Shown: piece by piece, positions 1-64,000 of the stretch
Position numbering within the stretch: position 1 is the stretch's first letter
How the letters are laid out: the number at the start of each line of letters is the position of its first letter
Assembly: GCF_000826525.2 (NCBI RefSeq)
Contig: NZ_LN651328.1
Coordinates: 80,432-144,431 of the forward strand
DNA: 64,000 bases
Direction of reading: 5' to 3'
DNA from: Mobilicoccus massiliensis
GTDB lineage: Bacteria; Actinomycetota; Actinomycetes; Actinomycetales; Dermatophilaceae
Translations under genes and position numbers: made by a program
The notes under the pieces: generated by a model
The model's input: only the letters and a program-made list of their open reading frames with translations
The model's database searches: none
What the model was told of the DNA's origin: nothing

Positions 1-821
1 CGGAGGGCCGCTCCCTCGTCGCCGGCCGCAAGAAGACCGGGCGCAAGGCGCCTGCCATGTCCTTCGTCTCGTGGCGCGAGGGGCTCACGCGTGTCGTCAA
101 CGCCCTCGCCGACGACCTCGACGTACGCACCGACGCACCCGTCGAGCGGATCGAACGTCGCGACGACGGCGGTTATCGGCTCGCGATCGGCGGGGGGTCG
201 CCCACCACGATGGAGGCCGATCAGGTCGTCCTCGCGGTCTCCGGTCGGGGTGCCCAGAAGATCCTCGCCGAGCTCGCGCCACGGCCCGCCGCCCTCGTCG
301 GGCAGACCGAACGGGCCGACGTCGCGACGATCGTCCTCGCCTACCCCCGACACGTCGTCGAGGCGCTACCCGCGTTCCAGGGCACGGGCATCCTCGTGCC
401 CTCGTCGGTGGGATCGCTGCTCAAGGCCGCGACGTTCCTCTCGACCAAATGGCCGCACCTCGACCACCCCGACCTGTATTTCTGCCGCCTCTCGGTCGGC
501 CGCGCCGGAGACTCCCGGCTCGCCTCCCTCGACGACGACGCGCTGCTCACCCGGGTGCGCGCCGACCTCAAGGCGTTCATCGGGCTCGACGTCACGCCGC
601 GACACACGCACGTCCAGCGGTGGCCGGCGACGATGCCGCAGCTCACCGTGGGTCACCCCGACCGGCTCGCGGCCGCCCGCGCCGAACTCCCACCGGGGCT
701 CGTCCTCGCCGGCTCCTCCTACGACGGGGTGGGCATCGCCTCCTGCCTCGGCTCGGCGAACCGCGCCGCCGACGCCGTCCTCGCCTCGCTCACGACCGCA
801 CCAGGAAAGGCGCACGCATGA
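1..821 (+). CDS. hemY: Coproporphyrinogen/protoporphyrinogen oxidase, C-terminal part (cut by window start)
   Basis: The reading frame is open from base 3, so the gene starts before the window and about 272 codons are visible. The end of the protein, reading GLVLAGSSYDGVGIASCLGSA followed by ANRAADAV, is the typical C-terminal FAD-binding segment of HemY-type oxidases. The segment near the left edge resembles their substrate-domain entry. In Gram-positive bacteria this flavoenzyme oxidises coproporphyrinogen III to coproporphyrin III in the cytoplasm, ahead of iron insertion. Its stop overlaps the next start by four bases (ATGA), so it is translationally coupled to the radical SAM gene. The family is clear; the exact substrate is inferred from the phylum. 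Confidence 0.9.
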   Translation, partial: EGRSLVAGRKKTGRKAPAMSFVSWREGLTRVVNALADDLDVRTDAPVERIERRDDGGYRLAIGGGSPTTMEADQVVLAVSGRGAQKILAELAPRPAALVGQTERADVATIVLAYPRHVVEALPAFQGTGILVPSSVGSLLKAATFLSTKWPHLDHPDLYFCRLSVGRAGDSRLASLDDDALLTRVRADLKAFIGLDVTPRHTHVQRWPATMPQLTVGHPDRLAAARAELPPGLVLAGSSYDGVGIASCLGSANRAADAVLASLTTAPGKAHA

Positions 822-2044
822 CGACCATCGCCCCCGACAAGGCGGTCCGCCGGCTCAAGCACGACATCGACGACCGGCCGATGATCGTCATCTGGGAGGT
901 CACCCGCGCCTGCCAGCTCGCCTGCAAGCACTGCCGGGCCGAGGCCCAACCCCAGGCGCATCCCGAGCAGCTCACGACCGAGCAGGGCAAGGCACTGCTG
1001 GACGACATCGCCTCGTTCGGCAAGCCGCTGCCCATCGTCATCCTCACCGGCGGCGACCCCTTCGAACGTCCCGACCTGTACGAGTTGCTCTCGCACGGCG
1101 CGAGCCTCGGCCTGCACATGGCGCTCTCACCCTCGGTGACGCCCAAGCTCACGCAGGAGACCGTGCGCCAGATGCACACCGCGGGCGCCAATTCGATGTC
1201 GCTCTCGCTCGACGGCGCACGGCCCGAGACGCACGACGCGTTCCGCGGCTTCTCCGGCGTGTTCGACGACACGCTGCGCGCCGGCGGCTGGATGCGCGAC
1301 GACAAGGTGCGCCTGCAGGTCAACTCCACCGTCACCCGCGACACGATGGCCGAGCTGCCCGATCTGCTGCGCATCATGTTCGAGCTCGACGTGCACCTGT
1401 GGAGCCTGTTCTTCCTCGTGCCCACCGGCCGTGGCCAGCAGCTCAAGACCCTCACCGCCGGTGAGATCGAGGACGTCCTGCACTGGATGGCCGACATCGC
1501 CGACATGATCGCGGTCAAGACGACCGAGGCGCCCCACTTCCGTCGCGTCCTCGTCCAGCGCGCCCGTGCCCAGGCCGAGGGCCGCGACCCCCGCGACCTC
1601 GAGAACCGCGGCGAGACCTACGACTACCTCACCCGCGAGACCGAACGGATGCTCACCGAGTGGGAGGCCGACGGACACACTCGCCCCCAGCGCAAGCCGC
1701 GCCCGCCGATCGACATCAACTCCGGCCGCGGCTTCGCGTTCGTCGACCACCGCGGCAACGTCTACCCCAGCGGCTTCTTCCCCCAGCACTGCGGCAACGT
1801 CAAGGAGCTCGGCTTCACCGCCGTCTACCGCGACTCCGAGCTGCTGCGCTCCCTGCGTCGCCCCGACACCTTCCACGGCAAGTGCGGCATGTGCGAGTTC
1901 AACCAGATCTGCGGCGGATCCCGCTCGCACGCCTACGCGGTCACCGGCGACATCCTCGGCAGCGACCCCACGTGCGTGTACATCCCCGCGGCCATGCGGG
2001 AACCCCACGACCGCCCCGGCCACGCCGTGCAGGCCCCGGCCTGA
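818..2044 (+). CDS. Radical SAM/SPASM protein next to hemY
   Basis: This 408-residue protein has the radical SAM cluster motif C-x3-C-x2-C at Cys32, Cys36 and Cys39, followed by a GGDPFERPDL stretch typical of the SAM-binding fold. A C-terminal SPASM-like region is rich in cysteines (CGMCEFNQICGG and a further Cys near the end) and should hold an auxiliary Fe-S cluster. It resembles the TIGR04053 group of radical SAM/SPASM proteins. The ATG overlaps the hemY stop. Coupling to hemY suggests a role in the last heme steps, for example oxidative decarboxylation of coproheme, which is a role AhbD-type radical SAM enzymes play elsewhere. That function is inferred from context; the family call is firm. 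Confidence 0.88.
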   Translation: MTTIAPDKAVRRLKHDIDDRPMIVIWEVTRACQLACKHCRAEAQPQAHPEQLTTEQGKALLDDIASFGKPLPIVILTGGDPFERPDLYELLSHGASLGLHMALSPSVTPKLTQETVRQMHTAGANSMSLSLDGARPETHDAFRGFSGVFDDTLRAGGWMRDDKVRLQVNSTVTRDTMAELPDLLRIMFELDVHLWSLFFLVPTGRGQQLKTLTAGEIEDVLHWMADIADMIAVKTTEAPHFRRVLVQRARAQAEGRDPRDLENRGETYDYLTRETERMLTEWEADGHTRPQRKPRPPIDINSGRGFAFVDHRGNVYPSGFFPQHCGNVKELGFTAVYRDSELLRSLRRPDTFHGKCGMCEFNQICGGSRSHAYAVTGDILGSDPTCVYIPAAMREPHDRPGHAVQAPA

Positions 2045-2049
2045 GATCG

Positions 2050-2121
2050 CCGAGACAGGCCCTTTCACCCGCGCCGGCCACCCGGGCAGGCGCCTTCTCC
2101 GGGTGAGAGCGCCTGTCTCGG
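2050..2121. repeat. 3'-end palindromic repeat, copy A
   Basis: Arms at 2050-2070 and 2101-2121 pair over about 20 bp with one or two mismatches; the outer 11 bp (CCGAGACAGGC / GCCTGTCTCGG) are perfect. It lies between the convergent ends of the radical SAM gene and the SnoaL-like gene and could terminate both. It belongs to the family also seen near 2.6, 9.7, 31.8, 35.8, 46.2 and 47.9 kb. Confidence 0.75.
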
Positions 2122-2153
2122 GGTCTTTCGCTGGCTCTCGATGCCTCTCGGTG

Positions 2154-2528
2154 TCAGATCGCCGGCGTGAAGAAGTACGTCGTCTGCTCGATGATCCGGC
2201 CACCGGAGTCGAACGTGAAGAACGCGGCGAACCCGACGGTCGTGCGACCACCGTCCTTGAGTTCGCCCTCGTAGGTGCCGTGAGCGGCCACCGTCGTGTC
2301 CTCGACGACCATGGCGCGCAGCACGTGGCGGCCGGGCGCGAGCATCCGGTCGGCGGTGTAGTACCTGCGCAGACCCTCCAGGCCGGTGATCGGGTCGTAT
2401 CCCGGGCGGCGATAGAGCACGTCGCCACTGAAGTCACGGAGGATCTCGTCGACATCACCGCGGTCGAGGGCGTCGTAGTACCCCTGGACCGTCTGCCTCA
2501 ACCGGGTCTCAAGCGGGACGTTGCTCAT
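2154..2528 (-). CDS. SnoaL-like / NTF2-fold protein
   Basis: A 124-residue protein of the nuclear transport factor 2 fold. The N-terminal helix pattern (VQGYYDALDRGDVDEILRDF) and the later strand pattern ending in TTYFFTP match SnoaL/ketosteroid-isomerase-like proteins. Family members bind small hydrophobic molecules and some are isomerases or hydrolases; the substrate cannot be told here. The ATG follows a clear GGGAGA ribosome site. It stands alone between two palindromic repeats, downstream of guaA on the same strand, with no obvious functional partner. Confidence 0.8.
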   Translation of the reverse strand: MSNVPLETRLRQTVQGYYDALDRGDVDEILRDFSGDVLYRRPGYDPITGLEGLRRYYTADRMLAPGRHVLRAMVVEDTTVAAHGTYEGELKDGGRTTVGFAAFFTFDSGGRIIEQTTYFFTPAI

Positions 2529-2608
2529 GCGGGTCTCCCGTCATCGGATCGGACACGTCGAACTCGTCCGGCCATTCTGGCCGACCGGAGCCGCTCGCGC
2601 ACCGCCCC

Positions 2609-2662
2609 GCTCGGACAGGCGTTTTCAACCGCGCAGAGCCGGGTGAAAACGCCTGTCCGAGC
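2609..2662. repeat. 3'-end palindromic repeat, copy B
   Basis: A 22-bp stem with one mismatch (2609-2630 pairing with 2641-2662, ten-base loop) just past the guaA stop. It shares the ACAGGCG...CGCCTGT heart of copy A and carries T and A runs inside the stem. It probably acts as the guaA terminator. Confidence 0.75.
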
Positions 2663-2671
2663 GACGGCGGG

Positions 2672-4282
<1,611 letters not shown>

Positions 4283-4487
4283 GGAGGTCTCCTCGAATCG
4301 GCGCCGGCGGCGCGAGGGACGGCAAGAGGTCCCACTCTATCGGGGCGGCGCCGACGCACTTCGCCGGCAGTGACGCACAGGCGGCGTGGGAGCGAGGTCG
4401 CGGCAGGCGCTTCGGCGTGCTCGCACCGAAACCGTGACGGTAGGGTGCATTCACGTAATGATTGACACGTCATCGAAAGGGATTCAG

Positions 4488-5046
4488 GTGAAGATCGCCA
4501 TCCTCATCGGCAGCACCCGCCCCGGCCGCGTCGGAGAATCCGTGGGCCGGTGGGTCCACGAGATCGCCTCCACCCGCGACGACGCCACCTACGACCTCGT
4601 CGACGTCGCAGAGTACGACCTGCCACTGCTCAACGAGCCGGTGGTGCCCGGTGCGGCGAACCGCGAGTACGAGAACGAGACCACGCGGCGCTGGAGCCAG
4701 GTGATCGACGGCTACGACGGTTACGTGTTCGTCACCGCCGAGTACAACCACGGCATCCCCGCGGCGTTCAAGAACGCGTTCGACGTGCTCTACCCCGAAT
4801 GGGGCCGGAAGGCGGTCGGGTTCGTCGCCTACGGCGCCGACAAACGGAGTCCGGTCGGTGGAGGCGTGGCGGGGCGTCGTGGCCAACGCCTACCTGTACG
4901 CCACGCGTGCGCAGGTCGGCCTCAGCACGTTCACCGAGTTCACCGACGGCGAGGTCACCCCCGGGGAGCGCAAGAACGCCGGCGTCCACACCCTGCTCGA
5001 CGAGCTCGTGCCCCTCGCCCGCGCCGTCAAGACGCTGCGCGACTGA
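4488..5046 (+). pseudogene. NADPH-dependent FMN reductase, frameshifted
   Basis: The first part, from GTG 4488 after a GAAAGGG ribosome site, reads as a flavodoxin-fold reductase (ILIGSTRPGR phosphate-binding loop, then AEYNHGIPAAFKNAFD). Near 4842 the frame is lost. The rest of the family pattern (VRSVEAWRGVVANAYLY to the end) continues in the next frame and stops at 5046. Removing one A from the AAA at 4842-4844 would give a continuous protein of about 185 residues reading YGADNGVRSVE across the join. It may be a true decay mutation, a slippery-run variant or a sequencing error. Intact members reduce FMN or quinones with NADPH. Confidence 0.8.
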
Positions 5047-5129
5047 CGCACCGCGGCGCGCCCTCGACGGGCGCCGCTCGAGTTCGTTCCGCGCCCGCCA
5101 CCCCCACCCGGGCGGGACGGGCGCGTGTC

Positions 5130-5167
5130 ACGCCGTGCGCTCCCGGCAGCCCGGGAGCGCACGGCGT
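5130..5167. terminator. Strong bidirectional hairpin
   Basis: A 17-bp perfect stem with a very short loop lies between the convergent flavin reductase and purL genes. The left arm is ACGCCGTGCGCTCCCGG and the right arm begins at 5150. No T tract follows, which is common for high-GC actinobacterial terminators. Confidence 0.75.
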
Positions 5168-5179
5168 GTTCATCCGACC

Positions 5180-8100
5180 TCAGCCGACGTGCACGCGGGC
5201 GTTGCGGAACATGCGCAGCCAGGGGCTCTCCTGCTCGATCGGGCCCGTGGTCCACGACATCTGGACGTTGCGCTGGACCCGCTCGGGGTGGGGCATCATC
5301 GCGGTGAACCGGCCATCGGTGGTGGTGACCGCGGTCAGCCCGCCCGGAGATCCGTTGGGGTTGAGCGGGTACGTCGTCGCCGGCGCCCCGTGGCCGTCGA
5401 CGAACCGCAGGGCTTTGGCAACGCTCGCCTCGTCACCGCGCGCGCCGAAGTCGGCGTAGCCCTCACCGTGCGCGACCGCGATCGGCACGCGTGAGCCCGC
5501 CATGCCCGTGAAGAAGATCGAGGGCGAGTCGAGCACCTCGACCATCGAGAGCCGGGCCTCGTACTGCTCGGAGACGTTGCGGGTGAACCGCGGCCAGGCC
5601 TGCGCACCGGGGATGAGATCGGCGAGGGCGGCGAACATCTGGCAGCCGTTGCAGATGCCGAGCCCGAACGTGTCGGGTCGCGCGAAGAACGTCGAGAACG
5701 CGTGCTCGAGCCGGGCGTTGTAGAGCACCGACCGGGCCCAGCCCTCGCCGGCGCCGAGCGTGTCGCCGTAGGAGAACCCGCCACACGCGACGAGCCCGAC
5801 GGCGTCGGCGAGGTCGAACCGGCCGTTCTGCAGGTCGGTCATGTGGACGTCGTAGGCGTCGAAACCGGCTCGGTCGAACGCGAAGGCCGTCTCGACGTGC
5901 GAGTTGACGCCCTGCTCGCGCAGCACCGCGACCTTGGGTCGCGCTCCCCGTGAGAGGTAGGGGGCGGCGATGTCGTCGGTCGGGTCGAACGTCGTCGACA
6001 CCTGCAGCCCCGGGTCGTCACCACCGACCGCATCGTGCTCCTGCTGCGCGCACTCGGGGTTGTCGCGCAACGCCGCGATGCGCCAGGAGACCTCGTCCCA
6101 CGCCTGTGCGAGGTCGCGCGTGGATTCGTCGAGCAGCGGATGCCCGTCGACGCGCACCGTGAGACGGCGCTCGGTCGTGACCCTGCCGACGTGGCGCACG
6201 AGCTCTGCCAGGCCGTGCTCGGCGAGGATGGCGCGTGCCCGGTCGACGTCGCTCACGGCGAGGACGACGCCGAGCTCCTCGGCGAACAGCGCGGCGAGCG
6301 AACCGGTCTCGGCCTCGATGCCGACCCCGCCGGCGAACGCCATCTCGGCCAGAGCGGCCCACAGGCCGCCGTCCGACCGGTCGTGGTAGGCGGTGACGAC
6401 ACCGGCCTCGCGCAGCGCGGGCATCGCCGCGGCGAGCGCGACGAGTCGCTGCGGGTCGTCGAGATCGGGCACGGTGCCGCCGAACTCGCCTCGCACCTGG
6501 GCGAGCATCGACCCGCCGAGCCGGTCGCGGCCCGCGCCGAGGTCGACGAGCAGCAGCTCCTCACCGGCCGAGACGACCGGCGTGAGCGTGCCGCGCACGT
6601 CGGGCAGCGACGCGAACGCCGAGACGACGAGCGAGACGGGCGAGGTGACCTGGCGCGCCTCGCCCGACTCGTCGGTCCAGCGGGTGCGCATCGACAGGGA
6701 GTCCTTGCCCACCGGGACCGAGATGCCGAGCGCGGGGCACAGCTCCATCGCGACGGCGTGCACCGTGTCGTAGAGCGCCGCGTCCTCACCGGGCTCGCCG
6801 CAGGCGGCCATCCAGTTGCACGAGAGCTTCACGACGCGCAGCTCGACCGGCGCCGCGAGCAGGTTGGTGAGGGCCTCGCCGACGGCCATGCGCCCGGAGG
6901 CCGGAGCGTCGACCGACGCGAGCGGTGTGCGTTCTCCGCTGCTCATCGCCTGCCCGGCGAGCGAGACGTGATCGGTCAGCGTGACCGCGACGTCGGCCAC
7001 CGGCACCTGGTGGGGCCCGACCATCTGGTCGCGGTGGGTGAGCCCGCCGACCGTGCGGTCGGCGATCGTGATGAGGAAACGCTTGCTCGCCACGCTCGGG
7101 TGTCGCAGGACGGCGTAGGCCGCGTCCCGGACCTGCTCGTCGGACATCGCGAGGTCGAGCTCGGGCGTCGAGCGCTCGATGCGGGTGACGTCGCGGGTCA
7201 TGCGCGGGGGCTTGCCGAGCAGGACCTCCAGAGGCATGTCGATGGACAGGTCACTCGTGGCGTCCATCGACTCGTCGGCGCCCGGGGCGAGGACGAGCCG
7301 CCCGTCGGCGCGGGCCACCCCGACGACCGCGAACGGACAGCGTTCCCGTTGCGCCAGAGCGGCGAACCGCGGCAGCGACTCCGGCGCGATCGCGAGCACG
7401 TAGCGCTCCTGCGACTCGTTGCACCAGATCTCCTTGGGCGCGAGCCCGGATTCCTCGAGCGGCACCGCGGAGAGGTCGAACCGCGCGCCCATACCGGCGT
7501 CGTCGACGAGTTCGGGGAACGCGTTGGACAGCCCGCCCGCGCCGACGTCGTGGATGGCGAGGATGGGGTTGTCGGCCCCGAGCTGCCGGCAGTGGTTGAT
7601 GACCTCCTGCGCGCGGCGCTCGATCTCGGGGTTGCCGCGTTGGACGGAGTCGAAGTCGAGATCGGCCGCGTTGACGCCCGCCGCCATCGACGACGCCGCT
7701 CCCCCACCCATGCCGATGCGCATGCCGGGCCCGCCGAGCTGGACGAGGAGCGTGCCGCTGCCGAAGGCGATCTTCTCGGTCTGATCGGCGTCGATCGAGC
7801 CGAGACCGCCCGCGCTCATGATCGGCTTGTGGTAGCCGCGGTGGACCCCGTCGACGATCTGTTCGTAGACGCGGAAGAAGCCGCCGAGCCCCGGGCGCCC
7901 GAACTCGTTGTTGAACGCGGCCGCCCCGATGGGCCCGTCGATCATGATGTCGAGCGGGCTCGCGAGGTGGCCGGGCGAGCCCTGGTCACGGGCCTCCCAC
8001 GGCTCGTTCGTCCCCGGCAGGTCGAGGTTGGAGACGATGAACCCGGTGAGCCCGGCCTTGGGGGCCGACCCGCGACCGGTCGCGCCCTCGTCACGGATCT

Positions 8101-9124
8101 CACCGCCCGCGCCCGTCGCGGCGCCGGGGAACGGCGAGATCGCCGTGGGGTGGTTGTGGGTCTCCACCTTCATGAGGACGTGGACCTCGCCCTCACGCCC
8201 GGCGTACCGGGCCGGCGCCTCGCCGGTGCCGTCGGGCGCGAACCTCGTCGCCTTGCCGCCCGCCATGATCGACGCGTTGTCCTTGTACGCGACGATCGTG
8301 CCGTTCTCGAGGCCCCCCGCGACGGCCTCGGTGTGACGGATCATGCCGAACAGCGAACGGTTCTGCGGTTCTCCGTCGATGACGAAGTCGGCGTTGAAGA
8401 TCTTGTGCCGGCAGTGCTCGGAGTTGGCCTGGGCGAACATCATGAGCTCGACGTCGGTCGGGTTGCGTCGCAGGCCCGTGAACGCCGCGACCAGGTACTC
8501 GATCTCGTCGGCGCTGAGCGCGAGCCCGAAGGCCCGATCGGCCTCGACGAGCGCCTGCGCGCCACTCCCCAGCACGTCGACGTGGGCCATCGGCTCGGGA
8601 TGACGCTCCGCGAAGAGCTGCGCCGCCTGCTCGCGGGCGTCGAACACCGTCTCGGTCATGCGGTCGTGCAGCACCGCCGCGAGCGCCTGCCGCTGCTCGG
8701 GAGTCGCGCGCGGCGACCCCGGCGCCATCGAGATCGCGTACTCCGTCACCCGTTCGACACGATGGATGTCGATGCCGCAGTTGTGAACGATGTCGGTGGC
8801 CTTGGAGGCCCAGGGAGAGATCGTGCCCAGCCGGGGGGCGACGACGAGGCGCTCGAGGTTCTCGACGCCCCCGCTCTCATCGTCTGCCGAAGCGAGCGTC
8901 GGCCCGGTGTACGGCTCGCCGTAGGTGAGGATCGCCTCGACCACCTCCGCCGCAGGCGCCTCGAGCGGCGCCTCGCTCGACACCCAGTGCACGTACCGCG
9001 CGCCGACCCCGGTGACCTGCGGATTCACCGCCTCCAACCGCGCGAGCAGGGCGCGGGCGCGAAAGTCGGACAGTGCGGATCCGCCGTCGAGGGTGGCGAG
9101 GGCGAACTCGTGCGTGGCAGCCAT
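5180..9124 (-). CDS. purL: Phosphoribosylformylglycinamidine synthase, single-chain type
   Basis: A 1314-residue purine enzyme converting FGAR to FGAM with ATP and glutamine. The N-terminal PurS-like region is followed by two AIRS-like ATP-binding repeats (with [12 protein letters not shown] and [17 protein letters not shown]) and a C-terminal class I glutaminase domain (GICNGCQMF for the nucleophile, MMPHPERV for the catalytic His/Glu). This is the large form found in proteobacteria. Well-known actinobacteria such as Mycobacterium and Streptomyces use separate PurS, PurQ and small PurL. The ATG at 9124 follows a GAAAGG site, and a TAGCCT -10-like element lies about 40 bases upstream. The gene is intact. 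Confidence 0.97.
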
Positions 9125-9256
9125 GGGCAGGGCCTTTCGAGGCGTTCGTGGTGGAACACCGCAAGGCTACCGGCGGGCACCGACAGCCCCCGGGGGCCGT
9201 CCGTAAGCCGTACTCGATCGAGGCGACCGGTGTCGTCGGCCTGGCCGGTGCGGGGC

Positions 9257-9622
9257 CTACCGCTCGGGAGCCGCCTCGAGCTGCGCCTCGACCCCTCTGG
9301 CGACGCGGTGCTCGACGTAGAACGACAGGAACGGCACGCACCCGGCGAGCATGACCCCGATCATCTTCGGCAGGCTCCACCGAGCCGGGAACCCGAGGTT
9401 GGCGACAGCGGCGAGATAGACCATGTAGATGAAGCCGTGCGGGCCGGGCCACCACGACAGCGGATTCTCGTCCTTGCTCATCTTCATGCCGTAGGCGAAC
9501 CACATCTCGACGACGAGCACGAGCAGACCGATGCCCACGACGAACGCCATGATCTTGAAGAACGGCAACGCCTTCCGCGTCTTGGTGGCGTCGAAGCCGC
9601 GGGGGACGGTGGTGGTCGTCAT
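9257..9622 (-). CDS. DUF3817 integral membrane protein
   Basis: A 121-residue membrane protein with about three hydrophobic segments. The conserved core around GPHGFIYMVYLAA matches DUF3817 (TIGR03954), a small actinobacterial family of unknown role. The start follows an AGGAGG ribosome site, and a TAGACT -10-like element lies at 9660-9655. It stands between purL and the SURF1 gene on the same strand. Its function is unknown. Confidence 0.88.
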   Translation of the reverse strand: MTTTTVPRGFDATKTRKALPFFKIMAFVVGIGLLVLVVEMWFAYGMKMSKDENPLSWWPGPHGFIYMVYLAAVANLGFPARWSLPKMIGVMLAGCVPFLSFYVEHRVARGVEAQLEAAPER

Positions 9623-9697
9623 CGGGGATGATCCTCCTGAGAACGGGTCACGCCAGTCTAGGACGCCCGACCCGCCGCACGGACCCCCGCCCCACCC

Positions 9698-9720
9698 CGC
9701 CGAGACAGCCGTCGTTTCCG
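9698..9720. repeat. 3'-end repeat, copy C (single arm)
   Basis: A 23-bp copy of the CGCCGAGACAGCCGTCG core followed by TTTCCG, just past the SURF1 gene stop. No matching second arm is present, so it cannot form the full hairpin. Confidence 0.65.
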
Positions 9721-9728
9721 CCCACGAC

Positions 9729-10553
9729 TCACGCGCCGGTCCGGTGCTCGGCGTCGGAAGACTCGGACGCTTCGGGCGTCTCGGGGGGCTCGAGCGCCTC
9801 GGACGACTCGGGCGCGTCGAGGGCCGTGGCGAGAGTCAGCTCGTGGTCGTCGCGAACCATGCGCCACCAGATGTAGACGACGAATCCGGCGAAGATCCAC
9901 CACTGCAGCGCGTAGGCGGCATTGCGCCAGTTGATGCCGCCGAGGTCGACCTGCGGAGGCGGGACGTGGGTGAGCTGCGCGTCGCGCGCCGGGGGATCCT
10001 CTGCGCTCGCGAGGACGAACCCGTTGTAGACGTCGCCCGACCACTCGTTGACCAGGCTCGCGACGTCGACGCTCTGGACCTGGCCCTCGGGCAGGAGTCG
10101 TGGCTCCTCCGGCGGGCCCTCCTGAGGTTCGAGCACTCCGCGCACCGTGACGGTTCCGGGCGGCGGCGCCGGGATGGGGTCCCCCTGCCCGACGAAGCCG
10201 CGGACGACGGCCAGCCGCGCACCCGTGGTGTCGGTGACGAGAGGGGTCAACACCCAGACGCCGAGGCGATCACCGAGCCGCCGGTCGACGACGAGCACCT
10301 GGTGCGCCGGGTCGTAGGTCCCGGTGGCGCGCACCGCTCGCCCGACCTGGGTGCCGTCGAGGGAGGTCTGCGGCGCGAGGATGTCGTCGACGGCCACCTC
10401 GGGAGCCTGTTGGACCTTCTGCACCGCCTCGATCTGGCCCTTGCGCTGGGCGACGTTGAGCTGCCACAGGCCGAGCCAGCCGAAGAGCACGACGACGACC
10501 GCGACCAGCCCCAACAGGGCGAGCCACTTGGGTCGTAGCGCCGTGCGGATCAC
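9729..10553 (-). CDS. SURF1 family protein
   Basis: A 274-residue membrane protein with an N-terminal transmembrane segment (ALLGLVAVVVVLFGWLGLWQL), a large external domain and a second membrane segment near residues 220-240 (NAAYALQWWIFAGFVVYIWW). The GLWQL motif and the closing WRN/YALQWW pattern are SURF1 hallmarks. SURF1 helps assemble heme a into cytochrome c oxidase. The C-terminal tail is acidic and low in complexity. The start is GTG at 10553, with a -10 element only six bases before it. Its role here is taken from the family. Confidence 0.9.
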   Translation of the reverse strand: MIRTALRPKWLALLGLVAVVVVLFGWLGLWQLNVAQRKGQIEAVQKVQQAPEVAVDDILAPQTSLDGTQVGRAVRATGTYDPAHQVLVVDRRLGDRLGVWVLTPLVTDTTGARLAVVRGFVGQGDPIPAPPPGTVTVRGVLEPQEGPPEEPRLLPEGQVQSVDVASLVNEWSGDVYNGFVLASAEDPPARDAQLTHVPPPQVDLGGINWRNAAYALQWWIFAGFVVYIWWRMVRDDHELTLATALDAPESSEALEPPETPEASESSDAEHRTGA

Positions 10554-10565
10554 CCGTCCAGGCTA
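10554..10565 (-). promoter_or_regulatory. Leaderless-type -10 element of the SURF1 gene
   Basis: TAGCCT at 10565-10560 lies six bases before the GTG start. That distance places transcription start at or within a base or two of the start codon. Confidence 0.55.
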
Positions 10566-10610
10566 TGCCACGACCCCGACAGCCCGACCCGCCCCCAGGG
10601 GCCCGACGCC

Positions 10611-11732
10611 TCAGGCCGGCGTGTACGGCGAGACGACGACCTCGACGCGCTGGAACTCCTTGAGCTCGGAGTATCCGGTCGTCGCCATCGCGCGGCGCAG
10701 GGCCCCGACGAAGTTCGTCATGCCGTCGGCCGACTTGCCAGGCCCGTGCAGGATCTCCTCCAGCGGCGCGAGGGCGCCGACGTGGACTCGCTCACCGCGC
10801 GGGAGTTGCAGGTGGTGCGCCTCGGAGCCCCAGTGGTACCCGCGGCCGGGCGCCTCGACGGCCCGGGCGAGCGCGGCGCCGATCATCACCGCGTCGGAGC
10901 CGCAGGCGATGGCCTTGACGACGTCACCGGAGCGGCCCATGCCGCCGTCGGCGATGACGTGGACGTACCGGCCGCCGGACTCGTCGAGGTAGTCGCGACG
11001 GGCCGCCGCGACGTCGGCGATGGCCGTGGCCATCGGGGTCTGGATGCCGAGGGTCTGGCGCGTCGTGTGCGCCGCGCCGCCACCGAAGCCGACGAGCACA
11101 CCGGCCGCACCCGTGCGCATGAGGTGCAGGGCAGCGGTGTAGGTGCCCGCGCCGCCGACGATGACCGGCACGTCGAGCTCGTAGATGAACCGCTTGAGGT
11201 TGAGCGGCTCGGCGTGGCTGCTCACGTGCTCCGCCGACACCGTCGTGCCACGGATGACGAACAGGTCGACCCCGGCGTCGACCACGGTCTTCCAGTGCTC
11301 CTGGGTGCGCTGCGGCGACAGGGCACCGGCAACCGTCACTCCCGACTCGCGCATGTGCTGCAGACGGGCGGTGATGAGCTCGGGCTTGATGGGCTCGGCG
11401 TACAGCTCCTGCATACGCGCCGTGACCGCACCCGGGTCGAGCGAGGCGATCTCGGCGAGCAGCGGCGACGGGTCGTCGTACCGCGTCCACAGCCCTTCGA
11501 GGTCGAGCACACCGAGGCCACCGAGCTTGCCGAAGGCGATCGCCGTGTCGGGCGACATCACCGAATCCATCGGCGCCGCCATGAACGGCAGCTCGAACTG
11601 GTAGGCGTCGATCTGCCAACTGATGGAGACCTCCTCCGGGTCGCGCGTGCGCCTGCTGGGCACGATCGCGATGTCGTCGAAGGAGTACGCGCGGCGGCCG
11701 CGCTTGCCTCGGCCGATCTCGATCTCAGTCAC
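10611..11732 (-). CDS. guaB3: GuaB3-family IMP dehydrogenase-related protein
   Basis: A 373-residue TIM-barrel protein of the IMP dehydrogenase/GMP reductase superfamily without CBS domains. The N-terminal EIGRGKRGRRAYSFDDIAIVPSRRTRDPE matches the GuaB3 group common in actinobacteria, normally about 370 residues. The loop that in IMP dehydrogenase carries the catalytic Cys (GSICTTR) here reads GGGAAHTTR, so the nucleophile is missing and a classical dehydrogenase reaction is unlikely. The start is GTG at 11732. It is separated from guaB by about 16 kb, whereas in mycobacteria the two are neighbours. Its reaction is unknown. Confidence 0.92.
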   Translation of the reverse strand: MTEIEIGRGKRGRRAYSFDDIAIVPSRRTRDPEEVSISWQIDAYQFELPFMAAPMDSVMSPDTAIAFGKLGGLGVLDLEGLWTRYDDPSPLLAEIASLDPGAVTARMQELYAEPIKPELITARLQHMRESGVTVAGALSPQRTQEHWKTVVDAGVDLFVIRGTTVSAEHVSSHAEPLNLKRFIYELDVPVIVGGAGTYTAALHLMRTGAAGVLVGFGGGAAHTTRQTLGIQTPMATAIADVAAARRDYLDESGGRYVHVIADGGMGRSGDVVKAIACGSDAVMIGAALARAVEAPGRGYHWGSEAHHLQLPRGERVHVGALAPLEEILHGPGKSADGMTNFVGALRRAMATTGYSELKEFQRVEVVVSPYTPA

Positions 11733-11745
11733 GCGGGCCAGGCTA
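11733..11745 (-). promoter_or_regulatory. Leaderless-type -10 element of guaB3
   Basis: TAGCCT at 11745-11740 followed by seven bases and the GTG start codon. No Shine-Dalgarno sequence fits between them. Confidence 0.55.
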
Positions 11746-11800
11746 CCCGTCCCGTGCCCCGCGCCCACTCGACCGGGCCGGGAGCGGTGAGCGGACGACC

Positions 11801-12280
11801 TCAGGACGCGACGCCCGCCCGCCACCACCCTCGTGAGCGCAGGAGCCCGACGCCGAGCAGCACACCCCAGACGACGAAGAGCGGATCCCAGAGGAACGCG
11901 TGGCCGACGAGCGCCGCCTGCTCGCCGCTCGTGACCAGCGCGGTGCCCGTCGCGAGGGAGTACCAGGAGCCGAGCATGCCCATCCCGCCCCAGGCGACGA
12001 GCACGGCGACCCCGAGCCACGAGACGACCCGCACCCACCGGTGGGCGGGGGGACGCAGGTGGTCGACGAGCGGCACCAATGCGCCGGCGATCTTCATCAC
12101 CGTGATCCCGGCGAGCATCGCCCGGATCGCGAGCCCGCCCTCCTCCTGCATCCGCACGGCGAACGCTCCGACGGTGTCGAGCAGCCACGTGCCACCCAGC
12201 GTCCAGTAGAGACTCGCCGCCGCATGGGCGAGCCCGGCGACCGCGGCTCCGACGAAGAACGGGATTCCGGGTCGGGTCAT
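11801..12280 (-). CDS. DUF3995 membrane protein
   Basis: A 159-residue protein with four hydrophobic segments, matching the DUF3995 pattern (AAASLYWTLGGTWLLDTVG near the N terminus, HAFLWDPLFVVWG near the C terminus). The family is small, membrane-embedded and of unknown role. Start chosen at ATG 12280, which has a TACCGT -10-like element seven bases upstream. It is transcribed away from the PTS locus. Confidence 0.82.
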   Translation of the reverse strand: MTRPGIPFFVGAAVAGLAHAAASLYWTLGGTWLLDTVGAFAVRMQEEGGLAIRAMLAGITVMKIAGALVPLVDHLRPPAHRWVRVVSWLGVAVLVAWGGMGMLGSWYSLATGTALVTSGEQAALVGHAFLWDPLFVVWGVLLGVGLLRSRGWWRAGVAS

Positions 12281-12293
12281 GGCCTCGACGGTA
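12281..12293 (-). promoter_or_regulatory. Leaderless-type -10 element of the DUF3995 gene
   Basis: TACCGT at 12293-12288 followed by seven bases and the ATG at 12280. Confidence 0.5.
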
Positions 12294-12524
12294 GGCACGG
12301 CGCGTGTCCCGGACGTGACGCGGCGGCGACGAGACGGCGTCGGAACACCGCGGTGTGTGGGCAAGAGGGGGCGGACGAGCCGAGCAGGACTCACGTCCAA
12401 TCCGACGATCCCGTCCGCGCGCCTCTGTCGGAGCTCGGGGTTACCGTGGGCCTGCCCTGCTCGCCCGAGGTCGTCCGCGCTGGACGATCCACGGGCGTTC
12501 CTTCAGCGCAGAGAGGACCCGGCC

Positions 12525-14069
12525 ATGCCTGCCGATCCCGTCGAGTTGGTGGCGCCGATCACCGGTGTGATGGTGCCCATCGAGGAGGTGCCAGACCCGG
12601 TCTTCGCCAAGAAGATGGTGGGCGACGGTTTCTCCGTCTATCCCCTCGTCGGGGTCCTCGTGGCGCCGGTCGACGGGGAGGTGGCCCACGTCCACGACTC
12701 GCGCCACGCCGTCACGGTCCGCTCGACCGAGGGGCTCGAGGTGCTCATGCACATCGGCCTCGACACCGTGCGGATGAACGGCGAGGGCTTCGAGGTCCAG
12801 GCCGAGGTGGGCACGAAGGTCCACGTCGGCGACGAACTCGTGCGATTCGACCTGCCGTTGGTCGCGCAGCGCGCCGAGAGCGTCCTCACCCAGGTCGTCA
12901 TCGCCAACGGCGATCGCGTGGCCTCGATCGACCCCGTCATCGGCATGGTGAACGCCGGTCGAGACGTCGCCGCACGGGTGACGCTCGCGGGCGAGGCTCC
13001 GGCCGGGGCCGCCTCGGGCGCAACCGGCACCCCGCAGCCGACCGCGTCGCAGACCGGCGGTGACGCGCCGATGCTCACCTCGGACGAACTGACGATCCTC
13101 AATCCCACCGGCCTGCACGCCCGCCCGGCGGCGACTCTCGTCAACCTCGCCAAGGGGTTCGCCGCCGACGTGCAGTTGCGGCATGAGGGCGAGTCGGCCA
13201 ACGCCAAGAGCATCATGGCGGTCATGGCCATGGGTCTGCGCAACGGCGCGACGGTGCAGCTCGCCGCCGCCGGTCCGGATGCGCGGGAGGCGATCGACGC
13301 GCTCTCGGCCGGCATCCGCGAGGGCCTGGGCGAGGAGGGCGCCGGCGCACCCGCCGCATCCACCGGGACCGGGGCGGCTGCGGCTGCCGATGTCCGTCCG
13401 ACGGACGACGGTGCAGCTCGCCGCCGCCGGTCCGGATGCGCGGGAGGCGATCGACGCGCTCTCGGCCGGCATCCGCGAGGGCCTGGGCGAGGAGGTCGCC
13501 GGCGCACCCGCCGCATCCACCGGGACCGGTGCGGCTGCGGCTGCCGATGTCCGTCCGACGGACGCCGCGTCGAGCGGGGGCGGAGCCACCGCGGTGGGAG
13601 CCGCCCCGACCGCACCCGAGGAGTCGGGGGACCCGAACCTGCTGCTGGGCGTCTCCGCCTCCCCCGGCCTCGGCGTCGGCACCGTCGTGCAGATCCGCCC
13701 GCACGTCGTCGACGTCGTCGAGCACGCGCAGGACCCGGCCCTCGAACGGCGCCGGCTCGACGATGCCGTCGACCGCGCGACGGCGCGCATCACGGCCTTG
13801 CGCGACTCCCTCGACGGGCAGCCCGACAAGGCGGCGATCTTCGACGCGCACGCCGAGATCCTCGCCGACCCCGAGTTGCTCGACCAGGCCCGCAATGGCC
13901 TTCAGCAGGGCAAGAGCGCGGAGTTCGCCTGGCGCGCCGCCTACTCGTCCTACGCCGACACGCTCGCCGGTCTCGACAACGAGGTCCTCGCCGGCCGCGC
14001 CACCGACGTGCGCGACGTCGGTCAGCGGGTGCTCGAGGAGCTCACCGGTCAGCACCGCGAGCAGCGTGA
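12525..14069 (+). CDS. PTS EIIA-HPr portion of an EIIA-HPr-EI fusion, frame broken after HPr
   Basis: From ATG 12525 (site GAGAGGA) the protein begins with a glucose-type EIIA domain of about 165 residues. His61 and His76 (VLMHIGLDTVRMNGEGF) are the two phosphotransfer-site histidines. A linker leads to HPr from about residue 182, with His198 in GLHARPAATL and the regulatory serine in NAKSIMAVMAMG. HPr ends in the first copy of a 157-bp tandem duplication. Because 157 is not a multiple of three, the frame then runs into about 220 residues of low-complexity arginine-rich sequence and stops at 14069. The meaningful part ends near 13407. With only one repeat copy, the frame would continue into EI. 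The domains are certain; the expressed form is not. Confidence 0.8.
   Translation: MPADPVELVAPITGVMVPIEEVPDPVFAKKMVGDGFSVYPLVGVLVAPVDGEVAHVHDSRHAVTVRSTEGLEVLMHIGLDTVRMNGEGFEVQAEVGTKVHVGDELVRFDLPLVAQRAESVLTQVVIANGDRVASIDPVIGMVNAGRDVAARVTLAGEAPAGAASGATGTPQPTASQTGGDAPMLTSDELTILNPTGLHARPAATLVNLAKGFAADVQLRHEGESANAKSIMAVMAMGLRNGATVQLAAAGPDAREAIDALSAGIREGLGEEGAGAPAASTGTGAAAAADVRPTDDGAARRRRSGCAGGDRRALGRHPRGPGRGGRRRTRRIHRDRCGCGCRCPSDGRRVERGRSHRGGSRPDRTRGVGGPEPAAGRLRLPRPRRRHRRADPPARRRRRRARAGPGPRTAPARRCRRPRDGAHHGLARLPRRAARQGGDLRRARRDPRRPRVARPGPQWPSAGQERGVRLARRLLVLRRHARRSRQRGPRRPRHRRARRRSAGARGAHRSAPRAA
13251..13407 (+). repeat. 157-bp tandem duplication, copy 1
   Basis: First of two head-to-tail copies, covering the end of HPr and the Ala/Thr-rich linker. 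It begins ACGGTGCAGC and ends CCGACGGACG. It differs from copy 2 at two positions (G versus T in GAGGAGG/TCGCC and in ACCGGG/TGCGG). Confidence 0.95.
13408..13564 (+). repeat. 157-bp tandem duplication, copy 2
   Basis: Second copy, directly abutting the first, with two substitutions in 157 bases. The unit length shifts the reading frame by one, so HPr and EI no longer share a frame. Confidence 0.95.
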
Positions 14070-15318
14070 CCTGCCCGCCGACTCGATCCTCGTCGCCGAG
14101 GAGCTCACCCCGTCCGACACCGCGCAGCTCGACCCGTCCAAGGTCGCAGGGTTCGCCACCACCACCGGCGGCGCCTCCAGCCACGTGGCGATCATCGCCC
14201 GCAGCCTCGACATCCCCGCCGTGGCCGGCATCGACGCACGCGCCCTCGACATCCCCGACGGCACGCGCGTCATCCTCGACGGCGCCAAGGGCTCGCTGCA
14301 GCAGGGGGTGAGTGACGACGAGGTCCATGCCCTGCGGCAGCGACAGGAGCGCATCGCCGCACGCCGCGAGGCCGACCTGGCGGCCGCGTTCGAGGAGGCG
14401 CGCACGACCGACGGTCACCGTGTCGAGGTCGTCGCCAACGTCGGCAACGCCGCCGACGCCGCGCAGGCGCAGAAGTACGGCGCCGAGGGAGTCGGGCTGC
14501 TGCGCAGCGAGTTCGCGTTCCTCGAGCGGTCCTCCGCCCCGAGTGAGGACGAGCAGGCGGACCTGTACTCCGACGTCGCCCGCGCCCTCGCACCCGGTCA
14601 GCGACTCGTCATCCGCACTCTCGACGTCGGGGGTGACAAGCCGCTGTCGTACCTGCCGATCGCGCCGGAGGAGAACCCCTTCCTCGGCGTGCGGGGCGTC
14701 CGCGTGGGCCTCGAACGCCCCGACGTACTGCGTACCCAGTGCCGCGCGATCCTGCGGGCGGCCGACGCCGGCGCCGAGCTCAACGTCATGTTCCCGATGA
14801 TCGCCACGGTCGACGACTTCCGCCGGGCCAAGGCGATCTTCGACGAGGAGTCCCAGTCGCTCGGCGTCGCCGGTGTGCCGCTCGGCATCATGGTCGAGGT
14901 CCCCTCGGTCGCGGTCATGGCCAAGCAGTTCGCGCGCGAGGCCGACTTCTTCAGCGTCGGCACGAACGACCTCACGAGTTACACGCTTGCCATGGACCGC
15001 GGCCACCCGCGCCTCGCCCCGCAGGTCGACCCGTGCAACCCCGCGGTGCTCGCCCTCATCGGCCGGGCGGCCCAGGCCGCGCACGACGAGGGCAAGTGGC
15101 TCGGGGTGTGCGGCGGCATCGCCTCCGACGTGCAGGCCGTGCCCATGCTGCTCGGGCTCGGGGTCGACGAACTGTCGTGCACCGTCCCTGCGATCCCCGC
15201 CGTCAAGGCCGCCGTCCGCGCGTGGTCGCTCGGTGACTGCCGCGACCTCGCCGCCCGCGCCCTGCAGGCCGACACGGCCCGCGAGGTGCGCGACCTCAAC
15301 CCCATCGACGAGGCCTGA
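13594..15318 (+). CDS. ptsI: PTS enzyme I (PEP-protein phosphotransferase) portion
   Basis: The EI frame is open across copy 2 of the duplication and runs to 15318. Enzyme I moves phosphate from PEP to HPr in the cytoplasm. Seen in order: the N-terminal HPr-binding region (LLLGVSASPGLGVG), the phospho-His loop TTTGGASSHVAIIARS, the PEP-binding barrel (GGDKPLSYLP, ENPFLGVRGVR, NDLTSYTLAMDRG) and the C-terminal Cys loop GVCGGIASD. Start uncertain: GTG 13594, after a GGGGGCGGAG stretch, gives 574 residues, the usual EI length. GTG 13411 is another option. The ancestral form was probably fused to EIIA-HPr upstream. EIIBC follows 25 bases after the stop. Confidence 0.85.
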   Translation: MGAAPTAPEESGDPNLLLGVSASPGLGVGTVVQIRPHVVDVVEHAQDPALERRRLDDAVDRATARITALRDSLDGQPDKAAIFDAHAEILADPELLDQARNGLQQGKSAEFAWRAAYSSYADTLAGLDNEVLAGRATDVRDVGQRVLEELTGQHREQRDLPADSILVAEELTPSDTAQLDPSKVAGFATTTGGASSHVAIIARSLDIPAVAGIDARALDIPDGTRVILDGAKGSLQQGVSDDEVHALRQRQERIAARREADLAAAFEEARTTDGHRVEVVANVGNAADAAQAQKYGAEGVGLLRSEFAFLERSSAPSEDEQADLYSDVARALAPGQRLVIRTLDVGGDKPLSYLPIAPEENPFLGVRGVRVGLERPDVLRTQCRAILRAADAGAELNVMFPMIATVDDFRRAKAIFDEESQSLGVAGVPLGIMVEVPSVAVMAKQFAREADFFSVGTNDLTSYTLAMDRGHPRLAPQVDPCNPAVLALIGRAAQAAHDEGKWLGVCGGIASDVQAVPMLLGLGVDELSCTVPAIPAVKAAVRAWSLGDCRDLAARALQADTAREVRDLNPIDEA

Positions 15319-15343
15319 GCCTCCTGCTCCGAAGGAACACACC

Positions 15344-17437
15344 ATGGCAGACAGCCCAGCGAGTGCCATCGTCGACGCAGTCGGTGGACCCTCGAACATC
15401 ACGAGCCTCACGCACTGCGCGACCCGGCTTCGGTTCCAGCTCGCCGACGGCTCGGTCGTCGACACGGCCGAGGTCGAGGCCATCCCCGGCGTCATGGGCG
15501 GTGTGCCCCAGTCGGGCAACCGCTACCAGGTCGTCATCGGCGGCGCGGTCGAGCAGGTCTACAACGACATCAAGAAGCTGCCGGCGATGACGGAGTCCGG
15601 CGGCGCGGCGGGCGGCCCCAGGTCCGACGACGACGTCAAGGCCGAGATGCGCGCCAAGGGGCCGCGCGGCAACCGGGAATGGCTCGACAACTTCTTCGAG
15701 TTCCTCTCCGACAGCTTCCGTCCGATCATCGGCGCCCTGCTCGGCGCCTCGTTGTTCATCACGTTCATGGCGTTGATGTCGACGCTCGGCGTCATCGGCA
15801 ACTGGGCCGACCCGCGTGTCTCGCTCGAGGGCGGCTGGGCCGCCGTCAACCTCATGTGGCAGGGCGTGTTCACGTTCCTGCCGCTGATGATCGCCTACAA
15901 CGCGAGCAAGAAGCTCGGCGCCGACCCGTGGGTGGGCTTCGCGATCATGGCCGTGCTGCTGCTGCCCGGTTTCACCGCCCTCGGTGATCAGGCCCACACC
16001 ACCACGGTGTTCGGCTCCGAGGTCAAGATCCTCGACGTCTGGGGACTCCCCCTGACGGTCTTCGGCTACGGCTCGTCGGTGTTCCCGCCACTGCTCATGG
16101 CCGCTGTTCTCGGCCCGCTCTACTCGGCGCTGAAGAAGATCATCCCGAGCAACGTGCAGCTCATCTTCGTGCCGTTCCTCGCGATGCTCATCATGATCCC
16201 GCTGACGGCGTTCCTCATCGGTCCGATCGGCGTCTACGTCGGTGCATGGCTGGGTCAGGTGCTCAAGTCGATCAACGACATCAGCCCGTTCATCTTCGCC
16301 ATCGTCATTCCGCTCGCGTACCCGTTCATGGTGCCGCTCGGTCTGCACTGGCCCATCAACGCGATCATGCTGCTCAACATCCAGACCCTCGGCTACGACT
16401 TCATCCAGGGCCCCATGGGTGCGTGGAACTTCGCGTGCTTCGGCGCCACCGCCGGCGTGCTCATGCGCTCGATGCGGCACAAGGACGTCCAGATGCGGCA
16501 GACGGCCACCGGTGCCCTCGCCGCCGGCCTGCTGGGCGGCATCTCCGAGCCGAGCCTCTACGGCATCCACCTGCGGTACAAGCGGATCTACCCGCGGATG
16601 CTCGTCGGCTGTCTCATCGGTGGCATCATCATCGGCCTGGGCGGTGGGTTGCACACGCAGGCGTTCGTGTTCACGTCGCTGCTGACCATCCCGGCCTTCG
16701 ACAACATCCCGCTCTACGCGGGCGCGGTCGCCGCCGCGTTCTTCACGGCGATGGCGCTGGTGTACTTCAGCGACTACATGACGCCGGAGCAGCGCGCCGA
16801 GGCCGAGGCCGTCCAGCGAGCCGGGCTGGTCGACCCCGCCATCCCGCCGGCCGCGGGTGAGACCCCGGCCGCCGACGGCGCCGTGGCCCCGGGCGCGGTC
16901 GGCGCCGGCGCGGTCGGTGCAGGAACCGGAGCCCGCCGGCCGGCGGTGCCGGAGCTCGCCGAGGGTTCGGAGCTCATCGAGATCGGTGCCCCCGTCGACG
17001 GTGACGTCGTGCCGCTGACCCAGGTGCCCGATCCGGCGCTGGCCGAGGGCATCGTCGGTCCGGGTGTCGCGGTGGTCCCCACGGGCGACACCGTCGTCGC
17101 ACCCGCCGCCGGCACCGTGCTCCTCACCTCGCAGGACGGCACCGCCGTCGGTCTCGCCCTCGCCAACGGCGTCGAACTGCTGCTGCGCGAGGTCGTCGAC
17201 GGCGAGGAGAACGAGGCGGCGCACCCGCGCGTGCAGGCGGGCGACACCGTGGAGACGGGCACCCCGCTGCTCACCCTCTCGCCCGCAGAGGGTCGCCGGT
17301 TCGTCGCGATGGTCGTCACCAACCGGCGCGACTTCGCCTCGGTCGACGCCTCGGTGGCCGGGGCGGCCACGAGCGGTACGCCGATCCTCGCCGTCGCCAC
17401 CCGCCCGGTGGCCGATCGGACGGGTGCCACCGTCTGA
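15344..17437 (+). CDS. PTS EIIBC permease of the glucose/beta-glucoside superfamily with degenerate EIIA
   Basis: A 697-residue sugar permease. The EIIB domain has its phosphorylated Cys25 in LTHCATRLRF. EIIC spans roughly residues 115-480 with about ten membrane segments and the GISEPSLYGIHLRYKRIYPR signature. The C-terminal 145 residues resemble EIIA (GAPVDGDVVPLTQVPDPALAEGIVG), but both active histidines are gone: the site reads VELLLREVVDGE instead of VEVLMHIG. Phosphate should therefore come from the separate upstream EIIA. The sugar is not certain; B-C-A order and the EIIC signature favour beta-glucosides, sucrose or trehalose. It follows ptsI closely, with a GAAGGA ribosome site. Confidence 0.92.
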   Translation: MADSPASAIVDAVGGPSNITSLTHCATRLRFQLADGSVVDTAEVEAIPGVMGGVPQSGNRYQVVIGGAVEQVYNDIKKLPAMTESGGAAGGPRSDDDVKAEMRAKGPRGNREWLDNFFEFLSDSFRPIIGALLGASLFITFMALMSTLGVIGNWADPRVSLEGGWAAVNLMWQGVFTFLPLMIAYNASKKLGADPWVGFAIMAVLLLPGFTALGDQAHTTTVFGSEVKILDVWGLPLTVFGYGSSVFPPLLMAAVLGPLYSALKKIIPSNVQLIFVPFLAMLIMIPLTAFLIGPIGVYVGAWLGQVLKSINDISPFIFAIVIPLAYPFMVPLGLHWPINAIMLLNIQTLGYDFIQGPMGAWNFACFGATAGVLMRSMRHKDVQMRQTATGALAAGLLGGISEPSLYGIHLRYKRIYPRMLVGCLIGGIIIGLGGGLHTQAFVFTSLLTIPAFDNIPLYAGAVAAAFFTAMALVYFSDYMTPEQRAEAEAVQRAGLVDPAIPPAAGETPAADGAVAPGAVGAGAVGAGTGARRPAVPELAEGSELIEIGAPVDGDVVPLTQVPDPALAEGIVGPGVAVVPTGDTVVAPAAGTVLLTSQDGTAVGLALANGVELLLREVVDGEENEAAHPRVQAGDTVETGTPLLTLSPAEGRRFVAMVVTNRRDFASVDASVAGAATSGTPILAVATRPVADRTGATV

Positions 17438-17454
17438 CCTCGCCCCCCTCGCAG

Positions 17455-17496
17455 CGACGCGGCTCCAACCCGGATCGGTTGGAGCCGCGTCGTTTT
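17455..17496 (+). terminator. Rho-independent terminator of the PTS locus
   Basis: A 16-bp perfect stem (CGACGCGGCTCCAACC and its complement) with a six-base loop, followed directly by TTTT, just past the EIIBC stop. Confidence 0.9.
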
Positions 17497-17587
17497 CGCG
17501 TGGGGACGCATTCTCGTGAGGCGTCCCCACTGCACCCGCGCGGGATCTCAGGAACGCCCGTTGTATCCGAGCGGAGAAGTCGAACCC

Positions 17588-17615
17588 TTGTCTTGAACGG
17601 ACGTCCGACTATTCT
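17588..17615 (+). promoter_or_regulatory. Candidate promoter of the secreted-protein gene
   Basis: TTGTCT at 17588-17593 and TATTCT at 17610-17615 with a 16-base spacer, in an AT-richer patch about 85 bases before the start codon. Confidence 0.5.
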
Positions 17616-17697
17616 CGAAACACGCCATCGGGGTGGGGGAACACCGGCATGGCGTGCGGACCGGGGAACGGTCCGCGGTTCGGGGAGGGGAATCATC

Positions 17698-19656
17698 ATG
17701 CGTTCGATGCGTCACATCAGTCTTGCCGCCGTGGCCGCACTCGCCGGGGGACTCGTCGTCCTCCCGGCGGGCTCCGCGTCGGCGACGAATCCGGGCAGCA
17801 AGAAGGGCAACCAGACGACCGGCTGCGAGGTGCGCTGGGCGGCCGCGTCCATTCAGGACCCCGACGAGGGGGACATGCCCGCGGATCTGCGCCATTACAA
17901 CGAGAAGAGCGGGAACTACGAGTACTCCAACTCGGGCTTCGCGCAAGAGGTCAACAACGTCGTCCACCGCGACCCGGGGTTCTTCGAGATCCAGCACTAC
18001 CTCGTCGGCAGCGGCGACGCGGCCACCGTCAACTGGCGCCTGCCGATCGGCACGGACAAGACGATCCTCGGCGCGAAGCTCACTCTGCAGCTTCCGGCGG
18101 GGTACGAGTACACGGTCACCGGTGCCGGGGATCTCGCTGCCTTCGCCGCGCGTCACTCGGGTGAGAAGGGCTACACGTTCAAGCCCGTCGACAACGTCGT
18201 CATCAAGGGCGACACGGCGACGATCGACCTCGGCACGTTGCCCGCCAAGGGGGGCGCGATGCTGCAGATCTCGCAGCGAGTGGGGGCCGACCGGGCCTCC
18301 GACACCTTCGAGGCCTCGGCCGTGCTCACCGGCTCGTACATCGAGGGCGCCGGCTGCGACGCGGCCGAGCCTCCGGCACGTACGGACGCCCCTCCGCTGC
18401 AGCCGTGCCAGATCGCCCTCACCGGGCGCAGCATCCGCGGCATCACCGCACCCGACGTCGAGGCCCGGATCAAGGACGACGAGCTGCCCGGCGAGGTCAA
18501 CGCCGACTCGTGGGCGGGACACACGAACGCCGACTCCTGGACCACCGAGAACGGCCGCACCGAGTGGCGCCTCTACGCGGCCTCCGACATCGACCTCACC
18601 GACGTCACCTACACGGTCAAGGCGGTGCAGGGCCTGACGTTCGGCGAGAACGTGACGTTCGCATCCCCCGGCGGCGGGGCGCTCGGCAAGGTCAACGAGC
18701 ACGGCAAGTCCTACCCCGGCGCGGTCTCAGGGGAGGGGAAAGTCGTCCGCAGCGCCGACGGCAAGACGCTCACCGTCACCGTGAAGCACATGCCCGCCAA
18801 GTCGTCGTTCAGCCTCAACGTCGCGGGCATCCCGGACGGGTCGGGCAAGAAGGCGGTCATCGACGAGGTGCTCGTCGGCACGGCGACCCGGTGCACCGAG
18901 GGCGCTCCGGCGGCGAAGGTCGACACCGACACCCGTGAGGGCAGCCCGGACTGCGCGACGAAGACCGTGCCGATCACGACGGTGACGACGATCACCCGGT
19001 ACGTCTTCGACCCGAGAACGGGCCGTTTCGTCGCGGCCGAGCCCCAGCGCATCACCACGACGAGCAGCCGCTCGCTTTCGTCCGCCGAGGCCAAGGCCTG
19101 TGCGCCCGTGGTCACTCCCCCGGCCCCGGAGAACCCGAAGCCCGGCCACCCCAAGCCCGAGCAGCCCAAGCCGGAGCACCCCAAGCCCGAACAGCCGAAG
19201 CCGGGGACGCCGACGCCCGAGCGTCCGACGCCGCCCGACCTCACCCGGCCGGACATGACGAAGCCGGGCACCCCACCGAAGCGCCCCAGGATGGTGACGC
19301 GGACGTTCCAGGTGGACCGCTACATGCCCCGCACCGCCGCCCAGGCCCGCCTCGTCGCGCGCCTCGCCCGCGACGGCCGGCTGCGCTACCGCGAGGACAG
19401 GCCGATGTGGGGAGCCGCGCGCTGGCAGTTCGTCACGGTCACCGTTCCGGCGAACGCCACCCGCGCGCAGGTGATGAAGGCGATCAACGCCAAGACCTCG
19501 ACGAGGATCGGGGATGTGCGCACCACGTCGCGACTGGCGACCATGCGCCCGGGTCGCGCGGTGGTCGTGGCCTGGGAACTCGGCAAGGGCGCGACGACCA
19601 AGGCCGCCTGGGGTCCGAAGAAGAACGTGAACCAGACCTTCTTCGCCCGCTCCTGA
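17698..19656 (+). CDS. Large secreted protein with tandem beta-type domains and Pro/Lys-rich linker
   Basis: A 652-residue protein of unknown function. A Sec signal peptide occupies residues 1-29 (cleavage expected after SASA). Two successive domains, roughly residues 40-225 and 235-415, have similar layouts: a short CxV/CxI start, then WRL strands and an LPAGYEYTV/VQGLTFGENV turn, suggesting duplicated beta-sandwich units. A linker near 474-526 repeats PKPEQPKPEHPKP and is followed by a basic C-terminal domain of about 120 residues. There is no LPXTG motif or C-terminal membrane anchor, so it is released or held by charge. ATG 17698 has a GGGGAGGGG site. It lies between two terminators, as a single-gene unit. 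Confidence 0.85.
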   Translation: MRSMRHISLAAVAALAGGLVVLPAGSASATNPGSKKGNQTTGCEVRWAAASIQDPDEGDMPADLRHYNEKSGNYEYSNSGFAQEVNNVVHRDPGFFEIQHYLVGSGDAATVNWRLPIGTDKTILGAKLTLQLPAGYEYTVTGAGDLAAFAARHSGEKGYTFKPVDNVVIKGDTATIDLGTLPAKGGAMLQISQRVGADRASDTFEASAVLTGSYIEGAGCDAAEPPARTDAPPLQPCQIALTGRSIRGITAPDVEARIKDDELPGEVNADSWAGHTNADSWTTENGRTEWRLYAASDIDLTDVTYTVKAVQGLTFGENVTFASPGGGALGKVNEHGKSYPGAVSGEGKVVRSADGKTLTVTVKHMPAKSSFSLNVAGIPDGSGKKAVIDEVLVGTATRCTEGAPAAKVDTDTREGSPDCATKTVPITTVTTITRYVFDPRTGRFVAAEPQRITTTSSRSLSSAEAKACAPVVTPPAPENPKPGHPKPEQPKPEHPKPEQPKPGTPTPERPTPPDLTRPDMTKPGTPPKRPRMVTRTFQVDRYMPRTAAQARLVARLARDGRLRYREDRPMWGAARWQFVTVTVPANATRAQVMKAINAKTSTRIGDVRTTSRLATMRPGRAVVVAWELGKGATTKAAWGPKKNVNQTFFARS

Positions 19657-19667
19657 CGAGCCGACAA

Positions 19668-19702
19668 GGGCCGCCGACCTGGGACACCCCGGTCGGCGGC
19701 CC
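19668..19702. terminator. Bidirectional hairpin terminator
   Basis: A 12-bp perfect stem (GGGCCGCCGACC and its complement) with an 11-base loop between the convergent secreted-protein and Uma2 genes. Confidence 0.75.
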
Positions 19703-19738
19703 TTCGCCGTCGTGAGAGGCGTGGTTGCGGCCGGCCCG

Positions 19739-20308
19739 CTACAGGAGATCGTCGAGCGTGAGCGTCAGGCTCGCGTCGTCGAGCACCAGCGTCACGGAAT
19801 CGGCATCCGTCCTGGGGTCGGCGTAGCGGCCGTCGACGATCTCGTCGAACAGCGCGAGTCGTCCGGTGAGGCCGTCGACGATGAGGTACCTCGGAATCCC
19901 GGCCGCGGCATACTCGGCGCGCTTGGCGACCCAGTCACGTTCGACCGATGTCCTGGACACGACCTCGGCGACGAGGAGCGCCCTCGACGCCGCCATGACG
20001 GCTGCGGACTCGGTGAGCTCCCCCTCGAAGACGACAAGATCGGGGATGCGGACGGTCGGTCTCTCGCCGTCGACGGTCACATCGACGGGAACGCCGGGAA
20101 GTGTGCTCAACCTGCGATTCGAGGCATCCTCGATCAGGCGGCCAAGCCTTCCTGCGGCGCCGAGGTGCGCCAATGGTTCGAAGGGACTCACGACGGGTAC
20201 GCCCTCGACCAGCTCGACGGGGCGTTCGGCGTCGAGCCGCGTCCACTGTTCGAACGTCATGAAGCGCGGCAGGACGAGCTCATCGACGGGGTCGTGCGTC
20301 ACGGTCAT
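19739..20308 (-). CDS. Uma2 family endonuclease-like protein
   Basis: A 189-residue protein with the Uma2 (DUF820) restriction-endonuclease-like fold. The expected acidic and lysine residues are seen in RIPDLVVFEGE, LLVAEVVSRTSVERDWVAKRAEYAAAGIPRYLIVD and a closing LTLTLDDLL. Start chosen at ATG 20308 because AGGAGG precedes it. The family is widespread and often of unknown role. It stands alone between a terminator and the repeat-rich non-coding stretch. Confidence 0.85.
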   Translation of the reverse strand: MTVTHDPVDELVLPRFMTFEQWTRLDAERPVELVEGVPVVSPFEPLAHLGAAGRLGRLIEDASNRRLSTLPGVPVDVTVDGERPTVRIPDLVVFEGELTESAAVMAASRALLVAEVVSRTSVERDWVAKRAEYAAAGIPRYLIVDGLTGRLALFDEIVDGRYADPRTDADSVTLVLDDASLTLTLDDLL

Positions 20309-20561
20309 CGGGCCTCCTCCTCTCACAGTCTGGCGCAGGGACGGCGAACCCGGAAGGGCGGCCACGAGAACGCTAGAACCCGGGAGGACCCACACCGGCC
20401 GCTCGTCCACAGGGCTCGACGGGCTCGAACGCCACCTCGAGATCTACGAGCCGCGTCGGCGTCTGCCTCGAGCGACCGATCCGCGGTGTCCTCCACCGGG
20501 CACGGCGCAGCGAGGCCGCCAGCCAGGCGATCGAGCGCCCCACCGCATCGGCGTGGTGGAT

Positions 20562-20678
20562 CTCGCGCAACAAAGACCGGTGACCGCACCCCTCTCTACA
20601 TACCCGCCCGCTATCCCCCCTGGTCATGGCGTTGTCCCGGCGAGACTCTCGGGGTCTGACCGGTCTTTGTTGCGCGAG
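20562..20678. repeat. Perfect 20-bp inverted repeat around a 77-bp spacer
   Basis: CTCGCGCAACAAAGACCGGT at 20562-20581 recurs exactly as its reverse complement at 20659-20678. The spacer carries no gene. It resembles a tiny non-autonomous element or an invertible or regulatory segment. Confidence 0.9.
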
Positions 20679-20771
20679 GTTCGCGGCCACCGGGTTCATC
20701 TCGGCCGGCAATGCGACCGGCAGTCCCTGGGTGGGTGACGTGGTGCCGCGTCCCCACGCCCCGCACCGACA

Positions 20772-20822
<51 letters not shown>

Positions 20823-20834
20823 GAGATGGCAGAT

Positions 20835-20883
20835 GGGATGGCGACGAGCCTGGGGGTGATCACCCCCGAATCGCCGCCATCCC
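20835..20883. repeat. 49-base imperfect palindrome
   Basis: The outer arms GGGATGGCG and CGCCATCCC and the inner perfect palindrome GGGGGTGATCACCCCC form one long hairpin with a small internal mismatch loop. Confidence 0.8.
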
Positions 20884-21046
20884 GTCTTCCACGACGCCTG
20901 CCATCACGGGCCGGTCGGTCCGAGACGGTGTCCGAGGCTGCCGCGTCATCTCGGGCGTGCTCGCTGCACCCCGATCCGTACACCGTTGCTCACCGGCCGC
21001 CCGCCCACCGTGATGACTTATCCATGCACGGCTTGCGTGCTCAGGG

Positions 21047-21105
21047 CACGGCTTACATCCGGTGGGCACCCCTCGAGTTAGGCGTGCACGCCGTCTTCGA
21101 CGTGC
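21047..21105. repeat. 59-bp direct repeat, copy 1
   Basis: Begins CACGGCTTAC and ends TTCGACGTGC. It matches copy 2, 154 bp downstream, at 53 of 59 positions without gaps. Confidence 0.85.
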
Positions 21106-21200
21106 ACAGTGCACCTGTGACGTGCACAGATCACCGCTGCCCGGCGTCGAGACTCCCCGAAGCGCCTTGCGAGCCCCCTGCCTGCTCCCCGTACTCCGTG

Positions 21201-21259
21201 CACGGCTTACGTCAGGTGGGCACCCCTCGAGTCCGGCGTGCACGCTGTCTCCGACGTGC
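21201..21259. repeat. 59-bp direct repeat, copy 2
   Basis: Begins CACGGCTTAC and ends TCCGACGTGC; partner of the copy at 21047. Confidence 0.85.
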
Positions 21260-21333
21260 CCCCTGCACGCAACGCGTGCACAGTCGTGGCCACCGGTCGC
21301 CGCCGGCGAGCGCCCCCACACACGACGCGACGA

Positions 21334-21378
21334 CGACGTGGGCCGGGCGGATCCTTGCGATCCACCCGGCCCACGTCG
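21334..21378 (-). terminator. Terminator of the sugar/lhgO operon
   Basis: A 20-bp stem with one mismatch (21334-21353 with 21359-21378) and a five-base loop, 13 bases past the lhgO stop. Confidence 0.85.
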
Positions 21379-21390
21379 GAAGAAGAATGC

Positions 21391-22749
21391 TCAGCCTCGG
21401 GCGAGCACCTTGTCGGCGATGAGGTCGCCGATCGGCATCGCGCTCGTCGCGGCGGGCGACGGGGCGTTGCACACGTGCAGCATGCGCGGGGTGTCGTAGA
21501 AGAGGAAGTCCTCGACCATCGACCCGTCCTTGCGCACGGCCTGGGCACGGATGCCTGCGGGCTCCGGCGTAAGGTCGGCCGTCGTGAGCTGCGGGCAGTA
21601 CTTGCGCACGAGTTCGAGGTACCCCGGCTTGTACATGGAGTTCCACTGCTCGACGATGCCCGTCTTCAACTGCGACTTGGCGATCTTCCAGAACCCGGGG
21701 AACCGGACGAAGTCGGCCATGTCCTTGCGGTTGAGCGACCACTTGGGGTAGCCCTCGCGGGCGAAGCCCATGACCGCGTTGGGTCCGACGGTGACGCCGC
21801 CGTCCATCATCAGCGTGAGGTGCACGCCGAGGAACGGCAGGTCGGGGTCGGGCACCGGGTAGATCAGCGTGTCGACGATGTCGTTGTGCTTGGGGTCGAG
21901 CCGGTAGTACTCGCCTCGGAACGGCACCATCTGGAAGTCCACGTCGATGCCCGCCATCTGGGCGAGCCGGTCGGCCTGGATGCCGCCGCACACGACGAGC
22001 TGCTTGGCGTAGAGCGTCTGCCCGCCGTGCGTGGCCGCCGAGTGCCGGCCACCGCCGTCGGTGCTCTCGACGTCGATCCGCACCTCCGAGAGCGACTCGG
22101 TGATGTCGGTGACCTTCGTCCCCAGCCGGATCGTGCCGCCGGCGCGCTCGATGACCTCGGCCATCGTGCGGCACACGGCCTTGTAGTCGACGATGCCGGT
22201 GCTCGTGAGCCAGATCGCACCGATGCCGGTGATGTTGGGCTCTCGACGCTTGAGCTCGGCCTCGTCGATCTTCTCGACGTCGAGCTCGTTGATGAGCGCC
22301 CGCTCGTAGAGGGCGTTCATGCGCTCGAGCTCGGCCTCGTTCGTGGCGACGATGAGCTTGCCGGTGTTGCGGTAGGGGATGCCGTGCTCGTCGCAGAACT
22401 GCCGTGTGCGAACGGCGCCCTCCTTGCACAGCTTCGCCTTGTGCGAGCCCGGCTTGTAGTAGATGCCCGCGTGGATCACGCCGCTGTTGTGCCCCGTCTG
22501 GTGGGCGGCGACGCGGTCCTCCTTCTCGATGACGACGAGGCTCGAACCCGGTCGCTCGGCGAGGAGTCGCATGGCGGTCGCGAGGCCGACGATGCCGCCG
22601 CCGATCACCGCGAAGTCGTAGAGCTGCGTCGACTTGGTCGTGGTGGCCGGGCCTGCCTCGGCCGACGCCTCCTTGACCCCGCCGTCCATCGCCGAACCGT
22701 CGAGCCCGGGCCCGGCGAGGCTCGGGTCGTCCTTGGGGAACTGCGACAT
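21391..22749 (-). CDS. lhgO: L-2-hydroxyglutarate oxidase
   Basis: An FAD-dependent oxidase/dehydrogenase of the DAO superfamily, 452 residues. After a 43-residue polar extension comes the FAD-binding FAVIGGGIVGLATAMRL. Next is the LhgO-typical HNSGVIHAGIYYKPGSHKA, in which the flavin-linking His/Asn region is conserved, and later VCGGIQADRLAQMAG. Characterised members oxidise L-2-hydroxyglutarate to 2-oxoglutarate. Here it is the last gene of a nucleotide-sugar operon, its start overlapping the previous stop (TGATG), so its true substrate may be a sugar-derived hydroxy acid. AGGAGG precedes the ATG. Confidence 0.93.
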   Translation of the reverse strand: MSQFPKDDPSLAGPGLDGSAMDGGVKEASAEAGPATTTKSTQLYDFAVIGGGIVGLATAMRLLAERPGSSLVVIEKEDRVAAHQTGHNSGVIHAGIYYKPGSHKAKLCKEGAVRTRQFCDEHGIPYRNTGKLIVATNEAELERMNALYERALINELDVEKIDEAELKRREPNITGIGAIWLTSTGIVDYKAVCRTMAEVIERAGGTIRLGTKVTDITESLSEVRIDVESTDGGGRHSAATHGGQTLYAKQLVVCGGIQADRLAQMAGIDVDFQMVPFRGEYYRLDPKHNDIVDTLIYPVPDPDLPFLGVHLTLMMDGGVTVGPNAVMGFAREGYPKWSLNRKDMADFVRFPGFWKIAKSQLKTGIVEQWNSMYKPGYLELVRKYCPQLTTADLTPEPAGIRAQAVRKDGSMVEDFLFYDTPRMLHVCNAPSPAATSAMPIGDLIADKVLARG

Positions 22750-24047
22750 CACACCTCCTGGGGGAAGGTCTCGTCCTGCTCCTTGCGGAGCCGGTCGGCG
22801 AGGCGTCCCTCGGGCACGGTGACGTCGTCGTAGGAGATGGCCTCGTCCTTGGCGACGTCGCGAGTGAGCACGCAACCCTCGGCGAGACCGACCGGGATGA
22901 GCCGCTCGGCGGCCGCGACCGGCGCCTTCTCGCACTCGCCGTAGTAGGTGTATCCGCCGAGGGCGTCGAGCGTCTCGCCGGCCTTGAGGTCCTTCTTCGC
23001 GACCGTGATGACCTCGACCTTGGGTGCCTGCAGCAGCGGCGCGATGGTCGCGTCGCCGAGCAGCACCGCGCGGGCGACCGTGTCGGGCACCTCGAAGTGG
23101 CACAGGTGGTAGGGCGTGTAGAAGCTGTACAGCGGCCCCTCGCCCAGCTTGTAGAGGTTGAGGTAGTGCTGCTGCTTGGGGTCGTCGTGCGTCGCGAGCA
23201 CGTAGACGCCCGGGCCCGGCTGCGAGCCGACGACGTAGTCGACGGCCCCGCCGAGCTCCTTGAGCTCGTCGACGTCGTACATGCCGGTCAGCTCGTCGAC
23301 GTGCCCGCGGTGGTCACGCTGCAGGCAGCCGCGGCGGTGCACCGACAGCCCGGCGGCGTTGGCGACGAGGGCCTGCTCGACCGACACCTTGGTGCCGTCG
23401 GCGAAGCTCGTCACCATGTGCGGGTCCTGTCCCCACTTCTTGGCGAACCCCTCCTGGGTGGTGGGGTTGCGGTACGGGTCCTGCAGGCCCTTGACGTTGC
23501 CCGCGACGAGCGGGGTGAGCCCGAGGCCGCGGACGAACCGGATGAGGTTCATCTGCACGCCGGGCTGGTCACCGTCGCAGCCGGTGTAGACGAGGCCGGC
23601 CTCGGTGAACTTCTTGTTGAGGATGACGCCAACCGTGGCGTCGACCTCGGCGTTCATGAGCACGAGGTGCTTGCGGCCCTCGAGCGCCGCGAGCGCGAGC
23701 TCGCAGCCGAACTCGACCGAACCCGTGCAGTCGACGACGCAGTCGACGACCTGGGAGGCGGTCATCGCCTCGTGGTTCGAGGTGACCGCGACCTTGCCCT
23801 CGCGGGCCGCCTCATCGATCGCCTCGGCGGTGTCGACGACGACGATCGAGTCGGAGGCGATGCCGGCGTTCTCCAGCGCGGCGACACCCTTCTCAGGGGT
23901 CCGCGCGTAGGCGACGGCGACGTCCATGCCCGTCTTGGTGTTCGTGATGTGGTTGATGAGGCCCTTGGCCATGAAGCCCGGGCCGGCGATGCCGACCTTG
24001 ACCGGGTCGTCGGCGCGACCCTCCAGCAGGGTGTCGGTGATGATCAC
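22749..24047 (-). CDS. NAD(P)-dependent dehydrogenase with C-terminal SAF domain
   Basis: A 432-residue protein of the COG4091 type: an N-terminal Rossmann domain resembling homoserine dehydrogenase/Gfo-Idh proteins (VKVGIAGPGFMAKGLINHI, then VDCTGSVEFG) and a C-terminal SAF domain (TVAKKDLKAGETLDALGGYTYYG). The start is GTG at 24047, overlapping the previous stop as GTGA. COG4091 members occur in sugar and isoprenoid-like clusters, but their reaction is poorly defined. Here the gene sits between a 3,5-epimerase-like gene and lhgO, which suggests it acts on an activated sugar or its breakdown product. Confidence 0.85.
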   Translation of the reverse strand: MIITDTLLEGRADDPVKVGIAGPGFMAKGLINHITNTKTGMDVAVAYARTPEKGVAALENAGIASDSIVVVDTAEAIDEAAREGKVAVTSNHEAMTASQVVDCVVDCTGSVEFGCELALAALEGRKHLVLMNAEVDATVGVILNKKFTEAGLVYTGCDGDQPGVQMNLIRFVRGLGLTPLVAGNVKGLQDPYRNPTTQEGFAKKWGQDPHMVTSFADGTKVSVEQALVANAAGLSVHRRGCLQRDHRGHVDELTGMYDVDELKELGGAVDYVVGSQPGPGVYVLATHDDPKQQHYLNLYKLGEGPLYSFYTPYHLCHFEVPDTVARAVLLGDATIAPLLQAPKVEVITVAKKDLKAGETLDALGGYTYYGECEKAPVAAAERLIPVGLAEGCVLTRDVAKDEAISYDDVTVPEGRLADRLRKEQDETFPQEV

Positions 24048-24586
24048 TTGATCGGCTTTCCGTCCCAGTCGGGCCAGGACTTGTCCTTGTCGCTGATGAC
24101 CTCGACCTCGATCGGCCACTCGAGGCCGAACGCCGGGTCGTCGTACCGGTTGCCGCGCTCGTGCTCCGGGGAGTACATGCCGGAGACCTGGTAGGTCACC
24201 TCGGTGTCGTCGGTCAGCGTGAGGTAGCCGTGGCCGCAGTAGGGCGGGATCCACAGCGCGCGGTGGTTGTCGGCCGACAGCTCGACCATGACGTTCTCGC
24301 CGAACGTGGGGCTGTCCTCGCGCAGGTCGAGGCAGCAGTCGACGATGGTGCCGCGCACGCAGCGGACGAGCTTGCCCTCGGCCGCCGGCGCGATCTGGCG
24401 GTGCATGCCGCGCATCGTGCCGCGCTTGTGGTTCCACGACATGTTGGCCTGCTTGACCTCGGTCGGGATGCCGTGCTCGGCGAACTCGTCGACGCAGAAC
24501 GTGCGGGAGAACCCGCCACGGGCGTCCTCGAACGGCTTGAGGTCGATGATCCAGCAGCCGTCGACGGCGGTCTTCGTGAACTCCAT
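24044..24586 (-). CDS. dTDP-4-dehydrorhamnose 3,5-epimerase-like protein (RfbC family)
   Basis: A 180-residue double-stranded beta-helix protein. The RfbC signature is clear: RGGFSRTFCVDEF, the His-bearing RGMHRQIAPAAEGKLVRCVRG, and YQVSGMYSPEHERG near the active-site Tyr. RfbC epimerises C3 and/or C5 of nucleotide-bound 4-keto-6-deoxysugars. No dTDP-glucose genes accompany it. Its partner cytidylyltransferase suggests a CDP-linked substrate. It overlaps both neighbours by one to four bases. Confidence 0.9.
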   Translation of the reverse strand: MEFTKTAVDGCWIIDLKPFEDARGGFSRTFCVDEFAEHGIPTEVKQANMSWNHKRGTMRGMHRQIAPAAEGKLVRCVRGTIVDCCLDLREDSPTFGENVMVELSADNHRALWIPPYCGHGYLTLTDDTEVTYQVSGMYSPEHERGNRYDDPAFGLEWPIEVEVISDKDKSWPDWDGKPIK

Positions 24587-25611
24587 CAGTGGTTCGCCTT
24601 CCAGAAGAGCTTCTCGTCGACCTGGCCGGTCTTGAGCAGGTAGTCGATCTGCTTGAGGCGGGTGTGACCGCGGCCGGTGAAGGTCTCCTCGTCGAGCTGG
24701 ATCGCGTCGAAGACCTCGTGGAGCTGCTTGGCGCCCATCGCGAGGTTCCAGTCGGCGGTGTAGCCGAGCGTGTCGCTGATCTTGTCGAAGTTGACCTTGT
24801 AGGAGCGGTTGTCGGCTCCGGGCTCACCGAAGGAGAGCTTGCAGCCCTCGAACTCGTTCGCGACGGTCTCGGCGATCTCGCGCACCGTGTAGTTGTTGTC
24901 GTTGCTGCCCGAGTTGAACGCCTGCGCGTGGATCTTCTCGACCGGGGCGTCGAGCATCGTCATGATGCCCTTGCACAGGTCGAGCGCGTGGGCCATCGGA
25001 CGCCACGGGGTGCCGTCGGAGGTCATCGCGATGACGCCGGTGGTGTAGGCCAGACCGCAGAGGTTGTTGAGCACGATGTCGAACCGCTGGCGCGGGCTCG
25101 CACCGAACGCCGTGGCGTTGCGCAGCGCGACGGGGTGGAAGTCGTCGTCGGCGAGCTCCCACAGGTCCTGCTCGGTGAGGTACTTGCACTTGCCGTACGC
25201 CGTCTGCGGGTTGACCGGGCTGCTCTCGTCGACGGTGCCGTCGGCGACGCCGTAGACCGAGCAGGAGCTCATGTAGACGAACCGCTCGACGCCCGCGGCC
25301 TTGGCGGTCTTGGCCACGTGCGAGCTGCCGAGGTGGTTGATCTCGTACGTGAGCGGGCCGACGAGGTCGCCGACCGGGTCGTTCGACAGCTCGGCCATCG
25401 CGACGACGGCGTCGACGCCCTCGAAGTCGGCCTCGGTGAGGTGACGCATGTCCTTCTCGAGGGTGAGCGCCGTGCTCTTGAGGCCGTTGTACAGCCAGCC
25501 GTTCTTGTAGAAGCCCGCGTCGACCGCGACGACGTCGTGGCCGGCCTCGATGAGCATCGGGGCGAGCAGGCACCCGAGGTAGCCCTCGGTACCGGTGACG
25601 AGGACCTTCAT
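24586..25611 (-). CDS. NAD-dependent sugar epimerase/dehydratase
   Basis: A 341-residue extended short-chain dehydrogenase. The NAD site GTEGYLG lies at residues 7-13, SSCSVYG holds the catalytic Ser, and YGKCK is the YxxxK pair. Homologues reshape nucleotide sugars (epimerases, 4-reductases or 4,6-dehydratases). The preceding gene should make the activated sugar substrate. No separate CDP-glucose 4,6-dehydratase is seen in the window, so this protein may take that role or the dehydratase may lie elsewhere. The start overlaps the upstream stop (TGATG). Confidence 0.88.
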   Translation of the reverse strand: MKVLVTGTEGYLGCLLAPMLIEAGHDVVAVDAGFYKNGWLYNGLKSTALTLEKDMRHLTEADFEGVDAVVAMAELSNDPVGDLVGPLTYEINHLGSSHVAKTAKAAGVERFVYMSSCSVYGVADGTVDESSPVNPQTAYGKCKYLTEQDLWELADDDFHPVALRNATAFGASPRQRFDIVLNNLCGLAYTTGVIAMTSDGTPWRPMAHALDLCKGIMTMLDAPVEKIHAQAFNSGSNDNNYTVREIAETVANEFEGCKLSFGEPGADNRSYKVNFDKISDTLGYTADWNLAMGAKQLHEVFDAIQLDEETFTGRGHTRLKQIDYLLKTGQVDEKLFWKANH

Positions 25612-26387
25612 CAGTTCCACACCTTCCAGGGGGCCTCGCCGGAGGCCCACAGCTTCTCGAGCTTGTTCTTGTCGTTGAGGGTGTCCATCGGCTGCCAGAA
25701 CCCGGCGTGCTTGTACGCGTTGAGCTGGCCGTCGTGGGCGAGGTTGCGCAGCGGCTCCTGCTCCCACGTGGTGTCGTCGCCGGAGATGTAGTCGATGACC
25801 CCGGGCTCGCACACGAAGTAACCGCCGTTGATCCAGGCGCCGTCACCGTCGGGCTTCTCCTGGAAGTGCTCGATCGTCGTCTCGTTCGCGCCGAGGCTGA
25901 TCGCGCCGAACCGGCCGGGCGGCTGCACCACGGTCATCGTCGCGAGGCGGCCGGACTGCTTGTGGAAGTCGACCGTCGCGCTGATGTCGGTGTCGGAGAC
26001 GCCGTCGCCGTAGGTGAAGCAGAACGTCTCGTCACCGAGGTAGTCGCGCACCCGCTTGAGACGGCCGCCGGTCATCGAGGAGAGGCCGGTGTCGACGAGC
26101 GTGACCTTCCAGTCCTCGACATCGCGCTTGTGGATCTCCACGTCACCGGTGGCGAGGTCGAACGTCATGTCCGAGTTGCGCATCGCGTAGGTGGAGAACC
26201 ACTCCTTGATGTACTCGGCCTTGTAGCCGCAGCACACGACGAACTCGTTGATGCCGTGCGCGGCGTACTCGCTCATGATGTGCCACAGGATGGGCCTGCC
26301 GCCCACCTCGACCATCGGCTTCGGCTTGAGCGTGGTCTCCTCGCTCAACCGCGTACCCAGCCCTCCTGCCAGGATGACTGCCTTCAT
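25611..26387 (-). CDS. rfbF: Glucose-1-phosphate cytidylyltransferase-like nucleotidyltransferase
   Basis: A 258-residue sugar-1-phosphate nucleotidyltransferase, the usual RfbF length. It starts with the nucleotide-binding [24 protein letters not shown], where SEET and KPKPM are characteristic of cytidylyltransferases, and ends in [19 protein letters not shown]. It should couple CTP and glucose-1-phosphate into CDP-glucose. First gene of a five-gene operon; ATG 26387 has a GGGAGGGG site. CTP specificity is inferred from the family pattern. Confidence 0.92.
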
Positions 26388-26718
26388 CGTGCCCCTCCCC
26401 GAGTGTCGAAATGCGTCCTGGGCATGCAAGATCCCCCTTGCGAGAAACGTCTGCCGGGCCGAGCGTGCGACCCCTCCCCCTGGCGCTCCGCGCCGCCTGT
26501 CGAGCGTCCGGCGAAGCCACCGCGCCCAACTATACAAGCGTCCTGGACGATTCACAGTCGGGTGTATTCATGGCCGCACCGCGACGCGCCGGTCCGCGCG
26601 TCGGGCCTGGCCGGCCCACCGATGACGTAGTGTCGCCACCGAGTTCGCCGGAATCGACGACCCCGCCGCACGGCGGGATCGGACCGCACCGTCGCGGTGT
26701 GTCACGAGGAATGAATAC
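26388..26718. other. Divergent control region between sugar operon and glycosyltransferase
   Basis: 331 bases without a credible gene. TATAGT on the minus strand (26535-26530) could be the operon -10, though no good -35 fits. A 9-bp inverted pair, TGTATTCAT (26563-26571) and ATGAATACA (26711-26719), brackets the right half, the second copy touching the glycosyltransferase start. Confidence 0.4.
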
Positions 26719-29458
<2,740 letters not shown>

Positions 29459-30538
29459 TCACTCCGCGGCCGCTGCCTTGGCGTCGGACCCGAGGGGGGC
29501 CCGAGGGGCGGACTCCGCGAGCCGCCCCGCCGAATCCGCCGAGGCACCCTCTCCACGAGGGGACTCCGGGGCGGCTGCCCCGTTCGTGTCCTTCGAGGCC
29601 GTCTTGCCGCTGTCGCGCGGACGCTCGGCGCTCGGCTCGACGTGTGCCGACGTGGAGGGCGAGGCCGATTCGGGTGCCGACGTGCCCGGGCTCTGAGCGC
29701 CGTTGGAGTTGCCCAGACCGCTGCTCGGCTGCGTGGTGGCCGGCACGTCGGTGGTCGACGGCTTGGGAGCGGTCGTCCCCGTCTGAGCCGGGGGTTTCGT
29801 CGTCTCGGGGCCCGAGGTCGGCGAGGCCGTCGTCGGCGCCGTCGGAGAGCCGGTGGTGGACGAGCCCGGAACCCCGGTCGTCGCCGTCCCGGTCGTCGCC
29901 GAGGACGTCGGCTTCTTGGACGGAGAAGCAGCGAACGTCGCGGGGGTCGTCGCGAGCTGGCTCTCGAGCTCCGCGAGCTGCTGGGTCATCTGCGTGACGT
30001 TGCCCTCCTTGGCGAAGCCCCGGGCAGCGTCGATCATGCCCCTGGCCCTCTGGACGTCGCCAGTGCCGAGGGCGGACTTGATCCCCGCCACGATCTCGGA
30101 CGGCAGCGACGTCGGTGCCGCAGGGGCGGGAGCGGCGGTGGGCGTGACCGTGGATCCGGCCGTCACCGAGGCAGGAATCTTGAAGGCCCTCGCGATCTCC
30201 TTGGGCAGCTCCGTCTGCGTCAGCGCCGCCGCGACCCCACCACCGGAGATCGTCAGCGCGAAGGCACCGAGCACGGCCACCGCGCGGGCGCGGTGGACGC
30301 GCACGACCTTGACGCGGGACCCATCGGCCATGTCGGGGCCGCCGGGGAGGCCGGGTACCCGGCGTAGCCCGAGCGGACCGACGTGGAGCGCGCCCTCGCG
30401 CTCGTCGGCGTCGATCCTCTCGGTCCAGGCGGCGAAGATGCCCTCCAGGCCGTCGTCACCGTCGTACTCGCGCGACCCCAACCGGTCGAGCAGCTCGTCG
30501 TCGTCCTTGATCGGCCCGAAGCCGAGTGCGGTGGACAT
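29459..30538 (-). CDS. rsdA: Anti-sigma-D factor (RsdA-like)
   Basis: A 359-residue single-pass membrane protein. The N-terminal 45 residues (DDDELLDRLGSREYDGDDGLEGIFAAW) resemble the sigma-D-binding segment of RsdA. A membrane helix lies near residues 84-106, followed by a long Ser/Thr/Pro-rich extracytoplasmic tail with no zinc motif. It should hold the sigma factor encoded just upstream, whose stop overlaps this start (TGATG). In mycobacteria RsdA is removed by regulated proteolysis to free SigD. The N-terminal match and gene order support the call; the tail is poorly conserved. Confidence 0.82.
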   Translation of the reverse strand: MSTALGFGPIKDDDELLDRLGSREYDGDDGLEGIFAAWTERIDADEREGALHVGPLGLRRVPGLPGGPDMADGSRVKVVRVHRARAVAVLGAFALTISGGGVAAALTQTELPKEIARAFKIPASVTAGSTVTPTAAPAPAAPTSLPSEIVAGIKSALGTGDVQRARGMIDAARGFAKEGNVTQMTQQLAELESQLATTPATFAASPSKKPTSSATTGTATTGVPGSSTTGSPTAPTTASPTSGPETTKPPAQTGTTAPKPSTTDVPATTQPSSGLGNSNGAQSPGTSAPESASPSTSAHVEPSAERPRDSGKTASKDTNGAAAPESPRGEGASADSAGRLAESAPRAPLGSDAKAAAAE

Positions 30539-31194
30539 CACGCCTCCCCTTGGCGCTTGTGGAACATCTCACGCAGACGGCCCAGCGCGCGGTGCTGGGC
30601 GACCCGCACAGCACCCGCCGTCATCCCCAGTGACGTGGCCGTCTCCTCCGCCGACAGACCCACGGCGATGCGCAGCGTGAGCAGTTCGCGCTGGTGATCG
30701 GGCAGGGTCTGCATGAGCGCCCACGCCTCGTCGGCCTGGGAACCCGCGATGACGACCTCCTCCGGACCGGCGTCGAGGTCGACACGGTCGGGCACGTCGT
30801 CGGTGGGCACCGGCTGACGAAACATCGCACGCTGCACGTCGGCGACCTTGCGGGCACAGATGGAGTACACGTACGCCTCGAAGGGGACGCCGCGCTCGTC
30901 GTACCGCGACAATGATGTGAGCACCGCGATACACACCTCCTGCGCTGCATCCTCGGCGGCCCCCGCAGCCTGCGGAAAACGCCCCAACCTGGCCCTGGCA
31001 TAGCGGAAGGCACGCTCGCGCACGGCGAGCATGAGCTCTTCCAGCGCCGCAGTGTCCCCGGTCATGGCGGCCCGAGCCGTCTCGGCCAGGGTGGTGGCGG
31101 CGTTCACCGATGACATCGCGTCGGAGGATCCCGGCGTTACGCCCTCGCCCACGTCACCGCCGGCGGAGCGGAGAGGCCGCGTCGGAACGGTCAT
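30538..31194 (-). CDS. sigD: Sigma-70 family factor, SigD type
   Basis: A 218-residue extracytoplasmic-function sigma factor. Region 2 ([38 protein letters not shown], then [15 protein letters not shown]) binds the -10 element. Region 4 ([41 protein letters not shown]) binds the -35. The start at 31194 follows GAGGAGG. The order sigD / rsdA / guaB, with whiB divergent upstream and groEL-groES beyond, is that of Mycobacterium Rv3411-Rv3418. Regulation by the coupled anti-sigma factor is expected. Confidence 0.92.
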
Positions 31195-31466
31195 GCAGGT
31201 CCTCCTCGGGTGGGCCGCGCACGGCCCGGATCCACGGACGTGAGCACCGCACGTCGATGCACCCCATCGACCGGCAGAGCCCCCCTCTGAGGCAGTGCCC
31301 CAGAAGTTGCGGCCGAAGGTTTGGACTCCCCGGGAGCGGGTATCCGTGGAGAGACACGCCCTCAGGAGTCGGCACCGACCGGCACCTCATATCGACTGTG
31401 CCTCATCGACGACGCTGCGGCAACTCATATGGGGCAATGTTTCGTCACGAATCCAGGAGGACCACC

Positions 31467-31754
31467 ATGGCGGAGATCTCTCGACTCCCCGGACCACAGG
31501 CGGACCTGTGGGAATGGCAGTACCAGGGCGCCTGCAGGGCGACGGGCCCCACGTCCTTCTTCCACCCCGAGGGTGAACGCGGCGCCCGGCGCCGCTCCCG
31601 GGATGCGGCCGCCAAGCTCGTGTGCGCCGGGTGTCCCGTCATCCAGGAGTGCCGCGAGCACGCGCTGCGCGTGCGCGAACCCTACGGCGTCTGGGGTGGA
31701 ATGACCGAGGACGAGCGCCTCGCCTTCTACGAATCGCGAGAGCTGGCTTCCTGA
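31467..31754 (+). CDS. WhiB family Fe-S transcription factor
   Basis: A 95-residue WhiB protein with the four cluster cysteines at positions 23, 53, 56 and 62 (GAC...CAGCPVIQEC), the GVWGGMTEDER turn and a short basic/acidic tail. Such proteins carry a 4Fe-4S cluster, bind the primary sigma factor and sense redox signals. Position next to sigD corresponds to WhiB3 of mycobacteria. ATG 31467 has a perfect AGGAGG site six bases upstream. Confidence 0.95.
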   Translation: MAEISRLPGPQADLWEWQYQGACRATGPTSFFHPEGERGARRRSRDAAAKLVCAGCPVIQECREHALRVREPYGVWGGMTEDERLAFYESRELAS

Positions 31755-31765
31755 TCCACCGCTGA

Positions 31766-31851
31766 CGCCGAGACAGCCGTCGTTCCCGGCTCCGCGCGTC
31801 CGACTTCTCGAACGCGACCCGGGAGAGCGAGAAAGGGCGGCTGTCTCGGCG
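31766..31851. repeat. 3'-end palindromic repeat, copy D
   Basis: Perfect 14-bp outer arms (CGCCGAGACAGCCG at 31766-31779 and its complement at 31838-31851) just past the whiB stop. The left arm carries the fuller core CGCCGAGACAGCCGTCG. Confidence 0.85.
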
Positions 31852-31907
31852 CCTGGATTCGGGATGAGGCAGTCACGACAGCCAGATCCTGCGCCGCGCG
31901 CCTCAGG

Positions 31908-31947
31908 CACGACGAAGGCCCCACCGATCGGTGGGGCCTTCGTCGTG
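31908..31947. terminator. Perfect 40-bp palindromic terminator
   Basis: Bases 31908-31927 are the exact reverse complement of 31928-31947, centred on CCGATCGG. It lies between convergent whiB and groEL and can serve both directions. Confidence 0.85.
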
Positions 31948-31980
31948 TGCGGAGGGTAATGCGGAAGGGTCCGCAGAGGA

Positions 31981-33702
<1,722 letters not shown>

Positions 33703-33731
33703 TCACACCGGGGTGCGGGCGGCTCAGCGGG

Positions 33732-34028
33732 TCACTTGGTGACGACCGCGAGCACGTCGCGGGCCGAGAGGATGAGGTACTCCTCGCCGGAGTACTTGAC
33801 CTCGGTGCCGCCGTACTTGCTGAAGATGACCTTGTCGCCGACCTGGACGTCGAGCGGGATGCGGTTGCCGTTGTCGTCGACCCGACCCGGGCCGATGGCC
33901 AGGACCTCGCCCTCCTGGGGCTTCTCCTTGGCGGTGTCCGGAATGACGAGGCCGGAGGCCGTGGTCTGCTCGGCCTCGCTGGACTTGACGACGATCCGGT
34001 CCTCGAGCGGCTTGATGTTCACCGACAC
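33732..34028 (-). CDS. groES: Co-chaperonin GroES
   Basis: A 98-residue Gro[16 protein letters not shown] at the start, the mobile loop [31 protein letters not shown] and [16 protein letters not shown]. The start is GTG at 34028, giving the normal family length. It caps the GroEL ring. First gene of the groES-groEL operon, preceded by a promoter and two CIRCE-like operators. Confidence 0.97.
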
Positions 34029-34184
34029 GGTATGACCTTTCGCTATGGCGCCCGTGGGCGCGTGACGTACGGTGCAGGCATCACGCCGGACGAGCCGCCG
34101 TCGCGGGGGTCGACCCGTGGCGCATGACGCCTGATGTTCTCTGATCTCCCGCCAGGCTCCCGCGCTGATCCGACCGGGTCGGAG

Positions 34185-34211
34185 CTGGCACTTGAACCCC
34201 ACGAGTGCTAA
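34185..34211 (-). promoter_or_regulatory. CIRCE-like operator A
   Basis: CTGGCACTT-N9-GAGTGCTAA. The right half is a perfect CIRCE arm and the left half matches TTAGCACTC at six of nine positions. It lies downstream of the groES -10, where HrcA could block transcription. Confidence 0.75.
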
Positions 34212-34216
34212 CTCCG

Positions 34217-34246
34217 AATCTAGGCCCACCGTTAGCACTCGGTCAA
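34217..34246 (-). promoter_or_regulatory. groES: groES promoter
   Basis: On the minus strand, TTGACC (34246-34241) and TAGATT (34222-34217) are 18 bases apart, lying between and partly inside the two CIRCE-like operators. Confidence 0.7.
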
Positions 34247-34258
34247 CTCGACTGCCAA
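34232..34258 (-). promoter_or_regulatory. CIRCE-like operator B
   Basis: TTAGCACTC-N9-GACTGCCAA. The left half is a perfect CIRCE arm and the right half matches GAGTGCTAA at seven of nine. It covers the groES -35 box. Confidence 0.8.
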
Positions 34259-34452
34259 AGTTGCGTGAGCCGGACTCAAGACGCCCGCCGGCGCGCCGTG
34301 GTGTTCCGGGATGACCGACGTCGAGCAGGGCCGATCCGTGCACGTCCCGGGCATGCCGTGCACGCGGTCGACGGGGTGCACGGAAGGCATAAGACGTGTG
34401 TCCTCGACGCGAGGCAGCCGCTCGCGGACTGCGGGTGCGCGGGGGTGCCCGG

Positions 34453-34466
34453 TAGCGTCTCGGGTC
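34453..34466 (+). promoter_or_regulatory. Leaderless-type -10 element of the methyltransferase gene
   Basis: TAGCGT at 34453-34458 followed by eight bases and the ATG at 34467. Confidence 0.55.
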
Positions 34467-35744
34467 ATGGACGCCGGTACCGCGCGGCTGCTGCTCGACG
34501 AGGGTCTCGACCTGCTCGCCGAACTGCCGCCCTACGAGGAGAAGGACGCGCTGGCGCTCGGCACCCGGCTTCGAGGGCAAGGTCACGACCCGGCGCTCGT
34601 CGCCGCGGTGCTCACCCAGGCGCGGCTGCGCGCCCGCGCCCGGGGAAAGTTCGGCGACGACGCCGCGCGCATGCTGTTCACGGCGGACGGGCTCGAGCAG
34701 GCCACGCGGCGGGAGGTCGCCGGCCGGCACGCCGAGCGGTTCGCCCGGGCCGGGGTCACCCGCGTCCACGACCTGGGGTGCGGACTCGGGGCCGACGCGA
34801 TCGCGTTCGCCCGTCACGGCATCGAGGTGCACGCGGTGGACGCCGACGAGGCCACGGCCCTGCTCGCCGCGCACAACCTCGCGGTCTGCACGACCGGCGA
34901 GGGGAACGAGCGGGGCCGCGAGGAGGCGGGGCTCTGCTCGCACGACTCCCCGGCCGTGACTCACCGAACCGCCGAGGATGCGGTGGCGCACGTCGAGACG
35001 ACCGACGGAGTCTGGTTCGACCCCGCCCGACGCACTCCCGGTCGCACCGACGCCCGGGGACGCACGCGCCGAACCTTCCGTCTGGAGGATCTGACGCCGT
35101 CGTGGGACCTCGTGGTCGCGACCGCCGATCGGGCGCCGGCGACGGCCGCCAAGCTCTCCCCCGGCTTTCCACACCCGGCGATCCCGGCCGGTACCGAGGC
35201 CGAATGGGTCTCGACCGCAGGGGATCTCGTCGAGTGCGCGGTGTGGTGGGGTCCGCTGGTCGGCACCGCGGGCCGGACGGCGACGATGCTCCGGCCGGCA
35301 GCGGATCTGGTAGGTGTGACGGAGGCCGACGCGGTCGGCGCTCCCCCACCCGGCCTGATCGGGCCGACTCCCGGCGGGCTGGTCTACGAGCCGGACCTCG
35401 CGGTGCTGCAGGCCGGGCTCGTCGGAGCCCTCGCCCGGGCGGTCGACGGGTCGGAGCTGGCGCCGGGCGTCGGTTACGTCGCCGCCGAGCGCGTGACGGA
35501 CGTCGAGTTCGCGCGTCGTCACCGCGTCGTCGAGGTGCTTCCTGCCCAGGTGAAGGCCGTGAAGGCGTGGGCGAGGCGCGAGGGCGTCACGGGCCTCACC
35601 CTCAAACGACGTGGCGGCCCGATCGATCCCGACGACTTCAGGCGTCGCCTCGGCCTCGGCACGAAGGGTGGGGATCAGGCCACCCTCCTCCTCACCACCG
35701 GCCCCGAGGGCCCCCTCGCCCTCGTTCTCGACCGCGACGACTGA
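34467..35744 (+). CDS. Class I SAM-dependent methyltransferase with THUMP-like C-terminal domain
   Basis: A 425-residue protein. An N-terminal helical region leads to a Rossmann methyltransferase core with motif [17 protein letters not shown] and a following acidic VHAVDADE. A probable catalytic loop reads [10 protein letters not shown]. The C-terminal part (about 330-425: [28 protein letters not shown]) is the THUMP-like domain annotated in actinobacterial homologues. The D-P-A-R-R motif resembles N6-adenine/N2-guanine type methyltransferases, so an RNA or DNA base is a plausible target, which is inference. Confidence 0.85.
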
Positions 35745-35757
35745 TCTCGGCGCGAGA

Positions 35758-35783
35758 CCGGAAAACGACGGCTGTCTCGGCGC
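35758..35783. repeat. 3'-end repeat, copy E (single arm)
   Basis: CCGGAAAACGACGGCTGTCTCGGCGC in the 54-base gap between the convergent methyltransferase and menC genes; it is the reverse orientation of the core. Confidence 0.75.
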
Positions 35784-35798
35784 AGACGCCGGCTTCGT

Positions 35799-36851
35799 TC
35801 AGGCTCCCGACCGGAGAACGGCGTGACAGCGAGCCAGGCGGACGTGCCACCATCGCGTCCGCTCCGGGGGCGCGGCGTGTGCCGTGACGAGCTCGTCGCT
35901 CACCTCGGGCGTCGCGGCGGCGGGCAGGACTCCGTGCTCGGGCAGCAACGAGTCGACGACGACATCGCCGTCGAGGAGCGCGAGGGTGCCGAGCCCGCAG
36001 GCGTACGGCAGCTCGGGAAGGGCGCCCGCGAGGGCGAGGCCGGCGGCGATGCCGACCGACGTGTCGATCGCGCTCGACACCACCGCGGGCAACCCGACCC
36101 GCTCGATGACGTCGAGCGCCGCTCGTACTCCCCCGAGTGGGGCGACCTTGACGACCATGACGTCCGCTGCCCCGAGGCGTCGCACGCGTTCGGGGTCCTC
36201 GGCCCGGCGGATCGACTCGTCCGCCGCGACCGGCACGTCGATCCCCGCGCGAGCCAGTCGCGTTCGCAGCCGGGCGAGATCCTCGACGGCTCGGCACGGC
36301 TGTTCGACGTACTCCAGCTCGAACCGTGCGAGGGCCTCGACGGCGTCGATCGCGTCGTCGATGCTCCAGGCGCCGTTCGCGTCGACCCGAACCCGTCCGG
36401 AGGCGCCGAGGACCGCCCGCACCGCCGCGACCCGCGCGACGTCGTCGGCGAGCGACTGGCCGGCCTCCGCGACCTTGACCTTGACCGTCGTCGCCCCGGG
36501 GTATCGCGTGAGGATCTCCGGTACCTCGTCGGGGGTCACGGCGGGCACGGTCGCGTTGACGGCGACGACCTCGCGCACCGGCTCCGGACGCCCCGCCCAC
36601 GCCGCCTCGATCGCGGCAGCGAGCCACCGGGACGCCTCCCGGTCGTCGTACTCGGGGAACGCCCCGAACTCCCCCCAACCGGCCGGCCCGCGGAGCAGCA
36701 CGGTCTCGCGCTCGGTCAGGCCGCGGAACCTCGTCCGCATCGGGATGCGCACGACCCGGGCCGTCGACAGCAGCTCCTCCTGGCAGGGCAGCTCGCGGCC
36801 GGTCGACACCGGCGGCACCTCGTGTTCACAGGGGCGTTCGCGCGCGCTCAT
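35799..36851 (-). CDS. menC: o-Succinylbenzoate synthase
   Basis: A 350-residue enolase-superfamily enzyme that dehydrates SHCHC to o-succinylbenzoate in menaquinone synthesis. Barrel motifs: VKVKVAEAGQ (catalytic Lys pair), RVDANGAWS (first metal Asp), YVEQPC (Glu), VAADESIR (Asp/Glu) and VMVVKVAPLGG (second Lys). Full length. It lies away from menB, menE and menA, which are 4-10 kb downstream on the other strand. A -10 element sits six bases before the ATG. Confidence 0.95.
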   Translation of the reverse strand: MSARERPCEHEVPPVSTGRELPCQEELLSTARVVRIPMRTRFRGLTERETVLLRGPAGWGEFGAFPEYDDREASRWLAAAIEAAWAGRPEPVREVVAVNATVPAVTPDEVPEILTRYPGATTVKVKVAEAGQSLADDVARVAAVRAVLGASGRVRVDANGAWSIDDAIDAVEALARFELEYVEQPCRAVEDLARLRTRLARAGIDVPVAADESIRRAEDPERVRRLGAADVMVVKVAPLGGVRAALDVIERVGLPAVVSSAIDTSVGIAAGLALAGALPELPYACGLGTLALLDGDVVVDSLLPEHGVLPAAATPEVSDELVTAHAAPPERTRWWHVRLARCHAVLRSGA

Positions 36852-36863
36852 CGCTCCAGTATC
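36852..36863 (-). promoter_or_regulatory. menC: Close -10 element of menC
   Basis: GATACT at 36863-36858 followed by GGAGCG and the ATG. It reads either as a leaderless promoter or as a -10 next to a weak ribosome site. Confidence 0.45.
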
Positions 36864-36891
36864 GGACCCGCTCGTCGGCCCCGCCCGTCAC

Positions 36892-36961
36892 TCGCCGTCC
36901 GTCACGCGCCGCCCGTCACGCGCCGCCCGTCACACACCGTCCGTCACTCGCCGTCCGTCAC
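36892..36961. repeat. 14-bp minisatellite, five units
   Basis: Five head-to-tail units of consensus NCGCCGYCCGTCAC at 36892, 36906, 36920, 36934 and 36948, preceded by a partial unit. It lies between menC start and pta stop. Confidence 0.95.
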
Positions 36962-36968
36962 GCCGGCG

Positions 36969-38999
36969 TCAGCGCAGATGCCCCACCTGGGTGGCGGTGC
37001 CGACGATGACGTCGGACACGTCGTACGCCGTCGCCGTCGGAGGAAGGAGGTTGACGGGGTGCCGGAGGCCGAGCAGCACCGGGCCGTAGACCGACGCCCC
37101 GGAGCTGCGGCCCACGGCGCGGATCGTCACCTGGGCGGTCGCGTGGTCGGTGAACACGAAGATCGTCGCGTTGCCGCCGGCGTCCCCGCCGGCCGATCGC
37201 CTGGCGGCCGCCTCGAGGAGGACGGGGCCCTCGACGGCGAGATCGGGGCGCCGGTCGCGGATGCGGTCGCCCGCCGCGGCGATGCGCTCGTGCTCGTCGC
37301 TGCCGGCCTCGGTGCGGCGGCCGGTGACGAGCGCGACGCGGGGGGTGATCCCGACGTTCTCGGCGGCCTCGACGGCGTTGAGCGCCATCGTCACGAGCGT
37401 GTCGGTGGGACGCTCCTCGTGGAGCAGGCAGTCGGTGTACAACACGGTCTCGTCGGGCAACGCGAGCACGTGCGCCGAGGTGATGACGGGAACGTCCTCA
37501 CGGAGTCCGACGATCTTCTCCGCGAGCCCGATGACCTCCTGTTCGCTGCGCCCGAAGCCGGTGACCAGCCCGTCGGCCACCCCGCGGTCGACGAGGTCCA
37601 ACGCCACGACGAGCGGATCGGCCGGATCGACGTCGGCGGCCCCGGATCGCGTGAGGATCTGTTCGAGCCGGCGCCGGTCGGCCGGCTCCTGGGCGGCGGG
37701 GTCGACGATGCGGATCCCCAGCGGCAGCGTGAGGTCGAAGGTGGCGGCGACGGATTCGATGTGCCCCGGGTCGCCGACGAGCAGACACTGCTGGACCCCG
37801 CGTTCGTACAGCGCGCACACCGCGCTGAGCACCCGGGGATCCTCGGCGTCGGTGACCGCCATGCACGTGTCCAGCCGCGTCGCCTCGCTGACGAGCCGTA
37901 GCCGGAAACCGGCCGGGGTGACCCGCTGAACCCGTTTGATCCGGGGCACCTCGTCGAGCCACGCCTCGTCGAACGCCGCCGCGGCGCCCTGCATGACGAG
38001 TCGCGCGCGGTCCTCGTCGTCGGCCGGGATGTCGGGGTCGAGGCCCACGACGAGTCCCGTCGCCTCGAACGTCAGCTCGTCGGTGAAGAGCAGGGGCAGG
38101 CCGTTCTGCAGGGCGGGACGGCAGAGCCGCAGCACGTCGGGGTCGGGACGCACCCCCGCGGTGATCAATAGCGCCGCCAGACGAGTGCCGTTCTGTTCGG
38201 CCAGTGCCGCCGAGAGCAGCACCTCGTGGCGGTCGCCCGGGACGATGACGAGCCGCCCGTCCTCGAGGTGCGGCAGGAAACCGGGAATGCTCTGGGCCGC
38301 GACGACCGATCCCGTGACGCGCCGGCGTCCGTCGCCGGGATTGAGGACCTCGAACCCCAGATGATGCACGAGGTCGGTGACCCGCGGGTGGGTGAACTCC
38401 GGGCGCTCCCGCAGGACGGCGACGACGCGGTGCCCGGCCTCCTCGAGTGCCTGCTCGAAGCGTCCGTCGTCCTCGCCGGCGGGCACGCGGTTGAGCATGA
38501 CCCCGAGCACCCGGGTGCCCCCGGAGACGCGGTAGTCGTGCGCCACGGCCGACACCTGCTGCACGAGACGATCGGGGGTGAGGCCGGCCGTGGAGACGAC
38601 GAGGACGACGTCGGCGTCGAGCGTGCGCGTCACCTCGACGTTGAGGTGCCGCGCATGCACCTGGCGCAGGTCGGGCGCCACCCCCTCGACGACGACCACG
38701 CGGTGGGCGCCGAGGGTGTCGGAGGCCATGGCGAGGACCTCCTCCATGAGCTCCTCCTCGCGCCCGTCGGCGAGCATCTCCTCGACGTGGGAGAACGGGA
38801 TCGGCGGCACCGGCCGCAACGGCGTCGCGAGCCGGAACAGCTCGGCGGCCGGATCCTCGCCACTCGTCATCGACCGGCCGAACGGCTTGACGTACCCGAC
38901 CGACACCCGACGCAGATCGAGCGCGTGGGTCAGGCCGAGACAGGCCGTGGTCACCCCCGCGTTGTGGTTGATCGGGACGACGACGATGCGCAGCGACAT
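36969..38999 (-). CDS. pta: Phosphate acetyltransferase, long form
   Basis: A 676-residue Pta that interconverts acetyl-CoA and acetyl phosphate. It has an N-terminal P-loop/dethiobiotin-synthetase-like domain, a DRTGG domain (about 215-330) and the C-terminal catalytic domain from about residue 360 (CMAVTDAEDPRVLSAV, VTGFGRSEQEV, VLYTDC, GGNATIFVFTDHATAQ). Start ATG 38999 gives the standard long-form length. Acetate kinase is not next to it: menC follows after a minisatellite. A short intergenic gap separates it from the NUDIX gene upstream. Confidence 0.95.
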   Translation of the reverse strand: MSLRIVVVPINHNAGVTTACLGLTHALDLRRVSVGYVKPFGRSMTSGEDPAAELFRLATPLRPVPPIPFSHVEEMLADGREEELMEEVLAMASDTLGAHRVVVVEGVAPDLRQVHARHLNVEVTRTLDADVVLVVSTAGLTPDRLVQQVSAVAHDYRVSGGTRVLGVMLNRVPAGEDDGRFEQALEEAGHRVVAVLRERPEFTHPRVTDLVHHLGFEVLNPGDGRRRVTGSVVAAQSIPGFLPHLEDGRLVIVPGDRHEVLLSAALAEQNGTRLAALLITAGVRPDPDVLRLCRPALQNGLPLLFTDELTFEATGLVVGLDPDIPADDEDRARLVMQGAAAAFDEAWLDEVPRIKRVQRVTPAGFRLRLVSEATRLDTCMAVTDAEDPRVLSAVCALYERGVQQCLLVGDPGHIESVAATFDLTLPLGIRIVDPAAQEPADRRRLEQILTRSGAADVDPADPLVVALDLVDRGVADGLVTGFGRSEQEVIGLAEKIVGLREDVPVITSAHVLALPDETVLYTDCLLHEERPTDTLVTMALNAVEAAENVGITPRVALVTGRRTEAGSDEHERIAAAGDRIRDRRPDLAVEGPVLLEAAARRSAGGDAGGNATIFVFTDHATAQVTIRAVGRSSGASVYGPVLLGLRHPVNLLPPTATAYDVSDVIVGTATQVGHLR

Positions 39000-39123
39000 G
39001 TGGCTCCTCCCGCGCCGGAACGCACCGGCACGTCGACGGACATCCGCGAGCACCCCGGCGCGGCCGGCTCGCGAACACCTGGTCGATGCCCTATCGACCG
39101 CGAAGAGCCCGGTCGTAGCCGAC

Positions 39124-39624
39124 TCACCGCTGCGCGGAACGGAACTCCACGTGCGCGGGCGGGTCGAGTGCGAGGCGCACGGTCTCGGCCTGACGGGCAG
39201 GCATCGGCGGCAACGCGTCGACCGGCCACCACCCCGCCTCGGTGGACTCGTCGTCGCCGACGCGGGGCTCGCCTTCGACCCAGCGGCAGCGGAACGCGTG
39301 GTCGAGGTAGTCGGAGACGTCGCCGTTGGGGTAGGTGACCGGACCGACGACGCGCACGGCGACGAGTCGCTCGACCTCGATCCGCACGCACGCCTCCTCG
39401 GCGGCCTCGCGCACCGCGGCCTCCGACGGCAGCTCGCGCGGATCCACCAGGCCCGTGATCGGCGTGTAGGTGCCGTCGTCGCTCCGCCGGACGAGCAGCA
39501 CGAGCGGCGGGCCGTCGGGACGCTGCGGATCGTCCCTGAACACCACCGCCGAGGTTCCGATGAGCCACAGCGGCGCGGTGCCGACGTGCGATCGCAGCCA
39601 GGCGACGTACTCGGGGATCGGCAT
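39124..39624 (-). CDS. NUDIX hydrolase
   Basis: A 166-residue protein with a Nudix box at GLVDPRELPSEAAVREAAEEACV. The pattern G-x5-E-x7-REUxEExGU is kept except that the last Gly is Cys. The rest (TSAVVFRD at the start, AGWWPVDALPPMP near the end) is typical. NUDIX enzymes hydrolyse nucleoside diphosphate-linked substrates; the one here is unknown. A -10 element lies six bases before the ATG. Confidence 0.9.
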   Translation of the reverse strand: MPIPEYVAWLRSHVGTAPLWLIGTSAVVFRDDPQRPDGPPLVLLVRRSDDGTYTPITGLVDPRELPSEAAVREAAEEACVRIEVERLVAVRVVGPVTYPNGDVSDYLDHAFRCRWVEGEPRVGDDESTEAGWWPVDALPPMPARQAETVRLALDPPAHVEFRSAQR

Positions 39625-39636
39625 GACTCCACCTTA
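39625..39636 (-). promoter_or_regulatory. Close -10 element of the NUDIX gene
   Basis: TAAGGT at 39636-39631 followed by GGAGTC and the ATG at 39624. Confidence 0.45.
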
Positions 39637-39690
39637 GGACCGGCTCACCCTCGGGCCCGGCGTCGACACCGCGCGCTCGCGACACCACGT

Positions 39691-39755
39691 GCACCCGACA
39701 CCCGCCGGTGCCGCGGTCGGACCGGGTGTCGGTGCCCGCTTGTACGCTGAGGCCC
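39691..39755 (+). promoter_or_regulatory. menB: menB upstream hairpin and leaderless-type -10
   Basis: An imperfect stem (39691-39704 with 39723-39735, one bulge) is followed by TACGCT at 39743-39748, seven bases before the menB ATG. Confidence 0.45.
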
Positions 39756-40748
39756 ATGGACACCACCCCTGCCGACGAACCCTCGATCAACCCGTTCGAT
39801 CCGCAGGCGTGGCAGCAGGTGCCGGGGTTCGATTTCACCGACGTCACCTACCACCGCAGCGTGCTCGAGGGCCCCGTGCCGGGGCGCACACTGGGCGCGG
39901 TGCGTATCGCCTTCGACCGACCGGAGGTGCTCAACGCGTTCCGCCCGCACACCGTCGACGAGCTCTACCGGGCGCTCGACCACGCACGCATGACGCCCGA
40001 TGTCGGTGTCGTGCTCCTCACCGGCAACGGGCCGGGCCCCGAGGGCACGGGGGCCGCGGGCCAGTGGGCCTTCTGCTCGGGTGGGGATCAACGTATTCGT
40101 GGGCGCTCGGGCTATCAGTACGCTTCGGAGGAGGCCACGGCCACCGGTGACGAGACGGGCAGCAGCGTCGACGAGGCCCGGGCCAAGGCCGAGGGCGGGC
40201 GGCTGCACATCCTCGAGGTGCAGCGCCTCATCCGCACGATGCCCAAGGTCGTCATCGCCGTCGTCCCCGGCTGGGCGGCCGGGGGCGGTCACTCCCTGCA
40301 CGTCGTGTGCGACCTCACCATCGCCAGCCGCGAGCACGCCCGGTTCAAGCAGACCGACGCCGACGTGGGCAGTTTCGACGCCGGGTACGGCAGCGCCTAC
40401 CTCGCCCGCATGGTGGGGCAGAAGTTCGCCCGCGAGATCTTCTTCCTCGGCCGCTCGTACTCGGCCGAGCACATGCACCACATGGGAGCCGTCAACATCG
40501 TCGCCGACCACGCGGCGCTCGAGACCGAGGCCATCACCGTCTCCCGCGAGATCCTCGGCAAGTCGCCGCAGGCCCAGCGCATGCTCAAGTTCGCGTTCAA
40601 CCTCGTCGACGACGGGCTCATGGGCCAGCAGGTGTTCGCCGGGGAGGCGACCCGTCTGGCGTACATGACCGACGAGGCCGTCGAAGGTCGCGATCAGTTC
40701 CTCGAGAAGCGCGACCCCGACTGGTCTCCGTTCCCCTGGTACTTCTGA
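39756..40748 (+). CDS. menB: 1,4-Dihydroxy-2-naphthoyl-CoA synthase
   Basis: A 330-residue crotonase-fold enzyme closing the naphthoquinone ring in menaquinone synthesis. Diagnostic segments: VRIAFDRPEVLNAFRPHTVDEL, the oxyanion-hole AFCSGGDQRIRGRSGY, VVPGWAAGGGHSLHVVCDLTIAS, KQTDADVGSFDAGYGSAYLAR with the catalytic Asp, and the C-terminal GRDQFLEKRDPDWSPFPWYF that reaches the neighbouring subunit. An N-terminal extension of about 25 residues is usual in actinobacteria. Confidence 0.97.
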   Translation: MDTTPADEPSINPFDPQAWQQVPGFDFTDVTYHRSVLEGPVPGRTLGAVRIAFDRPEVLNAFRPHTVDELYRALDHARMTPDVGVVLLTGNGPGPEGTGAAGQWAFCSGGDQRIRGRSGYQYASEEATATGDETGSSVDEARAKAEGGRLHILEVQRLIRTMPKVVIAVVPGWAAGGGHSLHVVCDLTIASREHARFKQTDADVGSFDAGYGSAYLARMVGQKFAREIFFLGRSYSAEHMHHMGAVNIVADHAALETEAITVSREILGKSPQAQRMLKFAFNLVDDGLMGQQVFAGEATRLAYMTDEAVEGRDQFLEKRDPDWSPFPWYF

Positions 40749-40761
40749 GGCCCGAAGTCCG

Positions 40762-41940
40762 ATGCCGTCGGCGATGGAGCCCAGGAAGGCGCTGAAGACC
40801 CGCCGTTCGCGCGATTCACGGCTGGCCCGCCTCGAGTCGTTCGGCCGCCCGAGCCCCCGGCCGGGGTCCACCAGCGCCTCCCGCCTCGACTGGATCGACG
40901 CCGCGCGCGGACTCGCGATCGTCGCCGTCGTGCTGCTGCACGTGAGCATCGGGCACTACTACGCGCTGCCGCAGGCAGAATCCTGGGTCGTCCCTCGCTG
41001 GGACCGCATCAACCAGGTCGTGTCGGTCATCCGGATGCCGTTGCTGTTCGTCGTCTCGGGCATGCTCGCGGCCGGCAAGATCAAGCGGGGGTTCCTCGGC
41101 GGCAACGCGATCCTGTCGATCGTCACCAACTACTACCTGTACCTCGTGTGGCTCGCGGTGTACGGGTTCCTCTTCGTGGTCTCCGGCCCCGTGGTCGTGC
41201 CGTTCCAGCCGGCGCGGGTCGAGGACTTCTTCATCCAGATCGTCCAGCCGCGCACCCCGCTGTGGTTCGTGTTCGGGCTCGCGGGGTACACCCTCGTCTT
41301 CACCGCGCTACGCAGAGTGCCGTCCGGCGTCATCCTGGCCGCGACGGCCGCGATCACCGTCTGGTCGGGAATGACGTGGACCGTGGAGTCACCGTTGTGG
41401 ACGCGCATCTTTCTCTACGTCTTCTACTTCGCGGTCGGTGTCCACGCCAAGCGGGTCATCGTGCGCGAAGCGCGCTCGTGGTGGTACCTGCTCGTCAGCG
41501 GCGTGCTCACCGTCGCGTTCTTCCAGACCCTCGGCCTGGTGACGCTCATGACACCTCGCCCCCTCGCGTTCGGCGACTCGGTGGTCTCCCTGCTGCTGCA
41601 GCTCGCGGCGAGCGTCTTCGGCATCACCGCCTCCGCGCAGCTGTGCCGGTGGAAGCCGTGGAGCGCGGTCGCCACGTGGATCGGACGGCGCACCCTCGGC
41701 ATCTACGTCATGCACGTGCCGGTCATCGTCGCCGTGCACTTCGCCGTGGAACTCGGGCCACTCGCGGTCGTCGAACAACTCACGGCCCGGTCGTTGTGGT
41801 TCGATCTGCTCTACCCCGTGGGCCTGACGGCGTTCGTCATCGTCGTCTGCGTGTGGATCGAGAAGCTGCTCGGCATGGTGCGACTCGGCCACCTCTTCCG
41901 GCTGCCCAGCCGCTACCGCCGCCGCCTCTATCGGCGCTGA
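40762..41940 (+). CDS. Acyltransferase 3 family membrane protein
   Basis: A 392-residue integral membrane protein with about ten hydrophobic segments. The first carries RLDWIDAARGLAIVAVVLLHVS, the signature His-containing segment of acyltransferase 3 (OafA/YrhL) proteins, and RTLGIYVMHVPVIV lies near the end. Such proteins acylate cell-surface sugars from the cytoplasm outward. Start at ATG 40762, 13 bases past menB; ATG 40774 is also possible. The target is unknown. Confidence 0.88.
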   Translation: MPSAMEPRKALKTRRSRDSRLARLESFGRPSPRPGSTSASRLDWIDAARGLAIVAVVLLHVSIGHYYALPQAESWVVPRWDRINQVVSVIRMPLLFVVSGMLAAGKIKRGFLGGNAILSIVTNYYLYLVWLAVYGFLFVVSGPVVVPFQPARVEDFFIQIVQPRTPLWFVFGLAGYTLVFTALRRVPSGVILAATAAITVWSGMTWTVESPLWTRIFLYVFYFAVGVHAKRVIVREARSWWYLLVSGVLTVAFFQTLGLVTLMTPRPLAFGDSVVSLLLQLAASVFGITASAQLCRWKPWSAVATWIGRRTLGIYVMHVPVIVAVHFAVELGPLAVVEQLTARSLWFDLLYPVGLTAFVIVVCVWIEKLLGMVRLGHLFRLPSRYRRRLYRR

Positions 41941-42005
41941 CCGGCGCCCGCTCGGGCCGGCCACTCACACGACCCCTCGATGCGGACGCCACCCCCGGCA
42001 CGACA

Positions 42006-42037
42006 GAGCCCGGGCCTCTCGTCGAGGGCCCGGGCTC
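42006..42037. terminator. Bidirectional hairpin terminator
   Basis: An 11-bp perfect stem (GAGCCCGGGCC / GGCCCGGGCTC) with a ten-base loop between the convergent acyltransferase and hydrolase genes. Confidence 0.7.
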
Positions 42038-42046
42038 CACGGCGCG

Positions 42047-42883
42047 TCAGTCGCGGCAGAAGTCGACGAGCAGCGTGTTCACGGTGCTCGCGTGGCTCAC
42101 GCCCAGCCCGTGCGGTCCCTGCTCGATAACCTCCAGGCGGCTGCCCGGGAGCGCCTCGTGCGTGCGCAGACCCGAGCCCTCGAACGGCACCGCGGCATCG
42201 CTGTCGCCGTGGACGACGAGCGTCGGCACGGTGACCGAGGGCAGGTCGCCGCGGAAGTCGGTCGTGCCCCACGACTGCATGGTGGCCAGCGCCGCCGCCT
42301 TGTCCGACAGTTTGGCCAAGGCGAACGCCTGCTGACGCTCCTGTTCCGTCACCATGAACCGGTCGCCGGCGGAGAAGAACATCGTCGTGAACTCGTCGTA
42401 GAAGTCGTCCTCGTCCTTGGTGAGCTTGGCACTGAACTCGGCGGCGAGCTCCGGCGTGAGCGGGCCGTCGGGGTTGTCGGGACCCTTCATGAGGTACGGC
42501 GGCACGGCCCCGAGCAGCACGGCCGAACGCACACGCTCGGTGCCGTGCCGGGAGAGGTAGCGCACCACCTCACCGCCGCCCATCGAGAAGCCCACGAGGG
42601 TGACGTCACGCAGGTCGAGATCCTCGAGGACGGTGGAGAGGTCGTCGGCGAGCGTGTCGTAGTCGTAGCCCTTCTTGGGCTTGTCGCTGCGCCCGAACCC
42701 GCGGCGGTCGTAGGTCACGACGCGGTGCCCCGCCTCAGTGAGCGCCGGCACCTGCGGAGCCCAGGACGCACCCGACAGCGGCCAGCCGTGGATGAGCACG
42801 ACCGGCCGACCGGATCCGCCGGTGTCGTCGACGTGGAGCCCGACCTTGGAGAACAGGCCGTCCTTGGTGGTCACTTCGGTCAT
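42047..42883 (-). CDS. Alpha/beta hydrolase (non-heme haloperoxidase-like)
   Basis: A 278-residue alpha/beta hydrolase. VVLIHGWPLSGASW is the oxyanion-side loop, VTYDRRGFGRSDKP follows, GFSMGGGEVVRY is the nucleophile elbow, and the Asp and His lie in LVVHGDSDAAVP and EQGPHGLGVSH. The pattern matches the non-heme chloroperoxidase/perhydrolase/esterase group. Start ATG 42883 has a GGAGG site. Physiological substrate unknown. Confidence 0.9.
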   Translation of the reverse strand: MTEVTTKDGLFSKVGLHVDDTGGSGRPVVLIHGWPLSGASWAPQVPALTEAGHRVVTYDRRGFGRSDKPKKGYDYDTLADDLSTVLEDLDLRDVTLVGFSMGGGEVVRYLSRHGTERVRSAVLLGAVPPYLMKGPDNPDGPLTPELAAEFSAKLTKDEDDFYDEFTTMFFSAGDRFMVTEQERQQAFALAKLSDKAAALATMQSWGTTDFRGDLPSVTVPTLVVHGDSDAAVPFEGSGLRTHEALPGSRLEVIEQGPHGLGVSHASTVNTLLVDFCRD

Positions 42884-42979
42884 CGTGGTCGCCTCCGAGG
42901 GTCTCGATGAGCAGAGCACCCCGAGCGGGCGCCGTGCCGTGCGTGTGTCCCGTTCCCACGAGGCCCGGAGGCCAAACCC

Positions 42980-43720
42980 TCAGGACGTGCGGTGCACCTT
43001 GTACGACGCGGCCTGCGCCACCGGCTTCACCGTGAGCTTGTCGACGTTGACGTGCGCCGGAAGGGAGACCACCCACCGGATGCACTCGGCCACGTCCTCC
43101 TCGGTGAGCGGGTTCTCGACGCCCTCGTACACCGCGGCGGCCTTCGCCTCGTCGCCGTCGAACCGCACGAGGGAGAACCCCTCGGACTCGACCATGCCCG
43201 GGGCGACGTCACAGATGCGGATGGGCTCGCCGTTGAGCTCGAGCCGCAACGCGTCGGAGGCGAACCGCTCGGCGGCCTTGACGCCGCAGTACCCGGCGCC
43301 GTTCTCGTAGGCCGCGTCTCCCGCGATGGAGGTGACGGTGACGACCGTGCCGCCCCCGTTCGCGCGGATCGCGGGCAGCAGCGCCTTGGTCACGGCCACG
43401 GTGCCGAGGACGTTGACCTCGTACATCTCACGCCACTTGTCGATCGCCGCGTCGGCGACCGGCTCGAGCCCGAACGCGCCGCCGGCGTTGTTGACGAGCA
43501 CCGCCACGTCGTCACCTGCCTCCGCGGCGAGCCGTTCGACGTCCTCGGGCTTCGTCACGTCGCACGTGACCGCCACCCCGCCGAACTCCTGCGCGATCCC
43601 GGCGAGCTTCTCGCCGCGACGCGCGGCCAGCACCACGCGGTATCCGTCCCCCGCGAGGGCCCTCGCCGTCGCCTTGCCGATGCCGCTGCTCGCACCCGTC
43701 ACCACTGCCGTTTTCGTCAT
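42980..43720 (-). CDS. SDR family oxidoreductase
   Basis: A 246-residue classical short-chain dehydrogenase. It has TGASSGIGKATARAL for cofactor binding, NNAGG, the catalytic Ser (VTSIAGDAAY) and YCGVKAA, and APGMVESEGF in the substrate loop. It resembles YdfG-type NADP-dependent serine/3-hydroxy acid dehydrogenases. It is divergent from menE across only 29 bases. Substrate not determined. Confidence 0.9.
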   Translation of the reverse strand: MTKTAVVTGASSGIGKATARALAGDGYRVVLAARRGEKLAGIAQEFGGVAVTCDVTKPEDVERLAAEAGDDVAVLVNNAGGAFGLEPVADAAIDKWREMYEVNVLGTVAVTKALLPAIRANGGGTVVTVTSIAGDAAYENGAGYCGVKAAERFASDALRLELNGEPIRICDVAPGMVESEGFSLVRFDGDEAKAAAVYEGVENPLTEEDVAECIRWVVSLPAHVNVDKLTVKPVAQAASYKVHRTS

Positions 43721-43749
43721 GATCCGAGTATCGGGGTTACGTTGCGGGC
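43721..43749. promoter_or_regulatory. Back-to-back leaderless-type promoters of the SDR gene and menE
   Basis: Within 29 bases, GATACT (43732-43727, minus) lies six bases before the SDR ATG and TACGTT (43738-43743, plus) lies six bases before the menE GTG. The two -10 boxes are five bases apart, so each -35 must fall inside the opposite coding region. Confidence 0.55.
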
Positions 43750-44979
43750 GTGGACCTCCGACCCCTCCCCCTGACCGCCGACCCCACCGCGCAGCCCGGC
43801 GTCCTCGACCGCCTCGCCGACGCCGTGGCCGGCCGTGGCCCCCTGCTCCTCCCCCACGCGTCGGGTGAGGACACCGGACTCGCCGGCGAAGACGGCGCAG
43901 GTGAGACGGCGACACTCGACCGCGAGGCGGTGCCCGCGGGCGGTGGAATCGCGGTCGGGACCTCCGGGTCGACGGGCGCGGCCAAACGCGCGGTGCTTCC
44001 GGGGGACGCGCTCGTGGCCTCCGCGGACGCGACCCACGCCCGGCTCGGCGGGCCGGGGCAGTGGCTGCTCGCTCTCCCGGCGCACCACATCGCCGGGCTT
44101 CAGGTGCTTCTGCGGTCCCTTCGGGTCGATCAGACTCCGGCAGTCGTCCCGCCCGGATCGTTCACCCCCGAGGTGTTCGTCGCCGGTGTCGAGACGATGA
44201 CCGCAACCCGGCGTTACGCCTCGCTCGTCCCCACCCAACTCGTGCGCATCCTCGACGACGACGCCGCCCGGCGTGCCGCCCGCTCGCTCGACGCGATCCT
44301 CGTCGGCGGCTCGCAGGTGCGCCCCGCCCTGCTCGAATCGGCGCACGCACACGGTCTTGCCGTCGTCGTCACCTACGGCATGAGCGAGACCGCGGGCGGC
44401 TGTGTCTACGACGGCGTGCCCCTCGACGGGGTCCACCTGCGCCTCGAGCGCGGTCGGGTCCATCTCGCCGGGGCCGTGCTGTCATCGGGCTACCTTGTGC
44501 GACGCCCCGAGAGCCCGTTCGTCGAACACGGAGGTCTGCGCTGGTTTCGCACCGGCGACATGGGCCACATCGACGAGGCCGGCCGGCTCGTCGTCGCCGG
44601 CCGCATCGACGACGTCGTCGTCAGCGGCGGCCTCAAGGTGTGGCCCGCAGAGGTCGAGCGCGCCCTCGCCGCGCATCTGCCGGGCGGATGCGACCTCGCG
44701 GTCGTCGGCGTCCCCGATCCGGAATGGGGACAACGCGTCGCGGTCGTCGTCGAGTACGGCGAGACCGCCCCGACTCCGAACCTGCTCACCGACCTCCTCG
44801 ACGACGCCAAGCGCCTGCTGCCCGCACACGCCCGCCCCCGGCTCGCCCGCCTCGTGCGCGAAATCCCCCGGCTGGGGCCCGGTAAACCCGACCGCACCCG
44901 GCTCACCTCGATGCTCATGGAGATGGAGAGCGAATCGGAGTGGGATGATGAGTCCGTCACCGTCCACGAGGAGGGATGA
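43750..44979 (+). CDS. menE: o-Succinylbenzoate-CoA ligase
   Basis: A 409-residue adenylate-forming enzyme, short as usual for actinobacterial MenE. It has the phosphate loop GTSGSTGAAKRAVL, PAHHIAGLQVLLRSL, VVTYGMSETAGGCVYDG, the hinge WFRTGDMGHIDEAGRLVVAGRIDDVVVSGGLKVWPAEVE and the catalytic Lys in GKPDRTRL. It activates o-succinylbenzoate with CoA for MenB. GTG start. The PLDc_N gene begins three bases after the stop and menA three bases after that, an operon. Confidence 0.95.
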   Translation: MDLRPLPLTADPTAQPGVLDRLADAVAGRGPLLLPHASGEDTGLAGEDGAGETATLDREAVPAGGGIAVGTSGSTGAAKRAVLPGDALVASADATHARLGGPGQWLLALPAHHIAGLQVLLRSLRVDQTPAVVPPGSFTPEVFVAGVETMTATRRYASLVPTQLVRILDDDAARRAARSLDAILVGGSQVRPALLESAHAHGLAVVVTYGMSETAGGCVYDGVPLDGVHLRLERGRVHLAGAVLSSGYLVRRPESPFVEHGGLRWFRTGDMGHIDEAGRLVVAGRIDDVVVSGGLKVWPAEVERALAAHLPGGCDLAVVGVPDPEWGQRVAVVVEYGETAPTPNLLTDLLDDAKRLLPAHARPRLARLVREIPRLGPGKPDRTRLTSMLMEMESESEWDDESVTVHEEG

Positions 44980-44982
44980 GGG

Positions 44983-45273
44983 GTGCTCCGGGTCGTCGCC
45001 GCCGTCGCGTTGCTCGCGTTCACGGTCTACACGCTGATCGACTGCGTCCAGACCGAGGACTCGAAGGTCAAGGGGCTGCCCAAGCTCGTGTGGGTGTTCG
45101 TCATCCTGCTCTTCCCCCTGGCCGGAGGCGCCGTGTGGTGGATCGCGGGACGAGCGGACGGGTTGCCGTTCGCAGGCCCGCAGTCGCGGCCGCAGCGCGG
45201 ACCGCAGGACCGGCCTCCTCGTCGCGGGCCCATCGGCCCCGACGACGACCCCGACTTTCTCGGCCGGCTCTGA
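44983..45273 (+). CDS. PLDc_N domain small membrane protein
   Basis: A 96-residue protein with two membrane segments (residues 2-21 and about 34-54) and the PLDc_N pattern (LIDCVQTEDSKVKGLPKLVWVFVILLFPLAGGAVWWIAGR), as found at the N terminus of cardiolipin synthases, here alone. The Pro/Arg-rich tail is cytoplasmic. GTG start, in the menE-menA operon; in many actinobacteria such a gene sits at this place. Role unknown. Confidence 0.88.
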   Translation: MLRVVAAVALLAFTVYTLIDCVQTEDSKVKGLPKLVWVFVILLFPLAGGAVWWIAGRADGLPFAGPQSRPQRGPQDRPPRRGPIGPDDDPDFLGRL

Positions 45274-45276
45274 CCC

Positions 45277-46161
45277 GTGGCCACGTTCTCGCAGTGGGTC
45301 GACGGGGCCCGTCCTCGCACCCTGCCCGCGGCGCTCGCGCCCGTGTTCCTCGGCACCGCCTGCGCGTACGCCGTCGAGGCCGGACACCTCGGTCGTGCGC
45401 TGCTCGCGCTCGTCGTCGCCCTGGCGCTGCAGGTGGGCGTCAACTACGCCAACGACTACTCCGACGGCATCCGCGGCACCGACGACGACCGCAGCTCCGG
45501 CCCGGTCCGGCTCGTCGGGCAGCGGCTCGCCCCCGCCCGCCAGGTCAAGTTCGCCGCCTTCGCCGCGTTCGGGGTCGCCGCTCTTGCCGGTCTTGCGCTC
45601 GTGGCGTGGTCGGGGGCGTGGTGGCTGCTGCTCGTCGGCGCCGCCGCCGTCGTCGCCGCCTGGTACTACACGGGCGGACGCAAGCCGTACGGCTACCTCG
45701 GCCTGGGCGAGATCTTCGTCTTCGTCTTCTTCGGTCTCGTCGCCACGCTCGGCACGACGTACACCCAGGCGCACGTGACGACCCTCGCCTCGTGGGCCTC
45801 GGCCGTGGGCGTGGGCGCGCTCTCGTGCGCGATCCTCATGGCGAACAACCTGCGTGACATCCCCACCGACGGCCCGGCCGGCAAGAAGACCCTCGCCGTG
45901 CGTCTCGGCGACCGTCGCGCCCGGGCCGCCTACATCGCGCTCGTCGCGCTCGCGTTCGCGATGTGCCTCGTCGCGGCGGTCCAGCACCCGGGCGCTCTGC
46001 TCGGGCTCGCCGCGATCCCGCTCGCGATCCGACCCGTCCGCGACCTGCTGCGCGGCATCTCCGGCCGTGCGCTGGTCGCCGTCCTCGGAGCCACCGGCCG
46101 GCTCACCCTCGTCTACGCGCTCGTCCTCGGCATGGGGATCGTCCTCGTCACGGCGTGGTGA
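45277..46161 (+). CDS. menA: 1,4-Dihydroxy-2-naphthoate polyprenyltransferase
   Basis: A 294-residue UbiA-family membrane enzyme with about nine helices that attaches the polyprenyl tail to DHNA. It starts WVDGARPRTLPAALAPVFLGTA. The first Asp-rich site is NYANDYSDGIRGTDDDR, the second ANNLRDIPTDGPAGKKTLAVRLG. The start is GTG at 45277. Last gene of the menE operon. Confidence 0.96.
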   Translation: MATFSQWVDGARPRTLPAALAPVFLGTACAYAVEAGHLGRALLALVVALALQVGVNYANDYSDGIRGTDDDRSSGPVRLVGQRLAPARQVKFAAFAAFGVAALAGLALVAWSGAWWLLLVGAAAVVAAWYYTGGRKPYGYLGLGEIFVFVFFGLVATLGTTYTQAHVTTLASWASAVGVGALSCAILMANNLRDIPTDGPAGKKTLAVRLGDRRARAAYIALVALAFAMCLVAAVQHPGALLGLAAIPLAIRPVRDLLRGISGRALVAVLGATGRLTLVYALVLGMGIVLVTAW

Positions 46162-46171
46162 CGCGAGGAGA

Positions 46172-46261
46172 GCGCACCGAGGCAGCCGGCGATTCCGGCC
46201 TTCGACATCCGGTCTTCGTCGCGCCTGTGTGCACGGCCGGAAACGCCGGCCGTCTCGGCGC
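46172..46261. repeat. 3'-end palindromic repeat, copy F
   Basis: Imperfect arms of about 27 bp (46172-46200 and 46235-46261) around a 34-base loop, between convergent menA and the DUF4229 gene. The right arm ends GGCCGTCTCGGCGC, close to the family core. Confidence 0.75.
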
Positions 46262-46271
46262 TCGGGGGGCG

Positions 46272-46544
46272 TCAGCGGAAGGCGTCGTCCTCGACGTCCT
46301 CGTCGGTGAGGGTGCCGCGGGCCCGAGCGGCCTTGTCGGAGTCGTGCTGCCGACGCCGTTCGACGATCTCGGCGCTCATGCGGTCACGCATGCCACTGAG
46401 GGCGAACACCGAGATGAGCATCGAGACGGTGGCCGCGACGAGCAGCAACAGCAGGGGGTCCTTGAGGCCGACGAGCCAGAGGACGCCGAGCGTCGCGAGG
46501 AAGATGAGGATGCGCAGGAGCGAGTAGCGGACGGTGTTCGACAT
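46272..46544 (-). CDS. DUF4229 small membrane protein
   Basis: A 90-residue protein with two hydrophobic segments (about residues 8-25 and 29-50) followed by a charged tail (MRDRMSAEIVERRRQHDSDKAARARGTL), the DUF4229 layout. It overlaps the ccsB stop by one base and is the last gene of the cytochrome c series. Function unknown. Confidence 0.85.
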   Translation of the reverse strand: MSNTVRYSLLRILIFLATLGVLWLVGLKDPLLLLLVAATVSMLISVFALSGMRDRMSAEIVERRRQHDSDKAARARGTLTDEDVEDDAFR

Positions 46545-47659
46545 CAGAGCCCCGAGTAGGAGTGCAGACCGGAGAGGAAGAAGTTGACGACGGTGGTGTT
46601 GAGCAGGATCCCGACGTAGCCCGCGATCGCGATCCAGTTGGACGTGCGGCGCTTCCACCCGCTCGTCGCGCGGGCGTGGAGGTAGGCGGCGTAGAGCACC
46701 CAGATGACGAAGCTCCACACCTCCTTGGGATCCCAGCTCCAGTACGTGCCCCAGGCACGCTGGCCCCAGACGGCGCCGGCGATGATCGTGAACGTCCACA
46801 GCGGGAACGCGAGGACGTTGAGCGAGTAGGCGATCCGGTCCAGCCGTGCCGCGCTCGGAAACACGTCGAGCAACCCGGAGGCGCGGCCGCCGTCGGCGCG
46901 GCGCTGCTCCCGCCGCTCCTTGGCGAGCTGGACGAGCAGCACGAAGAACGCGACCGTGAAGATGCCGATCGAGATGATCGCGATCGGCACGTGGATGGCG
47001 ATCCAGTAGCTCTGCAGCGCCGGTGCGAGCTCCGCCGCCGGCACGTACCACGCGACGAGCGCGAGGCCGAGCACCGAGAGCACCGGCACGACGACGAAGA
47101 GGCCCAGCCACCGCAACGGACGGCGCTGCGCGAGGACGAGGTACGTGAGCAGCGTAGCCGTGGCTCCGGCGACCGCGAACTCGAACAGGTTGGCCACCGG
47201 CGGGCGTGAGACCGCCAGCCCGCGCAGGGTGATCGAGGCGATGAGCAGCAGCCCGGCCAGCCAGCTCATCGTCAGCCCGACGCTGCCCGACGCGCCGCCC
47301 ACCGCGCGGGAGGGTCCGTCGTGCGCGGGAGTCGTCGCCTCCGCACCGCCGGGACGTGTCTCATCAGCGCCCTGGTCCGAGACCCGACCGGTCATTGCGG
47401 CGCTCGTGCCACTCGGGCCGTCCCGGTCCGCGACGCCCGTGCCGCCCCGGGAGCTCGAGTCGTTCCCGGCCGCCGCGGCGACGAGCACCCGTGAACCGGT
47501 CGCGTCGTGGGACGTCGTCACCTCTCCCGCGGCCCGGCTCGCCCGCCCCGGCGCGAGCCGCGCGAGGTGGAGCGCGAACGCCACCATCGCAACGGTGAGC
47601 GCGGCCATCGCCCCGTAGAGCGCGTAGGTGGAGAGTTGGGCCATCTGCAGCGAGGTCAT
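46544..47659 (-). CDS. ccsB: Cytochrome c biogenesis protein CcsB/CcsA (ResC)
   Basis: A 371-residue membrane protein of system II cytochrome c maturation. The tryptophan-rich heme-handling segment WGTYWSWDPKEVWSF and flanking histidines are present; about eight membrane helices. Residues about 40-125 form a low-complexity Gly/Ser/Thr-rich insertion between the first two helices, longer than usual. With ResB it exports heme and attaches it to apocytochrome. Start ATG 47659, overlapping the resB stop by four bases. Confidence 0.95.
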   Translation of the reverse strand: MTSLQMAQLSTYALYGAMAALTVAMVAFALHLARLAPGRASRAAGEVTTSHDATGSRVLVAAAAGNDSSSRGGTGVADRDGPSGTSAAMTGRVSDQGADETRPGGAEATTPAHDGPSRAVGGASGSVGLTMSWLAGLLLIASITLRGLAVSRPPVANLFEFAVAGATATLLTYLVLAQRRPLRWLGLFVVVPVLSVLGLALVAWYVPAAELAPALQSYWIAIHVPIAIISIGIFTVAFFVLLVQLAKERREQRRADGGRASGLLDVFPSAARLDRIAYSLNVLAFPLWTFTIIAGAVWGQRAWGTYWSWDPKEVWSFVIWVLYAAYLHARATSGWKRRTSNWIAIAGYVGILLNTTVVNFFLSGLHSYSGL

Positions 47660-49533
47660 GAACGATCCGTTCGCGAGTCGGTCTGGTCGATGATAGTCGT
47701 GCCGGGCAGCCGTTCGGCGAGGTCGTCGGCGAGCTCCCGCAGCATTCCGGCGAGCCCGGCGTCCTCCCGACGCGCGAGACCGGCGAGGACGACCTCGGTC
47801 GGGCCTCCCGACGAGGGCTCGGCGGGCTGTGGGCCCCGCTCGACGCTGCGCGGTTCCTGGTTGCGCGAAACCCACCCCGGAATCGACGGCTGTCTCGGCG
47901 TCGGTTCGCCGTCACCGTCGGCGCCGGACCGTCGAGCACGGGCGAACACCCGCCGTCGCGGGATGACGAGAGAGGCGAGCAGGCCGGCGAGCATGGCCAC
48001 CGACGACCACAGGGCGATGCCCTTGACGGGGTCGTAGCGCGTCGAGATGCCGGCCCACCGGTCGATCGAGGAGAACTCGACGCTGCCGCGACCACCGGGG
48101 AGCGTGACGACGTCGCCGGGTCTCATCTCCAGTCGCAGCGGAGCCCCCGAGGCCCCGGGTATCGGTTTCATCCCCCGCGTGTCGAGGCGGTACACCGACT
48201 GGGGCTCCGAGCTCGGGAACAGCTCGCCCTCGTACGCCGACAGCACGAGCAGCGGGTCGTTGAGCCCGGGAAAGCCGGAGCGGTACTCGACGGTGTCGCC
48301 GCCCCCACCCGAGCCGTCGCCGCCCTCGACGACCGCGGTCGGGAGGAACACCCCCGAGAAGCCGAGGTGGGCGGGCGTGGCGGCGGGGATCTTGACCGCG
48401 CCCGTCGAGCGGTAGTTGCCGTCGTCGGGCAGGAACGGCGTGGCCTGCCGGTAGAGGATCTGCCCCTTCGCGTCGCGCACCGTGAGCACGGGCGCGTAGC
48501 CGTTGCCGAGGAGGTAGACCTCGGCGCCGCGAAAGTGCAGCGGCGAGTTGACGGCGAGGGTCTCCTGGCGCGGGGCGCCGCCGGGTTCGTCGCGCACGGT
48601 CGTGTCCACGCGGAACTCCCGTGGCGCGCCGAGCTGACCGGTGCCGACCCGGTCCTCGAACCGGGCGACCATCGAGTCGAGGGTGACGACGAACGGCTGC
48701 ATACGGGTGTCGTCGACGAGCGGGCCGCCGGAGAACGTGTGGTAGGCCGAGCGCGCGTTGGCGAAGCTCTCGCCGATGGGCACGATTCGGTCGCCCTTCC
48801 ATCCGACGAGGTACCCCGCGGCGAGGCTGAGGATGACCGCGACGACCCCGTAGTGGAAGAGGAGGTTGCCGGCCTCGCGCAGGTAGCCGGTCTCGCCGGC
48901 GACCTCCCGCACTCCCGGCCGGGCGTCGCCTCCGGATGCCCGCAACCGGTAGCGCCGACGACGCAGCAGGCTGCGAAGTTCGCTCTCGACCTCCTCGGGA
49001 GTCGCCTGGGTCGCGAGCGTCACGCTCGTGCCGAGCCGCTCGGGGCGGCGGGGCACGGCGGGCGGCGGCGCGGTGAGCGTGCGCCGGTACTGGCTCGTGC
49101 GCGGCAGGATGCAGCCGACGAGTGAGATGACGAGCAGCAGGTAGATCGCCGAGAACCACGCCGAGGTGTAGACGTCGAACATCTGCAGGGCGTCGAGCAC
49201 TCCCCCGACGACCGGCCGCTCGGAGATGAACTCGTCGACGGCGGAGACGTCGATCGTGCGCTGCGGGAACACCGATCCCGGGATCGCCGCCAGCGCGACG
49301 ATGAGCAGCAGCACCAGCGCGGTGCGCATGCTCGTGAGCTGGCGCCACAGGAACCGCAGCCACCCCCGCACGCCGAGACGCGGGCCCCGCAGGCGGTCGT
49401 CGCCCCGCGTCGAACCCTGCTCCCGGCCGCCGGGCAGGGAGTCGAGACTCGTGGGTTCCGGCGTCGCCGCCCCCTGAGCGGATGTCGATCCGCCGGACGA
49501 CCCCGGGCCGGTCGGACGATCGGACCGGCTCAC
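47656..49533 (-). CDS. resB: Cytochrome c biogenesis protein ResB
   Basis: A 625-residue membrane protein. An N-terminal disordered stretch of about 55 residues precedes helix pairs ([20 protein letters not shown] and [18 protein letters not shown]), then [21 protein letters not shown] large external domain follows, then a final helix ([20 protein letters not shown]). The last 90 residues are a cytoplasmic tail, part of which ([10 protein letters not shown]) is encoded by a copy of the window's dispersed repeat. The start is GTG at 49533, sharing GTGA with the ccdA stop. Works with CcsB. Confidence 0.95.
47877..47900. repeat. Dispersed repeat, copy G (inside resB)
   Basis: CCGGAATCGACGGCTGTCTC followed by GGCG, nearly the reverse-strand sequence of copies D and E, but within the coding sequence for the ResB cytoplasmic tail. 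Confidence 0.75.
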
Positions 49534-50303
49534 AGCGGGGTCTCGAATCGGCTGACGAGGGCGGCCTGCACCCACGTGACGAGGACGGTCCATCCGCCGG
49601 TGACGAGCAGGATCCCGACGAGCAGGAGCAGCGCGCCCCCCGCGAGCTGCACGCCGCGGTGGTGTCGTCGCAGCCAGGCGGAGGTGGTCACGGCCCTGGA
49701 CCAGCCGGCGGCGATGAGCAGGAACGGCATCCCCAGGCCCAGGCAGTAGGCGAGGCCGAGAGCCGCGCCGCGCGCGATGAGGCCGTCGTCGCCGCGGAGG
49801 TTGGTGGCGAGGGTGTAGATCATCGCCAGCGTCGGGCCCATGCACGGGGTCCAGCCGAGGGCGAAGACGACACCGAGCAGCGGGGCCCCGGCGAGACCCG
49901 CCGCCGGTCGCCACGACGGGGTCAGCGCGCGCTGGGAGCCCATCCGGCCGCCCACTCCGAGGAAGACGAGCGCGAGCACGATGACGAGGACTCCGCCGAG
50001 GCGCATGAGCAGGTCCCCGTACCGCGTGAGGAACGACCCGGCGTAGGCGACGAGCAGGATCCCGACCATGAACACCACGGAGAACCCGAGGACGAACAGC
50101 GCGGTGCCGAGCAGCACTCGGCCGCGCGGGCGGTCGGCGAGCGGTTGTTCGGTGGCGCCGGTGACGAACCCGAGGAACCCGGGCACGAGCGGCAGCACGC
50201 ACGGCGAGGCGAACGAGACGAAGCCGGCCGCGAGCGCGACGAGGATCGCGAGCAGCAGGTTTCCGTCGGAGACGATCCGGGTGACGATCTCGGTGACGCC
50301 CAT
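49530..50303 (-). CDS. ccdA: Cytochrome c biogenesis protein CcdA
   Basis: A 257-residue membrane protein with six or seven helices, passing reducing power from thioredoxin across the membrane. The redox cysteines lie in [13 protein letters not shown] and [12 protein letters not shown]. Start ATG 50303, five bases after tlpA ends. Confidence 0.95.
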
Positions 50304-50307
50304 CGCG

Positions 50308-50928
50308 TCAGCCCTCGGCGAGGACGTCGTCGACGAGCCCGGTCACCGTCGGCGCGGTGGTCTCGCCGGTGATGCGCGCCGCGATGCGGCCCTGCTTGTC
50401 GAGGACGAGCGTCGCGGGCGGCGTCGACGCCTTGTCCTGGAGGGCGATGAGCGCGGCGCCGCCGTCGTCCTTGAGCGAGGGGTAGGTCGTGCCGACCCGC
50501 CGGAGGAACGCGAGCGCGTTCTCCGGGGTCTCACCGACGTCGACGCCCATGAACTCCACCGGCTTCTTCTCGGCTCGCAGGGTCGAATACGCCTTCTGCA
50601 GCTCGGGCATCTCGGCGACGCAGGGTGGGCACCACGACCCCCACACGTTGAGCACGACGATGCGGCCGCGATGGTCGGCGCTCGACCACTGTGCGCCGTC
50701 GAGTGTCGTGCCGGTGAGCTCGACCGGCTCCCCCCGCTGGTCGGCGGTGAGCTGCTCGATGCGGCCGTCGCCGCTGACGTAGGCGCGGTCTGCTCCGTCG
50801 CGGGCCTGGCCGGCCACGGTGTTGTCACCCGCCGTGCTCGTCGAGCACGCGGACAGGCCGAGGGCGCCCACGCACAGCGCGGCGGCCACGAGGCGGCGGG
50901 GGCGGAACGGTGAGGTACGGCGGGTCAT
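50308..50928 (-). CDS. TlpA/ResA-type thioredoxin lipoprotein
   Basis: A 206-residue extracytoplasmic thiol-disulfide oxidoreductase. The N-terminal lipobox ALGLSACS predicts lipid anchoring at the Cys. The thioredoxin fold carries [15 protein letters not shown] and a cis-Pro TPPATLVLD. It keeps apocytochrome cysteines reduced using electrons from CcdA. ATG overlaps the preceding stop (ATGA). Confidence 0.94.
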
Positions 50929-51533
50929 AGGTCGGCGCAGGGCTCCACGTAGGTGAGCGAGGTGAGGTCCTTGCCGTGGTAGGCGAGCGTCGTGACCGAG
51001 GCGAGCGTGCACTCTCGACGGCGCGGGTCGTGCCACAGGCGCCGGCCCTCGACCGAGCTGCGCAGTGTCCACACCGGCAGTTCGTGTGAGACCAGGACGA
51101 TCTCGTGCCCCGCGGCGAAGTCGCGGGCGGCCTCGACGGCGGCCGTCATGCGGCGCGCGACCGACTCGTACGACTCGCCCCACGACGGCAGGAACGGGTT
51201 GAGGAGCATCCCCCAGTACTTGGGGTGCAGCAGTTGCCGGGGGTTCGAGCCGATGGTGGAGCCCTCGAAGTGGTTGCCGGCCTCGATGAGCCGGGAGTCG
51301 GTGCGCACCTCCAGCCCGTGATCGCGCGCGGTGGGCGCGGCGGTCTCCTGGGCGCGCTCCATCGGGGAGGCGGTGACCGCGGCGAGGTCGGCCCCGTGGA
51401 AGTACTCGGCGAGTCGCTCGGCCATGCGTCGGCCCCGCGCCGACAGGTGGTAGCCGGGGAGCCGGCCGTAGAGGACGCGTCCGGGGTTCTCGACCTCGCC
51501 GTGGCGGACGAGGTGGACGAGCGTGCGGGTCAT
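50925..51533 (-). CDS. Histidine phosphatase family protein
   Basis: A 202-residue phosphoglycerate mutase-like protein. [13 protein letters not shown] holds the phospho-His, [10 protein letters not shown] and [10 protein letters not shown] the second His. It sits between hemL and tlpA with ATGA overlaps on both sides; this position is common in actinobacteria but its substrate is unknown. Confidence 0.92.
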
Positions 51534-52888
51534 CCGGTCATCCTGGCACGGTTCTCTGAGGCCGCCCTGGCAGCGCCCGGCAACGCCTCGAGCACGTGCG
51601 AGACGGCGTCGTCGTCGTGCGAGGCGCCGACGAACCAGGCCTCGTACGCGCTCGGCGGCAGGTGCACGCCCGCGTCGAGCATGGCGTGGAAGAACGCGGA
51701 GAACGCGGGGATGTCCTGCGCCCGGGCGTCGTCGTAGTCGCGCACCGCACCGGTCTGCGCGGGCCGGCTGCCCTCGGAGACGAAGAAGACGCTGAACATG
51801 CTGCCGGCCCACTGCACGACGTGCGGCACGCCCTCGGCGGAGAGCGCGGCGGACGCCGCGTCGGCGATCGTGTGCGCGACCACGTCGAGACGTTCGTACA
51901 CCTCGGGGGTGCAGCCGCGCAGGGTCGTGAGCCCGGCCGCCGTCGCGATCGGGTTACCCGAGAGCGTGCCGGCCTGATACACCGGGCCGAGCGGGGCGAG
52001 GTTGCCCATGACGTCGGCGCGGCCGCCGAATGCCGCGGCCGGGAACCCGCCGCCCATGACCTTGCCGAACGTGAACAGGTCGGGCGCGCCGCCCTCGTAG
52101 GGGCCTTCGAGCCCGTACCAGCCGGAGCGGCTGCAACGGAAGCCCGTCATGACCTCGTCGGAGATGAGCAGCGCTCCGTGGGCGGCGGTCACGCGACGCA
52201 GTGCCTCGGTGAACCCGGGAGCGGGCGGAACGACGCCCATGTTGCCGGGGCTGGCCTCGGTGATGAGGCAGGCGATCTCGTCGCCGTGCTCGGCGAACGC
52301 CTTCTCGAGCGCGTCGACGTCGTTGTACGGCAGGACGATCGTCTCCCCCGCCGCCGAGGTCGGCACCCCTGCCGAGTCGGGCAGCGCGAACGTCGCGACC
52401 CCGCTGCCCGCGTGGGCGAGGAGGGCGTCGACGTGGCCGTGGTAGCAACCGGCGAACTTGACGACCTTGCTGCGGCCGGTGAACCCACGCGCGAGACGCA
52501 CGGCGCTCATCGTGGCCTCGGTGCCGCTGCTCACGAGCCGCACCTGCTCGACCGGCTCGACGCGCGCGACGATCTCCTCGGCGAGCGCCACCTCGTTCTC
52601 GCTGGGCGTGCCGAAGCTGAACCCGCGGGAGGCGGCATCCTGCACGGCGGCCATGACCTTGGGGTGGGCGTGGCCGAGGATCATCGGCCCCCAGGAGGCG
52701 ATGAGGTCGACGTAGCGTAGGCCGTCGACGTCGGTGAGCCACGGCCCCTTCGCCTCGCGGATGAACCGCGGCGTGCCCCCGACGGCGCGGAACGCGCGCA
52801 CCGGGCTGTTGACGCCACCGGGGGTGACCGCGAGGGCGCGGTCGAGGAGGCGGGCCGACTCGGCTACGGAGGTCGTCTCATCACTCAT
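51530..52888 (-). CDS. hemL: Glutamate-1-semialdehyde 2,1-aminomutase
   Basis: A 452-residue PLP enzyme giving 5-aminolevulinate in the C5 heme pathway. Signature: [12 protein letters not shown] at the start, [38 protein letters not shown], and the PLP lysine in [16 protein letters not shown] (Lys276). Start chosen at ATG 52888, nine bases after GAGG; an ATG at 52897 has no room for a ribosome site. Confidence 0.96.
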
Positions 52889-52903
52889 GCCGCCCATCCT
52901 CGC

Positions 52904-53458
52904 TCAGTGCGCCGGGGCGGGGGCATCGGGGTCCGGACCACCCGGGGCCGAGGTGTGTTCGGCCTGGATCCCGTCCCGGATCATCGCCATCGACTCTCCG
53001 AGCCGAAGGAACCGCTCCGCCCCCAGGTGCTCGATGAGGTGCCGGCGCACGCTCTCGACGTGCGAGGGCGCCACCTGCTCCACGAGTTCCAGCCCCGCGT
53101 CGGTGAGCCACAGTTCCACCCCGCGCCGGTCGTCGAAGGCGGGTCGGCGCTGCACGAGTCCACGCTTCTCCAGCCGGCTCGCCGTGTGCGTGAGGCGGCT
53201 GCGGGACTGCACCACCGAGTCGGCGAGGGCCGACATGCGCAGGTGCCGCTCCTCGGACTCCGAGAGCAGGGCGAGGATCTCGTACTCGCTGAGCTGCAGG
53301 CCGTGCTTCTGCACGTCGTCGTCCATCGCGTCGTCGAGTAGGCGCGACGCGGCGAGGTAGGCCCGCCAGGCGCGTTGCTCGTCCTCGGAGAACCAGGCGA
53401 CGGAGTCGTGCGGCACTGCGGTGCCGGAGCCACGATCGTCGGGACCCTCTGCCGTCAT
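52904..53458 (-). CDS. MarR family transcriptional regulator
   Basis: A 184-residue winged-helix regulator. The helical N-terminal part (FSEDEQRAWRAYLAASRLLDDAMDDDVQKHGL) and the recognition region SALADSVVQSRSRLTHTASRLEKRGLVQRRPAFDDRRGVELWLTDAG are standard for MarR. It lies inside the heme operon between hemB (22-base gap) and hemL (15-base gap), so it may tune heme genes or respond to heme, oxidants or phenolics. The ligand is unknown. Confidence 0.92.
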   Translation of the reverse strand: MTAEGPDDRGSGTAVPHDSVAWFSEDEQRAWRAYLAASRLLDDAMDDDVQKHGLQLSEYEILALLSESEERHLRMSALADSVVQSRSRLTHTASRLEKRGLVQRRPAFDDRRGVELWLTDAGLELVEQVAPSHVESVRRHLIEHLGAERFLRLGESMAMIRDGIQAEHTSAPGGPDPDAPAPAH

Positions 53459-53480
53459 GTCTCTCGCCGTTCCGGTCGCG

Positions 53481-54548
53481 TCACGCCTGCAGGCGGCGCG
53501 CCACCTCGAGTGCGTAGTAGGTGAGCACCGAGCCTGCGCCGGCGCGTCGGATCGAGGTGAGCGACTCGAGGACGACGCGGTCGCGGTCGATCCATCCGCG
53601 TTCGGCCGCGGCCTCGATCTGGGCGTACTCGCCGGAGACCTGGTAGGCGGAGGTCGGCACCCCCGCCTCGTGGGCCACCTCCGAGACCGCGCGCAGCACG
53701 TCCAGGTAGGGCAACGCCGGCTTGACCATGACGATGTCGGCACCCTCGGCGATGTCGAGACGCACCTCGCGCAGCGACTCCGAGAGGTTGCCCGGATCCT
53801 GCTGGTAGGTGGACCGGTCGCCCTCGAGCGTCGATTCGACGGCCTCGCGGAACGGGCCGTAGAAACCGGAGGCGTACTTGGCGGCGTAGGCGAGGATGAC
53901 GACGTCGGCCCGGCCGTGGGCGTCGAGCGCGTCGCGGACGACCCCGACCTGCCCGTCCATCATTCCCGACAGCCCGAGCACGTGGGCGCCGGCGTCGGCC
54001 TGGGCCCGCGCCATCGACGCGTACCGCTCGAGGGTGGCGTCGTTGTCGACGACGGTCTCTCCGCGCGCACCGGTGGTGAGTACGCCGCAGTGGCCGTGAT
54101 CGGTGAACTCGTCCAGGCAGAGGTCGGCCATGACGAGCGTGTCGTCGCCGACCGCCTCGCGCACGCGGGCCAGGGCGACGTTGAGGATGCCGTCGGGGTC
54201 GTCGGCGCCGCTGCCGATCGCGTCGCGGGTCTGCGGTACGCCGAAGAGCATGACCCCGCCGACACCCGCCGAGGCGGCCTGCCGCGCGGCCTCGACGAGG
54301 GAGTCCAGGGAGTGCTGCACGACTCCGGGCATCGAGACGATCGGCACCGGCGAGTCGGCGCCCTCCTTGACGAACAGCGGCCAGATGAGCTCGGCCGGGT
54401 GCAGCCGGGTCTCGGCGACGAGCGCGCGCATGGCCTGTGAGCTGCGCAGACGGCGCGGGCGTACCCGGCCGGCACCCTCGAGACCGACGACGCCGTCCTC
54501 GCGGGACGTGGTGGCCGCCCCGCCCGTCGTCGTCGGTCTCGTGCTCAT
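53481..54548 (-). CDS. hemB: Delta-aminolevulinic acid dehydratase (porphobilinogen synthase)
   Basis: A 355-residue enzyme joining two 5-aminolevulinates into porphobilinogen. The two Schiff-base lysines lie in AYAAKYASGFYGPFREAV and IVMVKPALPYLDV. The metal-site stretch reads DLCLDEFTDHGHCG: two of three zinc-type cysteines remain and the middle one is Asp, an intermediate form. Start overlaps hemD (TGATG). An N-terminal extension of about 30 residues is poorly conserved. Confidence 0.97.
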   Translation of the reverse strand: MSTRPTTTGGAATTSREDGVVGLEGAGRVRPRRLRSSQAMRALVAETRLHPAELIWPLFVKEGADSPVPIVSMPGVVQHSLDSLVEAARQAASAGVGGVMLFGVPQTRDAIGSGADDPDGILNVALARVREAVGDDTLVMADLCLDEFTDHGHCGVLTTGARGETVVDNDATLERYASMARAQADAGAHVLGLSGMMDGQVGVVRDALDAHGRADVVILAYAAKYASGFYGPFREAVESTLEGDRSTYQQDPGNLSESLREVRLDIAEGADIVMVKPALPYLDVLRAVSEVAHEAGVPTSAYQVSGEYAQIEAAAERGWIDRDRVVLESLTSIRRAGAGSVLTYYALEVARRLQA

Positions 54549-56209
54549 CAGCGTGCCTTTCGTCGTCCGGCCGGGCGCTTGTCGCTCGGGCGTTGCACCG
54601 TCTCACCGGCCTCGATCGCGGCGGCCCGCAGTTGTCGGCCGTAGTCGGCGAGGCCGTCGACGAGGCTCGCCGAGGACGCCTCCTGCGCGAGCACCGAGAC
54701 GGTGAGCCCGTGGTCCTCGGCCGTCTTGGCCGTGGCCGGGCCGATGCAGGCGACGACGGTCGTCGGGTGCGGCTTGCCGGCGATGCCGACGAGATTGCGC
54801 ACCGTGGAGGAGGAGGTGAAGACCACCGCGTCGTAGGCGCCCTGCTTGATCGCGTCGCGCACCTCGACCGCGGGCGGTGCGGCCCGCACCGTGCGGTAGG
54901 CCGTGACGTCGTCGACCTCCCAGCCCATCTCCTGCAGGCCCGCGACCAGGGTGTCGGTGGCGATGTCGGCCCGCGGGAGGAAGACGCCGTTGATGGGGTC
55001 GAGCACCTCGTCGTACGGCGGCCACACCTCGAGCAGGCCCCTGGCCGACTGCTCGCCGGTGGGCACGAGGTCGGGCTCGAGGCCCATCTCGCGCAGCGCG
55101 TCGGCCGTCACGCCGCCGACCGCGGCGAGTTTGAGACCGGCGAACGCCCGCACGTCGAGCCCGATCTCCTCGAGCTTCTCGCGCACCGCGCGCACGGCGT
55201 TGACGGAGGTGAACCCCACCCACTCGTACCGGCCGGTGACCAGGCCCTTGATGGCCCGCTGCATCTGCTGAGGAGTACGCGGCGCCTCGACGCTGATCGT
55301 CGGCACCGTCTCGCCCCGAGCGCCGTACTCGGCGAGGCGGTCGATGGTGGGACCCGCCTGATCCTTGGTGCGGGGCACGAGCACGCGCCAGCCGAAGAGC
55401 GGCTTGGTCTCGTACCAGGACAGCTCGTCGCGCAGGGCCACGGTGGCGCCGACGAGGGCGACGTCGGGCGTGAGGCCGCCCGCGCGCAACAGGGCGGGCG
55501 CCTCGGCGAGCGTGGTCGTCGTCGTGCGCTGTTCGGTGGTCGTGCCGTTCTCGGTGATCGCGACGGGCGTCTGCGGGTCGCGCCCGGCCGCCTCGAGGCG
55601 CTCGAGACCGTCGGCGAGCTGGTCGGCGTCACCGAGTACGACGACGGTGGTCGTGGGCGCGGTCCCACCGGCCCAGTCGGCCGTGGCCGCCCCGGCGTCG
55701 ACGATGTGGACCGAGCCGGACTCACGGGAGGTCAGCGGGATGCCCGCGTACGCGGCGATGCCGGCCGACGTGCTCACGCCAGGGACGATCTCGGTGAGGT
55801 GGCCGGCCTTGTGGCAGGCGGCGAGCTCGGCCGCGAGTCCGTGGAACGCCGTCGGGTCGCCGGTCATGAGGCGTACGAGCAGCCCGCTGCCGCCCGGTGT
55901 CGTGTCGTCGCCCTCGGCCTCCTTGGCGACCTGCGTCGCGGCGCGGGCGACGATCTTGGCCCACGACGCCTGGGTGAGGGTGCTGGCCCGGTCACCGTCG
56001 GTGGTCTCGATGATGCGCACCCCGGGGCGGCCGTACTGGCGTGCGAGGTCCTCGGCGGCGGGGTCGTCGACGACGACGGCGTCGGCAGCGGCGAGAAGTT
56101 CGGCGGCGCGCACCGTCAACAGCGAGTGATCGCCGGGCCCGGCGCCGACGAAAGCGACACGGGCCGAGGGCATGGCGATGCCGTCGGGCGTGCGGCTGGG
56201 GGTGGTCAC
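54548..56209 (-). CDS. hemD: Uroporphyrinogen-III synthase fused to a SUMT-like domain
   Basis: A 553-residue bifunctional-looking protein. Residues about 15-265 form a uroporphyrinogen methyltransferase-like domain (VAFVGAGPGDHSLLTVRAAELL, EIVPGVSTSAGIAAYAGIPLT). Residues about 275-540 form HemD (GWRVLVPRTKDQAGPTIDRLAEYG, WVGFTSVNAVRAV, VVFTSSSTVRNLVG). The methyltransferase motif usually GGDPFVFGRGGEE reads TGDPTAFHGLAAE, so that domain may be inactive. HemD closes the ring of hydroxymethylbilane. GTG start sharing GTGA with hemC. Confidence 0.95.
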   Translation of the reverse strand: MTTPSRTPDGIAMPSARVAFVGAGPGDHSLLTVRAAELLAAADAVVVDDPAAEDLARQYGRPGVRIIETTDGDRASTLTQASWAKIVARAATQVAKEAEGDDTTPGGSGLLVRLMTGDPTAFHGLAAELAACHKAGHLTEIVPGVSTSAGIAAYAGIPLTSRESGSVHIVDAGAATADWAGGTAPTTTVVVLGDADQLADGLERLEAAGRDPQTPVAITENGTTTEQRTTTTTLAEAPALLRAGGLTPDVALVGATVALRDELSWYETKPLFGWRVLVPRTKDQAGPTIDRLAEYGARGETVPTISVEAPRTPQQMQRAIKGLVTGRYEWVGFTSVNAVRAVREKLEEIGLDVRAFAGLKLAAVGGVTADALREMGLEPDLVPTGEQSARGLLEVWPPYDEVLDPINGVFLPRADIATDTLVAGLQEMGWEVDDVTAYRTVRAAPPAVEVRDAIKQGAYDAVVFTSSSTVRNLVGIAGKPHPTTVVACIGPATAKTAEDHGLTVSVLAQEASSASLVDGLADYGRQLRAAAIEAGETVQRPSDKRPAGRRKAR

Positions 56210-57213
56210 GGTGTCTGCTCCTTGCTGGCGCCCGCGTGACGCGGGCTGTCCGGGCGGTCGTTCGGCTGCGCCGTCGTCCGCGGTGCTTGCCTGGTTCGGG
56301 CGAGCATGCTCGCCGGGATGCGGTCGGCTCCTGCGGCGAGGAGCTCCTGCGCGAGGGCGACTCCGAGGGCCTGCGGATCGGCCGGGTCGCCGGTGTTCTC
56401 TTGGCGTAACGCGATCGAGGCGTCATCGCTTCCGGCGAAGGCCTCCAGCCTCAGGTGGCCGTTCTCGACGCGGGCGTACGCGCCCACCGGGGCGGTGCAG
56501 CCGGCCTCGAGAGCCCGCAGCAGCGCCCGCTCGGCCGTGACGGCGGTGCGAGTGGTCGCATCGTCGAGGCCGGTGACGATCTCGACCACGCGCGGGTCGG
56601 TCTCGCGGCATTCCACGGCCAGGGCGCCCTGCCCGGGGGCCGGCAGCATGACCGCGGTGTCGATGACGTCGGTGATCTCGTCCTCACGCCCGAGGCGGCG
56701 CAGCCCCGCGCCGGCGAGCACGACGGCGTCGAGCTCGCCGGAGGTCGTACGACGGATGCGGCCCTCGACGTTGCCGCGGATCGCCACGATGCGCAGATCG
56801 GGGCGGTGAGCCATGAGCTGGGCGGCGCGCCGGGGCGAGCCCGTGCCCACCGAGGCGCCCTGCGGCAGGTCGTCGAGGCGGAGGCCGTCGCGCGCGATCA
56901 GCACGTCGCGGGGGTCCTCTCGCGGCGGGATGCCCGCGATGACGAGCCCCGGCTCGGGCAGCACCGGCAGATCCTTGAGCGAGTGCACCGCGAGGTCCAC
57001 CTCGGCGGCGCGCAGGGCCTGACGCAGCGCGGAGGCGAACACACCGGTGCCGCCGATCTGCGTGAGCGGCGCGTAGTTGACGTCACCCTCGGTGACGACC
57101 TCGACGATCTCCACGTCGATCCCACGCGCCCGCAGGAGGTCGGCGACCCAACCGGACTGGGTCGTGGCCAGCCGGCTGCGGCGGGTGCCGAGACGCAGGA
57201 CGGGTCGACTCAC
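56206..57213 (-). CDS. hemC: Hydroxymethylbilane synthase
   Basis: A 335-residue porphobilinogen deaminase building the linear tetrapyrrole. It has RLGTRRSRLATTQS, DLAVHSLKDLP, IARDGL, SVGTGSPRRAAQL and the dipyrromethane cofactor Cys239 in LEAGCTAPVGAYA. The last 30 residues are an extra polar tail. GTG start overlapping hemA. Confidence 0.97.
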   Translation of the reverse strand: MSRPVLRLGTRRSRLATTQSGWVADLLRARGIDVEIVEVVTEGDVNYAPLTQIGGTGVFASALRQALRAAEVDLAVHSLKDLPVLPEPGLVIAGIPPREDPRDVLIARDGLRLDDLPQGASVGTGSPRRAAQLMAHRPDLRIVAIRGNVEGRIRRTTSGELDAVVLAGAGLRRLGREDEITDVIDTAVMLPAPGQGALAVECRETDPRVVEIVTGLDDATTRTAVTAERALLRALEAGCTAPVGAYARVENGHLRLEAFAGSDDASIALRQENTGDPADPQALGVALAQELLAAGADRIPASMLARTRQAPRTTAQPNDRPDSPRHAGASKEQTP

Positions 57214-58535
57214 CGCAGGTCACCCGCTCCCCCACGCCGCGGCGGACGGGTGACCGTGGCGACGTGGGCGTGATCGAGGTCGAACAGCTCCCGCAGCGCC
57301 TGGGCGTAATCGCCACCAGCCCCTCGGCCGGCGGCCGCGAACTCCTTGACCCGCACGGTGGGCGTGTGCAGGAGCTTCTCGACGACGCGGTGCACGGCGA
57401 GCTTGACCTCGCTGCGCGCCTGGTCGTCGAGCCCCGGCATCCGGGAGTCGAGCCGCTCGAGCTCGGTGCGCACGACCGCGGCGGCGTGCTGGCGCAGCGC
57501 GGCGACGGCCGGGCCGACGGACTCCTGACGGCGGGCGAGAAGGAACGCGGCGACCTCGGCGACGACGAGATCCTGCACCTGCTGCAGTGCCTCACCACCG
57601 AGCGAGACCTCCGAGAGGTCGCGGCCGAGATCCTCGAGGGCGAGGACGAGGCAACCGGGCAGGTGGGCGACGGCGGGGTCGATGTCGCGCGGCAGGGCGA
57701 GATCGACGAACGCCATCGGGCGGCCGTCGCGGGCCTCGACGGCGCGGGCGACGACCTCGGCCTCGACGACGTGGTCGGTCGCGCCCGTGCAGGACAGGAC
57801 GACATCGGCCTCGGCGAGCACGGCGGGCAGATCCTCCCAGGCACACGCGGTGGCTCCGGTGGCGGCGGCGAGCCGGCTCGTGCGTTCGGGCGTGCGGTTG
57901 ACCACGGTGAGCGCGGTGATGCCCCGGCGGGCGGCGGTGGTGGCGACGAGCGAACTCATGGCCCCGGCTCCGACGACGAGGACGGAGGCGCCGGTGAGGT
58001 CGCCGACGTGCGCCTGTGCGCGGTCGAGGCCGGTCTCGACGAGCGAGGAGCCGTACCGATCGAGCTCGGTGTCGGAATGGGCTCGCTTGCCGACGCGCAG
58101 AGCGTGTTGGAGCAGGAGATTGAGCTGGTGGCCCACCGAGCCCGTGGCCTGACCCCGCGCGAGGGTCTCGCGCACCTGGCCGAGGATCTGTGCCTCGCCC
58201 ACGGCCATGGCGTCGAGGCCGCACGTGACCGAGAACACGTGGGCGATGGCCCGGTCCTCGTAGTGCACGTAGAAGGCGGTGTTGAGCTCCTCGCGATCGA
58301 CGCCGGTGACGGCGGCGACGGCGTCACCGATGTGCGCGACCGCCCCGTGGAACGTCGAGGCCTCGGCGTACACCTCGATGCGGTTGCAGGTCGAGATCAA
58401 CGCGATCTCGTCGACGTGCTCGCCGGCGAGCAGGAGGTCGGTGAGAGCCTGCTTGTGCGAGGTGTCCAGTGACAGGCGTTCGAGCAGCGACATCGGCGCG
58501 CTGCGATGGGAGATGCCCATGACGATGAGGCTCAT
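57210..58535 (-). CDS. hemA: Glutamyl-tRNA reductase
   Basis: A 441-residue enzyme reducing glutamyl-tRNA to glutamate-1-semialdehyde, the first C5-pathway step. Catalytic Cys50 lies in ISTCNRIEVY; FSVTCGLDAMAVGEAQILGQVR and VLVVGAGAMSSLVATTAARRG (NADPH site) follow. First gene of the long heme/cytochrome c series. The 230 bases upstream show no gene; the redox regulator gene rex, often upstream, is absent. Confidence 0.97.
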   Translation of the reverse strand: MSLIVMGISHRSAPMSLLERLSLDTSHKQALTDLLLAGEHVDEIALISTCNRIEVYAEASTFHGAVAHIGDAVAAVTGVDREELNTAFYVHYEDRAIAHVFSVTCGLDAMAVGEAQILGQVRETLARGQATGSVGHQLNLLLQHALRVGKRAHSDTELDRYGSSLVETGLDRAQAHVGDLTGASVLVVGAGAMSSLVATTAARRGITALTVVNRTPERTSRLAAATGATACAWEDLPAVLAEADVVLSCTGATDHVVEAEVVARAVEARDGRPMAFVDLALPRDIDPAVAHLPGCLVLALEDLGRDLSEVSLGGEALQQVQDLVVAEVAAFLLARRQESVGPAVAALRQHAAAVVRTELERLDSRMPGLDDQARSEVKLAVHRVVEKLLHTPTVRVKEFAAAGRGAGGDYAQALRELFDLDHAHVATVTRPPRRGGAGDLR

Positions 58536-58765
58536 CGACCCACCCCCCGAACCTCGCAGAGGACGGGCGCACTACGATGGCGGCGTCGCCCGTCCGTGGC
58601 CGATGCGGCATGAACGGTCAACGGTGTCTCCGACTCCTGATCGAACGTGGATGACGAGGGTGTCTGACTCAGGACGTCGTTCACCTTAGTTCCACCCTCC
58701 GTCCGGGACAAATGCCGAGCGGGTCGTACTCGTCACGCGAGACGGCCCACACGGGCCAGGTGCGC

Positions 58766-59041
58766 TCACGCGCTGCGCGCCGCCCCCAACCGCTCCGACA
58801 GCTCGCTGCGCAGGCGGCGCTCGCTCACCCGCCAGTAGTCGTGGATCTCACCGTCGATGAGTGTCACCGGAATCTGTTCCCACCACATCGGATCGGGATC
58901 GACGATGTCGGGCAGCGACCGTTCGTCGAACGTCACCCCGAGCTCTCCGGTGACCCGGACGACGACGTCACGGGCCAGCGTGCACAGGTGGCAGCCGGGC
59001 TTCGTGATGAGCGTCACGGTAGGGGTCTGCGTGCTGTCCAT
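58766..59041 (-). CDS. Glutaredoxin-like protein
   Basis: A 91-residue thioredoxin-fold protein with TLITKPGCHLCTLARDVV (CxxC) and QIPVTLIDGEIHDYW (cis-Pro). It matches the short DUF836/glutaredoxin-like family found upstream of hemA in actinobacteria. Start at ATG 59041 fits the family length; ATG 59080 is possible. Neither has a strong ribosome site. Confidence 0.85.
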   Translation of the reverse strand: MDSTQTPTVTLITKPGCHLCTLARDVVVRVTGELGVTFDERSLPDIVDPDPMWWEQIPVTLIDGEIHDYWRVSERRLRSELSERLGAARSA

Positions 59042-59225
59042 GGCGACCACTGTATGACGGTCGTCCTGATTCTCCGTCATCGTTGAGATGGAACGACCGT
59101 CCTGGTCGGGGTTCGCAGGCCGTTGACGTGCACCGTTGCCGGGCCACCCGTCGATCGGCCTCGATTCGGGTCGCGTTTCGGGCTCGGGTTTCGGACTCGG
59201 GTCTCGGGCTCGGTTCCGGGCCGGT

Positions 59226-60182
59226 TCAGAAGGGCGATCCGCGCTGCGCGAGCAACGTGTGCAGGGTGCGTTGGATGGTCTCGCGCACGTCGTCGGCCAA
59301 CTCGAACACCGTCAACGGGTCGTCGGCCGCGTCGGGCCCGAGGTGGCGGGTGTCCAGCGGCTCACCGAAGTCGATGATCCACCGCGTGGGCAACGGGATG
59401 ACGCCGAGGAGCCCCAGGTGGGGAAAGGTGGGCGTGACCGGCAGGTACGGCAGGCCGAACAGCCTCGCCAGCGGGGCGAGGTCGGCGAGCATCGGGTACG
59501 CCTCCTCGGCACCCACCACCGAGCACGGAACGATCGGCACACCCGCGCGCAGGGCCGTCGCGACGAATCCGCCGCGGCCGAAGCGCTGCAGGCGGTAGCG
59601 CTCGGAGAACGGCTTGCCCAGCCCCTTGAACCCCTCCGGCCACACCCCGACGACCTCGCCCGACTCGAGCAACCGGGCAGCGTCGAGCTGACTCGCGAGG
59701 GTCGTCCCCGCGCTGCGCGCGATCTCGCCGACGACGGGAGAGGCGAAGACGAGGTCGGCGCCGAGCGGACGCAGGAACCGGTGCGCCGGGTGCGCGTCAT
59801 GGACGGCCACCGCCGTCATCAGGGTGTCGACGGGAATCGTGCCCGAGTGGTTCGACACGACGAGCGCCCCACCGGAGCTCGGGATGTTCTCCACCCCCCG
59901 CACCTCGACCCGGAACCACCGGCGGTACAGCGGCCGCAGGACGGGCAGGTAGACGTGCTCGGTGAACTCGCGGTCGAACCCGAACTCGTCGACGACGTAG
60001 TCGCCCTCGAGTCGCCGCCGCAGGAACGCGAGGGTCTGCGCGACGGCCTCCTCACTCTGTTCGGCGTCCAGGCCGGCATGGCCGGTGAGCCACCGGAGCA
60101 CACCCACGAGGATGCCCACCGCCTCCTGCGGGCCCGTCCCCGGCGGCAGCACGGTCAGCAGTCGACGCACGAGTTCGTTCAT
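59226..60182 (-). CDS. 1-Acyl-sn-glycerol-3-phosphate acyltransferase-like protein
   Basis: A 318-residue LPLAT-family acyltransferase. The catalytic block reads VVSNHSGTIPVDTLM, the actinobacterial variant of NHxxxxD with two extra residues, and VGVWPEGFKGLGKPF is the phosphate-binding block. It overlaps the upstream epimerase stop by four bases, as with Rv0501-Rv0502 in mycobacteria. It probably acylates a membrane lipid precursor. Confidence 0.9.
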   Translation of the reverse strand: MNELVRRLLTVLPPGTGPQEAVGILVGVLRWLTGHAGLDAEQSEEAVAQTLAFLRRRLEGDYVVDEFGFDREFTEHVYLPVLRPLYRRWFRVEVRGVENIPSSGGALVVSNHSGTIPVDTLMTAVAVHDAHPAHRFLRPLGADLVFASPVVGEIARSAGTTLASQLDAARLLESGEVVGVWPEGFKGLGKPFSERYRLQRFGRGGFVATALRAGVPIVPCSVVGAEEAYPMLADLAPLARLFGLPYLPVTPTFPHLGLLGVIPLPTRWIIDFGEPLDTRHLGPDAADDPLTVFELADDVRETIQRTLHTLLAQRGSPF

Positions 60183-61222
60183 CGACCCTCCTCACGACGG
60201 GGCAGGTCGGGCACGACGGTGAGCCGCGGGGTCTCCGGACGGGCGAGATCGCTCGCGGGACGCGAGGGGACGACGCCCCACGTCTCGCGGGCGTACCACT
60301 GCACGGTCTCGCGGGTCGTCATGCGGGGGACGAAGCCGAGCACGTCGCACATGCGGCTCGTGTCGAGACACCGGCCGAACATCACGTAGTCGATGTGATC
60401 GGGTTCCACCCCCGCGATGCCGGCCCAGCGCGCGAGGCGCCCGAGTGCCCGGCCGGTCGTGGTGAGCACGGGCACCGACGGCCGGTGCGCGAGCCGCAGG
60501 AGCTGACGCAGGGTGACCACCCCGTCCCCCGCGACGTTCAGCGTGTCGACGGGCTCTCCCGACGCGGCGGCGACGAGCACGTCGACCGCGTCGTCCTCGT
60601 GCAGTGCCTGGATCCGGGCGTCGAACCCGAGCGGCACCGGCACCACGGGCGCACGAAGGTAGTTCGTCATCGCGCTGTGCGAATGCCGCCCGAAGAGGTG
60701 GGTGAGGCGCAGGATGCTGATCCCGACCTCGGAGCGGCGGCGCGCCACGGCCCGCACGTACGACTCGACCTCGATCGCGTCGCGCACGTGGCCGCCGCGG
60801 GCGAGCGTCGTCGTCGGGGTCTGCTCGGTGACCACCGCGGGAGAGGACGCCGACGAGCCGTACACCGAACCGGTCGAGGCGAGCACGACGTGCCGCAGTT
60901 GCGGCACGGCCTGGCACACCCCGAGCAACTGCATCGTGCCGATGACCATGGCCTCACGCGCCGCCACCCGCGCCGAGCGGCCCGTCGCGGCGGAGGGTTC
61001 GGGGACGTGGACCAGGGTGTCGATGCCCGCCTGGCGGACGACGCGACCGAGCAGGGGGTTGCGCGCGTCCGAACGCAGGAACTCCGCCTCCCCGAGGGGG
61101 AACTCCGGGGCCATGACGTCGACGCCGACGACCCGTTCGACGCCCTCGCTCGCGGCGAGCGCGCGGGCCACTCCCGCACCCAGGTACGTGGACACGCCGG
61201 TGACCAGGACCGTCGTCGGCAT
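60179..61222 (-). CDS. NAD-dependent epimerase/dehydratase family protein
   Basis: A 347-residue extended SDR. The cofactor loop is VTGVSTYLGAGVARALA; catalytic ASTGSVYGSS; the usual YxxxK is replaced near ESYVRAVARRR, so classical epimerase catalysis is doubtful. It corresponds by position to galE2 (Rv0501) of mycobacteria. Start ATG 61222 after GGGAGGAG; a TAGGAT -10-like box lies about 27 bases upstream. Confidence 0.88.
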   Translation of the reverse strand: MPTTVLVTGVSTYLGAGVARALAASEGVERVVGVDVMAPEFPLGEAEFLRSDARNPLLGRVVRQAGIDTLVHVPEPSAATGRSARVAAREAMVIGTMQLLGVCQAVPQLRHVVLASTGSVYGSSASSPAVVTEQTPTTTLARGGHVRDAIEVESYVRAVARRRSEVGISILRLTHLFGRHSHSAMTNYLRAPVVPVPLGFDARIQALHEDDAVDVLVAAASGEPVDTLNVAGDGVVTLRQLLRLAHRPSVPVLTTTGRALGRLARWAGIAGVEPDHIDYVMFGRCLDTSRMCDVLGFVPRMTTRETVQWYARETWGVVPSRPASDLARPETPRLTVVPDLPRREEGR

Positions 61223-61338
61223 CGCGTCTCCTCCCGCGCCGTGGTGCGTCGATCCTAACGAGGGCCGCGGCGGCGCGTCGCGGGCACGACTCGGGGGGAT
61301 GGACGGGCCTCGTTGCGCCCGGCCGGGATCCGGATACG

Positions 61339-61378
61339 CCTCGGGCCGTGGTCGTCGCGTGACGACCACGGCCCGAGG
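61339..61378 (-). terminator. Terminator of the bS22 gene
   Basis: An 18-bp perfect stem (61339-61356 with 61361-61378) and a four-base loop, 19 bases past the bS22 stop. Confidence 0.88.
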
Positions 61379-61396
61379 CGGTCGGGCGTTGCCGAC

Positions 61397-61495
61397 CTAC
61401 TTCTTGTTACGACGCTGGTGGCGGGTCTTGCGAAGCAGCTTGCGGTGCTTCTTCTTCGCCATGCGCTTGCGGCGCTTCTTGATGACAGAACCCAT
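61397..61495 (-). CDS. Small ribosomal protein bS22 (AURKAIP1/COX24 domain)
   Basis: A 32-residue, extremely basic protein, MGSVIKKRRKRMAKKKHRKL followed by LRKTRHQRRNKK. It matches the actinobacterial 30S protein bS22 seen in mycobacterial ribosomes. ATG 61495. The order proC / bS22 / epimerase / acyltransferase / hemACDB follows mycobacteria, but the small BldC-type gene normally next to bS22 is missing and acuC and a GNAT gene lie here instead. Confidence 0.93.
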   Translation of the reverse strand: MGSVIKKRRKRMAKKKHRKLLRKTRHQRRNKK

Positions 61496-61820
61496 GGGCA
61501 AACCTCATCGCTCGCACCGAGGTCGTCCCCGGTGACTGGGGTGGAACGGGCCGGATGCGCGAGGCGAGCGGCCCGGAGGAAACGGTCGAGCACGCTCGGC
61601 CGACTCCGGCGGTCGTGCTCGACGCGCGTCGGGCCCGTCGCGCCCGGGGCGCGAGGATGCGCGGCCGGACACGACAGACGATCGCCCCAAGACTACCGTG
61701 CCGCGCGGGGTGACGAAAACGCAGCGAGAACCCTGCTCTGCCGGACGGGGGGCCAGGTGTAGCTCCGACGCCCGGGCCGGCGTACACCGGATGCCGTACA
61801 CCCGATGCTGCAGGCGGCCC
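61496..61820. other. Leader region of the bS22 gene
   Basis: 325 bases without a gene. A minus-strand TAGTCT (61695-61690) with TTTCGT 17 bases upstream could be a promoter, implying a long bS22 leader. Nothing else is recognised. Confidence 0.35.
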
Positions 61821-63011
61821 TCAGTCGAACCACAGATCGAGGCCGTGGTGGGGGAAGACGGACTCGCGCGTGCGCATGACGGCGCGGTCGACGGGATTCT
61901 CCGGGTCGTAGCCGACCTCCCACGAGCGCCACCAGATGCGGCCTCGCTCGGACGTGCCGTCGCCCATCACCGGCGGCGGCTCCTCACCGAGACGCTCGGC
62001 GACGTCGTCGAGCCAGCCCGCGGGGACCTCGGTCTCGACCGGGATGGGGCGGTGCATCGCGATGGCCGTGAGGTGGGTCCATGTGCGCGGCACCACCTGC
62101 ACGACCTCGTACCCCCCGCCGCCAAGCGCGACCCAGCGGCCGTCGCACAGTTCGTGGGAGAGGTCGTGCAGGGTCTCGGCCACGATGCGCTGGGCGTCCA
62201 CCGAGACCGAGAGGTGGGCGAGCGGGTCACGAAAGTGCGAGTCGGCGCCGTGCTGGGTGACGAGCACCTGGGGACGGAACGCCCGCAGCACGGCCGGCGC
62301 GACCGCGTGGAACGCGCGCAGCCACCCGGCGTCGCCCACGCCGGGCGGGAGAGCGAGGTTGATCGCGCTGCCCTGCGCGTCGGGGCCGCCGAGATCGCCG
62401 GGAAAACCGGTGCCGGGGAACAGGACCGTGCCCGTCTCGTGTATCGAGAACGTCAGCACCCGCGGGTCGTTCCAGAACATGCGCTCGACGCCGTCACCGT
62501 GATGGGCGTCGACGTCGACGTAGGCGATGCGTTCCACACCCTGTTCGAGCAACCAGTCGATGGCGACGCCCGCGTCGTTGTAGATGCAGAAGCCGGACGC
62601 GGCGCCCGGCATGGCGTGGTGCAGGCCGCCGGTGAAGTTGACGCCGTGCCCGACCTCGCCGCGCCAGACGCCCTCGGCCACGGCACGGCTGCCCTCGGCG
62701 ATGCGAGCACTGATGTCGTGGATGCCGCGAAAGGCGGGATCGTCCTCCGTGCCGAGACCGAAGCGGGCGTCGGCGTGGTCGGGATCCTTCGAGGCGCGCC
62801 TGACGGCGTCGATGTACTCCGGGGTGTGGACCCGGGTGAGCAGCGCATCGTCGGGGGTGTCGGGGGCGATGATCTCGGCCTCGTCGTCGAACAGACCGAA
62901 CGAGCGGCACAACCTCGCGGTGAGGTCGAGCCGGATCGGGTTCATCGGGTGCCCGACACCGAAGTCGTAACCGGTGAAGGAGTCGTCCCAGACGATGCGG
63001 GCTTGTGCCAT
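61821..63011 (-). CDS. acuC: Acetoin utilisation protein AcuC (class I histone deacetylase fold)
   Basis: A 396-residue zinc-dependent deacetylase. Zinc and catalytic residues are visible: GLHHAM (His pair), YVDVDAHHGDGVERMFW (Asp, His), LVTQHGADSHFRDP (Asp) and ALGGGGYE. AcuC reverses protein acetylation, notably of acetyl-CoA synthetase. A GNAT acetyltransferase gene lies just upstream on the same strand, but the two have separate promoters. A -10 sits six bases before the ATG. Confidence 0.94.
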   Translation of the reverse strand: MAQARIVWDDSFTGYDFGVGHPMNPIRLDLTARLCRSFGLFDDEAEIIAPDTPDDALLTRVHTPEYIDAVRRASKDPDHADARFGLGTEDDPAFRGIHDISARIAEGSRAVAEGVWRGEVGHGVNFTGGLHHAMPGAASGFCIYNDAGVAIDWLLEQGVERIAYVDVDAHHGDGVERMFWNDPRVLTFSIHETGTVLFPGTGFPGDLGGPDAQGSAINLALPPGVGDAGWLRAFHAVAPAVLRAFRPQVLVTQHGADSHFRDPLAHLSVSVDAQRIVAETLHDLSHELCDGRWVALGGGGYEVVQVVPRTWTHLTAIAMHRPIPVETEVPAGWLDDVAERLGEEPPPVMGDGTSERGRIWWRSWEVGYDPENPVDRAVMRTRESVFPHHGLDLWFD

Positions 63012-63023
63012 GCACGAACGCTA
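63012..63023 (-). promoter_or_regulatory. acuC: Leaderless-type -10 element of acuC
   Basis: TAGCGT at 63023-63018 followed by six bases and the ATG at 63011. Confidence 0.55.
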
Positions 63024-63086
63024 TCGGGCCGCGCAGCGGTTGACGGCCCAAGGGGCCGCCCGATTAACGGCCCACCGACGGTGCGA

Positions 63087-63596
63087 TCAGCGCCGCAGCG
63101 CCAGCACCATCGCGATCTCCTCCTCGATGCCCTCCGACCGGGCGGCGTCGGTGCGCGGCTCGCGGCGGTGCTCGGTGGGGCGGAACCCGTAGCTGCTCGC
63201 GAACGCGACCGCGGGCACGTTGTCGGTGCCCACCCAGTAGACGAGCTGGGAGGCGCCCTTCTTCTCGGCGACCTCACCGGCCACGACGACGAGTCGCGCG
63301 GCCACACCCTCGCCGCGCAGCTTGGGGTCGACCCACAGGCTGAAGAGCTCGGCGGCGTTGTCGAAGAGGTCGTCCTTCATACGGACCGACGCGATACCCA
63401 CCGGCGTGGAGTCTCTGGTGACCACGAGGCGGTCGGAGCGGTTCATCCGATCGCGCCAGAGCTGCTCGTCGTAGGCCTCTTCGGTCTCGATGTCGGCGAC
63501 GAAGGCATCCGGCGACTCGCGGAGGGCCCGCAGGCGCATGTCGCGGTACTGCTCCCATTCGTCCTCTGAGAGCACTCGAACGGAGAGATCCGACAT
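63087..63596 (-). CDS. GNAT family N-acetyltransferase
   Basis: A 169-residue acetyltransferase with the acetyl-CoA site at LWVDPKLRGEGVAARLVVVAGEVAEKKG and AVAFASSYGFRPTEHRR near the end. Start ATG 63596 after GAGGAAAGG. Substrate unknown; next to acuC, so protein acetylation is a possibility only. Confidence 0.9.
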   Translation of the reverse strand: MSDLSVRVLSEDEWEQYRDMRLRALRESPDAFVADIETEEAYDEQLWRDRMNRSDRLVVTRDSTPVGIASVRMKDDLFDNAAELFSLWVDPKLRGEGVAARLVVVAGEVAEKKGASQLVYWVGTDNVPAVAFASSYGFRPTEHRREPRTDAARSEGIEEEIAMVLALRR

Positions 63597-63722
63597 GAGG
63601 TTCCTTTCCTCGCAACCGACCTATCGGCCCCCGGGGCCCAGAACACAGTAACAGCGCTCGGCGGCCGCCCGCTGCCCTCCGCCGAAGGGCGAGAGCCGCT
63701 CCCCGTCAAGAAGATCGAACGT

Positions 63723-64000
63723 TCAATCACCCAGCTCGGCGGACCTGCGCGTGGCCGCGCCGACGGCCTCGATCAGGTGGTAGCGCACGGCTCCCCGGTC
63801 GAGGGCCCGCAGGGCGGCGGCGGTGGAGCCACCGGGGCTCGTGACCTGCTCGCGGAGTATCGCGGCAGGGGTGTCGCCGTCGCGCAGCATCGTCGCCGCG
63901 CCGAGCAACGTCTGCTCCGCCAGCCGGGTCGCGACGGGGCGCGAGAGGCCCTCGAGGACGCCGGCCTCGATGAGTGCATCCGCGACGTAGAAGACGTACG
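63723..64000 (-). CDS. proC: Pyrroline-5-carboxylate reductase, C-terminal part (cut by window end)
   Basis: The open frame runs off the right edge; about 91 codons are visible. YVFYVADALIEAGVLEGLSR and AAILREQVTSPGGSTAAALRAL are the dimerisation and substrate-binding segments of ProC, which makes proline from pyrroline-5-carboxylate. Position near bS22 and the hem genes matches mycobacteria. Confidence 0.95.
   Translation of the reverse strand, partial: YVFYVADALIEAGVLEGLSRPVATRLAEQTLLGAATMLRDGDTPAAILREQVTSPGGSTAAALRALDRGAVRYHLIEAVGAATRRSAELGD

Follow-up and report, generated by a model that had tools for sequence, protein, structure and literature searches.

Reviews describe the radical SAM enzyme AhbD as an alternative to ChdC (HemQ) in the coproporphyrin pathway (PMC7242693, PMC12670364), and ahbD can lie with hemY/hemH/hemQ (PMC10548856). 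A 2024 paper presents ChdC as having no structural similarity to AhbD, and its oxygen-independent counterpart as still unknown (PMC10965808). As described in PMC10452713, the AhbDs of non-methanogenic archaea, that of a haloarchaeon included, keep the motifs CX3CX2C and CX2CX5CX20-38C and carry a glutamate and serines in the positions where the cysteines of AuxI would be; SuiB was the best match of the AhbD model in the same paper. For Haloferax volcanii, PMC5746218 reports ahbD (HVO_2144) among nirK (HVO_2141), a blue copper protein gene (HVO_2145) and norB (HVO_2147); according to the same source, deletion of ahbD strongly reduced anaerobic growth only, which protoheme restored, and deletion of the ChdC-type pitA slowed aerobic growth. 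NirJ, in turn, acts on the propionates of tetrapyrroles (PMC7242693).

We analysed a stretch of 64,000 nt from the genome of Mobilicoccus massiliensis (the window), in which, as an earlier note on this DNA had claimed, hemY is overlapped by a radical SAM gene (hereafter rSAM). The features considered were the following.

3 to 821, plus strand: 3′ portion of hemY (cgoX, coproporphyrinogen oxidase), truncated at the window edge (PF01593 at 3.8e-28; PRK11883/TIGR00562).
818 to 821, plus strand: ATGA, in which the hemY stop and the rSAM start overlap, read directly from the sequence.
818 to 2044, plus strand: rSAM gene of the TIGR04053 family, encoding a predicted AdoMet-dependent coproheme decarboxylase of 408 aa.
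911 to 934, plus strand: codons of CQLACKHC (residues 32-39), the CX3CX2C radical SAM cluster motif, with three Cys invariant in 54/54 aligned proteins.
1883 to 1975, plus strand: codons of residues 356-386, CX2CX5C-X2-S-X17-C, the single auxiliary-cluster set, with four Cys and Ser368 invariant in 54/54.
2045 to 2125, plus strand: hairpin 3′ of the rSAM gene, with no T run, from the RNA fold of 2044-2125.

The whole hemY corresponds to contig C19:79837-81252 and, with the start chosen in this analysis, encodes 471 aa that scored 201.8-201.9 bits against TIGR00562 (cut-off 97.85), which identifies it as HemY/CgoX. It was the only match of the genome above the TIGR00562 cut-off and the only one that a 9-row HemY model gave at E<=1e-40, no second hemY being found by either search. 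The ATGA overlap is likely to couple the translation of hemY and rSAM.

The rSAM protein matched the full TIGR04053 model of NCBIfam with 508.4 bits (1.2e-152, cut-off 395) and is thus a member of this family; among Pfam models it matched the Radical_SAM core (PF04055) alone. Its score against the equivalog model of AhbD (heme b synthase), TIGR04545, was 316 bits and, since the cut-off is 500, it is not filed there, although an AhbD-like function may still hold. TIGR04053 is an unnamed sister family of AhbD. We consider it quite probable, judging from the sequence comparisons given below, that hemY-rSAM is a two-gene terminal heme module, in which rSAM would be an AdoMet-dependent coproheme decarboxylase that works at low oxygen beside ChdC. 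With the AhbDs of Methanosarcina barkeri and Desulfovibrio (TIGR04545), which belong to the siroheme-dependent pathway, the rSAM protein shares the radical SAM core, the C-terminal CX2CX5C...C motif and the predicted reaction on coproheme; it differs from them in having none of the AuxI cysteines that PMC10452713 describes in both, and in that its gene adjoins hemY and the genome also encodes ChdC and ferrochelatase.

After AhbD, the next models were NirJ2 (191 bits) and NirJ (185 bits), both of heme d1 synthesis and of the same radical SAM subgroup as the rSAM protein, which scores lower against them, and the AhbC model matched too. These matches would fit a protein acting on another tetrapyrrole, or altering coproheme otherwise (a monovinyl stop, or a NirJ-like side-chain-modified heme), as would the denitrification genes found near several homologues. 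We regard this as improbable: the AhbD score is far above those of NirJ2 and NirJ, rSAM is co-located with hemY and cpfC, which together lead to coproheme, and the rSAM protein query gave no second match in the genome at E<=0.001, hence no sign of a partner AhbC or NirJ. Likewise the surroundings of the hemY-rSAM pair showed no heme d1 genes, nor did the same query reveal any genome-wide. As for the denitrification genes, they lie near only a minority of the loci outside the order of the source organism, because nirK-like genes were found near 20, norB near 14 and nosZ near 2 of the 80 loci compared (retained out of 457).

The cluster ligands were examined on an alignment of 54 proteins, which were TIGR04053 members or close relatives from the order of the source, haloarchaea, Thermus, Deinococcus and others. 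Precisely, the alignment was made of 38 of the 45 rSAM places described below (the copy of G002, the second copy of G066 and those of G138, G192, G345, G362 and G415 are omitted) and of 16 other proteins, 5 of them with neither a TIGR04053 score nor such an annotation. Seven Cys were invariant in 54/54, as was Ser368, with Glu218 in 53/54 and Ser318 in 44/54. The designation of the protein as SPASM in the earlier note therefore stands in part: it has the CX3CX2C motif (32/36/39) and one auxiliary-cluster set (356/359/365/386), but not the full eight-cysteine SPASM, one C-terminal four-Cys set being invariant. The auxiliary spacing C365-X20-C386 falls within CX2CX5CX20-38C, Ser368 stands where AuxI would carry a cysteine and Glu218 is at a putative AuxI position, so that the protein has the motif of the non-methanogen AhbDs as it is described in PMC10452713. 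The same Ser/Ser/Glu pattern was present in 9/9 haloarchaeal proteins.

The predicted structure of the rSAM protein had a mean pLDDT of 86.5 and a pTM of 0.86, with residues 34-42 (the N-terminal cysteine loop) below 50, and its nearest solved folds were PqqE and SuiB. The substrates of PqqE and SuiB are peptides. The fold would therefore also suit an enzyme that matures a small protein (RiPP) by radical SAM chemistry, a role that NCBI labels suggest for haloarchaeal neighbours: of 71 haloarchaeal loci with flanks of at most 6 kb, 34 (L055-L123) have a homologue of the 'CGCGG rSAM-modified RiPP' in the vicinity of TIGR04053, in 16 of these 34 within about 120 bases upstream of rSAM, and Htur_1727-type genes are present in 14 of the 71. 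At E<=1e-3 neither type had a homologue in the initial 12 kb of the window or in 40 loci from actinobacteria or Chloroflexi, and the bare letters CGCGG occurred in three short frames of those loci (L188, L191, L193). Moreover, since hemY and rSAM overlap, there is no room for a precursor between them, and the rescue of the Haloferax ahbD deletion by heme, as reported in PMC5746218, also argues against a peptide substrate. For the lineage of the window a RiPP maturase role thus appears unlikely, and we give very little credence to it as the explanation of rSAM. If TIGR04053 is a heme synthase, it is the RiPP label that may be mistaken, and a role as heme-handling accessory is conceivable for the small protein.

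An experimentally studied enzyme can be connected with this family through Haloferax. Five Haloferax homologues scored 497-502 bits against TIGR04053 and only 330-343 bits against TIGR04545, and three Haloferax proteins were 48-49% identical to the rSAM protein of the window. More widely, 22 haloarchaeal genome copies had 45-51% identity to it and one divergent copy 41%, and the TIGR04053 copies on haloarchaeal plasmids had 42-46% over 92-95% of its length. The order nirK - DUF2249 - rSAM - halocyanin - norB was found in 6 of 11 Haloferax loci; of the other five, one was without a norB match, one had the nirK-like gene beyond norB, two were on cut or short contigs and one had none. H. volcanii was not among the 80 loci compared; as a control it matched TIGR04053, two of the three matching controls (which two is not indicated) being above the cut-off. 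From the gene order in the sister species and this control match we strongly infer that HVO_2144 belongs to TIGR04053. The comparison with HVO_2144 extends to the sister-species counterparts in the matching cluster, which are TIGR04053, and to the ChdC-type enzyme that H. volcanii also carries; it ends at the neighbours, which are nirK and norB rather than hemY, and at the coproheme of H. volcanii, which is thought to derive from siroheme.

The presence of a ChdC-type enzyme is also what distinguishes our result from the proposal of the earlier note, in which the radical SAM protein stood where chdC often lies and might provide an alternative last step of heme synthesis, a functional chdC elsewhere being named as the finding that would speak against it. 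The general premise holds, as hemY was directly upstream of chdC in 16/16 chdC loci from rSAM-negative relatives. An intact chdC is nevertheless present on contig C5 (C5:264587-265153), with 246 bits against PF06778 and, as an open frame, 343.4 bits against HemQ_actino NF042928 (cut-off 235). Because of this gene, rSAM does not replace chdC; the replacement is ruled out both here and more generally, as chdC was found in 40 of 41 rSAM-positive genomes. What the presence of chdC refutes is the replacement and not the chemistry, because H. volcanii, as far as PMC5746218 describes it, relies on one of the two enzymes in the presence of oxygen and on the other in its absence. A radical SAM coproheme decarboxylase of AhbD-like type is still the most likely function, but not as a stand-in for chdC. 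The search for hemH that the same note had suggested gave one ferrochelatase, at C5:229735-230682. ChdC and the rSAM protein have the same predicted substrate and product; ChdC differs in being peroxide-dependent and, here, in lying on a separate contig from hemY-rSAM.

These counts were taken over a 78-genome panel from the order of the source, composed of 41 rSAM-positive genomes (among them G002, whose match is cut short and below the TIGR04053 cut-off) and of those 37 of 43 rSAM-negative genomes that were at least 90% complete. In this panel chdC was present in 40/41 rSAM-positive vs 34/37 rSAM-negative genomes, and ferrochelatase in 41/41 vs 36/37; the absence of chdC in G176 is not trusted, because this genome is in 430 contigs. 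We examined the chdC loci of 16 of the 34 chdC-positive rSAM-negative genomes and of 14 of the 40 rSAM-positive ones, plus that of the present genome. In the rSAM-positive set hemY preceded chdC in 6 of the 14 loci; in M. massiliensis it did not, and no hemY was present beside chdC in C5:255000-274999. Next after chdC in that region come a LigD-type polymerase gene, a gene for an ATP-dependent DNA ligase on the opposite strand and an IS110 transposase.

A search of 396 genomes of the order gave TIGR04053 in 33 of them. Together with a first, smaller set, this made 45 rSAM places in 41 genomes; for the places first seen in the 396-genome search the flanks were taken at 1.5 kb at first and wider for many of them later, and hemY was then placed genome-wide. 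In this way hemY was found to adjoin rSAM at 21 of the 45 places, which belong to 20 of the 41 rSAM-positive genomes and to four families of the order. The gene order varies, being hemY-rSAM in M. massiliensis, rSAM-hemY in G309 and rSAM-hemY-cpfC in G407, in which chdC sits with a second cpfC elsewhere in the genome. On one Chloroflexi contig hemL, chdC, rSAM, hemY and cpfC all run in one direction (chdC, hemY and cpfC were placed by tblastn and hemL by model, and about 1.1 kb between chdC and rSAM is unassigned). In G331 rSAM is within 13 kb of hemL, hemB, hemY, cpfC and chdC. One rSAM copy of G008 lies beside a NorB gene. The neighbours of some rSAMs without hemY (CstA, an ABC transporter, a cobalamin-independent synthase domain) gave no functional lead.

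On contig C54 of G066 the hemY-rSAM pair is present twice, with identical scores and opposite orientations (13678-16211 and 37266-39799), which points either to an inverted duplication of recent date or to an artefact of the assembly. The plasmid record NZ_CP029056.1 (L049), 2.9 kb long and assigned to Campylobacter jejuni, carries a TIGR04053 gene that groups with those of Deinococcus, and is probably foreign DNA or a mis-assigned contig.

At 24 of the 45 rSAM places there is no hemY next door, as would be expected if the two were accidental neighbours, hemY having merely moved beside an unrelated radical SAM gene. To this explanation we attach hardly any probability, since the two genes are paired at the other 21 places, in four families and in both orders, as well as on the Chloroflexi contig, and since the partner HemYs form one lineage that co-diverges with rSAM. 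The pairing is not chance. In the HemY tree 20 rSAM-linked HemYs lay on one side of a branch with a support of 100/100, vs 22 others, 21 of which are next to chdC; for this count the Chloroflexi HemY was considered as rSAM-linked despite the chdC in the same run, and that of G331, with both rSAM and chdC in the region, as chdC-linked. The tree was made without G002 and G010 (a piece at a contig end), and G009 entered it as a 285-residue piece. The distances among HemYs and among rSAM proteins in 20 pairs were correlated with a Mantel value of 0.78, and 0 of 2000 permutations were as high. The rSAM-linked hemY was the only one found (E<=1e-40) in 13 of 20 pair-bearing genomes, including the present one; in the other 7 a second hemY is also present. 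We infer that the hemY-rSAM pair spread as a module, which in several lineages would have taken over from an older hemY. As for rSAM in the window, its GC and GC3 are in line with the neighbourhood, and composition therefore gives no mark of foreign origin.

For the use of such a module at low oxygen we considered nitrate respiration. A narG gene, which is present in M. massiliensis, was found in 24/33 rSAM-positive vs 127/363 rSAM-negative genomes (p 4e-5, kinship ignored); the narG and rSAM searches each covered 396 genomes drawn by the same rule, which were taken as the same set. In the 78-genome panel the counts were 31/41 vs 14/37. There are also 9 of the 33 rSAM-positive genomes without narG. 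HemY is usually linked to oxygen, which makes it an odd fit with an anaerobic module. It need not, however, preclude anaerobic use, because CgoX of S. aureus works both with and without oxygen, as PMC6620371 describes.

Taken as steps, the proposed route would be the following. By homology, HemY (CgoX) would oxidise coproporphyrinogen III to coproporphyrin III, and CpfC, encoded on contig C5, would insert the iron. The rSAM protein would then decarboxylate coproheme in an AdoMet-dependent reaction of the kind treated in PMC10452713 and PMC11306076, and in the presence of oxygen ChdC would carry out this step with peroxide. By analogy with the AhbD of H. volcanii, the radical route would probably serve low-oxygen or nitrate-respiring growth.

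We also put forward, as a tentative and rather doubtful extension, that hemY-TIGR04053 is a module that is complete in itself, moves horizontally and finishes heme independently of oxygen, and that its HemY lineage has become specialised to pass electrons elsewhere than to oxygen (to quinone or to the rSAM partner). Under this extension the ancestral chdC-linked hemY would have been displaced in some lineages, M. massiliensis included, and one HemY would feed two decarboxylases chosen by oxygen.

That AhbD can provide an alternative last step has been published before; the assignment of TIGR04053 and the hemY lineage look new, the latter with the greater likelihood. In the literature searched (titles and abstracts) we found no assay of a bacterial TIGR04053 protein and nothing on an rSAM-linked hemY lineage, and the term TIGR04053 occurred in none of the papers searched. 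The family is a concrete candidate for an oxygen-independent coproheme decarboxylase in this order of high-GC bacteria and in some other phyla, and such a role would supply the function that this family, unnamed at NCBI, has so far been without. With its distinct hemY lineage the pair offers an example of a pathway with two interchangeable last steps. It is also a warning that, in organisms bearing the pair, loss or inhibition of ChdC does not necessarily block heme synthesis fully.

Downstream of rSAM, the fold of 2044-2125 had an energy of -57.3 kcal/mol, vs a shuffled mean of -34.8 (z -6.65). The hairpin was absent from the output of a simple terminator scan, and is perhaps the end of the hemY-rSAM transcript. 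A second, related strong hairpin is at 2610-2661 (fold z -6.0 and -7.0 on its two strands), and the two lie on either side of a SnoaL-like gene (2154-2528). Their arms resemble GACAGGCG-YTYTCACCCG, with 4 arm matches vs 0.46 expected, and the two hairpins are perhaps a repeated bidirectional terminator. Further along the window, at about 4450-5060 on the plus strand, the reading frame of a gene that presumably resembles NADPH-dependent FMN reductase shifts in its second half, which is either a broken gene or a sequencing error.
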